Part shown: in pieces, positions 1-64,000 of the stretch
How the letters are laid out: each line of letters starts with the position of its first letter
Position numbering within the stretch: the stretch's first letter is position 1
Program-made: the position numbers and the translations under genes
The notes under the pieces: model-generated
Seen by the model: only the letters and a program-made list of their open reading frames with translations
Told to the model about the DNA's origin: nothing
Databases searched by the model: none
Assembly: GCA_033439255.1 (NCBI GenBank)
Contig: CM065884.1
Span: forward strand, 3,086,320 to 3,150,319
DNA: 64,000 nucleotides
Direction: 5' to 3'
Source: Hericium rajendrae
Lineage: Eukaryota; Basidiomycota; Agaricomycetes; Russulales; Hericiaceae

Positions 1-3000
1 CCGCCACTCACTGCCGGCCAGAGCTCCTACACAATGTGGGTTGGCGACTTCAATTGTCACCATCCTGCCTGGGACAATCCAAGCGACGAACGGTACTTCA
101 CGCCTCGGAACATTGAGGCTGCGGATTTCCTCCAGGATACATGCAGTTCTTTAGGCCTCGTGATGATCCTTCCTGCAGGCATACCGACCCATCGTCATAA
201 AGTCACTAAGCTATGGTCTCGCTTAGATAATGTCTTCGCCTCAGAGGAAGCGAAGGATCTATTCACGGTCTGTGACACCACCCCTGAGATTATGGACGCT
301 GATCACGTTCCGATTCGGAGTGTCATAGACATTCCACTCGCACAGGCTGCACAGCCGCAGCGCCCCAACTTTCGGGGCACCGACTGGACTGCTTTCGCTG
401 AGAAACTTCAAAGCGAGCTAGGCGGTGTACGAGCGCCAGCGTTTCTACGTACGCCATCAGACTATGACCGCGCCTGTGCTGACCTTACATCGGTCCTGCA
501 ACGGACAATCGATGCGATGGTCCCGCTATCCAAACCCTGCCCGCATAGCAAACGCTGGTGGAGTGCAGACCTTAGCGCCATACAGAAAGAACGAAACAAG
601 CTGAGTCGCGCTTCACACAAACTGCGGGGTGTCCCTCACCATGCATGTCACGAGAAACTCAAGGACGCGAATACGCGTTACAGCAAAGCTATTCGCGCAG
701 CCAAGATGCAATACTGGGAAGATTGGCTGGAGGATGTCGAAGGTGCTGATGTCTGGACAGCAAACCGTTATCTCACGGAACCCTCCATCGACGGAGGAAA
801 AACTCACATACCGACGCTTCAACGAGTGCAGCCGGACGGCTCGTCACAGGCAGTCAACTCTAATGCCGAGAAGAGTCAATACCTGGCGAGTTCTTTCTTC
901 CCACCACCCCCTGCTGCGTCCTCGGTACCTCTCGATACCGACTTCCTTGAGCCTCTAGATGACCCGGCGCCCTTCACGCGTGCACGGATCAAGGCACAGA
1001 TCGCGAAGCTAAGTCCCTTCAAAGCACCGGGCCCTGATGGTATACCTAATGTGGTCCTCATGCACAGCGCAGATCACATTGTCAACCACCTGTATTACAT
1101 CTATGAAGCTTCGCTCCGCCTGGATGCGTATTATGGACCCTGGCAAGAGTTCATCACCGTGGTCCTGCGTAAACCAGGGAAGCCACGTTATGACCTACCC
1201 AAGGCATATCGGCCAATAGCCCTGCTCAACACGCTCGGTAAGGTTCTTTCTGCGCTAGTGGCAGACCAAATCACGTTCCTCGGTGAAAAACATGGCCTAC
1301 TCCCACCTACGCACTTTGGTGGGAGGCCGGGGCGAATGACCACAGATGCTATGCATCTGCTAGTCCAGACTGTCCGCGACGCCTGGCGACAACATAAGGT
1401 GGTATCTGCTCTTTTTCTGGACATCAAAGGTGCCTTTCCCAATGCCGTTACTGATCGACTCATCCACAACCTCCGACGGTGTCGGATTCCAGTTGTCTAC
1501 ACAGACTTCATTGGCCGTATGTTATGGGGTCACAGCACGTGCCTCCGATTCGATGCTTTCCTCTCTGACCCCATCAATATAACAAATGGAATTGGTCAGG
1601 GTGACCCACTCTCTATGATACTCTATCTTTATTACAATGCTGACCTTTTAGATATCCCGATTGCCCACTCGCGATCTGAATGTGCTATGGCCTTTGTGGA
1701 TGATGGTATTCTCATAGCCATCGGCCCCACCTTTACTGATACACATGGAACCCTTCATAGCATGATGATGCGCACAGGCGGCGCCATTGATTGGTCGAAT
1801 GAACACAACTCGAAATTCGAGTTCAGCAAACTAGCCTTGATGGACTTCGCTCCCATCGGGAGTCAGAAAGTAGGCATGCCATTGGAGCTGCCCTCCATCA
1901 CTGTGCCACTCTCGGACAGTACAAAGTACCTGGGCGTCATGTTCGACTCCCGCCTCACCTGGAAAGTTCAAAGTCAATACGCAATAAAGAAGGGTACAAC
2001 ATGGGTACTGTCACGGATCGCTCCATTTCTCTCCGCCTTCTTCTCTGCCATCAAGGCATCGCGTCGGTCATGTGCTCCAGCAGCCCCATCACATGTTCAC
2101 TTCCTCACATGACCTGGGGCTATCCTTCACCCATGCCCTTGTTCCCCTTTGGGACATCCTATTGTTCTCCCTCCCATTGTTCTCCTTTTGGCCACCATTG
2201 TTCTCACTCTATTGTTCGACCCGTTATGGTGTCCATTGTTCTTTTCCCATTGTCGTCCCAGTACTTATAGGCTCCCTGTCGCTCGCCTATTTCCCTAGAT
2301 TGTCCATTTCGTCTGTACCGTACTGTACCTCCAATACAGGTCACTGCGCTGCTAGTCGCTCTCTGCTCTCTCGCTCCCATCATCGCTGGTGACTTGGGTG
2401 GTTCTCTGCTGTCTACGACCGAGTCTTGACAGGTACTCGCCTTGCGTCGCTTGGCGCGCCCATCCCACGGAATCACCGCATGCCACGTACGTCAACTTTA
2501 CATTGCTGTTGCCATCCCGAAGATGCTCTATGCCCTAGATGTCTGGTGCATTCCCGCACACCCATCGCCGACCGGCCATGGTCCCCGACGAGGCTCTATC
2601 GGTGTTATCGAAGCCCTTGGCCGGGTGCAACGCTTAGGGGCCCTGGCTGTCACGGGTGGGCTGCGTACCTCGCCGAAGGTAGCACTGGATGCACATGCCC
2701 ATCTTCTGCCTATGGATCTTCTGGTCAACAAGTCCTGTCACAGGGCAGTTGTACGTCTCTCCACCCTCCATCCCTCCCATCCTCTGGCATCGCTGGTCAA
2801 GAAATGTGCAAAGAGATTTGTAGCGCGTCACCGTGCACCACTTCACCACCTCTTTCACATCTTCCCCACCCCACCTGCCATCTACGAGACTATACCCGCA
2901 GTCTGGCACAACCCTGCCAAGCCTCTCCCCTACTCGACGGAAATCGCAGCTGACCGAAAGGCAGCTGTTGATGCGGAAACCGAATGCATGGACGTTATCC

Positions 3001-3818
3001 GAGTTTACTCGGATGGCTCAGCACACGATGGGGGAGTCGGGGCTGCAGCCGTCTTGATCCGGGATGGACGCGCGCAACGCACACTTCGCTACTACTTGGG
3101 GCCCGACACTGAGCACACCGTGTTCGAGGCAGAACTAGCTGCCACACTGCTCGCCCTCGAGCTTCTGCACACGGAGAAGAATGCCTCTAAGGCGACATCA
3201 ATAGCCGTTGACAATCAGGCAGCAATTCATGCCTTGCACTGCTCCAAGCCGCGCCTGGGTCATCATCTTGCAGCAGCCTTCCGCCGTGCTGCCACCCGAC
3301 TAGACGGACAACGTGGAAAGACATACAGTCTTCGGGTTCGATGGATTGCAGGACATGAGGGCTGCGATGGGAATGAACTGGCTGATGTGGCAGCAAAGAA
3401 GGCAGCTGAAGGCCATGCCAGCCCGAAGGCCTCGCTCCCCCAGTACCTCCGCAAGCCCATGCTGCACAGCGTCGCTGCGGCGAAGCAAACTCACTTGCAG
3501 GCACTGAGGGCACAGTGGAGCACGCGCTGGAAGGAAGACGCCGCTTGTGACCGGTTCCGGCGGCTCGACCCCAAACTACCAGGGAAGTCTTACATGTCAC
3601 TTCTTTCCAAGGCTGACGTGCTGCGTCGCTCTCATGCTAGCATTCTGTTCCAACTCCGTGTTGGTCACGTTCCGCTCAACCACTACCTTCATCGGTTCGC
3701 CAAAGCGGCCGAGCCACATCCGAAAGGATGTGCATGGTGTGACTGCGAAGATGAGATGGTTTACCACTACCTACTCAAATGTCCAGAATTCCAAGGCGAG
3801 CGCGAAGCTCTTCAGTGA
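1..3818 (+). pseudogene. LINE ORF: endonuclease / reverse transcriptase / RNase H, split by a solo LTR
   Basis: The first half (1-2008) has the end of an AP-type endonuclease (GDFNCHHPAWD near the start, SRLDNVFAS, DADHVP) and then a reverse transcriptase with SPFKAPGPDGIPN, the palm motif FVDDG near 1695-1709, and KYLGVMFD. The second half (2437-3818) has RNase H (VYSDGSAHDGG, later DNQAAIHAL and GNELAD) and ends in a CxxC...H...C knuckle (CAWCDCEDEMVYHYLLKC). The halves sit in frames that differ by exactly the inserted 428 bases (LTR plus one target duplicate), so the ORF was intact before insertion. The protein copies and inserts the element's RNA. The copy is now inactive unless the LTR is removed. 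Confidence 0.88.
2009..2431 (+). mobile_element. Solo LTR of the local Gypsy family, inside the LINE ORF
   Basis: This 423-bp block begins TGTCACGG and ends CTTGACA (TG...CA termini). It is flanked by the perfect 5-bp duplication GGTAC (2004-2008 and 2432-2436). Its sequence matches, in reverse orientation, the LTR at 10931-11337 and the LTR fragment at 4568-4681. No internal element sequence remains, so it is a solo LTR, normally left by recombination between the two LTRs of an inserted element. It interrupts the reverse-transcriptase ORF without other damage. Confidence 0.93.
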
Positions 3819-4567
3819 GCACTGAAGGTCCGCCGGGGCCTGCTGATCGGCCATCTCCTCACGGGGGAAAAAGCGGTCATACCGTTGATGCGATTCGTCA
3901 CATCAACGCGTCGTTTCACAGGACTCGGTATGTTACCATCGAATTCATAAAACTTGCGACTCTGCTAGGCCCCTCTACATGTACTTCAGATCACGGGGTG
4001 CCTCGGTGCCCCACCCCCCTCCTGCACTACAGTCTCGTGGCTTCGCCTCCACGACAAGACGAATTACAAAATCGGGCACTTCAGGCAGGTTGGAAGGATA
4101 TGGATTGGTGGGAGAATAGTTTGCGCATGGGTGGTGATAAGAGATGGACAGGAACAGGCTATGTACGTGATTTGCGGTAAAGCCACTGCCCGTCCACCCT
4201 CTCAACATCGCCCCGGCTCTGACTCCGACGTCTCACGGCGTCAGCCTGGTGCTCAATCCCAGTGGCCTTCAAAAAGCCCTAAGGCACCTCCGACACACTC
4301 ACTCTCCCATATCCCCTCCTCCTGCTCCCTGTGCCCGACCTGTTCTTCAGGCCGGTGCTCGCCCTGTGCTCGCGCATGGGGGAGAGCCATTATGTTGCCA
4401 ATATTCACCAGCAGATTTCTCTCAAGCAAAAGGTACCTCACTCGGGGGTCACTCAATGTTTTTCAGATGGGCGGTGGCATTCGGGCGGGGTAGCACTATC
4501 ATGTAATGCCGCATGGCGCAACAGCGCCGCATGGCAATATGGATTAAAAAAAAAAAAAAAAAAAAAA

Positions 4568-4681
4568 TAGCCCCAGGTCATGTGAGGAAGTGAACATGTG
4601 ATGGGGCTGCTGGAGCACATGACTGATGCAATGCCTTGATGGCAGAGAAGAAGGCAGAGAGAAATGGAGCGATCCGTGACA
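4568..4681 (-). repeat. 3' LTR remnant of the Gypsy element
   Basis: This is the reverse complement of the first 114 bp of the LTR: it runs from TGTCACGG at 4681 leftward to the LINE poly-A at 4567. It contains the 16-bp segment AGGAAGTGAACATGTG seen in the solo LTR (2009-2431) and missing from the 5' LTR. The pol reading frame runs into it and stops at 4578-4580. Confidence 0.9.
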
Positions 4682-5387
4682 TCACCCCCTCTCTAAGACG
4701 CACTTTCGCCTGGAGTGCGTGATGAGCATGGACGGGGTTGAGGTAGATGAGTCCGCGAAGATTGGGAGCCTTGAGTGCATGCGGATGGCGGGTGTAGAAG
4801 TCGGTGATTGCACCATGGGCATTGGAAAGGGAGGTACGTGAGAGCCACTGATTTTCTGAATCAGGGTAGCCTGCCCATTTGACGAGATATTCAATGCTGC
4901 ATTTGTTCCGGGTGAGACGAGCATCGAGGACAGACTCAACTTCGTACTCTTCCTCGCCCTCCACAAGGTCAGGTGGTGGTGCAGGGAAGTTGGGACCATG
5001 AGCATCGGTTTCCTTGTAAGGGGACAACAGGGACGTGTGGAACACCGGGTGGATACGCCAGGTGGGCGGTAGCTTTAGTCGATAAGAGACTGGGCCCAGG
5101 ACGTCAGTGATTTCAAAAGGTCCCAGGCGTCGATCAGCAAGCTTAGCTTTGGGTCGTGTGGTTTTGATGTTCTTGCCATCGAGCCAGACCTTGTCACCAA
5201 CCTGGAAGTGGATGGTGTCGTGCATATGGTCCTGGTTGTTGCGCTTCATGAGATCAGCAGCTGTTTGAAGGCTGGCCTGGACCTCAGTGCGAAGTTGTTC
5301 GAGGTGACGGAAACAATCCTTGACGGCGGGTGTAGACGATGTGGGGTTGACAGTGGGGATGGCAGTGGGAATATAGCCGAGGAGCAT
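4578..5387 (-). pseudogene. Gypsy pol, part 4: integrase C-terminus and chromodomain
   Basis: This 269-residue frame is continuous with the upstream integrase except for a TGA at 5400-5402. The first half is the integrase C-terminal GPY/F-like region (RLGPFEITDVLGPVSYRLKL). Residues near 140-185 form a chromodomain (YEVESVLDAR...EYLVKWAGY...ENQWL), which in chromoviruses steers integration toward particular chromatin. The frame passes through the polypurine tract into the 3' LTR before stopping, so the last 34 residues are LTR-encoded. It is in the same frame as the other pol parts. Confidence 0.88.
4682..4696 (-). other. Polypurine tract of the Gypsy element
   Basis: On the minus strand a purine-rich run (AGAGAGGGGGTGA) lies directly before the LTR start TGTCACGG. 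This is where plus-strand DNA synthesis is primed in LTR retroelements. It overlaps the coding frame of the pol C-terminus. Confidence 0.75.
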
Positions 5388-5399
5388 TTCAAATGGAGC

Positions 5400-6728
5400 T
5401 CAGTTAGTGGCGCTGTGGATACGGTGGTTGTGCGAGAACTCAGCATAAGGAAGCCATTGGACCCAATCATCCTGACGGTAGTTGCAGAAGGTACGAAGGA
5501 ACTGCTCGAGTTCTTGATTGACGCGTTCTGACTCGCCGTCGGTCTGTGGATGATAGGCGGTGCTGAGGGAGGACTTGATACCAAGTTTGTCAAAGACGCC
5601 ACGCATGACTTTGCCTGCATACTGTGGGCCACGATCAGAGATGAGGCGTTCCCAGAGGCCGTAGTTCCGATAAATCCTGTCAAAAAGGATGTCGACTGTG
5701 CCATCACTGGTAATGGTCTCTTTACAAGGAGTGAAGGAGACATGCTTTGTAAAACGGTCGACGACCACATTGATGGAGTCATAGCCTTGGCATTCTGGGA
5801 GTTTGACGATGAAGTCCGAGGTAATGTCTTGGAAGGGATGGGTAGGGATGGCATTGGGAATTGTTTCAACATGAGGGCAGTGATTTTGAACCTTGGTGGC
5901 CTGGCAGGTAGCACAGCCATCAACATAATCACGAACGAAGACAGACATACCAGGCCACCAGTAGTTGTGACTGAGGAGCTCATAGGTCTTGTAGCATCCT
6001 GGGTGACCAGCCATGGGGGTGTCATGATGCAGCTTGACGATGTCCCGACGAAGGTCCTTGTCAGCAGGGATGTAGACTTTGCCACGAAAGAGGATGAGGC
6101 CATCCTTGTAGTTCCATTCTTGGAGGTTCTTGACGAGGGAGCGAGGACCATTGTTCAGGATCACATCAAGGGCTTGAACAACCTCAATGTCCTTGGTCTT
6201 GGCATTGCGAATGCATTGGCGAAGATCAGCATTGCCAATAGACTTGACAGCAGCTGGACGTGTAGCACGGATCTGGAAGTACTTGGGGTCGAGGAGGACA
6301 CGATCGGAGTTGTCGTCGTCCACCCCCTCTCTATGGTCAGGTCGCCTCGACATGGCATCTGGTCGGTGATGAATACCAGGTTTGTGGATCAGGGTGAAGT
6401 CAAAACGAGTGAGGAAGAGAGCCCAGCGAGCTTGACGACGACTCAGCTTTTGGGCAGACTTGAAGTATTCCAGGTTCTTATGATCGGTCCAGATCTCCAC
6501 AGTATGGGGAGAACCTTCTAGGTAGTGGTGCCAGGCTTCGAGGGCACGGATGATGGCCAGGAGTTCCTTGTCATAGATGTCATAGTTGCGTTCAGGGGCA
6601 GTGAAGGCCTTGGAGATGTAAGCAACAGGGTGCCATTGCTCGTCCTCCCCGCGCTGGGATAGGATACCTCCTGTGGCATAGTCTGAGGCATTGACCTCAA
6701 CCAGGTAGGGTTTGGACGGGTCAGGCAT
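5400..6728 (-). pseudogene. Gypsy pol, part 3: RNase H and integrase core
   Basis: The N-terminal part is a Ty3-type RNase H (EVNASDYATGGILSQ, NYDIYDKELLAI, TDHKNLEYF). An integrase follows, with an HHCC zinc-binding module (HHDTPMAGHPG ... CATCQATK) and a DDE core (DFIVKLP, ISDRGPQYAG, and the downstream Glu in DGESERVNQELE). It is bounded by a TAA at 6780-6782 on its N-terminal side and a TGA at 5400-5402 on its C-terminal side. Both are in the frame shared by all pol segments, so they read as nonsense mutations in one former polyprotein. Confidence 0.9.
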
Positions 6729-6779
6729 GATAAGGACTGGGGACGAGGTGAACGCAGCTTTAAGAGCCTCAAAGGCATG

Positions 6780-7883
6780 TTAACATTCAGCAGACCAGGC
6801 CCAAGGATGGTCTTTCTTGGTAAGGTCAAACATGGGACGAGCGACTTTGGAGAAGTCCTGGATAAAGCGTCGATAGAAGTTGCCAAAGCCAACAAAGGAC
6901 TGGACGTCCTTGACGTTACGAGGGGCAGGCCATTCAGCAATGCCTGCAACCTTGACGGGGTCCATAGCGAGCGTGTTATGGGAGATGATGAGACCGAGGA
7001 ACTCAACTGAGGGCTGCTCAAAAGAGCACTTTTCTGGTTTGAGGAAGAGGTCATTGTCCTGGAGGCGTTGGAGGACCTTGCGCACGAGGTCGCGATGTTC
7101 TTCAAGGGTTTCGGTGAAAATGAGGATATCGTCCATGTAGATGACGACTTTGCCCGTGTCGATGAGATCCTTGAAAAGTTCATTCATCATTCCTTGGAAC
7201 GTGGCAGGGGAGTTTGTAAGACCAAAAAACATCACCAGGGGTTCAAAGAGACCGCGGTTGGTTTTGAAGGCAGCTTTCCATTCATCGCCCTCCTTGATGC
7301 GAACATTGTTGTAACCCCAACGAACGTCCATCTTGGAGAAGACTTTGGCACCCTTGAGCTTGTCAACGAGTTCAGAGATGAGGGGCAGGGGATATTCATT
7401 CTTGATGGTGCCTTTGTTGAGGGTGCGATAGTCCTGGACGGGGCATAGTTTTCCATCTTTTTTCTTGATAAAGAAGAAGGGACTTGCCATAGGGGATTTG
7501 GAAGGATGGATGTAGCCTTTCTTGACCTGGTCATCAAGGAATGAATCGAGGCCCTCCTGCTCAGTAGGAGCCATGGGATAGACCTTGCAGGAGCGGGGTT
7601 CAAAACCATCTTTCAGGTCAATGGCGTGATCCCAAGGGTGACATTCAGGGAGGCGATGGGAGGATTCCTCGTCGAAGACAGGTTGGAAATCCTGATACTG
7701 AGGGGGAACCATCTCAGCAAAGGACTTCTCTGCAACACGAGTGGCCACACGCTCAGCCAGTTTCTGAGCATTGGTGAAAGAGCGACGGATACGGATGGTG
7801 TGTTGGTAGTCGGGGTCGTCATCTGGTGGGGGTGGTGTGTCCCAGTCAGGGAGAACACCAGCTAGGCGAAGGCCCTCTTCCAC
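6780..7883 (-). pseudogene. Gypsy pol, part 2: reverse transcriptase
   Basis: A clear Ty3/Gypsy reverse transcriptase: LDSFLDDQVKKGYIHPSKSP, QDYRTLNKGTIKNEYPLPLI, MDVRWGYNNVRI, the catalytic YMDDILIF motif, and FLGLIIS. The segment ends at TAA (6780-6782), where a Gln codon is likely ancestral. It starts just after a TGA (7905-7907) that separates it from the protease segment in the same frame. Confidence 0.92.
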
Positions 7884-7904
7884 CCAGTCATCATCGACGT
7901 TAGG

Positions 7905-8684
7905 TCAGGGGTCATCGTCCTCAGTGAATAGGTGTGCAGGGACTTTGGACAGGTGGATGCAGCGAAGGCGGACACCTTGGACTCGGCGAGCAGGGATCAC
8001 GTACTTGGGAAGTGGGGCAGCAACGAATGGTGGGGGCAGTGGGAGCAATGGAGGGGGGCAAGGTGGAGGGAGCAGTACTGCAGCAGCGCTGAGGACTGGT
8101 GGACAAGGGGCTGACTGGCAGCATTCAGTGCGAGTGGACAGGTTCTCGACCGGGGGTTTATTCAGAGTGCAAGAGGGAGGGCAGCGAGTCATGTCGACAC
8201 GACGAGAGACCCAATCAATTTCAGGGTTGTGCTCCTGTAACCAATCGGTCCCAAGGATGATGTCATAGTCACCAATGTCAATGAGATAGAACTCAGCTGT
8301 CTCCTCATGGAAGGATGTCGAGTCCTTGGCATAAATGCGGATGTTCTGGTTGACTGAATAGCGAACCCAGCCCATGATGTTTTCGGAGTTGTCCACATTG
8401 CGAACGGGGAAGGGTTTAGGGAGTTTCTTGAGGGGGAACTGGTGTTTCTTGGCAAACTCGGGGTGCATAATGATGCCTTCTGCACCACTATCGAGAAGTG
8501 CCTCAGCGTCGATTTGTTTCTTGATCGGGGCAGTGATAATCTTGGCCTGGAGCGTAATGGACGGTGTCTGACGGTTGGGTGTGATAGCGGACATGCGCAG
8601 AGACGATGGATACAATTGCTCACAGGGGTCGGATAGTACAGAGAAGCGATTCGACGGATCAAAGAAATGTTTCTTGCCACCCAT
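7905..8684 (-). pseudogene. Gypsy pol, part 1: retropepsin-like protease
   Basis: The aspartic protease motif ALLDSGAEGIIMHPEFA (Asp-Ser-Gly) lies near residues 60-76, followed by DYDIILGTDWLQEHNPEIDW, the usual flap and C-terminal hydrophobic motif of Ty3-type proteases. The remainder is a Pro-rich linker ending at a TGA (7905-7907). The ORF starts 23 bp after the gag stop and in another frame, so expression would need a frameshift or re-initiation. Confidence 0.85.
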
Positions 8685-8707
8685 GGACGACGTGACCGGG
8701 GGGCGCT

Positions 8708-10309
8708 TTAAAAACCCTCAACCATATCCTTTAACGCAGCCTTTGCCTCTTCCCTCTCTTCCTCGCTCAAGTCCTTCAACTGCGACGATAAGTCGGCGAT
8801 GGACCTGTTGATGGCGGGGACAGCAAGGGCGGCAGCTGCATCTTCTGGAGCTACTCCCGGGGCAGAGCCGGTTTCTAGCGCTTGAACACGAGGGATTGGG
8901 GCACGGGGGTTGGAGTCGGCATTGAGGGGGCAGTCGCGAAAGCCATGGCCCTTCTGGCGACAGCGGAAGCAACCGCCCTCACACCTGAGGCGCTCACGGT
9001 CAGGCTCCGAGAGTTTGGGCAGTTGGGCACCTGTAGCAGCAACTGTGCGGGATCGGCCAGTAGATGCGGACTGAGGGAAGCGAGTGCTCACTGGGGTGCG
9101 CCCAGTTGTAGGGCGGGGACTCTGGAACCGGGTGCGCATGAGGTAGGCAGCATTCCTGTCATGGGCCCTCGCCTTCCACTCGACCAGGGTGGTGGGCGTG
9201 GGGTAGCTGCGCTGGCAATCATCGCGCAGGGTGCTGTTGAGGCCATGCAGGAACCAGTCGATCAGGGCCACATCATTGTAGCCGGTGCGAGGGGCGAAGG
9301 ACTCAAACTCGGTGATGTAGTCGACTACCGGGTGCGTACCCATCTGGAGGGTCTGGATAGCATGGGAGGCATCTTTGGAGTTGTCGAGGGGAGAGAAGTC
9401 CAAGTTGAAGCGAGTTCGAAGGGCGGTGAGGTTGGCGTAACGGGGAACATGAGCTGGAGATGTGTTTGCAACCACGAGATCGTCATCCTCGAGGATCTCC
9501 TCGACACGCTGGGTGGCCCACTGGCCGGCAATAGGGCCCTGGCAGAGGTCGAGGAAGAGGGAGATCTGGGCGGTATCATCTTTATACCTGACAGAGTTGG
9601 CGCGAAGGAATAAGCGAATACGCAGCTGGAATTCCTTGGACTTGGAACGATCTCCCTCAAAGGGAGCAGGTTTGACGCCGATCTCAGGGTTGGACATGTC
9701 AATGGACGGCTGAACAGGGGGAGCTGTGGCGATGATTGGTTTGACGTTGACGGTGGATGTCGATGCAACAGCGGCAATGGGTGGAGCAGGTGAGGGGACT
9801 GGTACTGGGGTAGGCGTCGAAACAGGTGGTGGTGGTGGGGCCCGAAGGGTATCGAGGCAGGTAGCTTGTTGCTGAGCGAGATTCTCTATAACTGCCTGAG
9901 AGAGTGCAAGTTCTGCAGTGGTTAAGAAGAGGGTACTGGCCTGCCAAAACCACAGGTCACTTTCTTCTACGAGGCTGGGTCTCCAACTGACTACAAACTG
10001 ATTGGTGTCGGAGCGGTATGCGTAGTAGTTGTTGGTTACCGGGTTGAAGGTAATACCTGAGGGAACAACAAGTGGTGTGGTGCGAGCAGGGGGAGAATCT
10101 GCACTAGGAAGGGCGACGGTGGGAAGCAGTGGGGTAGCGGGGTGTTGGCGGCGGTGTTCTGTGGCTGCGACGTCGAAGTCGTTAAGCTCGAGGTCTGCCT
10201 GGTCGTCATGATCAGCGAAGTACCACTGTGCGGGACCATCGTCGTCCTCCGAGACAAAGTCTATTCGAACGATGCCAGAAAGGGTGTAGATGAAGTATTT
10301 GTCAAGCAA
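8708..10309 (-). CDS. Gypsy gag
   Basis: An uninterrupted 533-residue frame. It has an acidic Pro/Ala-rich N-terminal half, a helical capsid-like middle with the Ty3-type retrotransposon gag signature (PFEGDRSKSKEFQLRI, then RTRFNLDF and TALVEWKARAHD), and one CCHC zinc knuckle near residue 450 (CFRCRQKGHGFRDCP) that would bind genomic RNA. The C-terminus is a short coiled-coil-like stretch (SIADLSSQLKDLSEEE). This is the only element ORF still open from end to end. The true start is uncertain because the frame begins at a Leu/Met codon. Confidence 0.85.
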   Translation of the reverse strand: MLDKYFIYTLSGIVRIDFVSEDDDGPAQWYFADHDDQADLELNDFDVAATEHRRQHPATPLLPTVALPSADSPPARTTPLVVPSGITFNPVTNNYYAYRSDTNQFVVSWRPSLVEESDLWFWQASTLFLTTAELALSQAVIENLAQQQATCLDTLRAPPPPPVSTPTPVPVPSPAPPIAAVASTSTVNVKPIIATAPPVQPSIDMSNPEIGVKPAPFEGDRSKSKEFQLRIRLFLRANSVRYKDDTAQISLFLDLCQGPIAGQWATQRVEEILEDDDLVVANTSPAHVPRYANLTALRTRFNLDFSPLDNSKDASHAIQTLQMGTHPVVDYITEFESFAPRTGYNDVALIDWFLHGLNSTLRDDCQRSYPTPTTLVEWKARAHDRNAAYLMRTRFQSPRPTTGRTPVSTRFPQSASTGRSRTVAATGAQLPKLSEPDRERLRCEGGCFRCRQKGHGFRDCPLNADSNPRAPIPRVQALETGSAPGVAPEDAAAALAVPAINRSIADLSSQLKDLSEEEREEAKAALKDMVEGF

Positions 10310-10377
10310 GGCAAAGACGCCAAGTGGGTATGGTTCTGTGGTCTGGAAACGGGGGTCGGTGGGATCAATGGTGAGGT

Positions 10378-10743
10378 CTAGAGGAAGTCAGCCACAACTG
10401 GGCGACGACCAAGAGCATGAGGGTACAGGGGGTCCGAGTACGGGGTTCTGAGGAATCGGTGGCCGAGGCGTTCTCTGGCCCACACAGGCTCAGGCGAGGG
10501 TTCTGGGGTGAAGAGACCTAGTGTGCAAAAGGGGAACGAGGTCGATGGTAGGATACTTGCAGGGGATCCTCGGTTGGGTTGGCGACAGTGGTAAGCAATG
10601 TCCGAGGCGCCGAACGTGAATTCTTGCAAGTCGACGTCAAAGGAAACTCGAATTCGAACATATAAGGCAATGGAGATAGCACCTGCACGTGGTTTCCACG
10701 ACCTCAATCGAAACCAAACTCCTTCGGCTTCCCAACGCTTCAC
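10378..10743 (-). CDS. Unassigned ORF between primer-binding site and gag
   Basis: A 121-residue frame on the element's coding strand, downstream of the 5' LTR and upstream of gag in a different frame. It contains WFRLRSWKPRAGAISIALYVRI and VWARERLGHRFLRTPYSDPLYPHALGRR. I recognise no domain. It may be a decayed 5' part of gag, a separate leader ORF, or chance. Confidence 0.3.
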   Translation of the reverse strand: MKRWEAEGVWFRLRSWKPRAGAISIALYVRIRVSFDVDLQEFTFGASDIAYHCRQPNRGSPASILPSTSFPFCTLGLFTPEPSPEPVWARERLGHRFLRTPYSDPLYPHALGRRPVVADFL

Positions 10744-10908
10744 AGCACAATAGCGGAGGAGGGGGATGAGTGCACTGCCCTCGATGGTGTTGGCGATGGG
10801 AAAGGGGAGATGAGGTTGATGGAATGGATGTCGAGATTCGGTGAAGATGTCGGCGGTGAAGGGTTCAAAGAAGAAAGGTATGATGGGCGATAGTAGGGAG
10901 GTGAGGCG

Positions 10909-10928
10909 GGTGTATGAGAGATTGTCCA
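10909..10928 (-). other. Probable primer-binding site
   Basis: On the minus strand the 5' LTR ends CTTGACA. Two bases later TGGACAATCTCTCATACACC begins with the TGG expected to pair with a tRNA 3' CCA end. I could not assign the tRNA. Confidence 0.55.
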
Positions 10929-10930
10929 GG

Positions 10931-11337
10931 TGTCAAGACGCGGTCGTAGACAGCAGAGAACCACCCAAGTCACCAGCGATGATGGGAGCGAGAGAGCAGA
11001 GAGCGACTAGCAGCGCAGTGACCTGTATTGGAGGTACAGTATGGTACAGACGAAATGGACAATCTAGGGAAATAGGCGAGCGACAGGGAGCCTATAAGTA
11101 CTGGGACGACAATGGGAAAAGAACAATGGACACCATAACAGATCGAACAATAGAGTGAGAACAATGGTGGCCAAAAGGAGAACAATGGGAAGGAGAACAA
11201 TAGGATGTCCCAAAGGGGAACAAGGGCATGGGTGAAGGATAGCCCCAGGTCATGTGATGGGGCTGCTGGAGCACATGACCGACGCAATGCCTTGATGGCA
11301 GAGAAGAAGGCGGAGAGAAATGGAGCGATCCGTGACA
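10931..11337 (-). repeat. 5' LTR of the Gypsy element
   Basis: This 407-bp LTR runs from TGTCACGG at 11337 to CTTGACA at 10931. It is nearly identical to the solo LTR at 2009-2431 except that it lacks a 16-bp block flanked by short CATGTGA repeats (423 minus 16 equals 407). Directly outside it is an older LTR fragment. Confidence 0.92.
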
Positions 11338-11494
11338 CTTATTGCTTGCCTGTTTTCCTAGACTGTTCATTTCATCTTTATTGTACTGTACCTCCAATAC
11401 AGGTCATTGCACTACTTGTTGCTCTCTGCTCTTTTGCTTTCATCATTGTTGGTGACTTGGGTGATTTTTTGCTGTCTATGACTCAATTCTGACA
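11338..11494 (+). repeat. Decayed LTR fragment of the same family (host site of the Gypsy insertion)
   Basis: This plus-strand block aligns to the last ~155 bp of the solo LTR but with many C-to-T and G-to-A changes. For example GCGCTGC became GCACTAC, and CGCTCCCATCATCGC became TGCTTTCATCATTGT. It ends TCTGACA at 11494. Its first half should lie on the far side of the Gypsy insertion, outside the window. The transition bias resembles RIP or deamination of methylated cytosine. Confidence 0.85.
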
Positions 11495-12267
11495 CCATCT
11501 AGCAAACAGGTCTTATCAATGCAACAGCTTGAGACAGAGATGACCTTGGTGGCAGGTAAGTACTATCTAATAGTTCTACAGCCAAACAGCCTTAGAAAAA
11601 AGCTCAGACTGTCTTCAGGATGGATTTCACTTTAACTGACAGTTCACAGTGTGACATGCCTAGAAAAGAAGCTCAGAGCTGCCAGCAACAGTGAAAAGTC
11701 TCAGAGCTACAAGCCATTAGAGATGAAAGCCATAATAATTTGGCTAAATTGACTCTATAGTGGGCAGGAAGGCTGAGCACATTATTATAAAAAATGTATT
11801 TGAAATATTGTTCAAGATGTTGTAGTGTAGTGGCCTTCATTGGACTTGTAAGTTGGTCAAAGTCATATGTTTGATCCTTGTGCTGCACATAATTTTTTGG
11901 AAAAATTCGAGCTTTTTGTCACCTGTCCTTGTCTTTTCCCTGGATTGACCTCAGCTACCCACTTATGTGGATTTGTCATGCATGCATAGTGAATTGAAGT
12001 CAACCTCAGGATGGACTCAAACTATCCTATGGACATCCTCAGCTAATCGCATAGGTCAGAAGCTGTCAGAAGCCGTCTTAGCTGTGCTCTCATGTCAGTT
12101 TATCCTCAGTGTCTTGGCCCTTTTTGCACTCAATATCGCACTCATGCCTTCCTCAGGCCATATCATTTAGGCCATTCTATGGCCTTCTGAACCACTTGGA
12201 CATGTATGTTACATAGTTCTAGCTGTACAACATATTCTCCAGGTCAGATGTGGACATTTTCGACATG
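11495..12267. other. AT-rich non-coding stretch, no gene seen
   Basis: No reading frame of interest. The region is AT-rich with scattered CTGA/TCAG words. One block (11816-11890) loosely resembles a tRNA-derived SINE head (TAGTGTAGTGGCC, later TGTTTGATCC). It is probably old repeat sequence. Confidence 0.5.
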
Positions 12268-12490
12268 CATCAGTAAACTTGACCATTTTTCTGAATGGCT
12301 GAAAGTGGTCTGAATGGGTCTGAATGAGTCTGAACTTCATCTGAAACCTAAAAAATAATCTGAATGGTCTGATTTTAAATCTGAATTTATCTGAATTCTA
12401 ATAAATCAGATTATATTCAGACAGTCAGACTCATTCAGACCCATTCAGACCACTTTCAGCCATCCAGAAAAATGGTCAAGTTTACTGATG
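12268..12490. repeat. Foldback (MITE-like) inverted repeat
   Basis: The 66-bp left arm (12268-12333, starting CATCAGTAAACTTGACCA) is the reverse complement of 12425-12490 with one mismatch. The 91-bp AT-rich spacer is full of TCTGAAT words. It has no coding capacity. The arm tip resembles the arm of the next inverted-repeat element (12502/14474), so both may belong to one non-autonomous family. I could not fix a target-site duplication. Confidence 0.7.
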
Positions 12491-12827
12491 TGGCATGCAT
12501 TAGGAACCTTGACAATTTTCTGATGAGTCTGACAGTTTCTAACCCTATCTGCAGCTACTGCAGAGTCTGATCTATCTAGAGCTACTTTTCAAATGATCAT
12601 ATCTGATTAAGCTTATATATTTGAGAGTCAACACCTATTGTTAGATATAGCAGTCATTCATCTCTAATTGCATATCATAATAGAATTTTTGATATCTGAA
12701 TTTTTTACAAATCTGAGAGCATTCTGATTTATCTCTGACAGCAGCTTGAGGTCCAATAATTTGATAGTGTCTGAGAGTAATCTGATCTGTCTGATACCAA
12801 CTAATAGCTCTCTGAGACTGTCTGATA

Positions 12828-14405
12828 CAGTGGCGTGCAAAAATATTGCAGGGTCCAACGGATCCTGTGTGGTGCTCAGAGTTTTTTCATTCGGTCGAGA
12901 TCTTATACATAATAGTGGTAGATACGACTCATACATACAGAATTAAAATAAAATAAAAGACATACTATGGAATCCAGAGGAGTGGTGCCCGTGAATGAGG
13001 TAATGAACACGATCATGTGATCAATGTGTTTGACGCGTCTCGTGTTCAGCTGCCGAGCAACAAATTTTCACTTGAACCACATCTTCCACAGTCCACAAGC
13101 CAACTCCTGACCTTCTCACACACACTCTATCACCATGACCAAGTGCACACCAACTACACTTTGTCGTATTGTTGATTTCCACCATAAGGGCCTTGCATGG
13201 TCACGAATTGGCCCAAAGGTCGGTGTTGATCCAACCAATTGCTCACGAGCCTACAAGCGCTGGCTCTGGCACCCTGACTTGACACCCCGTCCTGGTCGCC
13301 CTACATCAATAACACCTCATTTTGAGCATCGAGCTGTCTGCCTGATCACCAGTGGCCGATGTTCTGATGCAACTGATGTTCAACATGAACTATTCCCTTA
13401 TCTCTATCCCACCACAGTCTGTTGCATGTTCATATGGCTTGGTCTCTATGGACGAGTACACAGGAAGAAGCCACTTCTTACTCAAGTCCACCAGCAGAAG
13501 CATAGGAAGTGGGCTGAGGAGCATGTGGAATGGACTGAGAAAGATTGGAGGCATGTCATTTTCAGCGATGAGTCCAAGTTTAATTTTTTTTGGCTCTGAC
13601 AGGTGCCTTTACTGTCGAAGAAGGCCTGGGGAAGAATTTCTGCCCCAGAATGATCAGAAGATGGTCAAGCATGAAGGAGGTTCAATATAGGTCTGGGGAT
13701 GCTTGACATACAATGGACCTGGACAACTACATCGTGTTGAGGGTTGCATGAATGCAGCCCAATTCACCTCCATCCTCTCTGAATCTCTCCTCGGCACACT
13801 CTCCAATAACAATCTTGGACCCACAGATATGCTTTTTCAGCAGGATCTTGATCCAAAGCACACCTCCAAGCTTGCTCGCAACTGGCTTGATGAACATAAC
13901 ATTAAACAACTGCCCTGGGCACCATCCTCACCAGACATGAACATCATTGAACATGCATGGGACATGGTGGATAGGGCTGTGCATCATCGTGAACATTGTC
14001 CATGCAATGTTGAGGAGTTGTGGGAGGTTTTGCAGGAGGAGTGGGGGAAATTGTGTTTGAAGGACATTCAGAAGTTGTATGAGTCAATGCCACACCATGT
14101 TGAGGCCTTGAAGGAGGCAAAAGGGGGCTATACTAAATACTAAATTGCTGGAATATTTGCATGAATTTTGTGGTGTACATGACATGATTTTGTGCAGTGC
14201 AATTGCCTCAAGTTTCTGTTCAGTGCATTCCTGGGCTCTGATCCCTCCAAACATTAGTCAAATCCATGGATTTTTTTTTCGTATTCATATTCTACACATC
14301 CTAAGCTACAACTTTTGTATATAAAGTTTTACACTACAGTCAATTTTGCGAGCACAGCGTACATCACTCAAAGTGCAGACCCTGCAATATTTTTGCACAC
14401 CACTG
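12828..14405 (+). mobile_element. Tc1/mariner transposon, full length, TA target site
   Basis: The terminal inverted repeats start CAGTGGCGTGCAAAAATATT at the left (12828) and CAGTGGTGTGCAAAAATATT on the other strand at the right (14405), about 28 bp each. Both ends are flanked by TA (12826-12827, 14406-14407), the Tc1/mariner target duplication. The 1578-bp body holds one transposase gene, broken by a frameshift and a stop. Confidence 0.92.
13135..14143 (+). pseudogene. Tc1-family transposase, frameshifted
   Basis: The start at 13135 opens an N-terminal helix-turn-helix region (IVDFHHKGLAWSRIGPKVGV). The first catalytic Asp is in VIFSDESKFNFF. At a T-rich run near 13580-13590 the frame shifts, and an in-frame TAG follows at 13688-13690. 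The second frame carries the other catalytic parts: QQDLDPKHTS (Asp) and SPDMNIIEHAWD (Glu), a Tc1-type DDE triad. It would cut and paste the element at TA. The frameshift plus stop make it a recent pseudogene; the protein is otherwise well preserved. Confidence 0.88.
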
Positions 14406-14784
14406 TACATCTGATTTAACTTGCACCAGATTCTGTCAGACACCGCAGGTCAATCAGAAAGTTGTCAAGGTTCCTGATGTGCATCGCGCCAACACTTTTG
14501 CAAATGGCAATAGAGCAGGGTGTCGAAGCAGCTTGTTCCAGCCTAAGCCTAGCGACAACTACTTCAAGTTATGACCACACTGCATTGTCGAGAACGCGAC
14601 AGATACCGTACATATGGCTGATAGTATTTATTGACCATGAGCAATATAGCAGTATAGTTAAGTCAGTCCTAAAGCAAGAGGAAAAGATGACTGACTAGCG
14701 TCAGAACACATGGACGGATACCAACAGCGCGTGAGAATGGAGGTAACAGCGGAAGCAGAAACGTAAATGCGGTGTGGGATGTAA

Positions 14785-15664
<880 letters not shown>

Positions 15665-15914
15665 GGCTGGAAAGGTGGGTAGGAAGAAAGACCTAGGACT
15701 GGGGGGATCGAGGAGGACGATGGTCTAAAGTAAGTTGCGAGGCAGTGATGTGACGCGTCCTTCCGGTAGGGCCACTGTGACGGCCACGAGGCACAGCGCC
15801 GCGCCTCGCAGATCCATGTTGGTCTTGTCTGCCAGGCCCAGGCTGCCTTTCCCTTCATCTCGCCTTCCAGCATGTTCACTCCAAGCCATCTTTAGTTCTT
15901 TGCTAGTGTGCAAC

Positions 15915-17710
15915 ATGAGCCAACGGCCTTTCTTGCTCGTTCTCTCCTTCTGGATCCTTGCGTCTGCCAGCTTCGTTATCCAATCGCCCTCTGGTGACCA
16001 GATAGCTCAGGGCTTCACAATCCCCCTCATTCGCGCACGCAGAGACGGCACCCCGTTTGGTGCAGCTAGTTTGCCATCAGTACGGGGCAATAGCGAAGTA
16101 CCCATCAGCAATAGTCAAGATTTGTATGTCACCAACATCCACATCTTGTGAGACCAGCGCTCACTTGCTCTTCGTGAAGCGCATACATTGCACACATCAG
16201 GTTCTTCTTCAGCTGCAGCAATTGTTTTCCGTTGTCTCTTACACGATCTTCCCTAGCATCGGCGGACAAAAACTCGGCGTCATCCTTGACACGGGATCTT
16301 CAGACTTAGTTCGTAACACGTTGCCCCGTCCATCGCCCGCCTTCTTACCAATGCTCTGCTGATCACTCAGTGGGTCGTTTCCTCAAATTGTACCGGCATG
16401 GACTGCTCTGGTGTTGTCAAATATAACGCTACAGATTCACTCTCGTTGTCTTCCTTCGACTTCAAGCTCACTTACTTGATTGGCACTGTCTCTGGTGCTA
16501 TTGGATTTGATACAGTCACCCTTGGACCCTATCAAATATCTTCTCAAGTCCTCGGTAAGCGATATCAATTACTAGCATTTTTTCCGGCTGATCAACGTTA
16601 CAAAAAGCACTAGCCAACGAAACTCGGGGTCTCAATCTATCCAGTGCAGGGAATAGCGGGATAATGGGTCTCTCCTTTCCATTATCTGCCGCTATACCGG
16701 CCACTGCTGGGAAAACGCTGCTGGAGAACTTGTTTTCATACTTTGACGATGCACATCGTTTCTTCGCTTTCCAACTGGGTCGTCACAGCGACGATTCTTC
16801 TTTCAGCCTCGGGAAGCTCGATCATGCATTCGCGAACTCCAGCGAAATATTGGCTCATACACCCGTCTATACTGGTCGGCGTTCTTCTATGGACTATTGG
16901 AAGCTTCCTTTGCATGCTATCACGCTTAACTCAAGCATGTCGATAACTTCTCTGGCACCATCTCGCGTGTCTGGCTCTCCCACACCAATCGCTGTTTTGG
17001 ACACCGGGACGACATTCATTCTTGGTCCGACGAATGATGTCGACGCATTCTGGATGGCGGTCGGCTCTTCACGGAAGCTAGATTCTGGACAATGGCAAGT
17101 CAAATGTAACCGCGCCGTGGCTGTCGGTTTTGTTCTGGGCGACGAACACAGCAAGAAAGAATATCTAGTTGATCCAGAAGACGTCAACCTCGCAGAAGGA
17201 AGCCCAACTGAAGGTTGGTGCCTCGGTGGTATTCAAGCCAGTGATGCCGTAAGAACATTTCCTTTGTCCGGGTTGCGTTTGGACGACTTGGTTTACCTGA
17301 CACCATGTTTAGGTTAACTCCGGAGATTGGATCTTAGGCGATGCATTCCTTCGGGTGCGTGCCATCTATGCAATGTCAAATTTTGCACTGACAAGCTCGT
17401 GTTGTAGAATGTATACGTTACCCACCATGGAGCAACTTCTGAACAGCCTCCGCTTATCGGCTTGTTGAACTTGACGGACTCGGCATCAGCACTGGAACGT
17501 TTTCAGAGACAGCGTGGTGAAGATCCAGCAGCGCCGATTGGAGAACATCCAGAAGTATACTCACACAATAATAGTCGCATCAAGCTGAGTTCTGGAGCTA
17601 TCTGCGGGATCGTCCTAGTTGCTGCTTTCGTCGCCGGAGCGGTGGGAATCTTGCTCGCGCAGGTATACTGTCAGCATCGCCATGGTAAAGATAGTAAAAC
17701 AGTATCATGA
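15915..17710 (+). CDS. Pepsin-family (A1) aspartic protease, membrane-anchored
   Basis: Six exons (15915-16147, 16257-16308, 16371-16554, 16614-17248, 17313-17354, 17408-17710) give 482 residues. It starts with a signal peptide (MSQRPFLLVLSFWILASAS) and a short pro-region. Both active-site motifs are present: VILDTGSSDLW, split by an intron before Trp, and VLDTGTTFILGP. Potential N-glycosylation sites occur. Near the C-terminus is a hydrophobic segment (ICGIVLVAAFVAGAVGILL) followed by a short basic tail, so it is probably anchored in the plasma membrane or a vacuolar membrane and faces outward. Substrate unknown. The junction of exons 1 and 2 is the least certain. Confidence 0.9.
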
Positions 17711-17788
17711 TCCGAAAATGTCCATTATATGACAATTACAAAATGCACGGCACATGATTATGAAAACAAAACATCCACTGCGTATGTG

Positions 17789-18421
17789 CTACTTGGGCGG
17801 AGGCTGGTTGGGGAAGTAAGCGGGTTGATAGCCAGGCTGGAACGGCCCTTGCGTTTGGGCAAATGGACTTGCGGAACTTGGTCCTCCGCCCCGCTGGCCT
17901 ATATTGGGATGCTGATATCCTGCACCAGGCACAACGGGCTCCCAGCTGCAATGCTGCGCATCAGACCGGTGTCAGATACGAACGGACAAATACCTGCCCA
18001 GGTTGCATCGGCACACTCCACTGACAGATTCCGCAGATCCAGATATGCTTTGCAGTCATAGGTATGAGTGGTACGAAGCAGAGTTCAAACCACATGCGGG
18101 ACTTGGCAGATATGACGGATACTGAGTATGAGGGTGCGGGACACTGTCCGTCAGTCGCTGCACGATAGTGTGAGAATTTGAACGAACCATTGTGACACCT
18201 TGGACATATCCGAGGAGTTTGATCGCCTTCAGGCTTTATCTTTGTGGGACAGCCAACTGGAATGAGACATTGGACGGAAACGTCAGATCGCTACAGGTAA
18301 GACGTCGAGGCTAGCGATTCACAGCAGCTTACAGAAGATGGGAAGGCAGACTAACGGATACAACAGATAATCAGGATCAGCACACGCATTTAGACAGGAA
18401 GGACGTACAGAAAAAGTCCAT
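17789..18421 (-). CDS. Small zinc-ribbon protein (zinc_ribbon_15-like)
   Basis: Five exons (18421-18409, 18350-18333, 18256-18188, 18121-17994, 17953-17789) give 130 residues. The N-terminus is MDFFFCLPIFFGCPTKIKPE. Two CxxC pairs (ICPRCHN and ICGICQW) flank the hydrophobic stretch WFELCFVPLIPM, the pattern of a fungal zinc-ribbon family of unknown function. The C-terminus is Gly/Pro/Gln-rich (GPFQPGYQPAYFPNQPPPK). The first two exons are only 13 and 18 nt, so the gene is easy to miss. Each junction keeps frame. It sits tail to tail with the aspartic protease gene, 78 bp away. Confidence 0.82.
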
Positions 18422-18987
18422 GTTCTACGTACGACGACTGCAAGAAAAGACAGGATGTTGCAGCTGTGCTAATAGGTACCGAGTCTCAGGCCGGGTGCAT
18501 GTGGTGCGTCGGCTGTGTCGCACTGGCGTCGCGCCATGTTTTCGGTCGTTTCCGATGAACCAGATATGCAGGTTGCTGCGCACGCTTTTTGGAACAACCT
18601 CGAATCCAGTGTCCAGTAAATTTATGGATTCAACCCAGCCCTCAAAGTATACCACAGTCAATCGACACACAACGCCTGAAGCTGGACTTTGGGAGCCATT
18701 GGTGCCCGAATGCACGATCTATTAGTACTGTATCACCGACCACAGATTTTATGATCGCATGATGATGCTGGACGCGTATGTCTATTAATTTTATGTCCCA
18801 CAAACGAAAGGCCAATCAAAAGCTATATATCCAGAAAGTATCAAAAAATGATGAACAAAATAGGCAGAATGAATGAAAAGTCATCGATACCAAGAAAAGC
18901 ACGCGATGCAGGGTTCGGCAATGAGGGTAATTTTGAATACCAAAAATAGGAGACACAAGTCGACTGCCAACAAGATGCCATGTAGCC

Positions 18988-21856
18988 TCATTGAAAGTAT
19001 GATTGATGATCGCCAAAGCTCTGGTTTGAACTGTTACCCAAAGACTCAATGGATGCTGGAATGACAGCTGACGGGAACACAGCGGAGCGCGAGGGGTAGT
19101 ACGAGGATGGCTCGCGATATACGGCACTAAATGAATCCTGCAAGGCCGGATGCCTGTTGCTGCTAGGCTGAGAGGTGGAAAGAGCTGTGCCCGCTGTGTC
19201 GGAATGCAAAGCTGACGACAGGTCGGCACCTGATGGGAAGGAATATGGGGGCATTTCGGTAGGAGGGTAGAAAAGTAGGGCCGGGGATACTCTTCGAGTC
19301 CCGGGTGTCGAACCAGAGCTGTTATCCGAAGACGGTGAGACATGGTGGAGGCTATCTGCCACGACTCGCACCCCAGCAAGATATGCTGTCGACCCATTAG
19401 CACAATGAACTGCAGACGGAGAACGTTTTTGGCATTTTGTCCCGGCAATCAGATCCGATTGTGAATGGGAACCAGACGACGCGGCTGAGGGCGGTGGTGA
19501 TTCCCAGCTGCCATCGTCTTGGGCTGGCAGGGAAAAGCCGTCATGGAAGACGGCAGATCTGGGACTCGAAGTCGAGGATGGAATGGAAAGAGGAGATAAT
19601 GGTCGCCTGAGATCGCATGTGGAATCCGGAATGGATTTTGCGTATGCCGTCCCTGAACTCCCGTCAGAGGCAGATGGCAGCCGACGACCTTGTGCGGCTT
19701 TCCTCGCCTCCCAGGCTGCCTTGATTGTCCTTTCTCTCTCCTCGCTCTTGGAGAATGCCCAACGCATCCGCCGCAGCGCCCGGAGGCACATATGCACATC
19801 ATCGTCGCCGCCAGTCCCACCGGCCAGCAAAAAGCCAGCGAAAAAGCACCCATCACGGGCCAAATAGGCATCGTACTCGAAGAAGGAAGTGGTGAGATGC
19901 TGACGGATAATAGTAAGCACGTGCGCGAGTGTTCCATGACATTTCTCGTCAGCAATTCTCAGCAGACGGCTAGCCTTGTCTTGCGAAGGACAGGGGGCAC
20001 GCGAAGAGACTACGCCAAAGCTCTCGTCACCATGATTCAGGTGAATCACGATCCTTTGCTTCAACGTCTCCCTGATCACGTTCACTGACACAGTGATGAG
20101 TTGGTATGGAGAAATAACACAAACGATAAAAGGGATACTCACGGCACTCAAAAATGAATATCTGGGGATAGTCAGGAACGTCAACTAGAGATTTTCAATG
20201 GAAAACAATAATTCCATACCTGCCAGCCGCTCACGTAACGCTCGACCTCGTCTGGAGACATGACGATATCGGGTGACAATGACCGTAAGTCATCGAATTC
20301 CTTCCAAGATTTCTCCAAGAGTCTCCAGACATCCACCAATGTTTTCTCATCTATCTCATCATCCTGCCGTGCCTTTGGGCCGGTCAATGCAGCATGCACC
20401 TTTCGACACACGGAAGCAAGATGAAGAGGCGGAAGTGTACACTGATGAAGAAATGCATATGCTGAGGAGGTCCGTGACATGGTATTTGATGGCAATGTCT
20501 GCTCGAAATGCAGAAGATCGTCATCCGATCTGGAACAATTTGTGCGTTGTTAGCGCGTATGCGTCTGAATGAATTGTATCCACACACAGGAGTAAGCGAC
20601 CACCACGAAGCCCACTCGTGATGCCTTCAACGATATGTGAATACCAAAAAATACGAGCCCGGACGAGGACATCGACAACCTGGCCCTGTCCGCTTCCAAC
20701 GGAGGAAACCGACGCCAAGCTGCAAAGCGTGAATACCTGGCTGACAATTGCTTCATATGTAACCTGGTTTGGATCATAAGACATCACAAGCCAAGGGAGC
20801 GCTTGATCACGTACCAGTCGTTCCATTGGCGTCTGCACGTCTGAATGTAAGAGGCAAATGAGCCTCGCAGCGTCATAGAATCGAAGATAAGGCAAGTACC
20901 TTGGGTCAAGGGTAGAAGGAGGAGAAGCGCTCGGACGCCATCCCAAGTAGGCCGTCGCCAGATTCCATGGACGTCAACAAGCTGCAAAATCTCCCTGACC
21001 ATCTCATTTGTGCGCTCCTGACGGCCACTTATATCGTGCATGGTATTTGATGCGTCCTCAATTCCATACCCGTTGACACCAAAACTCACGGCCCAGACGG
21101 CAAAGACCACAGACAGTATCTGGCCTGGAATGCCGAGGGAATTGTAATTACCTTTTGTGTACTCGGAGAAGCGCACGGCGAACTCGGAAGTGTCGATGAC
21201 GGGATCTACCGATTTGGTGCGGGACAAGTCAAGATGGGACGGATAAGATGAAGTTGAAAGGACCTACGCTGGACTTGAAGTCTGCGAAAGAAATCTGACG
21301 AGAAAAATTGCGGATGCAGCTTCGGTATCAAACTCGGCGCAAACGATGGTACGCTGAACAGTCCGCCCTCTTCGTCCAAGGACTTGCCGTAAACAGCTCT
21401 ACAAGACATGATATAAGTGGCTGAGGACGACATGCGGCAAAGTAGCGTGTCAGGTACTCACTCCACCTGTTGGAGCCGGCGCCCGCGCCGAAGGAGCTTG
21501 ACCGCTTTCACTTCGGCGAACTCGTCTCTAGATCGCAACACGTTGAACAGGCCTGACATGTGGCAAGCGAACAACCTACACGCATTTTAATCCTCGTTCT
21601 TTGCAGTTCGAGCATGATGGCTGCTGCCCATTCGGCGCAAATGGAAGGTCTTTCAGATCACAGCGCACCCTACACGGATTATCAGCACAAATTGCGGTTG
21701 TCGACACGAAATGCAGCGTTACCTTCTCATGCGACATGCGCCGCATGCTGAGAATTGCTGTCTACTCGACTTGGGCTGACCTGAAATGCGACGATTCTTA
21801 GCATATGGACTGCGCGAGGCGCTCTTGACAGTCGGTGTGGGAGATCGGTGAGGCAT
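18988..21856 (-). CDS. Zn(II)2Cys6 transcription factor
   Basis: Nine exons (21856-21723, 21669-21580, 21527-21462, 21398-21268, 21205-20900, 20840-20588, 20529-20220, 20161-20143, 20084-18988) give 801 residues. The N-terminal binuclear zinc cluster reads CGACRMRRVRC, a 15-residue loop, then CSNCKERGLKC, followed by the linker DEFAEVKAVKLLRRGRRLQQ. A long helical middle resembles the fungal-specific factor domain. The C-terminal 270 residues are Ser/Pro-rich and probably disordered, consistent with an activation region. The start at 21856 gives a basic lead-in before the zinc cluster. Exon 8 is only 19 nt. Target genes cannot be read from the sequence. Confidence 0.9.
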
Positions 21857-22910
21857 CGCGTGTGACCGGGGTGTAATCGAACACACTCAGAGCTTTTAAA
21901 GGCGAACGGACTCTAGACGAGCAGGGAATGTCAGTGACGGCTATCGCGGAATGGAGGGAGAAGACAGAATATTGGGTGTCGAAAAGAGGCACGGTGGGGG
22001 GATTCAGATATCAATGCAAAACTGTCAATAGAAGGCGGCCAGATGGGAAGAGTGCGTCGAAATTGTTGACCAGAAATGACTTATCGTCATCTTTCCCTCT
22101 AAACAACCTCCACCCTGTTCCGTCGGATTCTAGGCCACTTTCGAGATCCGCAGCGAAGTTGCCTTTCCTTTGTAGCTTCTCGGCGCCTCTTGTCCGCCTT
22201 CAATATTAGTCCATCTCGTAATCATACCTCAACTTTGCCGGTCTTGCAGGTACCTTAGATTCTCCTCATTTCTACACCGCAAGTCCCGTTTCAATACATC
22301 CATCGAATCCTCCTCCCAGCCTTCGAAACCGGATTCGAGCCTTGACGAATTTCTTGTTCCAGCACAACGATAATCTTGCCTTTATGCCTTGCTCTATTTG
22401 TGTTACACCCTAAGTATGGCCCTGTCGCACGATCAGCATTCCTCTAAGACTTCGTCCACCACGAACAGCATCCCGGCCCCTGCGAATCGGCGCTCTGCTC
22501 CTCGTCACTACCGATCCAGCCCCTGCACAGCGCAGTTTGCTTTTCTCAGCCAACGCGACATCCCGAAGGACCTCGGCTGTCATTCACTGATACTTTAGGT
22601 GGAACTCACGTAAATAATCATAGAGTTCCATGCACTCCAGCAACCATTCGCTGGCAAAATCATGAAATGACACCCCTTGGAAGATGATGATGAGGCGTAA
22701 ATGTAAGTATCTCCCCACGCGAAACGAGCTGCGCAAGTGCACGCATGCTCACGGTCCGGATATACCCTGATCCGTCATTGCGAGCATGGAACTCTCCCAG
22801 CTGATAGGCTGATCAAATTTAGGCTATTCATCGTCCAATGCGCGCGAACAGAAGCAAATAGCCATCTGCCTGTAGCATAGCCGCTATGGTGACCCTGTCG
22901 ACATGAGCTT
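21857..22910. other. Intergenic, no supported gene
   Basis: Upstream of the Zn2Cys6 factor and downstream of NOP16. It contains pyrimidine-rich promoter-like sequence. A 60-codon frame at 22416-22598 (MALSHDQHSSK...) has no recognised domain and no clear splice partner. Confidence 0.4.
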
Positions 22911-23845
22911 CTAAAGCTTCATGTTAGCTTTTCGTATTGCCCGACTAATCTCTCCTGCTGTGCGCTGATCTGGATTGAGACGGCGATCCCGTGCCATGGC
23001 ATCAACATCGTTGTTGTACTTTGCGGTGAGGCGGAGCAGATAAGCGATTTCTTTAGCCGAAGTAAATCGTGAAACGGGTTTGGTTGACGAAGAAACAGTT
23101 TCCAATGCTGGGAGATGCAAGGATATGTCAATATGACAGCAAGATTCACAGACGATGCCCTACACATGCATATAGGGCAGATTCTGGGAAGACATCGACA
23201 TTCACGACGTGTACTCACCTTGAACGACTTCGGTTTCTTTGTGAACATGCCGAGGATCCCGTCCTAGGGTCACCCAGCTGACAGTGTCATGGTTCACGGC
23301 CGAAACCCTGTCCTCTATGAGGGACTCCTCTTGGGGGTCTCGGCTATCATCACTGCTTTCCTCCATCTCAACGTCAATTGCATTTCCATGCTCGTCTCGA
23401 ATAATCCGTCCGAAGCCCACGGGAGTTCCGCCAGCCTCGTACCTCCTTCCGGGTAATTCTGGACTTGTCAGACGAGTGTCAATATCCTGTGGTTCTTCCC
23501 TTCCTGCTTGGCTGGACTCCACACCACCAGAAGTCCTCGGATTCAGGGAAGTGGAGAGTCCGAGAGCCGCATAACTATCGACAGGTGGAGATCAAAAATT
23601 GCCGGCAAGCAATGGAAGTCCAGGAGATACTCACTTTTGCCGTACGGTTTTGTGCTTGTCCCAGGCATCATGCAGCACTTTTGGCCCGCATATAGCTAAT
23701 TGGCATGGAATGAATGATCGAAACAGAACGCTAAAGAGTATATTGTACCTGGCTGCTTCTTCAGAATCTTCTTCGCCCGCCGCGAGTGGTGGACAGCTTT
23801 GTATGAAGAGGATCGAGTTTTTCGACGCTGACGGGGATTGGCCAT
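22911..23845 (-). CDS. NOP16: Ribosome biogenesis protein Nop16
   Basis: Four exons (23845-23749, 23695-23635, 23574-23219, 23107-22911) give 236 residues. The N-terminus is basic (MANPRQRRKTRSSSYKAVHH). A conserved region follows (RRYEAGGTPVGFGRIIRDEHGN) with an acidic patch. The C-terminal signature is KEIAYLLRLTAKYNNDVDAM, then ARDRRLNPDQRTAGEISRAI. Nop16 acts in the nucleolus in 60S subunit assembly. The gene diverges from QCR10, with 266 bp between the two start codons. Confidence 0.92.
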
Positions 23846-24111
23846 CAGTCAAAGTAGTATAATGCGGGATCCAGATAGCAATAAGACGGATGTATGAAAG
23901 CTGTCCAACAAGCAGGGATGACTGGAAGTCAGCGACAAGATATCCGCAAAGCAAAGCTCCGTGCAGAAGACGCGTGACGTTTCTGTGACACAACTAGCAC
24001 TGTCACGTCTCGTCAACGAAAGCATCGGAACAGTTCGCAATTTCTCTCCGCGATAGCTTCCTCATAACTCCTTTGTCCTTTCGCTCCATTTGCCTTTTTT
24101 TTCTAGCAGAC

Positions 24112-24501
24112 ATGGCACAAATAGTGTATCACTCCACACCTCCCACTCGGAGAGTCGGTACATTGACCGTAAACGTATGTGCAACATGTTATGATCGTTG
24201 CCTGAATGGAAGGCTTATTCGTGATTGCAGTCCTTGAAGCATTGGGCTCCAGCTCTCGGGATGTGGGGTGTCGGCCTTGGAACCGCGGCTTTATTCGTAC
24301 GTGCATCTCCATTCCAGTTGAATTGCGCGGCCTCACCCTTAAACAGTTTCTGTCCGTCACGCCGAAGGTGAAATATGGTCTGCTGGTTGAGCTGCCTATC
24401 GTACGTGGCTGGCCGACTACTCTGGTGCTTTACATTTACATATTCCTTAGATTGGCAAATACTACGAGGATAAAACTCCGCAATCAGACAAGCCTTTCTA
24501 G
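24112..24501 (+). CDS. QCR10: Cytochrome bc1 complex subunit 10
   Basis: Four exons (24112-24174, 24231-24296, 24347-24400, 24451-24501) give 77 residues. The single membrane span (LGMWGVGLGTAALFFLS) is followed by VKYGLLVELPIIGKYYEDKT and the terminal PQSDKPF, the pattern of the small QCR10 subunit of respiratory complex III in the mitochondrial inner membrane. All junctions are GT-AG and in phase 0. It shares a divergent promoter with NOP16 and converges on the HAD gene, 133 bp away. Confidence 0.9.
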
Positions 24502-24634
24502 AGCCTCTTTGTTTTATCGCCTACAGACATCCGCATAGAGTACTCCATCGCCGAATATAAGTGGATTGATTGGGCAGAAGTCCCTTCAATATAGACCTTG
24601 CAATGGGCCTGGTCTTGCCATGTCTAAGAGACAT

Positions 24635-26029
24635 TCATAATTTCGACGGGGAAAATCCAGATTTGTCTAGGCCATGGGTGAGATCTATACCTAAAATATG
24701 CTCTAGCTTCTTCAGCGCGCCGAAAGAACCTCCAATAGGAACGTCTACATGTGCATTTTCAGTTTGTCACTATATAATGACCCAATAGTAGCACATATGG
24801 TACGCACGGATAGTCCACATGCCTAGTTGTTGGGCAGCTTTGAGGTTTCTGCGATGCAGAACGAGAATCAGCATAGTGCTTTTGTCCCGGCAGAGGCAAC
24901 CACTGACAGGCCTAAGTCATCTAAGAATACAACAGATTCGGGGCTGACATTGTTCCTTTTGCAAGCGTAGAGATAGAAACGCGACTCAGGTTTCCTTACA
25001 TATGGCCACATCATTAGTACGTTTACCTCGACATCAACGGAAAGTATGCGTACCTCATTCCGACTTGACTCGAATCAATAAAGTCATCGAAAAGATCCCG
25101 CACCTGCAGCGGGACTGTGCCGTTCGCGCCCCATCCAAGAAATTCGTACTCAGCTGCCAGGTCGTCCTCTGTAGCAGTCGTAGGTGGTAAGGAGGGATCG
25201 ACTATCTGTAATGATGTCTCGCTCTTGGTAAAGTTGTTTGTCAAAGCTATCACACGCCAGCGCTTGGTTGCTGAAGAATGCGTCCAGGGACATGACAGGT
25301 GCATGATTTGGAGCAAAAGAAATTGCATCAGCAACGTGGGGACAGATGGAAGACGATATGAAACGCCGGACCTCTGATTCTGTGAATCGCTTCCACGACG
25401 AGACCATCGAAGACCCTGCTTTCGCGCATCATGCGCCCAAAGAGCTATTCAGCTTCAGCTTCAGGCATGGTTAGAGTGCCGGTGGACTCGCATAACGATG
25501 CTCACGTCACGGCCGTCGATGGATAATGTTTGCGGTAGCTGAGGGCACTCTGGAAGATGGCAGAAATTTAGGCGAAGTGAGGTACGTTCCTAACAAGGTT
25601 GGCCAGTGTCCACCCACTGATGTGTTTGCGTTTGCAGAAGTCAGCATACCACTTGTTCCCATTGTCGGTGTCAGATAATTCCCGGCCAAAGGCCTCATAA
25701 AATGAGAATAATGATAATTCTCCGCGCTCAAACCTCTGCCAGGCCCCATCATGTCCACGTTCCGTGCTTCATTTATGCAATAACAGGCGAATGAATATCA
25801 TCGGTTTATGAGCATATTCAATGGGAAAACTCACATTGAGCAATTGATATAGTTGCTGGGAAGTCCATGCTCCTTTTCATATGCGGCAATAGCAAGGAGG
25901 GGGCTTCTCAGGACAACCCCACCTAACTAGTGCCAATACAGCAGTAAGCGTCAGTGTACGAGGCATTTCTCGCAGAAACGGCACGGCACGTACATCAAAG
26001 AATACGGCTTTAACTTGTCGCGGAGACAT
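24635..26029 (-). CDS. HAD-superfamily hydrolase
   Basis: About nine exons from 26029 to 24635 give about 290 residues. HAD motif I is VFFDLGGVV, split by the first intron, followed by RSPLLAIAAYEKEHGLPSNY. The helical cap follows (DGAWQRFERGELSLFSFYEAF). Motif II is VIALTNNFTK, motif III lies in the MRKPESRFY lysine region, and motif IV is VVFLDDLGLNLKAAQQLGM. The layout resembles phosphatase or dehalogenase-like HAD proteins related to the N-terminal domain of epoxide hydrolase. The first Asp is followed by Leu-Gly rather than a second Asp, so the substrate is unclear. The intron near 25548-25594 has two possible donors; the shorter version would be only 38 nt. Confidence 0.85.
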
Positions 26030-26695
26030 GGCCCGCTGAGACGATTTCCGAGTACTTCTTGACTTCCGATCTGTATTCGAGAAATGGGCAGGATGATGGG
26101 ACGAAGACTACATGGTGCACCGTCACCTACCGTCACGGACAAGTACTCGGCGGCCCGGGGTCGGCCATCGTTATTTGATCCCGACCCCGCATGTGGTCAT
26201 CGTGTCTACATGGTTGCCTGTTCCGACCAACTTCGACTCGGGGCTACTGCAGCAACTCTCAGCGCTCAGCCCAATGCTACACGCACAGGTCTGCTCACAT
26301 GCTGCCTGCTGCTGAAAAAATAAGTTACAAAAGCTAACACACGATGACCTAGGTAAGTGGTCGTAAACTATTGGTAGTGCTAGGCGATGGGACTGGACTC
26401 TGGAGTCAGTCTGATGATAACATCTCAGATTCTGACGCAAGCGAGCAACAAAGTACGACAAATATGGATTCTGGCTATCATGAGCTGATGCCTTTCTCCG
26501 ATGGTTTGTAGTATAAGGCTGTACTTCAAACTAAGCATGCAGGAGCAAAATTACTGTCAAATGGTGTGCGCAATGAGGGTGCCACGCCCCAGATAACAAT
26601 TTCTCACGATGCCCACAAGATTATTTAGCTGGAGACTTGACCTGTCGGACTAAGCCATCGCCCTCAGAGCGCTCAATCATTCTCCTCTTACCGTC
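26030..26695. other. Divergent promoter region, no gene seen
   Basis: It lies between the start of the HAD gene (minus) and the start of the penta-EF-hand gene (plus). No frame here has recognisable features. Confidence 0.5.
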
Positions 26696-27896
26696 ATGTC
26701 GATCTATTCAAACCCCAACTATAGTACTGGCCTTCAGCACTCCCATAGCTATTCCTCGCATCATCACCATCATCATAGCCCGGCTCCTCCGACCTACGCG
26801 ACGGGAAGCTTTGGCGGATACCAGTCTGGCCCACCTCCGGGCGCAGACCCTCAGCTATGGCAATGGTTCAGCGCCGTAGATGCAGATCGCTCTGGTGCGA
26901 TCAGTGTGAATGAACTACAGTCGGCACTTGTGAATGGTAGGCACATTTCTCAAGACACGATTGACCTCGGGATACTGTTGATCTCATCGATGCGTATACA
27001 GGGAATTGGTCAAGTGAGCATTTCTTCATGCACGTACTCTGACGTCTGGAGCAAGAAGCGTCGAATGTATTACGGTTCACGGTAGCCTCATCGGCGCGGG
27101 CCTGTGATTTTCGGGCACTACGTTTCACAGAATATTCGATGCTGCAGAGCTTGATTAGGCAATAATCTAATGAACTGACCCTCGGTATCTGACAACCTTT
27201 TTCTCCTTCATCTCAGGATTTGACCTTGACACGGTGAAGATGTTGATGAACATATTCGTACGTTGAGTCTCAATGGTTTCATTGCTGCTCTGAAATTTAC
27301 CTTGGCAGGACACTGATCGCAGTGGTACCATCGGCTTTTCTGGTCCGTGCATGCGCCGTCGTCTCCCGTCTTGTCGCTGAAGGATTTCGGGGCAGAGTTC
27401 TCCGGACTTTGGAAGTATGTCAGTGATTGGCAGGGCGTGTTCAGACATTTCGACAAAGACCGGTCTGGATCTATCGATGGATATGAATTGGCAGAAGCAC
27501 TGCGCAGCTTTGGCTACAGCCTATCGCCCAGCATTCTGACACTCATTGAACAGAAATATGGTGAGTGTTGGTGAAACGGCATCAGATTTCCGAAGATGAC
27601 GTTCAAGGCAGCCTCTGGACCCTCTTCTGGTTATGGTCCTCCACCTGGCATCACTTTTGATAGGTTTGTGAGGGCATGTGTGGCTGTTAAGACACTAACT
27701 GAGGCTTTTCAACGGTATGATCACTTATCAAAATTGCTTGACTATACTAATTGATCATCATGTAGTGTCGACACGGATCGTGACGGCTGGGTGACGATGA
27801 ATTACGAAGAGTTTATGAAGGTGATACTCCATTCCCTTCGATAATTATTAGCTAACCGCGATCTTGTCTTCGTAGATTGTCTTGAACGCGCCCTGA
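26696..27896 (+). CDS. Penta-EF-hand calcium-binding protein (ALG-2/peflin-like)
   Basis: Eight exons (26696-26936, 27002-27013, 27217-27257, 27309-27342, 27396-27560, 27612-27714, 27766-27820, 27876-27896) give 223 residues. The N-terminus is Gly/Ser/His/Tyr-rich, including a His run, as in peflins. EF loops follow: DADRSGAISVNE, DTDRSGTIGFSE, DKDRSGSIDGYE, a degenerate GITFDRF region, and DTDRDGWVTMNYE. Such proteins bind calcium and act as adaptors in membrane traffic and ESCRT-linked steps. Exon 2 is only 12 nt (codons for NWS) but is needed to join the first two hands in frame. Confidence 0.92.
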
Positions 27897-28320
27897 AAAC
27901 GTTCAGAAGATCGAACGATGTGCTCGGTGCTCAGGAACTTGGAAGTGTTGATTATAATGTGTTCCAGGATTGCCTATTATGAGCCCTGTATCAGCATTTG
28001 GGAACGAAGTGGCTTGTATGATACATGTCTATGTGATCCACGTGCTCTGAGTTATGTAGTATGTACAGACGATGATGGATAATGAGATTTGAAATGTGAA
28101 ATTTGAAAAACAAAGTGCCAATGCTGCATACATCATCTTTGGAATTGAATTGGTTAATCATGACTGCATTGGTGAGGTTAGTCGACTCTGAAACATGTGA
28201 AAACCGAGTGTAACGACCATGATATCACGCGCATGCCGGCCCCTGGGGCTCCCTAGGAAGCTCTGACGGCGCGTCAAGCTCTGCATCATCTTTTGTCGTC
28301 TTCCTCCTACCTTCTGCTGA
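27897..28320. other. Intergenic, no gene seen
   Basis: 3' region of the penta-EF-hand gene and promoter of the acyl-CoA synthetase gene. It has CT-rich sequence just before the ATG at 28321 and no supported frame. Confidence 0.5.
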
Positions 28321-31276
28321 ATGGCAAACTTCGATAAGACCGTGCCTCTTCCCCCAGGCGTCGACTACAAGAGACAATCTGTTGCTGTTCCAGGCACGAA
28401 AAGGCCGGGCCAGACAGGTGAGATGTTGACCCCGCGTTCAACCGTCCTTGCGCTCAACAGTACACGCGACACTTCGCAACTACAGCTCACTACCGCAGCA
28501 GTAAATATCTGGACACGTCCTCGAACAGTTGCGGTCGCTCATCGTCCTCGCAGGTGCTTTTGGTCTTTTCGAGGTCGATGTCCCTGGTGGCCTGCTAAAG
28601 ACATTGCCTGAAATATTCGAGACCGGCCTCGCGCGTTCACGAGACCACAATCTCTTGGGACACCGCCCCCTCGTGTCTACCAACCCTCTGAAGTTCGGCG
28701 ACCATTTCGTGTGGCAGACATGGGCCGAGGTAGACGCGCGGAGGCGCCATATTGGTAGTGCTATCCACCATCTCTTCAGTGCGGGACAGCTCGGCGGTGG
28801 CGAATATCCCACAGTCGGTATCTGGAGTCAAAATAGACCTGGTGCGTGGTCTTTTCTTTTCTGCTCTCAGAATAACTGAAGGGATCGGTGATCAGAATGG
28901 CAATTGGTGGATTTCGCACTGCACGCCTACGGTAAAGTTGGCGTCAGTTTGTATGACACGCTCGGGAAGGACTCAGTCGGTGAGCTTGTTGATTCTCTTC
29001 CGGCATTGTCGTCATGACGTCTCATTCCGTACTTATGTAGAGCATATGTGAGGTTATGATCAATTTGCGAGAATGATCTAACTAATTTCAATCTAGTATT
29101 AACCACTCGCACTTGACGATTATATTCGCAAGCTCCGATCATGTTGTCGAATTGCTGAAGCTTGCACCCCGAGTACCTCATTTAAAGGCCGTCGTATCGC
29201 TGGATGATCTACTGCCCGAGCTGAAGAATGCTCTCGCTACTTGGGGCGAGACATTGGGCGTTGCCATCAGGGAGCTACGCGAATGTGACACTCCAACTCC
29301 TCTCAATATGCCTCGTCACCACTCATTGATGCTCATTCTCAGTGGAGGAGTCTGGGACGGTGCATTTGATTGATCCTTTGCCTGCGACTTCGGATCAGCT
29401 TGCCTCCATATGTTATACATCAGTCGGTAGAGTCCAGCACACGAAGCATTTTCTTTGCTGATTACGAATGCAGGGAACAACTAACACGCCAAAAGGTCAG
29501 TATCATATCATAGCCTTCAGTCTTGGTTCGTTGATTCAATGAGTGCCCCAGGCGTGCTTTTAACTCACGGACAGCTCGCGGCTGCAGCACAATCTAACCT
29601 ATGCGGCTTTAGCATCCCAAACGAAGAACGGGCATGTGGCTTGTCTTATTTACCTTTAGCTCACATATACGAGGTCGGCTTTGACTCGGATCGCAGAAAT
29701 TATCTTTCGCTGACGCGTATCTAGCGTACCAACGAACTCTGCGTGATCGCTGTTGGCGGCAGCATCGGGTTCTTCACTGGAGACCCACTGCGCTTGCTGG
29801 AGGATGCCCAACTCCTTAAACCGAACTTCTTCCCGTCTGTACCCCGGGTCTTGAACAGAATCTACCAGGCTGCTATGGTTGCAGGAAGCGGGCCAGGTCT
29901 GCGGGGCGCGATTTTTCGGCGTGCTGTCGCCGTTAAATTGCAGAAATTGCGGACTACTGGAGAGAACACTCATCCACTATGGGATCGTGTCGTATTTAGA
30001 AAGGTACATCATGTCTTGCTTATCGCAACAGAACAAGTACTGAATATTTGGCAGATCCAAGCTGTCCTGGGTGGCAACTTAAAGCTCGTTACCTGTGGTT
30101 CGGCCCCTATCACTGCGGAAGTTATGGACTTTCTGAGAATCGCTTTGGCTTGCGATGTTCTAGAAGGTAAGCACACGTCTGTCACGCTAGCCCCGATGGC
30201 TAATCCTCATTCTATAGGGTGAGTTATCTATATGCAGCACGTCGGTGGAGACTTCATTCGCTATCGCAATTCGCAGATACGGTATGACCGAGAACGGTGC
30301 TGTTTGTAGCCATGTATGGCCGAACGATCCGACCTCCAGTGGGACCGTTGGACCGCCTAGTGCCGGAATCGAGATGAAACTTCTCGATGTCCCTGCTATG
30401 GGCTATACGTCCGAGGATAAACCGTGTCCGCGTGGTGAGCTTTGCTGCCGTGGGCCGAATTGTTTCTCAGGTTACTACAAGGGTATGTGCTTCATGCCTG
30501 TCACGTGCTCGTGTTAACATATCTTGCAGATGAAAGGAACACGAAGGAGACGGTCGATGAGGAGGGGTGGATCCATACGGGTGACGTCGCGATGATCGAC
30601 GAGTGTGGCCGTTTCAAACTCATCGACCGTGTCAAGGTACGATACGCCTGTTTTCAGCTGGGCCTTACATCCTTCTGACGTCCTCCTTTTGCAGAACATA
30701 ATGAAACTTGCCCAAGGCGAGTACGTCGCCCTGGAGAAGATCGAGAATATGTATTCGTCACTGCCACTTGTGGCGCAGATGTATGTGCACGGAGATTCTT
30801 TGCAGGCCTACTTGGTCGGCGTCATTATCCCCGACCCCGTACAATTCGCCCAGCTTGCAAGTCGTGTACATGGCATGGAAGTGAAGGCAGAAGACATGGA
30901 AGCTCTAGATAAGTTAACTAGAGATCAAAGAGTCGTGGACACCGTTTTGGAGGAATTGACGAAGGAGGGCCGGAAGAACAAACTTAAGGGGTAAGACCTT
31001 GCATTCACAATGCCGGCCTGTTCACTAATCCCACTGCGCGGAGCAGGTTTGAGATGGTTAGGCGCATTCACATTTCGATGAGTCCCTTCAGTGTCGAAGA
31101 CAACACGATGACCCCCACGCTGAAGATCCGCAGGTACTGTTCCCGTTCTTGACCATCTCTTTGAGTACTTCTCATTTGCTATTCACAGGAAGGAAGCTTA
31201 TCAGAAGCATAAGGCCGCTCTCGATGCGCTATATGCACTCGGCGAGGCAGGTGCCCTATCCCAAACGCACCTATGA
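28321..31276 (+). CDS. Long-chain acyl-CoA synthetase (17 exons, one of 1 nt)
   Basis: Exons: 28321-28417, 28486-28500, 28554-28841, 28896-28979, 29041-29047, 29097-29284, 29343-29422, 29474-29495, 29552-29673, 29725-30003, 30055-30166, 30218, 30277-30482, 30530-30636, 30695-30990, 31047-31133, 31189-31276. They total 2079 nt and 692 residues, the usual size for fungal FAA proteins. Motifs: ATP loop ICYTSGTTNTPKGVLLTHG, LSYLPLAHIYE, EGYGMTENG, GWIHTGDVAM, LIDRVKNIMKLAQGEYVALE. It activates fatty acids to acyl-CoA for lipid synthesis or beta-oxidation. The conserved EGYGMTE needs a lone G at 30218 between introns 30167-30217 and 30219-30276. Without it the frame breaks. I see no convincing peroxisomal C-terminus (ends QTHL). 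Confidence 0.92.
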
Positions 31277-32023
31277 GCTTGCTTGTTCTCTTGCGTCGAA
31301 TGTCGGACCGCACGTCTGGTATGCAGGGGTGCTTATTTGTATCTTGCGTTTGATCTTGCAAGTTGAACCCGCTGCACATAGACTTCTCAGTCCCGTACCT
31401 ACATTATTTTTCCATGTTATAATCCAATGTCACACGGCAGCCGATGATGCACCATTTGCTACCTGAGTTGCTGACGAGAACTGTCATCGATCACTATTCG
31501 ACCTATCGCAAGAAGGCAACAACATGATATCTCGTAAAAGAACCGTACGGGGCAGGCAAGAACTGTCTGTATATAGATAAACAAAACTAAAGTACGCAAG
31601 TACCAATATGATGGCGAAGACATGCGTAACAGTACACGTCTGAGGATTATTGATGTGCAAGCCAGTACCGTAAAGAAAACCCCTGTGATGTGCATAACAA
31701 TGCAAAGTTAATCAAAAAGGAAACAAGATCGAAGGCATATTGCTGGTCAGAAACAGTGAGGGAAATAAGAACGGGATCGGAATGGGAGAGAACGTAGACA
31801 GATATGTCAGTCAAGATATAAATCTGCTAAGAAAGGGATGAATAGGATGTGAATACAGTTAACAAAGCACGCAGAGCGCGGGCAGATGGCACAAAGGAAG
31901 ACATAGATCAAAGCACGATGGATGAGTGCGGCGGGTATATATATAATCCACTACGACAAAAAGAAATACACGGTTGGGTGAGGACGGCGTTGCGGTATCG
32001 TTTCCTCACCGTGCAAAGGGCGC
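31277..32023. other. Convergent intergenic region, no gene seen
   Basis: 3' ends of the acyl-CoA synthetase gene and of the Ser/Pro-rich gene face each other. AT-rich sequence with no supported frame. Confidence 0.5.
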
Positions 32024-33123
32024 TTAGAATAAATCCATCTCATTAGGCGTAGGCGGAGGCAGCGGAACGAGAGCAGGAGAATTGGGAGCGCTCGTGGGCG
32101 CTGGAGTTTGTGGAGGCGAGGTTATGCTGGGCTGGAAGAGACCACTGGAATCTTTGAAGGGCATTTCGTAAGATGGATGGCGTTGAAAAGGGTTACGTGT
32201 ATGGATGCGAGAGACGGGCGACGCTGACAACGAAATGATACGAGACGGTCAATGGCTGCCATGCACCTTGATGGCAAAACAACACGAACCTAGCGGCCCG
32301 GAGCCGAACATCCGGAAGGGCACCACCTCTGAAGCAGTGTCGTTTTCCTCATCTTCCTCACGAGCGGTCAGCAGATAGGGACTCAAATGCATGCTGGTCT
32401 GCTTTGCAGGCGTGCGTACATCTTCGCAAAGGACGGGGGACCGGACCGGAACGTTATCAAGACGATCCAAAGGCTTCGAAGAAAGAGGCGTAGGCCGTTC
32501 ATGAGCAAAGGTGAGAGGGATCCTACGGGCTATTAGAGTGGGCGATTGAGGGGGGAACAGAGACGGGCGCAAGATAGACAAGAACTCCTCCAGAGCCTCG
32601 GAGGGAAGGGAAGAGCTGTAAGAACTATGTCAGTTACGTCGACCTAACAGAACGAAAGAAACTTGTAGCCGCGTGCGGAGAGCACGGCGGCAGTGGATAG
32701 GAAAGGAGGATGGACGCAAGAGGTAGAAACTCACCGTGGAGAACCACGAGGAGAAACTGAGACGAGGTCCTTGTCTGAAGTGGAGCGGGCAGCATCGTCG
32801 TTCTCGTCTTCTGGGGGTTTGAGACGATCAGGAGCATCTGGAGGCGCGGATGCAAGGCGGAAGGAGTGGGGGCGGGTCGGGGAGGAGTGAGAGTGGAAAT
32901 TGGAGAAGGAGTTAGCGGTGATGCGGACGGGACGGGGAGCGACGAGGACGATGTTCTCAGAGGCGGCGGAGTGCATGGTGTACAGCGGCGAGGACAGTGC
33001 GGACGACGGGGACGACGACGACGACGACGACGACGACTCGCCTGAGACTCTGTTTGGCTGTGCGTGGACGTCAGCAGGCACGTGCAGATACACGTGAGGA
33101 GGTTCTGATGGGGCCGATTTCAT
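32024..33123 (-). CDS. Ser/Pro-rich protein of unknown function
   Basis: Three exons (33123-32735, 32615-32290, 32223-32024) give 304 residues, with all junctions GT-AG and in frame. The N-terminal third has a poly-Ser tract (encoded by the GAC-type repeat near 33011-33037) and many Ser/Pro dipeptides. The middle has SLPSEALEEFLSILRPSLFP and an acidic patch (AREEDEENDTASE). The end has PFRMFGSGPLASPVSRIHTR and a Pro-rich tail ending EMDLF. Numerous SP and TP sites suggest a phosphorylated, largely disordered regulatory protein. I recognise no domain. Confidence 0.75.
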
Positions 33124-33450
33124 ATGAGGGCCTTCGCGTCCTTCTTATGTGTCAAGGGATCTTCGTTCGTCGAGACTCCCACAAGGACACATGCCGTCGG
33201 ACCGCACTGGTCTGGCCTTCTGACAAGCAAAAGTACCTCACCCAATGTCTCCAAACGTGTTATGGTGTTCGAATCATATTTCACGACGTAAATCGGTTAT
33301 TCTATGCCGTTTCTGGTCCGTTCACGCTCTCTCGCTTAACAGACGCATCCCTGTCAATTCTCCACATCGCCGTCCATAAATTCGCTCAGATGCACCCAAT
33401 ATGATTGAGTCTCTACTACCTTCCACTCTCACCTTGAGCCCTTGTGCAAG
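33124..33450. other. Divergent promoter region
   Basis: Lies between the start codons of the Ser/Pro-rich gene (minus) and the MFS transporter (plus). Nothing else is seen. Confidence 0.5.
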
Positions 33451-35483
33451 ATGGTCATGGTCTCGACGAGAACCTCCGATTCCAACCAGCTTCCAGGCAC
33501 GCCGGTGTCCATCCCAGTGGGCCCGCAGTCCTGCGCCAGTAATAGTCATGACGCCACGACCTCTCACGACGCAATATCTCCCCTGTTATCTAGCGGAACA
33601 CCGACCCGTTATGATTCTGCCCTCGAGTCCCAGGCTCCCCCTCCAGGAGACACGATGGCCAAGGCAGTGACCCCTCTCCCTACTGCACAGCTCATATGTC
33701 TTTGCATCGTTCGTCTCGTCGATCCTATCGCGTTCACTCAGATATTTCCCTATGTGAACGAGATGATCAGCGACCTTCACCTGACGGACGATCCTTCGAA
33801 AGTGGGTTTCTACAGCGGTATGGTAGAGAGTTCCTTTGCCATTGCTCAGCTGCTTTCAATATACCAATGGGCGAAACTATCTGGTGAGTTCCTCAGTCTT
33901 TTCTTTTGCTCTTGGCTAAGATTCCAGTACGTGCGTAAAGACAGGATCGGTCGTCGTCCTGTCATTTTCATGGGTATCATGGGGATGGCAGTAGCCAATA
34001 TCTTCTTCGGACTCTCAAACACACTGGCGTGGCTCATAGTAGCGCGTTGTCTAGGTATGTCTGCTTTGATCGTGTTTCACAAGTAAAGAAGACTTATGCT
34101 CGACTGGATGGCCTGCAGCTGGTTTGTCTTCTGGCAATGTCGCCGTCATCCATTCGGTATTGGGTGAACTTACCGACGCGACGAACCAAGCCATTGCGTT
34201 CCCGATATATGGTTTAGTCTGGCCCCTAGGTGCTATTGTCGGGTAAGTGTCATGCGCAGACAGATTATGGTCGATCACTCAGTTATAACTTGTAGTCCCT
34301 TGATTGGCGGGACGTTCTCCAATCCCGCTTCAAAATTTCCTAACTTATTCGATTACGATTTCCTTCGAAACCATCCTTATTTCCTTCCGGGTTTCATTGC
34401 AGCTGTCACATCTACCCTGGGTGTTATCTTCGGCAGTATCTTCCTTGAGGAGGTGTGCCCTCTCCTATTTCTCAATGCAGTGTAGTAACTGATCGTCACA
34501 TTCTTTAGACACTGCCGAGTAAACGTCCACGATCCGAAAAAGCCTCAGCTCTCGGCGGAGTCCTTTCTGAGACGTCTTCGTTGGAGCATTCTCGACCTGT
34601 CACGTTCACCAGTCTTTTGTCCATACCCATTATCCGTGCCCTCAGTGTGTCTGGTGGCGCCCTCGCTTTCATCTCCACCGCTTTTGATGTTGTATTCGTT
34701 CTGTTCTGCTATTCGCCCATTGAGTCTGGCGGCCTGGCCTTTACTGTAAGCTCAATTGCGTACCCCCAATGAAGCGTTTTTCTGATGCACTTGCAGGCTT
34801 CGCAAATTGGCCTCTGCCTCGCCATTTCCGGTGCTATCTCCGTCGGGATCCAGATCCTGTTCACCCCCATTCTCCTTGCCAAATTCGATCATATCCGTTC
34901 ATACAACTGGACAATGGCGCTCTGGCCTTATTGCTTCGCGCTGATCCCGACGCTGAATATCCTTGCACGCATGGGATTCCCAGAAACACAGGAGGGCATG
35001 CTGTCCTCCATCCCGCTATCGCTTGACATGGCCAGTCCAAGCTCGCGAGCTATGGTGTGGTGCGGGATTACAGCGCTGCTCGCTGTATCACGGGTTGCCT
35101 GTCTCGCGTACTCGTAAGTCCTCAGCACATGCTGCGCTTTTGCAAATAGTCTGAAAGCGCGCAACTCCGCAGACTGAGCATGATCCTCGCGAAGGACAAC
35201 GCGCCCAGCCCGTCTGCCCTCGGCACGACCAATGGCCTCATCCAAGCTGCTATGTGCGGTACCCGAGCCTTTGCCCCTGCCCTCGTCAGGTCTGTTGCCT
35301 CTCGCTGACATCGCTTGCGCTGCTGACATGGTTCGCAGCTCATTGTTCGCCCTCTCACTTGAGCGGAACATTCTTGGGGGTTATTTTTGGGTCCTCGCCA
35401 TGATCGGTGTTTCCATCGCTGGCTCACTCGTGTCTCGCAGCATTGAGCGCGGCCGCAAGGTCGTCGTCGCCGTGTACGATTAG
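33451..35483 (+). CDS. Major facilitator superfamily transporter (ZIFL-like)
   Basis: Eight exons (33451-33883, 33941-34054, 34119-34242, 34296-34452, 34509-34745, 34797-35113, 35173-35289, 35339-35483) give 547 residues. A polar N-terminal tail precedes the transmembrane helices. The MFS motif A loop reads KLSDRIGRRPVIFMG, split by intron 1. AGLSSGNVAVIHSVLGELTD and GLVWPLGAIVGPLIGGTFSN match the zinc-induced-facilitator-like and fungal multidrug branch. It is probably a proton-coupled exporter in the plasma or vacuolar membrane; substrate unknown. The start could also be the Met two codons downstream. Confidence 0.9.
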
Positions 35484-35838
35484 ATTTCAATTTAGGTTCA
35501 AAACAGCGGCGCATTCCTACCACATATCCCTTAGACTACTCATGTCTGCATCTGCGCACCTCCTTGTCATGTCCCGTATGGAGTGGAACGTGCTCTTGCC
35601 CGTCCTCATATACTTATACTTACACCACCATATGTGATCTCACTATGGTGCAGCAAGAATCTGTACGAACGGATTCTTCATCTTGACTACAAATAGAAAG
35701 ATCCAAACAAGGGATAAGGAACTTGAAAATGCAACAGAAAAGTTTAAATATTCAAGATAGATGCGACATCTTAAGAATAATTCAGGGTAGAGGCACGACG
35801 GTTGAGTAAGAGCAATCATCTATTCTGCCTTAACTATT

Positions 35839-37616
35839 TCAAGGAGACCAGGGGCTGCGAGCAGGACCGCCGACACCTTGGGTTAGATACACGGCCTCGC
35901 CATCGTCATTGATGTAAAAGCAATCTTCAAGGCGCACCCCAACCTGGTGCCTGGTCAGCTCACGCTGCGGAGTCAGTTTTAGGGCACAACGCACTTTGCC
36001 TTCGATGTAGATTCCAGGCTCATCCGAGAAGGTATGCCCAATCTGGATGATATCGTTGGAGCCGCCAACAAGATAGGGCGATTCATGACCCTCTAGTCCG
36101 ATTCCTGCCACGAAAGCGCCATGAGTAGTCGGAGGGCGTGTACACAATAACCTGACAAATGCTAGTATTGCTCACCGTGGCCTAGCCGATGAGTGAAGTA
36201 CCGCACATTGGCTCCCTTCGAGATGACGTCCCGCGCTGCCTGATCCACCACTCGTGTGAGCACGCCCGCACGTGCGGTCTGCAGCGCATAGGCTTGTGCA
36301 GATTTTACGGTATTCCAAAAGGCCATTTTCTCATCATCAACGGACGAGTCGTCGAGAAGGAATGTCTGAATGCGATGATGAGCAGACTAACATAAGATGG
36401 AAGCGCACTGGAGTCGGCATACCCGCGTAACGTCGCTATAATAGCCGTGCAGGGAACCCCCACAATCGATGAGTACGAAATCGTGCTTCCCCAGAACTCG
36501 ATCGGTTCCTGACCCATGGGGTAACGCTGCGTTCTCTAAATGAAGTCGCTTGATAAATTGGATGATCTCAGTCCAATGGCCATGGATCGGATACCTACCC
36601 CCAAATAACACAAGGCAAAACAAATCCTGGAGTCCTGCAACGGCCAGTGCGTCGTGCATGTAACCACTTGCCTCCGACTCGCGTATGCCCTCGAATAGCC
36701 TGACGCGTACTGCGCGGATGGCGAGCACGGTGACCTATCCGTTCCATGGAATTAGTAAGAGAACATTAATTTGCGCTCATTGACAAAGCCACCTCATTTG
36801 CACATTTCATGATCTCCAGCTCCCGCGGCGACTTGCGCTCCCTCAGCTGACGAATTTCGACTGGTGCATTTAGCACCCTAGCCTTCGGTGCTGCCTTCTG
36901 CAGACCGTCAACTATGAAGTGCCGGATCGCGCCATCCACGTATATCTTGCCCTCCGGCACCAAGGACGAGATGACTGAGACGGCTACCTCGTAAGGATTC
37001 ACATCCTCTGGCCACTCGGGATACGACACCTGCTCCGCGGGCACTGGAAGCAGCTTAGCGCGCGTTGCCTCGAACGCAGGCGTCAGCACGGATATTTTCG
37101 GACGTACTTCCGCTGCGCCCTTGGAAGGGCGTGCGATCTCTGACATCACGAGCAGAAGCAGAGGCCGTTCGGAGAGATGCCATGCAGAGCTGGAGATATT
37201 GCCGTAGTAAAGCGCGCTCGCGCCGGGTTCCGCAATGTACGCAGACGCATTCAACGCATGCAGCGTCTCGGCGAGGGCTTGTTGGCGCTGCTGGAACTCC
37301 GACGCAGGGATGGATGACACGCTAGCGCAGTGGGTGGCGAGATGGGAGTAAGAAGGTATGCTGGCATTGGACTTCGCGGTGATAGAATCGTAGTGTCCCG
37401 CCAGAAGTGGGGCGAAGAAAACGACTATCCACAAGCAAACCTTTCCACATCATCAGAAAGTGATTGGATGAAGATACCGTCATGCATGAGCAGGGATGTG
37501 CTACTCACCAAGCTTAGGTAAAACAAAGGCTTGCGGAAGCTTGGGATCCATCGGAGTCTCCTCCCTTCTTCTTCAACGCGATCCTGGTCTGCTTGTGATA
37601 CTGCCGAATACTTCAT
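35839..37616 (-). CDS. Xaa-Pro dipeptidase/aminopeptidase P family (M24B), membrane-anchored
   Basis: Seven exons (37616-37509, 37440-36793, 36734-36599, 36535-36423, 36365-36176, 36104-35995, 35943-35839) give 469 residues. A short cytosolic tail is followed by a signal anchor (LFYLSLVCLWIVVFFAPLLA), a creatinase-like N-domain, and the pita-bread catalytic domain. Metal ligands are all visible: Asp in FVLIDCGG, Asp in YYSDVTR, His in THRLGHGIG, Glu in SDEPGIYI and Glu in VGVRLEDC. It would release residues next to proline outside the cytosol. A hydrophobic anchor is unusual for this family and may place it in the secretory pathway or vacuole. Confidence 0.9.
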
Positions 37617-38071
37617 GTTGGAAGTATATAAGCTTAATAATATGAGCAGGTCGGCCTGCTGAGAGCGTGGGGTAACCTACAATTGCAGTTACCAGTGCAC
37701 GCGATACCGCCTGCGGTCAACAGATAAGCGCAGATCTAGCGCGCGGGGACATGTGAAAACTGAGCAGCACCATCAGAAAAATGTGCGTTGTTATGTTCAC
37801 CTTCCAAAGAGCTATGTGATTTATATCATGGGTTCCACGTCGTTGAAACGTAGCTTTACAGACGGTGTTCGTCGAGGGGTTGCTGTAGATCGGCACGTCA
37901 GCTAGATAGGCGCTCATACTACTAGTGGCGCTTGACAGTGACAGTCACATAATGACCTCTTTGTACCAGGCTTGACCACGGTCAGCCAACTTGCTCCCAT
38001 CGCGCACGTCCTCCTAGTACGGTTACTTTGCACTCTACTACGATTCTGTATTTCGCCTGCGAGTCAAAGTC
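37617..38071. other. Divergent promoter region
   Basis: Between the M24B peptidase start (minus) and the CUE-AlkB gene start (plus). TATA-like sequence (TATATAAGCTTAATAATA) lies just upstream of the peptidase ATG on the minus side. No gene seen. Confidence 0.45.
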
Positions 38072-39726
38072 ATGCCAGATACGCCCGAAGATACCGACAC
38101 ATTACTGGCGATGCTTGCAAGCACCTTACCTGAACCCATCCCCCAGCAGCAAGTCCTCCTCGATGCTCTAGTGCAGTCCAATGGCAATGTTGAGGCTGCA
38201 ATTCGATTGCTTTCATCCTCCGCATCTTCTCAACTTGAAAAGCGCCCAGGGAAAAGGCGAATATCGGGCTTGGATGGCTGGTTGAAGGGAATGTCACCTC
38301 CACCTTCCAAGAGAGCCCGATCCTCTTCTCCCAGATTACAAGCCTCAAGTTCTACCAAGCCAGTGTCCTCCATCAAACCAGTATCTTTACCGTCTAAGAA
38401 GCCTGCCTCTGCCACGAGATCTAATACACCTCTTTCGACAAAGGCACCTGTCAATCTGATGGAGATCCTTCGACCCCCACGTCCGAGTATGCCATCTGTT
38501 CCCCGCTTCCCTCCTTTGACTTTGAGCAATCCATCAATGGTAACTCAACATACGCCCTGCACACTTCACGCATCCGTCCTTCCGCCTGAACTTGCCTGTG
38601 AGCTATTCTATACCATGCTCCACGAAGCACAAAGCTGGCAGCGGAACAAATGGTGGCTCTTCGACAGGCTCGTGGAAAGCCCTCATCGCACGTCCTTCTA
38701 TGTGAGAAACATCTCGGACGTCAATGAGGATGACGGTAGCTGGAATCAAGTGTCCCGCTTCTGGTGAGGTGCCGTGACAACGGCCTTCGACCGTTTGGCG
38801 GTTTCCTGATATTCACATTTATAGGTATAATGGCCGAGAAACAGAACCCCCAGCGGGCTTTCCCGCACCCATGGAAAAGGCCTGCGAGATCATCGAGGAA
38901 GTAGTCAATGCCGAAATGCACAAGCGTCATAGATTTCCCCTGGAGTGGGGAGGCGTTCCCTCGCCCTCCGGTGGAAAGGATATCATATGGCGTGCCAATT
39001 TTGCTGCCTCAAATTGTTATGAGGGTGCGAAGGAGACTGTTGGATTTCACTCTGACCGCCTGACCAATATCGGCCCATATGCCACTATTGCAAGCTTGAG
39101 CTTAGGTTGGCGGCGCACTTCCCATTCAGAATCCTTCCTGATAAACTCCTGTAACAGGAACATCAAGGGTATTTCGCCTCCGTGAGGTTATTCCTGTCGA
39201 TGAAGTGGACAAACGGGCCGCAAGAACGTACAACATTCCGCTTGTCCACAACTCCGTAAAGCGCTGCCCTTCAGTTCATGCAACGTTGCCTGACCCTTAC
39301 CTTCGTCAGCTCGTCATCATGCATGCCTCGACCCAGGAACGGTTTAAACATTCGGTCCCTCCCCAGTCAACGCTCGACCGCTTCCATCCTGCGTTCCCGC
39401 CTCCGAGTTCTTTCCCTTCGCTAACGCTAGACCCATCTAATTGCCGCATCAACATCACGTTCCGCTTCTATAGACCGGACTTTCACCCTGACAAGGTCCC
39501 GAAGTGTAAGTGCGGGTTGCCGACGACTCTGCGGCCCGATATGAAAAAGCGTCAAAGAGAGCGCGGGACTGGAAAGGGTCCCGAGCAGGAGCAGAGCGAG
39601 GGTGAATTCAGGTATTGGTGGACATGCACTGCAGGAGACCAGAAAGAGGGGAAGGGTTGTAATTTCTGGAAGGTCATGGACGTCAAGGCGGAGGGGAGGG
39701 GTCCGTTTGCAAAGGGTATCACATAG
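38072..39726 (+). CDS. AlkB-like 2OG-Fe(II) dioxygenase with CUE domain and GRF zinc finger
   Basis: Three exons (38072-38763, 38825-39105, 39158-39726) give 513 residues. Residues about 1-55 look like a ubiquitin-binding CUE/UBA helix bundle (QQVLLDALVQSNGNVEAAIR). A basic Ser/Pro linker follows. The catalytic core has PPELACELFYTMLHEAQSW, the iron-binding GFHSDRLTNIGPYATIASLS, and FRLREV with the NITFRFYRPDF end. The C-terminus holds a GRF zinc finger (CKCGLPTTLR ... YWWTC ... GCNFWKVM), which in other proteins binds single-stranded nucleic acid. This suggests a DNA-repair demethylase recruited by ubiquitin and exposed single strands. Substrate specificity is inference. Confidence 0.9.
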
Positions 39727-40186
39727 ATTATGCTGTTCATGCGAAACCTTTCCCGTGTGATTTCATTCGTATTGCAGACCTTTGTCCCAGTCTTTCTTTG
39801 TTCATGGCGTATTTCTTGGAGGGGTGCCGATGTTTGATGTGACCATGAGCCTCTCGATCGCGAATGCGAGTACTTACCCCGGTGCGCGGTTCTCTACTTA
39901 TAAACCGGGCAAAGAGATAAACATAGTGATTTCTGGTGCAACAGAAAGGCTATCAAAGAGCGCGCCAATGATATTTTGGAGACTGTTGCAGGAACTTGAA
40001 GCTCGAAGCTTGAAGGCTGAATACAAGCAGCATTTTTTTTCCCCTACACACGAATCGCAGGCCATCGATCGTGTCGAAAATACGACGCGTCCAATTGCTG
40101 CAGATGCATTTTCCGCGGTGACCAACCTTGTGCTGCACCGCGTTCCTTTGGCACCCACCCTATCTAACGGTTGATCTTCATTCATA
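39727..40186. other. Intergenic, HIS3 promoter side
   Basis: Between the AlkB-like gene and HIS3. An open frame at 39782-40174 lacks an ATG near its start, has no domain, and is best ignored. Confidence 0.5.
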
Positions 40187-41011
40187 ATGGCTGAACGCCG
40201 AGCGACCATCTCTCGCAAAACAAATGAAACCGAAATTGAGATATCCATCAACCTCGACTGCCAGCCAGGCTCTGCCTCGCCGCAGGTCATCGACATCTCT
40301 ACAGGCATCGGCTTTCTTGACCACGTACGTCCGCCTCGCTCCGGAGTCCGCACCACCGCACACGTCTCAAAACAGCACAGATGTACCATGCCCTAGCAAA
40401 GCACAGCGGCATGTCCCTCACGCTCAAGGCCAAGGGCGATCTCTGGATCGACGACCACCACACTGCAGATAAGTCCCGCCACTGCACCCGCTCCCCGTCA
40501 TCCAAGGCTCACAAGGCGCGAATTCTACACAGGACACAGCAATCGCGCTCGGAACGGCCTTCAAGCAGGCTCTAGGCGAGGTCAGAGGCATCCGGCGCTA
40601 CGGCACCGGCTTCGCGCCTCTAGACGAGGTGCGTGCGCCCCTCCTCCTGCCGCGCTCTGCTCATAGCACACCAAGGCCCTCTCGCGCGCCGTCATCGACA
40701 TCTGCGCGCGCCCGTACTGCGTCACGGACCTCGGCATCAAGCGCGAAAAAATCGGCGACCTCTCGACCGAGATGTTCCCGCACATCTTCTACTCCTTCGC
40801 GATGGCGTCCGGCTGCACGCTGCACGTGGACGTGCTGCGGGGAGAGAACGACCACCACCGGTACGTCTTGTTCGCGTGACTGCTGGCTGGTCGACCCTGA
40901 CGCCCCGCCAACAGCGCGGAGTCGGCCTTCAAGGCGCTCGCGCTCGCGATACGCCAAGCGATCGAACGCACGGGTGGGAACGACGTGCCCAGCACCAAGG
41001 GTGTGCTATAG
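40187..41011 (+). CDS. HIS3: Imidazoleglycerol-phosphate dehydratase
   Basis: Five exons (40187-40324, 40381-40468, 40531-40628, 40676-40860, 40915-41011) give 201 residues, the normal length. The enzyme dehydrates imidazole glycerol phosphate, a step of histidine synthesis. Motifs: [55 protein letters not shown], and the metal-binding [15 protein letters not shown]; it ends [10 protein letters not shown]. The second intron (40469-40530) starts ATAAGT and ends TCTACAC. Only these AT-AC borders restore HHTAEDTAIALG, because no GT donor in reach keeps frame. The fourth exon could start 9 nt earlier at an alternative AG. Confidence 0.93.
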
Positions 41012-41212
41012 CAGCACCGCGGATCTATCATGGCATAACCACATGTAGCCTGATGCTTTTGCTTCCCTATGTATCGAGGGTCGGAAGTCTAATAGAACTG
41101 TATTTTTTTCGGAAACCGGAAATACTTGGTATTCAGGGCATGCTATAGTACATTGTGGCATAGTTTTCGTCCGACCGCTCTAAGCGGTCATGCTCCTTCT
41201 AAGTGCTGATGC

Positions 41213-44200
41213 TTACCAGAAGATACACTGCTTCTCAGGTGGCGGATTCAGCTGTAGGTCACGAGTACGTGAGCAGACTCGCAGTCAGAAATCTAAGGGA
41301 TTCGCTTACCTTGGCACCCTTGGGACAATTGAATGCATCTGCAAACTCAGGCACATTATGAAGTGCCCCATCCACCCTGAATTCACTTGGTGAATGTGGA
41401 TCAGTCCGCACCCGTTGGATCTAGAAACACGTCTCATCTTCAGCGCAGCCCTGATACAGGGTTGATGCATGCTCACCAGAGAAGCAGGCTTGATATTCTC
41501 CGCCCAAATGCGACCAAACGCAACGAAGAAGAGTTGTTCCCTGGAAGTACTAGTCAGCTGTCCAGCCCCTGTCGTCCATCGATATGCCTCACCGAGTGAA
41601 GTTCAGACCGGGAAGAAGGTACTCCGTGCCGGCCTGATATGAATCGTCAAACTGTGCCTTCCAGGCCCGGTATGCTTGGATGATTCCAGTGTCCCCGATA
41701 TTCTCACCCGACGTCCTGGGAATCGGTTAGTCGAATCCAGACTTATCAGAATTATCAGGAACGTACAGGTTTCCCTGCGCACGCAATGTCAATTCATTTT
41801 CTATTAAAGTCTGATGGCGATGCGAAGACTTACATTCACATGGACTTCCTTGCCGTCAGGTCCGATTACCGTGTACGCTGAAGTTACGTCTTAACCCCAG
41901 TTTTCCACGTCAAGTGCGAGAATAGCGCACCAGAGAACTGATCCACGATGCATTTCTGTTTCACCAGGAAACCTTCACTCGTATTCTTGGTCCACCATTC
42001 CTCCAGCTTGCCCTCCTGGTTGTACAACCGACCCGCAGAATCAAATGCATGCTGCAAGGCTCCCATGGTGAGCATGAGCAGCCATACGACGAACAAAAGG
42101 GTGTACCGTAAGCTCATGGGCAGCGACCTGACCAAACGCGCCATACTTAAGGTATGATGGCCTAAAGCGCCGGTATCAGAATATGCGAGCAGAACAAGAT
42201 TAAGATTCGCCTACCATTCCTGAGAGAAGAAAGGCGGCCGCAGAATGCCCGCAGGGAAGACGATCTATGACACGTAAGTCAAAGATAGACCTAATAAGGA
42301 CAAGGCATCCAGCTTACCTCGTTCGCCGGTGGGTTATAGTATGCGTTGACAGTGGCCGGCGTCATCTCCCATGCCTGCAGATCGCGCTGCTTGCCCAACT
42401 GCTGCCATTCGCGGTACACGTCGCTCGTGCTGTCACACGAGGTATTAGCAAACACTTAGGCGGAAGAACAGAAGACACGTCGTACACGGCGCTAAGCATG
42501 TTGTCGAAGTATGCATGCTGGCTGACCTTGACCAGAGCGTAGTAGCGGGCAATGGACTCTGCATTGGTGGTATTTGGCGAAAGAGGGTATCCGACTTTGA
42601 TCCGAATAGAATCGGCCTGTAAAAACTGAAGTAAGTACAACGATTTCCTCAAGTAAAGCATGCTAGTCCAAACCTTATCAGCAGCTGCATCGGCAGACGT
42701 TTGGTCCATCCAGTCGATCTTCGGCAGAGACGCCTTGAATGACTTGACAATATCTGGACACAATCAATGAGCCAACGCTCATAACCGCGAAGCTAAGCAC
42801 AGCCCACCTTCAATGACCTGTGTCCCCTTCTCCTGCGAATCACCCCCAAAAGTCTCATTCACGAAGTACCTTCCCGCCGCGAATCCAAGGGCCGAATCCA
42901 CCGCGTTCACGCAGTACTCCGCACGATCGCCCACAGCACCAGGCTTGATCCCCATCAGCACCTCATCCAGGCTGCGGCGCGCCTTCCATGACTCCGTCTT
43001 CAAGCTGAGACGGGTCGCGAGGCGCAGCGCGACTTGCGTGACAAGATACGCCTCGATGACGTCGCGACTGGTAGTGTCGAGGATGTGCGACAGCGACTCG
43101 ATGTAGGCGGGGTACGTGGCGATAACCTCCCTTGGGTAGTTGCGCGGGGTTAATGTCGTGAAATAGTTATTGAAGTGAATTTGCGGGAGGGCGCCGGTGA
43201 GATTGGAGATGGGGATTTTGTTGTAAGTGCCCATAGGGTCTTGCTGCAGGACATCACTGAAATAGCATCATGGTCAGGATGTATCGACATTCCCGTCTCA
43301 ATGGACTTACAGATCCAGACTTGCATTGGCAAGCCGCCTCTCGAACTTCACGACCTTCCGCGCGAGATGCTTGGCAAGTTCCGAACGATTCTTGGGCTTC
43401 TTATCGCCGTCGTCGTCATCGTCACCACCCCACGGAGGCCAAGGCCAGGGAGGCCACGCCTTGACAGTCTCTTCATTCTGAACCAGGTTCTCTGCAATCT
43501 TCTTCTGTGCCTCTTCCTCGTCCTCATAAGAAGCGAACAGAAGACGCTCCACGACGCCCTTGTAAACCTTGCGGATGGGCTCGTCTTCATAGTATTCCTG
43601 CGGATACAAATGTTAATGAAGCCAGGTGGAAATAGAGCGTATATGGCCGTACTTTGGATGGCAAACCTAAGTCCGGCTGGCTGAACCACAAGACCATGAA
43701 GTTTGGGTCGACCTTAGAATCGCCTTCGACATCGAAGGAGAACAGAGCGGGAATACCTGATGGAGTCGCATCAATGCACACGTCTAGCGCTCAGAAAAAT
43801 CTTATTACCTCGCGAGTGCAAGTAGGCAAGAGCAGCAGTCAAGCTGTCTCTCTTCTTGTCGTCATCGAGTTCGTCTTCCGGGCCTGCCTTGCTACTTATA
43901 TCCGTAGTCTTCCCTCTGAAAAGTTTCCGAACGACTCTGAGTACTTGGTGCAGAGGCTGCTCGCCGAGCGCATCCAGCGTGTCCTGGTCCATGCAGGAGG
44001 CGTACAGAGTGCGAAGCTTCCGGAGAAGCTGTTCATCTGCCGAACTCTGGAGCGCGGAAACAGAGTCTTCTTTCTCAAGGATGTCCCGGACAATCTGCTG
44101 GTTCTCCTCGAAGAGAGAATTGAAGGTGCCGTAGCGGCCCTTGTCGGACGGGATGGGATGGGATTTGCGCCAGCCACCAGCTTGATGTAAACTGTAAGCC

Positions 44201-44839
44201 AGGTGTCAGAGGAGAACAGGGAGACACCCACTAGCGTAGTCATAAAAGTTCTCGCAAGGGTCCTGGGAGGTATCTAGCGAGGACAGAATCGCAGCAGAAA
44301 GTTTGACGCATTCTGGAGTCAGACACACATCCTGCACATAGCACGGTTAAGTCAAACCGCCTCTGTGACAGATTAGATAAACATACCTCCGAAGGGGGAT
44401 CAGAGGGAGCTGGAGTGGGCGGGATAACCACAGTGGTTGTGCGAGTCGCGGTAGGAGGAAGGGTCACAACACTTGTGAAGGTTGAAGGAGGAGGATTCTC
44501 GCCTGGTTGACCGCCGCGGTGGTATAGCTTGTATTGTGCACCGGCGAATAGACCAATGAAGACCGCGCTGAGGAGAAGGAAGATGAGAAGCAACACTAGC
44601 AGGATCTTGTTGATAGGCGTGAGAGGCTCGTTGAGGATGGTCCCCAGGCGCTCGGTGAAGGAGGCCTTCTGGGCGGGCTGGTCTTCCAAATGAGGGTCAT
44701 CCGCATCGTCAAGAAGCGGGGCGGACTCTGTGAACCAGCGGGTGGTGAGCAAGACGGGCGTGACGTACGGCTGAAAGTGTGCGTGCACGATAGAGCACGT
44801 ACCTTCGTCAGTTGGAGGTCTTGCCTCCCTGGCAGACAT
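41213..44839 (-). CDS. Neprilysin-family metallopeptidase (M13), type II membrane protein
   Basis: A multi-exon gene from ATG at 44839 to TAA at 41213. Order on the protein: cytosolic tail, signal anchor (ILLVLLLIFLLLSAVFIGLF), Pro/Thr-rich stalk, the M13 entry motif DPCENFYDYASGGW, a long helical N-domain including an acidic GGDDDDDGDKK loop, the zinc site AAHELTHAFDSAG (HExxH, split by an intron after Thr near 42091-42124), and the third-ligand region GENIGDTG. It ends CIFW, as M13 enzymes usually do. It probably cleaves extracellular peptides. I did not fix every one of the roughly 15 exon borders; the section 41400-41900 is least certain. Confidence 0.87.
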
Positions 44840-45027
44840 GATAAGGTTAGAAGGACGACTCCGCGAGTCGTGTCCTGTATATAGCGTGTGCTGGATAGAA
44901 TGGAAGCTGGCGGGAACTGCGAGGGAGCGGGCAGGTTGCAGTCGAGCACCATGCCATCATTCAACTCGCGTGAACGGCACGCCCGTCGCCGGCCCGGGCA
45001 TGCCGCTGGCTAAAAGCTAACTTCGCA

Positions 45028-46753
45028 ATGCGAGGCAAAGCATTCGCGAGCCCGTCCATGGCTCTCCATATCGCCAGGCGGTCTGCTGTCCCCCGTCTGT
45101 GGGCTGCGTCTCGTCCACAGCTCTATCGCACATGTCCTCCTCGTACTTGCAGGACCTTTCTCTCTCTTTTCAAAAGGAAACCGACCAAGCCGGAGCCACA
45201 GCCTATCCTCACCGAAGACAACCTTTTCCACCCCTTCTCCCAGTCTCCGTTCCCTGCCGTTCGTGCACGAGGAGAAGCTATCCGTACACTCGCACCGTGT
45301 CCAGTCTGCGCCTCTTCTCATGACCACGCCGACGCGCACGTCAAGGCCGAGCCACGCGCTGTCCAGTTTGAGTGCCCTGACTGCGGCTGGCCAACGCACT
45401 GCAGCGAGGAACACTGGGCAGCGGATGAAGAGCACCAAAAGTACTGCTCTAGGCTGCGAGAGGTAAACGAGGACGAGCATGACCTCAGAAGTGGCCGACG
45501 TCTTCGAGAATTCGAGTTGCCTGGTTCGTTGGCCCGATGTGTCTTCCAATATGCCCGCTAATGGCTTTCACAGGACCGCAAGACACGGAAAATGCCATTT
45601 CGTTCTCGAACTGGGATATATTCTGGTATACTCGCAATTTCCCCTCCATGGATACCGAGCGCTCGCGGAGACACGCGAGCAAGCTGCTCACCTATCCGAT
45701 CACCATCGGTTCCGTCATCCATCAGTATAGCTACCTGACATTGAGCAACCAGCGTCTTACGCCAGAAGGCAGTCGGTCCATGGCCGGTTAGTTCATTGCC
45801 CATTCACACATCTTTCCAGCTCATTGTTTGTCCATACAGCGTTACGATATACTTTGCACGGTGAGACAGGGACGCCAGAAACTGAGGAAGCAAGTGCCCA
45901 AAAACCTCAGATGCGGATCTTCGTCCTCGGTGCTCGTGCAGAGTCGTCGCTGCCTCCTCACGTCTGGGAGCAGCTCTGTCTTCTCTTCCCTGCCGCGCTC
46001 TTCCATCTCTACTTCATTGGTCCGCAGGTATCCTTGCCGAAGCCGCCCAACTCGTCGCCGACACCAAAGCCGACCACTGCTGAAGTACCGTCACCGTCCT
46101 CTGAGACGGCAAAAGAGACCGATACAGAGGCGAGCGCTGCCCAACCGGAGAAGCCCGCAGACGAAAAGCCGACTTACCTGCCCAACGTCTACGAGCCGCC
46201 AACGCCCGCGCCCATCGTCCGGCACAAGCGCGCGCGCGAATCCATCGAGCGATATGGCGTGCCGTCCTACACCGTCCCCTACACGCCCCAGCTCACCATC
46301 ACGGGCATGCAATGCAACTACGACGAAGTACACGCGCAATTCCAAGAGACCTTCGACCCGTACACGGACCTCTTCTTCCTCTTTTCGCCCGGCTTCGGCT
46401 TCCCGTCGCCCACGTCCGTCTCTGAGACGACCGGCGAGCCGCTCCTGCAAATCGCGTCGCCGACCGAGTGGGGCCCGGTGCTGCCGCTGCTGCTCGCATC
46501 GAAGTGCCCGATCTTCGTCACCGGCTTTTCGCCTGCGGACGTTGAGCGCGACGTCAAGTCCCTGGCCACCGCGCCGGGTGTGGCAGGCGAGTTCGACTGG
46601 GTCATTACGCCCGGCGAGAATGCCTTTGGGAGCGAGAAGTGGGAGGTCGCGGACTTCGATCCGCGGGTGATGGTCAAGACGAACTGGGGCGTGTGGGGCA
46701 TGCGCGGGAAGAGGCGCGATGTGCGCGAGCGGAGTGGATTTGGGTTATTCTAG
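45028..46753 (+). CDS. MSS51: Mss51-like mitochondrial translational regulator, MYND-type zinc finger
   Basis: Three exons (45028-45523, 45574-45786, 45840-46753) give 540 residues (530 from the second Met at 45058). The basic, Arg-rich N-terminus suits a mitochondrial presequence. A Cys-rich finger follows (CPVCASSHDH ... FECPDCGWPTHCSEEHW ... YCSRLREVNED). Conserved blocks are AISFSNWDIFWYTRNFPSMD, HASKLLTYPITIGS and LTPEGSRSMAALRYTLHG. In yeast, Mss51 activates COX1 mRNA translation and couples it to cytochrome oxidase assembly. A Pro/Glu-rich insert (about residues 320-380) looks lineage-specific. The gene is followed by CDC45 in the same direction. Confidence 0.88.
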
Positions 46754-46968
46754 AGTAGTGCATCTAATGTTGCGTAGTAATAGTGAATCCCCTCTTAGTC
46801 CAGCCATACGGAAAGAATTTGAAAAGAATTGTCCCAAAGAATATGGAGGTTAATGCTCAGCCACAGACGCGTCTGGTCTCGTGTTACGTCAAAGACGCGT
46901 GCAGCCAGCTCGCGTCGCGTTCAACAAACATCGTTCTCCTCCTCCCGACCGACCGCGACACTCAGGAC

Positions 46969-49435
46969 ATGGTCTTCCTCCCGCCCCCGCACCTCGCCTC
47001 CGCATCCCGCCCGTCCTACGCAGAAGCCTACGCCGACATCCTCGCCGCACACCGGCGCTCGCCCCTCACCTCCGCCTCCTCCGTCATCATCCTCGCCGCG
47101 CCCGACGTCGACGCCGTCTGCGCCGCGCGCATGCTCGCCGAGCTCTTCAAGCAGGACGACGTGATGCACCGCATCATCCCCGTCTCCGGCATCGCCGACC
47201 TCGAGCGCGTGCGCGACGAGCTCATGGCCTACAGCGAGGTGCGCACGTCTCGCATGCATGTTACGGCACGCGCTCACAGACAAAGGACGGAAGCTGCACA
47301 CGCTGGTGCTGCTCAACATGGGCGCGATCCTCGATCTCCCGTCTGCAGAGTGGTTTGGCGACTTCGCGACGAAGCTGCATGTGCATGTCATCGACTCGAG
47401 TCGGCCACAGAACTTATCCAGTTTGTTTGGCGGGGGTGAAAACGGCGAGCGCATTCTCGTCTGGGACGATGGCATGGCGGAGAATCTCGATGACGAACGT
47501 AAGGCATGGGAGGCGCTCGCGGTACGTTTACTTAAATGCCACTGGCCTGACCATGAGTATTAACGCGATTGGCAGTATGAACCCGAGCAGGACTCCGATG
47601 AAGACTCGGACGACGACGACTTGCCGAATGATGTCGAAGAGGATGAAGACGAGGAGTACGACGGAAGCAGCCATTCCGGAAAGCGGAGATCATTAGGAGA
47701 CGGCAGTCGAAGTCCGGGCAAACGAAGAAGATTAGACCAGGACGTGCGTGTCGTCCTCTTCTCCCTTGCGGAGGGTATCATTGAAGGCATGCCTAGCGAT
47801 CACCACGAATATCACGCGACCAACGCGACGAATACCATGCGCGGCTAGACAAACATTACATGACAGGTACATGGTACGGCCAGAGCGCATCGGGCACCGT
47901 CTACGTCCTCGCAACCGTCCTCGAACGCGTCGACAATGAGCTTCTCTGGTCAGTCACGTCCCTCCTCGTCCCTCACTCCACCGGTGGCTTGAACCCACCA
48001 TAGGCTGGCGATCCTCGGCCTCACATATCAATACCTCACCTGTCGAATATCGCGCGCCGAGTACGACACCTACCACTCAATATACTACGACGAAGTCTTC
48101 CGCCTGAACCCGCCGCCGCCCGCAAACGACGCGCACGGCTTCGCCGCCCTCGGCGCCGACGACCACACGCTCCGCGCGACGGACGAGCTGCGCTTCACGC
48201 TCTTCCGGCACTGGACGCTCTACGACGCGATGTTCCACTCGAGCTACGTCGCAAGCAAGCTCGGCATCTGGAAAGAGCAGGGCCGCAAGCGCCTCACGGG
48301 CCTGCTCGCGAAGATGGGGTGCGTCGCGCCTCGCCCGCATTCCCCTCCCTTCCTGACGGCGCGTGCGCAATAGCTTTTCCATCCCGCAGACACAGCAGTC
48401 CTACGCGCACATGGACATGGACCTCAAGCGCCACCTGCGCGCGAAGCTCGACGCGATCGCGCCCGAGTACGGCATGGTCGAGCTGTCGTACCCGTCGTTC
48501 GTGCGGTGCTACGGGTACCACTCGCAGCCGCTCTCCGCCGCGGACGCGGTCGAGGCGCTCAGCGCGCTGCTGAACGCGGCGACGGGCGTGCGGATGGAGG
48601 TCGAGATCGAGGGCGCGCGGAATGGCGGGGAGTGGTTTGGCGGCGCCAGGGTGTGGCAGGCGGGAGGGCGATGGAATGCGGAGAAGGTGCGGGCTGCGGA
48701 AGAGGCGGAGCACGACGCGGAAGCGGAAGCGGGTGAGGAAACGGAGGAGACGGAGGGTGTTGAGAGAAAAGACAGTGCGGAACCATGGGCAGTGAAGAAT
48801 TTCTGGGCGGCATTCGATGCGCTCGGGGAGTAAGTCGTCAATCACAGCTCCCTGTGACTTTCAACGCTGACCACCGGATGGTAGTATCATGCGTCTGCGC
48901 GAAGCGCTCTTCCTCGGGATGTCTGTCCACCGCGCCATCATCCGCACGGGCTCATCCATCATAGACAAGAACGATATCCGGCTAATGAAAGGTTATCGTG
49001 TCGTGCAGCTGAGGCAAGGACCAGATCTTGTCTTGTTCACGCATCCCGGGGTGCTTTTCCGTCTCGGTCTCTGGCTGGCGGATGCCCTCCGAGATCGCGT
49101 GGAGGGCACAAACGTCGGCCGACGCACGAAGAAGAAAAGCCTGCCGATCATTCTGGCTTGCTTGAACGAAAAGGCCAAGACTTACGTCGTCATTGGAATG
49201 AATGCGGCGCTTGACTTCGGGGATGTCAAGAAGAAGTAAGCAGCGCTGTGCATAGTTCTTTCATCGTAGGCTGACGTGCTTTGCCAGTGAGTTTGGGCTG
49301 GCCTTCCTAGATGCGAAAGAGGATTCGGGCGCTCGGACACGGCACAGTTCATTTGATACCAGTATATTGGAGGTGAACGAGGCTGACTTCGACAGGTTCA
49401 TTGCTGAGGTATACCAGAGCAAGGACAAGTATTGA
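46969..49435 (+). CDS. CDC45: DNA replication initiation factor Cdc45
   Basis: Eight exons (46969-47238, 47294-47521, 47576-47743, 47797-47948, 48004-48318, 48374-48829, 48885-49235, 49288-49435) give 695 residues. I chose ATG 46969 because MVFLPPP starts the conserved N-terminus, though the frame is open upstream to 46843. Blocks: SVIILAAPDVDAVCAARMLA (DHH-like core), LHTLVLLNMGAILDLPSAEW, an acidic DEDSDDDD loop, YMTGTWYGQSASGTVYVLAT, and AALDFGDVKKNEFGLAFLDA. Cdc45 joins MCM2-7 and GINS in the replicative helicase. An extra Glu/Ala-rich insert (about residues 505-540) looks lineage-specific. The first intron uses a weak GGAAG acceptor, chosen for frame. Confidence 0.92.
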
Positions 49436-49599
49436 TCTCATAAATATCATTATTTTGTGCGCATAGCTGTGCATATGGGTAGCATTCTATTATACGGGTG
49501 GACAGAGCATTGGTGGTTGACGTTTGACGAGCGATCGAAGTGGGACATTGCGACGACTATCCACTGAATCGCAGAAAGACAGGTAATGTTTTATATTTT

Positions 49600-51182
49600 T
49601 CATTCAATATCATGACCAAAAACCATGGGCATGCCCCTACCAAAGGACTCAGTTCAAACAAGAAGCACAGATCGATCACGGTTACTCACCCTCCGTGAGA
49701 ATGTCTAGAAAAGTAGTCGAAATCGATGTTCACTACCATTCAAATGTCAGCCGATGCATGTCTTCGAGGGGCGGTACATCATGTACCTGCGGTAGCCAGC
49801 ACAAGCTGAACCAAGATGCGGTCACTTAGATCGAGCTTGAGAACAGTATGAAAGTCTAACTCACCGCCCTCTGATCAAGAGTCAATGCTGGACTATCCAA
49901 GATAGGCGAGTAAGGGTCAAGGCTATCCGCATAAATCAGCTGAGGGTCAAAGGTGATCGCGTAGCTCCCTATAAAACAGTCAGCCATTTAGTGAAGATCT
50001 CTCCCAGAATTACTGCACCGGTATCGGTGAATATCTATCCCATCCATACCCATGTCAGTGTATATTTGCGTCTCAACTGATCCAACGTACCTCTCGTCCG
50101 AGGCCGCGCCAAGCACGATTGACTTTTGCAAGTGGTTCGCCCTGCGCACCTCGCAAAGTGAAGTCCCAAGCCCACAGACCTTCGTCGATCTCAGCGAACT
50201 GACTAAACTGTTCCTCGCGGTCTGACTCCGGCTGAGGTTCGCCAATCACCGACAACACACGATGCGATTCCCTATCATAAAATATGAACTTCTGGGATTG
50301 CCTGATTCTAAACATACTCGCCGGAGGAACAGATCATAGCGCCTTCGCCACGGATGCCATCGTTGCTGCACTTCTGCGAATGTGTCGAGGACGGGCCCGC
50401 CCTCTGGTGTATAGTCCTTGAAATCTTTGAGGCGCGAGACAAACATCCGAGAATTGATCCAATTAAATGGCCTGTATATCTTCATTCGAAATTCAAGCGT
50501 TATGGATTCATGATCTCGATTTCGTGGTCTCCAGAAATGGACTCACCCATAACACTGGTGTACCGTCACGATCCATTACTATAGCGCGAAATGGTCGATG
50601 CGTGCCGAACATTTGACGAGAAAAGAATGATAAGCCCTTATCCTCCTCCGCAATGTATCCTAATGTTTGTCCCGCCGCGTCCGCTGATTTGACATTGATG
50701 AGGCGGGATACGGCTGCCGGATGAGCAGGACTCTACTCACCTATAACATATCTGTTTGCTTGCTCCATGCCAATAAAGATATTGAGCATCTCAATTTGTC
50801 TATTGCGTAAGGTTAGCCTCGATGCCTCGTGCCTCGAGGCAACACAGCGATTTCATGCACACCTTGTCACGACCAAGGACTTGTTGTCCATGAGTAGCCG
50901 ACTCAGACCCACCTCTGGATCTCCGGAAGGAGGACGTTGACTCTCTTTCCATAAGGGAGAATCTGTTTCCGAGGATTTTGCCTCTCCTTCATATGACTCG
51001 CCGGGCTGGGGAGGAGCATTCGCGTTTCTTGGTGTAACTCGTGGTGGGGGTGTTCTGGACCGCCCACCTACAGGATTGCGATCAGGGAACCTGGAATGTG
51101 CATAGCATCTTGCATTGAATGCAATTGAAGGTCTACGGATGGCTCTCGAAGATAGCGTAGAAAGTCTGAACGTTCTGAGCAT
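49600..51182 (-). CDS. Phospholipid scramblase family protein (Aim25-like)
   Basis: A multi-exon gene from ATG at 51182 to TGA at 49600. The first exon gives MLRTFRLSTLSSRAIRRPSI, an Arg/Ser-rich presequence typical of mitochondrial import. Scramblase blocks follow: SRLLMDNKSLVVTRQIEMLN, GYIAEEDKGLSFFSRQMFGT, FRAIVMDRDGTPVL, RPFNWINSRMFV, HPWRRRYDLFLR, and near the end IFTDTGAYAITFDP and LDQRAVSLAMLVNIDFDYFS. Family members move phospholipids between leaflets or act in mitochondrial membranes. Not every exon border was resolved. Confidence 0.85.
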
Positions 51183-51426
51183 AAGTTATGTAGGCGTAGA
51201 TTAGGAGGACTAGGCGCTCATTTCAGTGCATTGGACGGCTTCCGGCTGTTGCCGAGACGCGCTGGACGAAATCTCTCTTGCGCGCGGGATGAGCAGGACG
51301 CTTGTCCCCAGCTCACGCTCAAGCGCTCACCGTAGACGGCTTCCAGCCCCATAGACACTTCTCATGCTCATCGACACCCTCTAAACGCGTACGTTCTCTA
51401 CGTATCATCTATTGACGATCCGCAAC

Positions 51427-54400
51427 ATGCATAGAACTTCGAAGAGGACCCTCTCGGTGCTCCGAAGCCGTGTCCAAGTGCGCTCTGCAGCTACAGCGGC
51501 CAAACCTGCCGTACGTGTTCACTGTTTACCTCTAGACAAGTTTGCTACATTTTCATCCAATAGCCTAGTAAATGGGCGCCTCCAGATCCAGCTCCTAGCA
51601 GTCAGCCGGCCTCCCCCAGACTCAACAAGTGGGCACGTCCTGAAGACATTGCAAGCCCCTCCGGTCAAGGGAGCTCTGGGAAATGGTCTCCGACTTCGCG
51701 TACATCTTCTACAACCTCCTTCGACACTTCGTCAGGAAAACGCGCCCGGCCGCCTCCACCCTCTAGCGATCGAAGTTTCCCAGAGCATGGTTCCCGGTCG
51801 GCAGCAAGCGGACCAGCCAAAACACGCTACGGGGAAGAAACCAGACAACCGCCTCGCAACCTTGACCGCGACGCTCCACCTCATGCAGGAATAGAGCCCG
51901 TACTCAGTGGTAGGACTCCGAGAGCGGAAATCCGGGACACCAAGCAAACACCACCCACACCTTGGTTGGCGGGCGGATATCGGGCTCCGACTCAGCGAGG
52001 ACGAGAACGGCCGGCGTCAAAATTCCCAGAACAGCCGAAGGCCGAGCGACAGTCATACCGTGACAGTGTTGTTCAGACTGGCGCGAGCGAGGAACAGCGT
52101 GGTGGTAGACGGGCGAAGGCATCCTACAAAGAACGGGGTTCTTTAGTGCAGATGCTTTCAGAGTTTGTTGGTGATTCTGGGCCAGCATATTCGTCGTCAA
52201 AATCTCGCACTGCAGCTCCCGTGACGAAAGTTATCAAGCAGAAGAAGTCGAAAGCCGAATTACGACGGCCTGCAAAGATAAACGTCTTCATTCCTTCTAC
52301 CATTTCCGTTGGTAACCTGGCCCGATTGCTAAAGGTCAGAATGGGTAAGTCAGCTTCTTATCATTCAAGTGTTAACTTGCTTATCTGCTTGGGCTTCAAG
52401 GCACCCTTCAGCGAGTGATGCGTCAAGCTGGAATGGGAGAAGAGTCGTCCTATGATCATGGTGAATATATTTATCGTCTGATGGAGGCAGTAGCTTATTT
52501 CATGACCAGTGTTAACGTCGGATTATGCCGCTCTTCTTGCGGAGGAATTCAATCGGAACCCTGTAATCAACGACGAAGCGGCGTTTGATATCTTTCCTGC
52601 GTGAGTTCTTCTCTTTTATTAGTTGTATAGTAAGTTTTGTTTAGATCGCGAGTAGCCCTCCCCATCCCGACCCTTCCACGCTTCCGTCACGCCCTCCCAT
52701 TGTCACCATAATGGGCCACGTCGATCACGGCAAAACTACACTTTTAGACAAGCTTCGTTCCACATCAGTCGCTTCCGGCGAGGCAGGTGGAATCACACAG
52801 CATATCGGTGCCTTCTCCGTTTCCGTGCCGAACAGTTCCGGCAGTGGCGAGACTCGATCTATCACCTTCCTAGATACCCCAGGTCACGCTGCATTCTCGG
52901 CTATGCGGGCCAGAGGAGCTAGTGTCACGGACATTGTTGTTCTTGTGGTGGCAGCTGATGACGGTGTCAAGCCACAAACCAAGGAGGTCATCGAACTCTT
53001 CAAGAAGGACGAGGCGAATGTGCAGCTTGTTGTCGCGATCAATAAAGTTGACAAGCCTGGTGTTGATATCGTAAGCTCTTCTATTTGCTAGTGGAATAGC
53101 GTCTCATCTTGTTCACAGGAGAAAGTCCATCACTCCCTGCTCGTGGAAGACGTGCATCTGGAGGCCATTGGTGGTGATATACCTTCGGTTGAGGTTTCTG
53201 GACTCACTGGCCAAGGCCTCGATCAGCTTGTTGAGACTATCTCGGCCGTGGCCGAGATGCAGGATTTGCGTGCCGAACGCGAAGGCAATGTGGAGGGACA
53301 TGTGCTAGAGTCTCAAGTGCAGAAAGGTCTTGGGTTCGTATATACAATGTCCATCGTTGAGAGTCATTGCTCATGGAACCATCTTCATAGGCCTGTTGCC
53401 ACCGTCTTGATCAGCCGAGGTTGTCTCAAGCCCGGCACACACATCATCTGTGGTACGACCTTTGCCAAGGTTCGCGTGATGAATGACGCCGCCGGACAAT
53501 CTGTGAAAGTTGCCTATCCTGGGATGGCGGTCACCGTGTCTGGTTGGAAAGAACTGCCCAAGGCCGGCGACGAGGTCCTCCAGGGCTCGGAGCAAGACGT
53601 GAAGAAAGCCGTCGTTAATCGCGAACGCAAAGCAGAGGAAGACGCGCTTCTTACCGATGTGGAGGCCATCAATTCTCAACGTCGGCTGGACCGAGAGCAA
53701 CGAGAATTGGAAGTTCAGGCCGCTGCTCAAGGGACGACTGTTCAAGTGGAGCATACTGCCGACGATGGTCCGAAGGAGTTGCGCCTGGTGATCAAAGGCG
53801 ACGTGAGTGGCAGCGTGGAAGCGCTCGTCGGTGCACTGGAAGGCATTGGAAACAAGCTTGCTCGCGTCAAGATTGTGTCAACAGGCGTCGGCGAAGTCAC
53901 AGAATCTGATGTTCTCAGAGCCAAAGCCGCAGAAGGTAATTGACACTGTCAAACTTGGCCTTACTTCCGCTCACCGAATTTCGACGCTATTTTGCAGGCA
54001 TGATCATTGCATTCTCGGTCCCTGTTCCTCGGCCAAGCGCATCCGCTGCTGGCTCCAGCAACGTACCCATCTTCTCATCGTCCATCATTTACAAAGTCAT
54101 GGACGAAGTCACGGAGCGTGTGACCGCTCTGTTACCCACTGAATATGACAGGCGGGTTGTTGCGGAGGCCACAGTGCTTCAGCTCTTCGACATCCAACTG
54201 GGCAATAAGCGTTTCAAGAAGGTCGCTGGCAGCCGTATCACGAACGGTATCTTGCAGAAGAGCAAGCCGGTGCAGGTTGTGCGGGCAGGTGCTGTTGTAT
54301 ATAAAGGTATTTTACTACAGTATTATCTATGGCTTCTCTGGATACTCATACATCGTGCTCAGGACATCTCGATACCTTCAGGCATCTTAAGAAGGACCTT

Positions 54401-54517
54401 ACGGAAGCATCTAAGGGTTTGGAGTGTGGTATTAGCATTCAGGGCTTCCAAGATCTTCGGGAAGGAGACACGATACAGGGTTACGAGAATGTCGAAAAGC
54501 CGAAAGTCCTGTACTAG
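51427..54517 (+). CDS. IFM1: Mitochondrial translation initiation factor IF-2
   Basis: A multi-exon gene from ATG at 51427 to TAG at 54517. A basic N-terminal presequence and a long low-complexity, Arg-rich linker precede [20 protein letters not shown], the IF-2 N-domain. The GTPase core is complete: [19 protein letters not shown] (G1), [18 protein letters not shown] (G3) and [10 protein letters not shown] (G4). Domain II ([20 protein letters not shown]) and the C-terminal [19 protein letters not shown] and [15 protein letters not shown] follow. It brings initiator tRNA to the mitochondrial ribosome. It converges with the CHORD gene, 149 bp away. Confidence 0.92.
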
Positions 54518-54666
54518 ATTTATGCATCCCGCTCTGATGCAGATGCAGGCTTGTCAACATCCTTCATCGACATGTCGGCATCCTTACGGCCCATAATTAG
54601 ACACTTATGTCGTAAAATATGATGATCTAATTGCATTGCTTCACAACTCGTACCTACATCGAGCAT

Positions 54667-56092
54667 TTATGCAGGTCTCTTACTATTGTTCTCTCCGTCG
54701 AGTACGAGCTCTTTTGCACCGATTGTCCCTGTCCGACCGCCCACTCCAAACGTCAAGCTGATATTTCCGAGATCACGATCTGTCCGCTCCAGCAGCGTCC
54801 AACTTCGTCCGTCCAGTTTCTTTAGATTGAGCTCGATCTAGAAAGTGGTTTTAAAGGGTTATGTATCGAGTATGTAGGAACTGCTTACCTTGGTACCATA
54901 GTACTTGAAGGTGGATGTCAAGGCATTAATCGGACCGAACAAATCGAGCGACCGCTTAAACCGTTTGGCCCCTGGAAGGACGACGTCTAAGTGTACCTAG
55001 AAAACACGAATGAGCATTTGTTATAATAGAACGCCATAAAGGAGCCATACCCGATTCTCTTCAAAGGTCACAGAACTGCGCTCTTGATCAGCTTGTTTCG
55101 CAAAGACAGTCACATGTACAGCATTCGGGGTCTGGTAATGATCAATCCTGCAAGTTGTAAGCTCCTCAGCGGCCTTGACATGTGCATCAGCGGCTATGTT
55201 GTTACGGAGGGACGCAGGAAGACAAACCGAATCTCCCTTGGACTTCGGCACGAAAACGTGCCGGCCTTGCTTGCACCCCTCAATCTTGAGGAATTCATCA
55301 AATTCAAGGACACGCCGCTTGCAGCACAAGTATCCCTGCGTAATTGAGAGAAGGATTCATGATCACGATAATCAACGAGGTGAACCAACCTTACTGCCCT
55401 CATGGAATATGGGCTTCAAGTATTATCAGACCTTGCTCATTAGCATCTGGTATATGCATATAGCTTACCTTTCCAGGGTGATACGTGCAGATAGTGCCTG
55501 GTCCGTCGCCCTTCCGGTTTTCCTCGTCGCTCACGTACAGGGTGTTACAACCGCTATGCCGACATTTCGTGCCAGGAGCAACCGGAGCGTCTAAGTCATC
55601 CTCTTCCTCAGCAGGAGGCGGAGGCGGCACTGCCGGTCTTGACACTGCCTGGACAGATGTTTTCCCGGTCGCAGCGGCAGCCGGCAGCGAACTGTAAGAC
55701 TCTTTGCCGTCCTCCGTCCGTGTCAATTTGACATTCTCATTCTGGCTCGAAGTGGACGGAGCTGGTTTTGGAGCGGCAATTTCCGCCGAGTGAGGTCCTC
55801 TAATACATCCCTGCAGCAAAAGTAAGCATTTGGAAGTGGAGGGACGATGATATGACCCACGGGGATCTTCATGAACTCGTCGAACTCCAGGACGGGTTTA
55901 TTAACAGTGTCGCAGCAGGACCAAGACTTCAAGCCTTCATGAAAGACCTTCGCGGTGGTATTGTTGAGCTCTGTGCTATACCTTTGACGGAGGTACACGT
56001 ACCGGTGCACCTGGATGATAAACGCAGCTATTGTCCTCATTTTGTGAGGGGTCAAACTCTTGACCACATCCTTTGTGTGAGCACCGAGGCAT
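54667..56092 (-). CDS. CHORD-CS protein (CHORDC1/Rar1-like co-chaperone)
   Basis: A multi-exon gene from ATG at 56092 to TAA at 54667. CHORD I starts at residue 4 ([11 protein letters not shown] ... CVYHPGAP, then [27 protein letters not shown]). A Pro/Ser-rich linker follows, then CHORD II ([16 protein letters not shown] ... [25 protein letters not shown]). The C-terminus is a CS domain ([51 protein letters not shown]). Such proteins bind zinc and work with Hsp90 and Sgt1. The small exon carrying CVYHPGAP ends at a GTACGT donor. Confidence 0.9.
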
Positions 56093-57410
56093 GGTCCGGA
56101 GATGAGAAATGTCGCGCAGGCCGAATATTAGATGCAGAGAACCCAATAGAACGTGCAGCGATAGATGGGCTACGACGCGAAAAGATGTATATGGACTTTA
56201 GGTCAGTAACAAGTGGAAGACTCGGAGGTCGTTGTCGATGAGCGCGATTGCTCTTTCGCCGGACAGTGGAAGCGCCGGCCCCTCGGCCATAGCCGAGCCG
56301 TAGCTACTCTCGATTTCTGGAAGGCAGTCGAACTGGACGGAATATTAACACCAAAGCTTTGCCAAAGCTCGACACGGCTTATGCTCTGTGATGCGGCCAT
56401 GGCGAGTATCATAGAATGAGAACATATTCAAGGTAATAGACGATGATTATATGGGAGCTTATGAATGCCAGTAGCATTTCGAGCGCATCTACAGTGTACG
56501 GAAAGAAGCAAGAAGGCACAAGACAATGTTAGTTGAACTTTTCGAGGAATGAAGTGCGTAGACTTCAAAACATGATAGTCTCTTGATCCCGCCTATTACG
56601 AGACGAGATAGGAAACACGGAGGAATCACAGTCGTGCAACACAGATGACGCGCATAGTGTAGCAGGAACATATTTCAAATGGATACGGGACATTGAACAG
56701 CAGAAGCAGACGAGGCGTAAGATATACTGTATGTGTAGTGATTCTGAACCCAGGCCCAGTTGGATATCCACTGACCTTCGTCTCCATAACTTGGTGCAAT
56801 AGGTCCCGGTTATAGGATCCACCGGCTGGCCGGCGCAGTGCGGCAAGTGCAACAGCTGGGTGCAGTGCGAACCATTCTGTGAAAGCACAAAAGCTGTGAG
56901 ATAGTCAACCCCGTGAACGTGCGCTCAGAGATCTCGACTTGAATGGAAGCGCAATGGCATGAAGCGCTGAGATGTGCTCACGATCGTCTTGTGTGTCCAC
57001 ACGGTGCCTGCAGTGTCGTCCAACTGCACGAGATCCATCGATGTAACGAAGCCCTTCGTGGATGGCTCACTAAGTCTCCGCGCGATTGCTGACTGGGGCA
57101 GACCCGCGGAAATGCGTTTTCCCGCATCAATGACCATTCAAACATCGGACGATGCAATCGGTGAGCGAGTCTGGCCAAAACCGGCTATCCACGCTGAAAT
57201 CGCTCGTCTTGTGGTCAACAGATCGCAGGAGGCAGCTCGCGTCCGCACTATCTGCCCAGCACAGAAGAGCGCCGCATTAGTATCGATAGCGTCGTCGAGG
57301 ACATCTAAAACTCAGAAGACAGGAAATGACGCGAAGCACCTGGTGGGTATCCTTGTTGCTTCGACCTCTACATATCACATCCTCTTTCATCAATACAGCT
57401 CGGTATTGAG
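56093..57410. other. 1.3-kb stretch with no supported gene
   Basis: Long open frames exist on both strands but I recognise no product. On the minus strand, 57306-56935 reads as one frame with a single TGA near 57138 (DVLDDAIDTNAALFCAGQIV ... GKRISAGLPQSAIARRLSEP), and another piece lies at 56880-56780. On the plus strand a 228-codon frame (56974-57660) overlaps the carrier gene antisense. It could be a decayed gene or an unrecognised multi-exon gene. Confidence 0.35.
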
Positions 57411-58697
57411 CTACGAAATTCCAGGTCCCATTGCCTCCCACACTAAGAATCCGACACCCCATGGCCCAACACGTGCCAACGTTCGCAAGGCAGCGCGGAT
57501 CCTCCGTCGTCCAGAGCTTGTGCCATGGTGGTCTGGAGAAGTTGCTTCTGGGTTGCGGAAAAGCGAAAGGAAGCCATCTGCGCGAACTTTTCGAAGGAGC
57601 ACGCTGACAGCAAAATGTCTTGCCGTATGCGTGGTATTAGAATGTACCCGATCGAGATAGACGGCTCTTCTTGCGGCATCCCATGGTCTGCTCATGATCT
57701 CATAGCTCAAACCCGCAAAGGCTCCTCCTGATACCAAGGCGACACCATGGACAACTCGAGGAGCATGGCGCCGAACAGAATGACCATGGTCCTCTCCATA
57801 GTCATAATGTTGAACCATGTTCTGCGTGATTAGCTTCAAGTTAGTTGCGACCCGCCTAGTTACTTCGAATATCGAGAAGAAGGCAGCAAAGCCTGGAATC
57901 GTGCATGACGCAGCTCAGTAAGTTGCCCCGCTAGGGACGAGGAAGATCCATACCAAAGATGTCTTTGGCTAGACCCCAGCCCCAGCCATCCCATCCCCTC
58001 CCAGCCATATCCCGGACGTCCCTCATCCAAGTCCTGATTTGCCTGATATCCTCCAAGTTCGCGTTCCTGACATTGATATTCCGATCTGATCTTGCAGGGG
58101 CCGTACCTCGGAAGACCTCCTTCCAGGCATGAGACCAGCCTCCAGATTTAGCAGAACCGCCTTCAATTGCCAAACGCAGATTCTCGGCAGGAGCAGCGAT
58201 AATCGCCTGGCTCCCACCCGCGATGGCACCAGATAACGCGGCATTCACTATTGGATATGCAGCCATCTGCGGCTCGAGGAGGGACGATGCCTCGGCGTAT
58301 GAGGTCCAGAGGACTGTCCCAAGTACAGCGTTTACGACGAGCGGAGGGACAAAGTGTTTCGGGATGACCATAAACTAGAAGCAAAGGGAAACGTTATCGT
58401 ATATCATGAGTGAGAAGACTATTAGACGTACCCCTTGCGCCTTCACAAGCCCTGTGACAAACTGCGGCGTCAGAGAAGCCCCTTCTCTAGACGCCAATCC
58501 TCGGAGAGAATGCCATCCACTGACTATGGATGCGTCAACGATGAATTCATTCTGACCACAGCGCCTGCCTATTCACTCTTTGATGGCCTGAACAAACGTA
58601 CTGGACGAGAAAAATATAACGCAATGCTTCGTGTCAATGTTCGGGCGATCGCGGTATATAGTGAGTTGGTGGCCTCCTTCGGTGCATCATCCGACAT
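57411..58697 (-). CDS. Mitochondrial-carrier-like membrane protein
   Basis: Four exons from ATG at 58697 to the stop at 57411. The N-terminus is MSDDAPKEATNSLYTAIART, then LYFSRPVRLFRPSKISGWHS; an intron of about 50 nt splits the Lys-Ile-Ser codons. Carrier-like repeats follow: PQFVTGLVKAQG, MVIPKHFVPPLVVNAVLGTV, AALSGAIAGGSQAIIAAPAE, GLAKDIFGFAAFFSIFEVTR, ALVSGGAFAGLSYEIMSRPW, and a C-terminal helix ending WEAMGPGIS. The spacing and Pro-Ala-Glu or Arg-Pro turns resemble the mitochondrial carrier fold, but the classic PxD/ExxK signatures are degenerate, so the substrate is open. Confidence 0.8.
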
Positions 58698-58969
58698 CCA
58701 CGAGTGCGACACGACTGGCGTCTAGGTAATGAGATGCAAAGAGCACCAATCGCCAAGTGCAAGGGTGGAAAGGACTGTCCAGCGGACTCCGTGGTGAAGG
58801 TAGGTCAAGAGCAAGAATGAAAGTTACGTAACCTCCATTTGTCGACTTGACTTCGAGTGCCACGACCAGCAACTTCAGAGAGCGCTCGAGCAGCCCGCAC
58901 AAGTACGTGAGTATCCTTTATTAGCCGTTTTCAAAGCTTGCAGACCTGATTGATTATAGGAGAAACTAC

Positions 58970-59888
58970 ATGCAAGCTTTTCGCGCCGCATTCCGTTGTC
59001 CTTCGAAATCAAGATGGTGTGAGCTCGGAAGCACCTTGAACAGATATTATTCTGTCGACGCTGTGGCATCCAGCGGAATATGCCCAAAGGACTTTCAGTT
59101 TCTGCCTAACTTTCTATCACTGGAGGAACAACGGGTACTGCTGGCTGCGTCTTTGGAGAAGCTGAACCAGACCGAAAGACGAAGCATGCGGCGCCGTCGC
59201 ACTCAATATCTATCTTCGCTACCGGAACAGCCCAAAAATGCCGGCGCAATTCACGAGCAATTTCTACCAGACGAGTATTACGAATTTGAGGAGGTCTGTA
59301 CGCCGTAAGCCCTGGAGTGCTCATGCTAATACGCGTTACAGGGACATTTCGATGGCGTCATAAAGCGCTTTCGAGAGATGCACGTCTCATCTTGGGAAAG
59401 CGTCGAGTCGCCAATGCTTGTGAAGATACTGGACCGCTTGCGGGCCATCTGTCCTACGCAAGACGATACCCAAACACATCTTTTGCACTTAGCTTCGGAT
59501 GGCGAGATTTATCCTCATGTGGATAATGTAGACGCCAGCGGCTCCTGGATTCTGGGCGTGAGTCTAGGCGCAAACCGCGTCTTGAACCTGCAATCGGTAG
59601 AAGGTGCCCCGCAAAACAAGTTTCAGCTCTTGGTGCCGTCGGGCAGCCTTTACATACAGAAGTGCGTGGCGAGCGCGCATATATTATTGTCAGCTGATTG
59701 AGGATTTACAGAGACGACGTTCGGTACCAGTATAATCATTCTGTCCTTCGGCCAATGACGTTTATGGGACGAGATCTGCTCGCAGGCCAACGGGTTAGTC
59801 TCATGATCAGGGTATGTCGGCAGACGCACTGCTCCGACTAATATAAATTAATATGCATTGCTTGCAGGATCGAAAGCCAGTATCATAG
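58970..59888 (+). CDS. ALKBH7-like 2OG-Fe(II) dioxygenase
   Basis: Four exons (58970-59293, 59342-59661, 59712-59811, 59868-59888) give 254 residues. The basic, Arg-rich N-terminus (MQAFRAAFRCPSKSRW) suits mitochondrial import. The core has DFQFLPNFLSLEEQRVLLAA, LHLASDGEIYPHVDNVDASG (iron ligands His and Asp), SLYIQKDDVRYQYNHSV (third His) and GQRVSLMIRDRKPVS (2OG-binding Arg). The lack of a nucleotide-recognition lid and the short C-terminus resemble ALKBH7 rather than DNA-repair AlkB. ALKBH7 in animals acts in mitochondria in cell-death and fat metabolism. Confidence 0.9.
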
Positions 59889-60066
59889 CATTATTACTGC
59901 TATATTCAATGAACTCATACCCTTATAATGGTGACAATATGTTACAACCGGACGGTCTTCCCTTCCCAAAATAAAGCATGCACAGCACACACCAGTTATG
60001 TGTGTGTTAACCATATTTCCACTAGGAGCCACTTGACTGTCGTCAAGAAGCTAGTCGGGACGACAT

Positions 60067-61548
60067 TCAGTAGGTCGTGTAGCAAAGAGTGTAAACCGAT
60101 GGAATAGATGGGCTTTGGATATCTGTTGACATGCGCTCTTCGACTTTCAAGATGAAATAGAGATATGATGGGACTGACCGTGATTGTACTGCAACTTGAG
60201 TAGCATGAACAATTTCTTTCTCGCTGACAGCGAGATGCTTATGTATCCACGAAATTGCTTTTCTCAATCGCACTTGTGTCACTGGATTTAGATGAAAAGA
60301 CACGCGTCACGACACCGGTCCGAGAAAGAGACCGCAGCTCACCAGGCAGGCGCGTTGTTTTCTCCCCCAAAAGCTGACTCCTACAACCCACACGCGTTAT
60401 GTATCAGCATTCGTCCCGACAATGCCGAAGACAAAGACATGCCTCCTTTTAAGATCATCCGATCTTTCATATGAAAGAGGTGATGCTTCTGCTATCGGTC
60501 CTGTGACTATTGATGTCACCCTGATACCATATGGCTGTAGGGCGTCGCAAAGATGTCGTGTAACAGCACGGCGGGCTCCTTCTATAGAGAACCCGAAGTT
60601 GTTTCCATCTAAAACACATCAGTTTCTCCACGAACCTTTTGGAGAAAATATTTACCTTCTAAGCTCGGAGAAATAATAATGATTCGGCCAGAAGTTTCCC
60701 GCAGCATCCGCGTATAGTCGTGGGCCATTAATATTGGCTCCGTGACCTGAGAGAGTACCCTTTTCCTCCACCGATCTTCCTCAGCGGAACATTCGGAGCA
60801 TACATCAACGGCCCCGGACGTCAAATTATGGAGCAATATATGTGAAGACAGCGAGTCTCGGCCTGGGGCTGGAGATACTACCAGAGCTACGAGCTTCAGC
60901 TTGTAATTTTGGCAGTAGGTTTGGACCGTCTCAAGCGCGCGCTGTCGCTGAGAGTTGGACCAGATGTCAAGTGACACGGGAGCTATCAGGCCCCACGGCA
61001 AGGATCGTCTTCGTTCCTTGCGGTTATGCCACATGTAGAGAAGCTTAACGCCAGATAAGAACTTCTCTTGCGCACGAAGAATCAGAAGCTTACTGAAGAC
61101 ACGTTGTCCTGCTCGTGGGGACCATGTCCAGATTGTTCTTCAGCCTGATTAGGGCACAGCGCGAAAACTGTATACCCTAGCTCTGAAAATTGCAGAGCTA
61201 TACTTCTTCCAACACCTTTTTACAATGTAGGGCATGTGAGATGCCGCATGGAAGGATGGACGCACCTTCCTGGACACCAAGGACGAGTATAGCGCTGCTG
61301 TCCGGGCTGTACGTTTCGCAAGGTCGTATCCTGCAAATCTCCAACAAAATATCAAAGATGGATGATGAGAATGACTCAGAAACAAGAATCGCTCGGCGAA
61401 AAAGCCCAAGCAATGCCCCAAGCATACATTCCACAAGGCGCAAAATCATCGATACGACCGAGGAGGATGCTGGGCTCTCCGGTGTTTTCGGCCGCCCAGA
61501 TCTATCAAGTGAAGATGAATGCATGTGCTGAGATGAGTGAGACTTCAT
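60067..61548 (-). CDS. Rossmann-fold protein of the DUF1776 type (short-chain dehydrogenase-like)
   Basis: A multi-exon gene read from about 61548 to 60067. A hydrophobic N-terminal stretch (MILRLVECMLGALLGLFRRA) precedes SAILVLGVQEGVGRSIALQF, a glycine-rich nucleotide loop, then LGYTVFALCPNQ. Further exons give LLYMWHNRKERRRSLPWGLI, LETVQTYCQNYKLKLVALVV, GNNFGFSIEGARRAVTRHLC and YGIRVTSIVTGP, an SDR-like core, then an RKAISWIHKHLAVSEKEIVH helix. This matches a fungal family of unknown function. Exact 5' and 3' ends and the last two exons are uncertain. Confidence 0.7.
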
Positions 61549-62865
61549 ATCTCAGGCCGCCCAGGATATTGGGGGAATGGTAGTGAAGGCGCGCAGCAGG
61601 GATGGAAGCTAATACGGACCTCAGACCTGACGTCGGCCCTTATACCAGGCACATGGGTCGTGAGATCAGGATAAGATAAGATTTTGAGATGCATCTCAGA
61701 TCTGCTCAAGCGATCCTCAGCAATTGATGCCGAGCCAAATTTGCTTCCGTCTCGACCACCAGAACGTACTACGTTGCAACTCGCTCATCCCCTACTTACG
61801 TCTCCAACAACGCCTCGCCGTCCTGAGAGGTAAAATTATACCGACGCTCCTTATTTTATTTATAACCGCCCTCGGTGACTAACACCTCAGCCGGATTTTT
61901 TGACTCCCAAACATCACAGAACTTGCTGAATGAGACACGCATGCTGGCGTATGTCATTTCGTTCACACCTCGGCCCTGTTCGACGGACGTGAGGCCTTTC
62001 TAAAATTCGTGCTTCGGCCGACTGCTGAAGTGATCGAGCCGTAGGCCGCCGCTTGTAGGTCCTTCGGCATTTGGGAAAATGTGCGGTGAGTAAGGTTCAT
62101 GTAGGGGTTTGTGCCTCAGGCTTGGGTAATGGACATGGAGAAGTACTCAGCCAGCAGCATGCCCAGATGAACAGCATCCGATCAGTTCTTGCACTGCTGG
62201 GCGATCGTGCGCTTCAATCTTGCGCCCATCGACCAGCATCATCTGCTTCTTCCGTGGACAACGTGCAGTTGTACTGCATCCGCTTGATGGTGTAGGCCAG
62301 ACTTGATGCACTTTTTCATGACAGACGACGGCGACAGACGGACACTGGGGCATTATCGGCGAGGGAAGTTCGCTCTTATACAGTCTGGAGCCCAGGCGCT
62401 TGGACGAAGCTAATTACAGACTTGTGAATCCCTTCTCCGTGTGACACTTCCAACGTTATAACTGGTCCATCTCATAGGACTGGACTTCCCCCACGATCTC
62501 GAGGCACACGGGTACTTCGAGAAGTCTTGATCCCATACTTGACGTCATGGCGCAGAAAATCCCTGCGACTTCTGAAGCCTCAAATAATTACTGATTATCT
62601 CCACTCGCACTCCGAGGAGAAGACACAGAACGAAGTCTATCTGATACATATCTGGGAATAGGAAGCAACGATACAATGTCTAGTAAGCGTCCAACACTCG
62701 CGAATGCATCAAGAAGTCCGTGTGATAGCTACAGTGCTACAGTCCTAAATAAAGCCGAGAGAAAAAAGACGGCACCATCTAGTGCTGCTGGCCGTGATCG
62801 GCGTTGAGGAGATCGGCACTGTGGGCGCAGAGTTATTCCAGCGCCCAAATCGCGATAGCGACCAC
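61549..62865. other. 1.3-kb stretch with no supported gene
   Basis: Promoter side of the DUF1776-like gene and 3' side of the 51-residue gene. Short frames (for example 62071-62295 plus and 62353-62147 minus) show no domain or consistent splice partners. Confidence 0.4.
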
Positions 62866-63128
62866 TTACGGGAGATTCACGGTCGTGTTGGTGCCTTCAA
62901 GGCGAAGCGTGACGATCTGGGTGCCCTAGAAGTATGTGTTAGAAGATTCAGGCCGGAGACACGAAACCTTGCGCGTACATCGGCCTGGATGCTGGTGCTT
63001 TGGACCCGCCCGTACACGACGGTCCCGTTCGAGTCCCAGAAGAAGACGCGGGCGCCATTCTGCCGAAGCGGGTCAGAAACGACCGACGAGCGTCCCGGAG
63101 CAGCGCTGCTTACCGCGAAGTTGTTCAT
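62866..63128 (-). CDS. Small conserved-looking protein, 51 residues
   Basis: Three exons (63128-63114, 63059-62979, 62925-62866) join in phase 0 with GT-AG borders (GTAAGC...GGCAG and GTACGC...TCTAG). The product starts MNNFANGARVFFWDSNGTVV, continues YGRVQSTSIQAD, then GTQIVTLRLEGTNTTVNLP and stops. There is no signal peptide or membrane span. Alternating hydrophobic residues and a Gly-Thr turn suggest a small all-beta fold such as an SH3-like barrel. It resembles short, uncharacterised basidiomycete proteins as I remember them; function unknown. Unspliced frames over this stretch on both strands are shadows. Confidence 0.65.
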
Positions 63129-64000
63129 AGCCGAAATAGTAGCTAGGAGTGTCCTCTGTGAGGTGAAGCTGGGCTTCGAGTGCTGTAAAGTGTTGCGCCT
63201 CCCTCGCACCCTTTTATAACGGTGCAAATTACCACGCAGAAAAGAAAGGAATTCTTACCGGACGTCACACTCGATGCACGACGGGAATGGGTATCCCAAG
63301 CACAGGAAGTCCGAATGAACAGAAACGTCCTGATCTGTATGAAGGGAGCGTCGTTAATGTTATAGGATAATTCGGGACGCTTACGGAATGACTTGTCCAC
63401 ACCCAGGTCCAGGTCGTAACGAGGAGTTAGGAGATGGCGGCAGAATTAGGATGCGCCGCAGAAGAAGCATGCTTCACCTGGGGGGGGGGTGAAATATCGG
63501 ATACAGCGACACAAAATCGGTCGAGGCCTTCGAAGCCTCGCGCGAAGCACCAAGCCAGTGGGCAGCTGTGGTAAATGAAGGCTCCGAGTATCGTTCATGA
63601 AACGAGACAAATTACCGCAGAACACTGAACAGATAGAAGTTCTAGGCACGAGTGAATAGACACGTAATCAAAATGGATGCAGAAGAGACCTCTTGCTGCT
63701 CGAGCGTGTGCATGCTCGGCGGCAGGCAGCTGGAGGAGGCAAAGACAGAGGCGCAGTCGAATATAAGATGATCTGCACTACACCGCTTGAGCGCACGAAG
63801 GTGACAGGGCTGGTATTCATAGCACAAAAGGCTGGGCAGCGGAGGGAGGGTGTTCCCATGGATCGGTGGAGGAAGCGGCGTGGCATCGGAGTGGATCGAC
63901 GCAAGGATCTGAGGCTGTTGATTTCGATGCACACGAGGCTCGAGACGAGCTCCCGGTTCATCACGCGTAGCAACGAATCAGGAGTGAGGCCCATTCTCAC
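63129..64000. other. Window end, no supported gene
   Basis: A frame open to the window edge (64000-63668, minus) and an overlapping one (63932-63642) have no recognisable domain. A run of about 10 G lies at 63481-63490. A gene may begin beyond the edge. Confidence 0.35.

Follow-up and report, generated by a model that had tools for sequence, protein, structure and literature searches.

The window analyzed here, a stretch of 64,000 nucleotides from the 46.8-Mb genome of Hericium rajendrae (19 contigs), contains an acyl-CoA synthetase gene (Table 1). The initial annotation joined 17 exons into an in-frame protein of 692 residues, and the same model was rebuilt exactly. The sole Pfam match of this protein is the AMP-binding domain PF00501 (E = 1e-69; 235.7 bits compared with a gathering score of 29.9), which places it among the AMP-binding enzymes. 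Among the best 120 of 6170 homologues, the first ones listed are a Dentipellis protein (78% identity over 99%) and a protein of Hericium alpestre (Russulales, Hericiaceae; 94% over 57%), from which the last 260 residues differ at eight positions. Three exons of the gene are 15 nt or shorter (15, 7, and 1 nt). Leaving out the 15-nt exon 2 gives a model with 16 exons, 687 residues, and 2064 nt including the stop codon. Intron 7 (29423–29473) has an unusual donor, TCA|GTCGGT. A GTAGAG sits 4 nt downstream, and it is TCA|GTCGGT rather than GTAGAG that keeps TSGTT in frame.

The upstream neighbor (window 27500–28000) resembles an EF-hand protein, with a PF13405 score of 19.5 bits, below the 25-bit cut-off, for a peptide joined by eye. 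A protein from Amanita inopinata (P0045, 935 aa) joins EF-hand domains to an acyl-CoA synthetase, which suggests that the two genes may adjoin in that species as well. Farther upstream, two repeat ends (window 2003–2435 and 4567–5000) share an inverted similarity of about 121 bp and belong to a repeat that the genome contains in many nearly identical copies (40 of 400 candidates scored). This repeat is probably a mobile element.

Table 1. Features of the acyl-CoA synthetase gene (positions within the window).
Feature	Position	Strand	Basis
Acyl-CoA synthetase gene, 17 exons, 692 residues, stop codon included	28321..31276	+	Spliced translation, PF00501, Dentipellis homologue
Exon 2, 15-nt micro-exon, encodes AHYRS	28486..28500	+	Spliced model; AHYRN at the corresponding site of P0001, P0003, and P0005
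Exon 5, 7-nt micro-exon within SVEHIINH	29041..29047	+	Spliced model; junction counts in homologues
Exon 11, 112 nt, ends GAA G, phase 1	30055..30166	+	Sequence, spliced model
Intron A, 51 nt, AAG|GTAAGC ... TCTATAG, stop-free in reading frame	30167..30217	+	Spliced model, enumeration
Candidate branch site CTAAT; second A 14 nt before last intron base	30200..30204	+	Sequence; role inferred
Exon 12, a single G, central base of the EGYGMTE Gly codon	30218..30218	+	Spliced model, second copy, intron enumeration, homologues
Intron B, 58 nt, AGG|GTGAGT ... TTCGCAG	30219..30276	+	Spliced model, enumeration
Exon 13, 206 nt, starts A TAC, phase 2	30277..30482	+	Sequence, spliced model

The candidate one-nucleotide exon lies in the conserved motif EGYGMTE. 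As first described, exon 11 ends with GAA G at 30166 and coding sequence resumes at 30277 with A TAC GGT ATG ACC. Both are present in the sequence, as is TTCTATAG|G|GTGAGT between them, with its G at 30218. In the spliced model, G + G + A make the Gly codon, and GAAG + G + ATAC reads Glu-Gly-Tyr. Canonical GT-AG introns stand on both sides of the single base (GTAAGC..TATAG, G, GTGAGT..CGCAG), and without G30218 the frame breaks in the conserved motif. An enumeration covered introns of 40 nt or longer from 30055 to 30482. Single GT/GC-AG introns that are open and keep EGYGMTE numbered 0 of 109. Two-intron GT-AG solutions that are open and keep CDVLEGYGMTENGAV (CDVLEGYGMTE intact) numbered 1 of 1066, namely 30167–30217 plus 30219–30276, leaving G30218. 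The proposal of two ordinary introns around one base is thus the sole GT-AG solution in this enumeration that preserves the motif, and both genomic copies (see below) have this arrangement. Other acceptors, other donors, and GC donors were all rejected by the enumeration. The dismissal of other AG acceptors in the initial annotation holds up in this respect, with the correction that one AG ends at 30237, not 30236. Its statement that an upstream GT donor at 30155 would keep the frame does not, as the GT is at 30157 and is out of frame with the acceptor at 30276. It also overlooked two possibilities that are weighed below, an open and in-frame read-through of intron A and non-canonical single introns that give an identical mRNA.

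For the splice sites themselves, a scoring matrix was built from the 14 other introns of the gene. The donors of introns A and B score 9.0 and 8.3, compared with 3.9–9.5 in these other introns. The acceptor of intron B scores 6.6, and that of intron A scores 4.0, below the 4.4–10.0 of the other 14. An unused AG at 30237 outscores the latter (7.7 vs. 4.0), and both points count against the one-nucleotide exon. The lengths of introns A and B fit the range of the 14 others (47–68 nt), whereas one intron of 110 nt would lie far outside it. By chance, AG|G|GT alone in mid-intron, with 40 nt or more in either half, is not rare; it occurs in 2% of shuffles and in 20 of the 440 GT-106nt-AG stretches on both strands of the window. 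The stricter pattern YAG|G|GTRNG was found at rates of 0.085% in mononucleotide and 0.115% in dinucleotide shuffles, and in one of the same 440 stretches. Because the locus meets this pattern and is among the 440, the single match is the locus itself.

Two related arrangements were rejected. In a stwintron, one intron is nested in the splice site of another and the whole stretch is removed, such that no exon base should remain; removal of the 110 nt (30167–30276) is absent from the open in-frame solutions. In a zero-nucleotide recursive splice site, acceptor and donor abut directly (AG|GT), but one G separates AG from GT here.

The acyl-CoA synthetase gene is present again on contig C12 (C12:897000–902500 vs. 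window 26624–32124; 99.1% identity over 5.5 kb). A 3-kb piece of the window that follows 29 kb later also matches C12, with 98% identity and with order and spacing retained (C12:866083–869083 vs. window 60001–63000). The collinearity is based on these two compared pieces (5.5 and 3 kb). For the repeat-rich part of the window (2001–5000), no collinear C12 match was found among the 40 of 400 candidates scored. These patterns are consistent with C12 being a retained contig of the second nuclear haplotype, or with a recent duplication of large size. In the second copy, G30218 and the surrounding splice sites are identical, intron A has one substitution (30181), and intron B has none. An error at G30218 is unlikely because both copies keep the base and its splice sites. 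Across the gene, 12 codons differ between the copies and the frame is conserved; nine of these differences are silent and three are not, such that the gene looks constrained. A more distant paralogue on contig C2 (38% identity) was considered for polarizing the introns. Its exons are continuous across the motif (LLQGYGMTES), with no intron at the site, so it is of no help for this purpose.

For comparison with other fungi, 8000 candidates were scored in the homologue search and 6170 homologues were found, of which the best 120 comprise 97 NCBI-sourced proteins and 23 without an NCBI entry. These 23 are uninterrupted, with 648–713 residues, and the longest contigs carrying them are 2.2–4.0 kb (10.4 kb in one case). 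Because such contigs are short for so intron-rich a gene, the 23 are read as transcripts, as their form suggests. The motif EG[YWF]G[MLQ]TE (or with Q for E) is intact in all 23 transcript-like homologues vs. 50 of the 97 NCBI-sourced ones (Fisher p = 2e-6). Under a second rule, in which a junction is broken if the pairwise alignment has an indel within four residues, the one-nucleotide-exon junction is broken in 44/97 NCBI-sourced vs. 0/23 transcript-like homologues (Fisher p = 7e-6). Among the other 14 junctions of the NCBI-sourced proteins, twelve are broken in 0–6 or 12 of 97. The individual counts are six each for junctions 1 and 2 (15-nt exon), four for junction 3, one, four, and three for junctions 6, 7, and 8, one each for junctions 9, 10, 13, and 14, and 12 and zero for junctions 15 and 16. 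In the transcript-like homologues, one of 23 is broken at each of junctions 1, 2, and 15, and none elsewhere. Junctions 4 and 5, which flank the 7-nt exon 5, are broken in 18 and 16 of the 97 NCBI-sourced homologues and in none of the 23 transcript-like ones. Because of this difference, the 7-nt exon is probably also conserved and often misannotated.

The 47 NCBI-sourced proteins without an intact motif comprise 18 with one extra residue (EG-X-YG.TE), ten that have lost the motif, and 19 that are otherwise altered. They include Stereum (Russulales), Boletus reticuloceps (Boletales), Gymnopilus (Agaricales), Obba (Polyporales), and Jaapia (Jaapiales). A gene finder in need of one base may use the second GT (+5) of a GTNNGT donor and thereby insert one codon. 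This explanation fits all 18 one-residue insertions, but almost any residue would fit. Congeners differ from each other, with Lactarius hatsudake clean and L. psammicola not, and Dentipellis sp. clean and D. fragilis not; motif breakage therefore seems to reflect annotation rather than biology. Amanita phalloides (P0107) and some other garbled annotations enter the counts only, with no splice model. The annotation of H. alpestre reads EGKHTSVTLAPMANPHYIGYGMTE, which may be the outcome of reading through intron A and removing intron B after the orthologous G. No transcript-like Hericium protein was found among the best 120 listed in each of the three homologue searches.

The other two of these searches used shorter queries (best 120 of 153 and best 120 of 419) and added 210 proteins, many of which appear to be single-exon ORFs from DNA. 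Splice patterns of relatives were deduced from back-translation of these ORFs, most of which carry no species name. Among the 210, 88 have no motif or fewer than three residues before it, 71 have a direct E/Q-G/A, and 51 enter the motif in frame from other sequence. These 51 have R or S (42) or G (9), and nothing else, directly ahead of the motif; R or S corresponds to AG|N, a phase-2 acceptor, and G to AG|GN, a phase-1 acceptor. The 42 phase-2 acceptors were rejected as proof of the exon, given that a simple phase-2 intron would look alike, and direct support was counted solely from ORFs that reach the mid-intron site. All seven long ORFs (covering the full range of 44–66 nt) can encode YAG|G|GTR, at one place each and 50–59 nt before the final acceptor, compared with 3–9% of shuffled peptides for each; P0235 and P0236 among the seven are near-identical and not independent. 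Two of the eight shorter ORFs match as well, at 55 nt, and are testable to 61 nt, whereas the six without a match reach only 46–52 nt. P0138 and P0206 include exon 11, with 106 and 112 nt from the phase-1 donor to the acceptor (53 + 1 + 52 and 53 + 1 + 58). Both distances are a multiple of three plus one and therefore fit a one-base exon. When checked by hand, none of the nine matching ORFs can be read as an exon 11 end (GAR-GG|GT), which rules out simple phase-2 donors in them. Only P0138, P0206, P0232, and P0272 show intron sequence of some length upstream of the site, and the other five have 2–7 residues before it.

Over exon 13, the nearest named relatives of the long ORFs are Pilatotrama (90%; P0272), Termitomyces (85%; P0232), Collybia (85% for P0235 and P0236, 81% for P0138), Macrolepiota (75%; P0206), and Punctularia (69%; P0329). 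The two shorter matching ORFs are nearest to Russula vinacea (100% for P0240 and 93% for P0250), the annotation of which reads EG-D-YGMTE. The last Gly base would be T or C because this D, if derived from a shifted donor, ends so, and the S of P0240 requires the same. Signs that the exon is conserved, strong but indirect, are seen in the second copy, the H. alpestre protein, 7/7 long ORFs, and 2/8 shorter ORFs, with the relatives represented by proteins and ORFs only. Short ORFs on contigs of 5–17.5 kb (P0152, P0173, and P0208) run uninterrupted through EGYGMTE, which suggests that some relatives may have lost both introns at the site. Searches for fungal DNA in other collections gave six loci among genome contigs, all bacterial by title, and one distant locus (34% identity) in each of two scans of viral contigs; none of these could be used.

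One alternative is that intron A is retained as coding sequence, such that exon 11 extends to 30218 and only 30219–30276 is removed. The protein would then have 17 extra residues, EGKHTSVTLAPMANPHSIGYGMTE, between EG and YGMTE. The 51 nt are open and in frame here and open in the second copy too, and the H. alpestre annotation takes such a form. However, the junction is free of indels in all 23 transcript-like homologues, the motif is gap-free in the three solved-structure alignments listed, and the donor AAG|GTAAGC is strong. Furthermore, the corresponding intron is 53 nt in P0138 and P0206, such that divisibility by three is not kept. This form is very improbable as the main product, although a minor intron-A-retained form is compatible with the one-nucleotide exon as the main reading.

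Alternatively, a single non-canonical intron of 109 nt could yield the same mRNA, GAAGGATAC. Within the range tested and with any border dinucleotides allowed, exactly three such introns restore the motif, 30167–30275 (GT..CA), 30168–30276 (TA..AG), and 30169–30277 (AA..GA). Each has at least one non-standard border despite the presence of a complete canonical pair, and each is about twice as long as the neighboring introns. Moreover, relatives can encode YAG|G|GTR mid-way. Like the retention of intron A, this explanation is highly unlikely. Even less plausible, and hardly to be expected, is that the true structure is a simple intron obscured by a one-base assembly error or in a frameshifted pseudogene. 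Some relatives do have a simple phase-1 intron at the site (six ORFs that hold both sides), but both genomic copies agree, and so, by implication, does the annotation of H. alpestre, which is independent of them. The preponderance of silent differences between the copies (9 of 12 codons) and the intact remainder of the 692-residue frame also argue against this explanation.

The one-nucleotide-exon interpretation of the initial annotation is supported, because it is the sole enumerated GT-AG solution that keeps the motif, is found in both genomic copies, and has matching signs in relatives. As far as sequence comparison can tell, G30218 is very probably a constitutive one-nucleotide exon between two short GT-AG introns that are spliced stepwise, and it is probably shared beyond this species. 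The 50 intact NCBI-sourced annotations, the nine ORFs with a phase-1 acceptor, and the six shorter ORFs without a match weigh against this reading. Introns A and B would split one Gly codon after its first and then its second base, and the spliceosome would take them out successively by intron definition, joining GAAG + G + ATAC. Simultaneous assembly on both introns seems hardly possible because their splice sites nearly touch or overlap in space. The exonic context of donor B (AGG|GTGAGT) is unchanged by the removal of intron A, and acceptor A is TATAG|G whichever intron goes first; therefore, neither order is favored by the sequence. At the junction, the one-nucleotide exon predicts an mRNA with GAAGGATAC, as distinct from the 51-nt retention or GAAGATAC. 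An mRNA with GAA-G-G-A-TAC would exclude read-through and other acceptors, yet it fits the non-canonical single introns; because those three yield an identical mRNA, cDNA alone is insufficient as proof of the exon.

For the evolutionary history of this site, the exon appears to be shared by relatives in several orders of Agaricomycetes, and other relatives appear to have a simple phase-1 intron or none. In two distant ORFs, P0154 and P0204 (43–45% to the closest named protein among the 97), one phase-1 intron stands where intron A does, which is why intron A may be the older one and intron B the one gained. It is likely that the exon is old and predates the split of Russulales, Agaricales, Polyporales, and Boletales. 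In that case, the phase-1 intron A would be ancient, with intron B gained later, one base downstream, and loss of B or of both introns would have produced the simple or intronless form in other relatives. Gene finders that miss the one-base exon would account for about half of the NCBI-sourced annotations examined being wrong at the catalytic motif. An origin of introns A and B by tandem duplication of a single intron, worked through by hand, gives the wrong frame. For the one-nucleotide exon of CYP621A, it has been proposed that a base was lost and that a cryptic AGGGT came to the rescue (Nelson and Syed, 2026; PMC12940212). Such a rescue may also apply to G30218.

The initial annotation called one-nucleotide exons extremely rare. 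They are rare, but they are already documented in APC11, VPS55, CYP621A, and snoRNA hosts of Candida; the acyl-CoA synthetase gene would be a further case of a known kind. The CYP621A exon of Fusarium, reported in 20 orthologues and supported in two species by SRA reads that span the junction (PMC12940212), is similar in several respects. In both cases, the exon is a G in AGGGT and the central Gly base of a conserved motif, with a phase-1 boundary before and a phase-2 boundary after, the stretch is about twice the usual intron length, and genes are misassembled. The two differ in that CYP621A is an ascomycete P450, whereas the present gene encodes an acyl-CoA synthetase and belongs to Agaricomycetes, of which several orders apparently have the exon. 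The constitutive one-nucleotide exon of Arabidopsis APC11 was tested by mutation in protoplasts, and its authors favor intron definition and stepwise removal (PMC4674806), which the splicing proposed for G30218 matches. However, that exon is from a plant and is an A, whereas the present one is a fungal G. In land plants, the 1-nt micro-exons of APC11 and VPS55 are backed by RNA-seq and RT-PCR. They are widely conserved and absent from reference annotations, as the fungal exon described here appears to be, and a further parallel is that most monocots have an intronless APC11 (PMC8831610). Another fungal case comes from the Candida parapsilosis group, in which single-base G exons lie between two introns and stepwise and recursive splicing have been discussed, but these exons belong to snoRNA host transcripts and not to a reading frame (PMC5033589). 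Among basidiomycetes, very short exons between numerous short introns are found in Phanerochaete P450s and Sirobasidium bglA, for which the shortest exons given are 6 bp (PMC1184071) and 5 bp (PMC9142197), not one nucleotide. In the open-licence literature searched, mostly titles and the beginnings of abstracts, no description of a one-nucleotide exon in a basidiomycete or an acyl-CoA synthetase was found, and no paper combined "microexon", "basidiomycete", and "acyl-CoA synthetase".

Taken together, these findings add one more protein-coding family, seemingly the first from a basidiomycete in the literature searched, to the very short list of genes with one-nucleotide exons. The comparison suggests that many other mushrooms may share the exon and that public annotations are often wrong exactly there. 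If this comparative reading is true, the conservation is unusually broad for a one-base exon, and its persistence over several mushroom orders would mean that reliable splicing of such an exon is possible over long times. The exon would also explain why annotations of a metabolic enzyme go systematically wrong in a conserved motif, and signs such as EG-X-YGMTE allow misannotated homologues to be found and corrected. Finally, the natural series of genes with the exon kept, a simple intron, or no intron is suited to tests of how the spliceosome handles sites one base apart and in which order.
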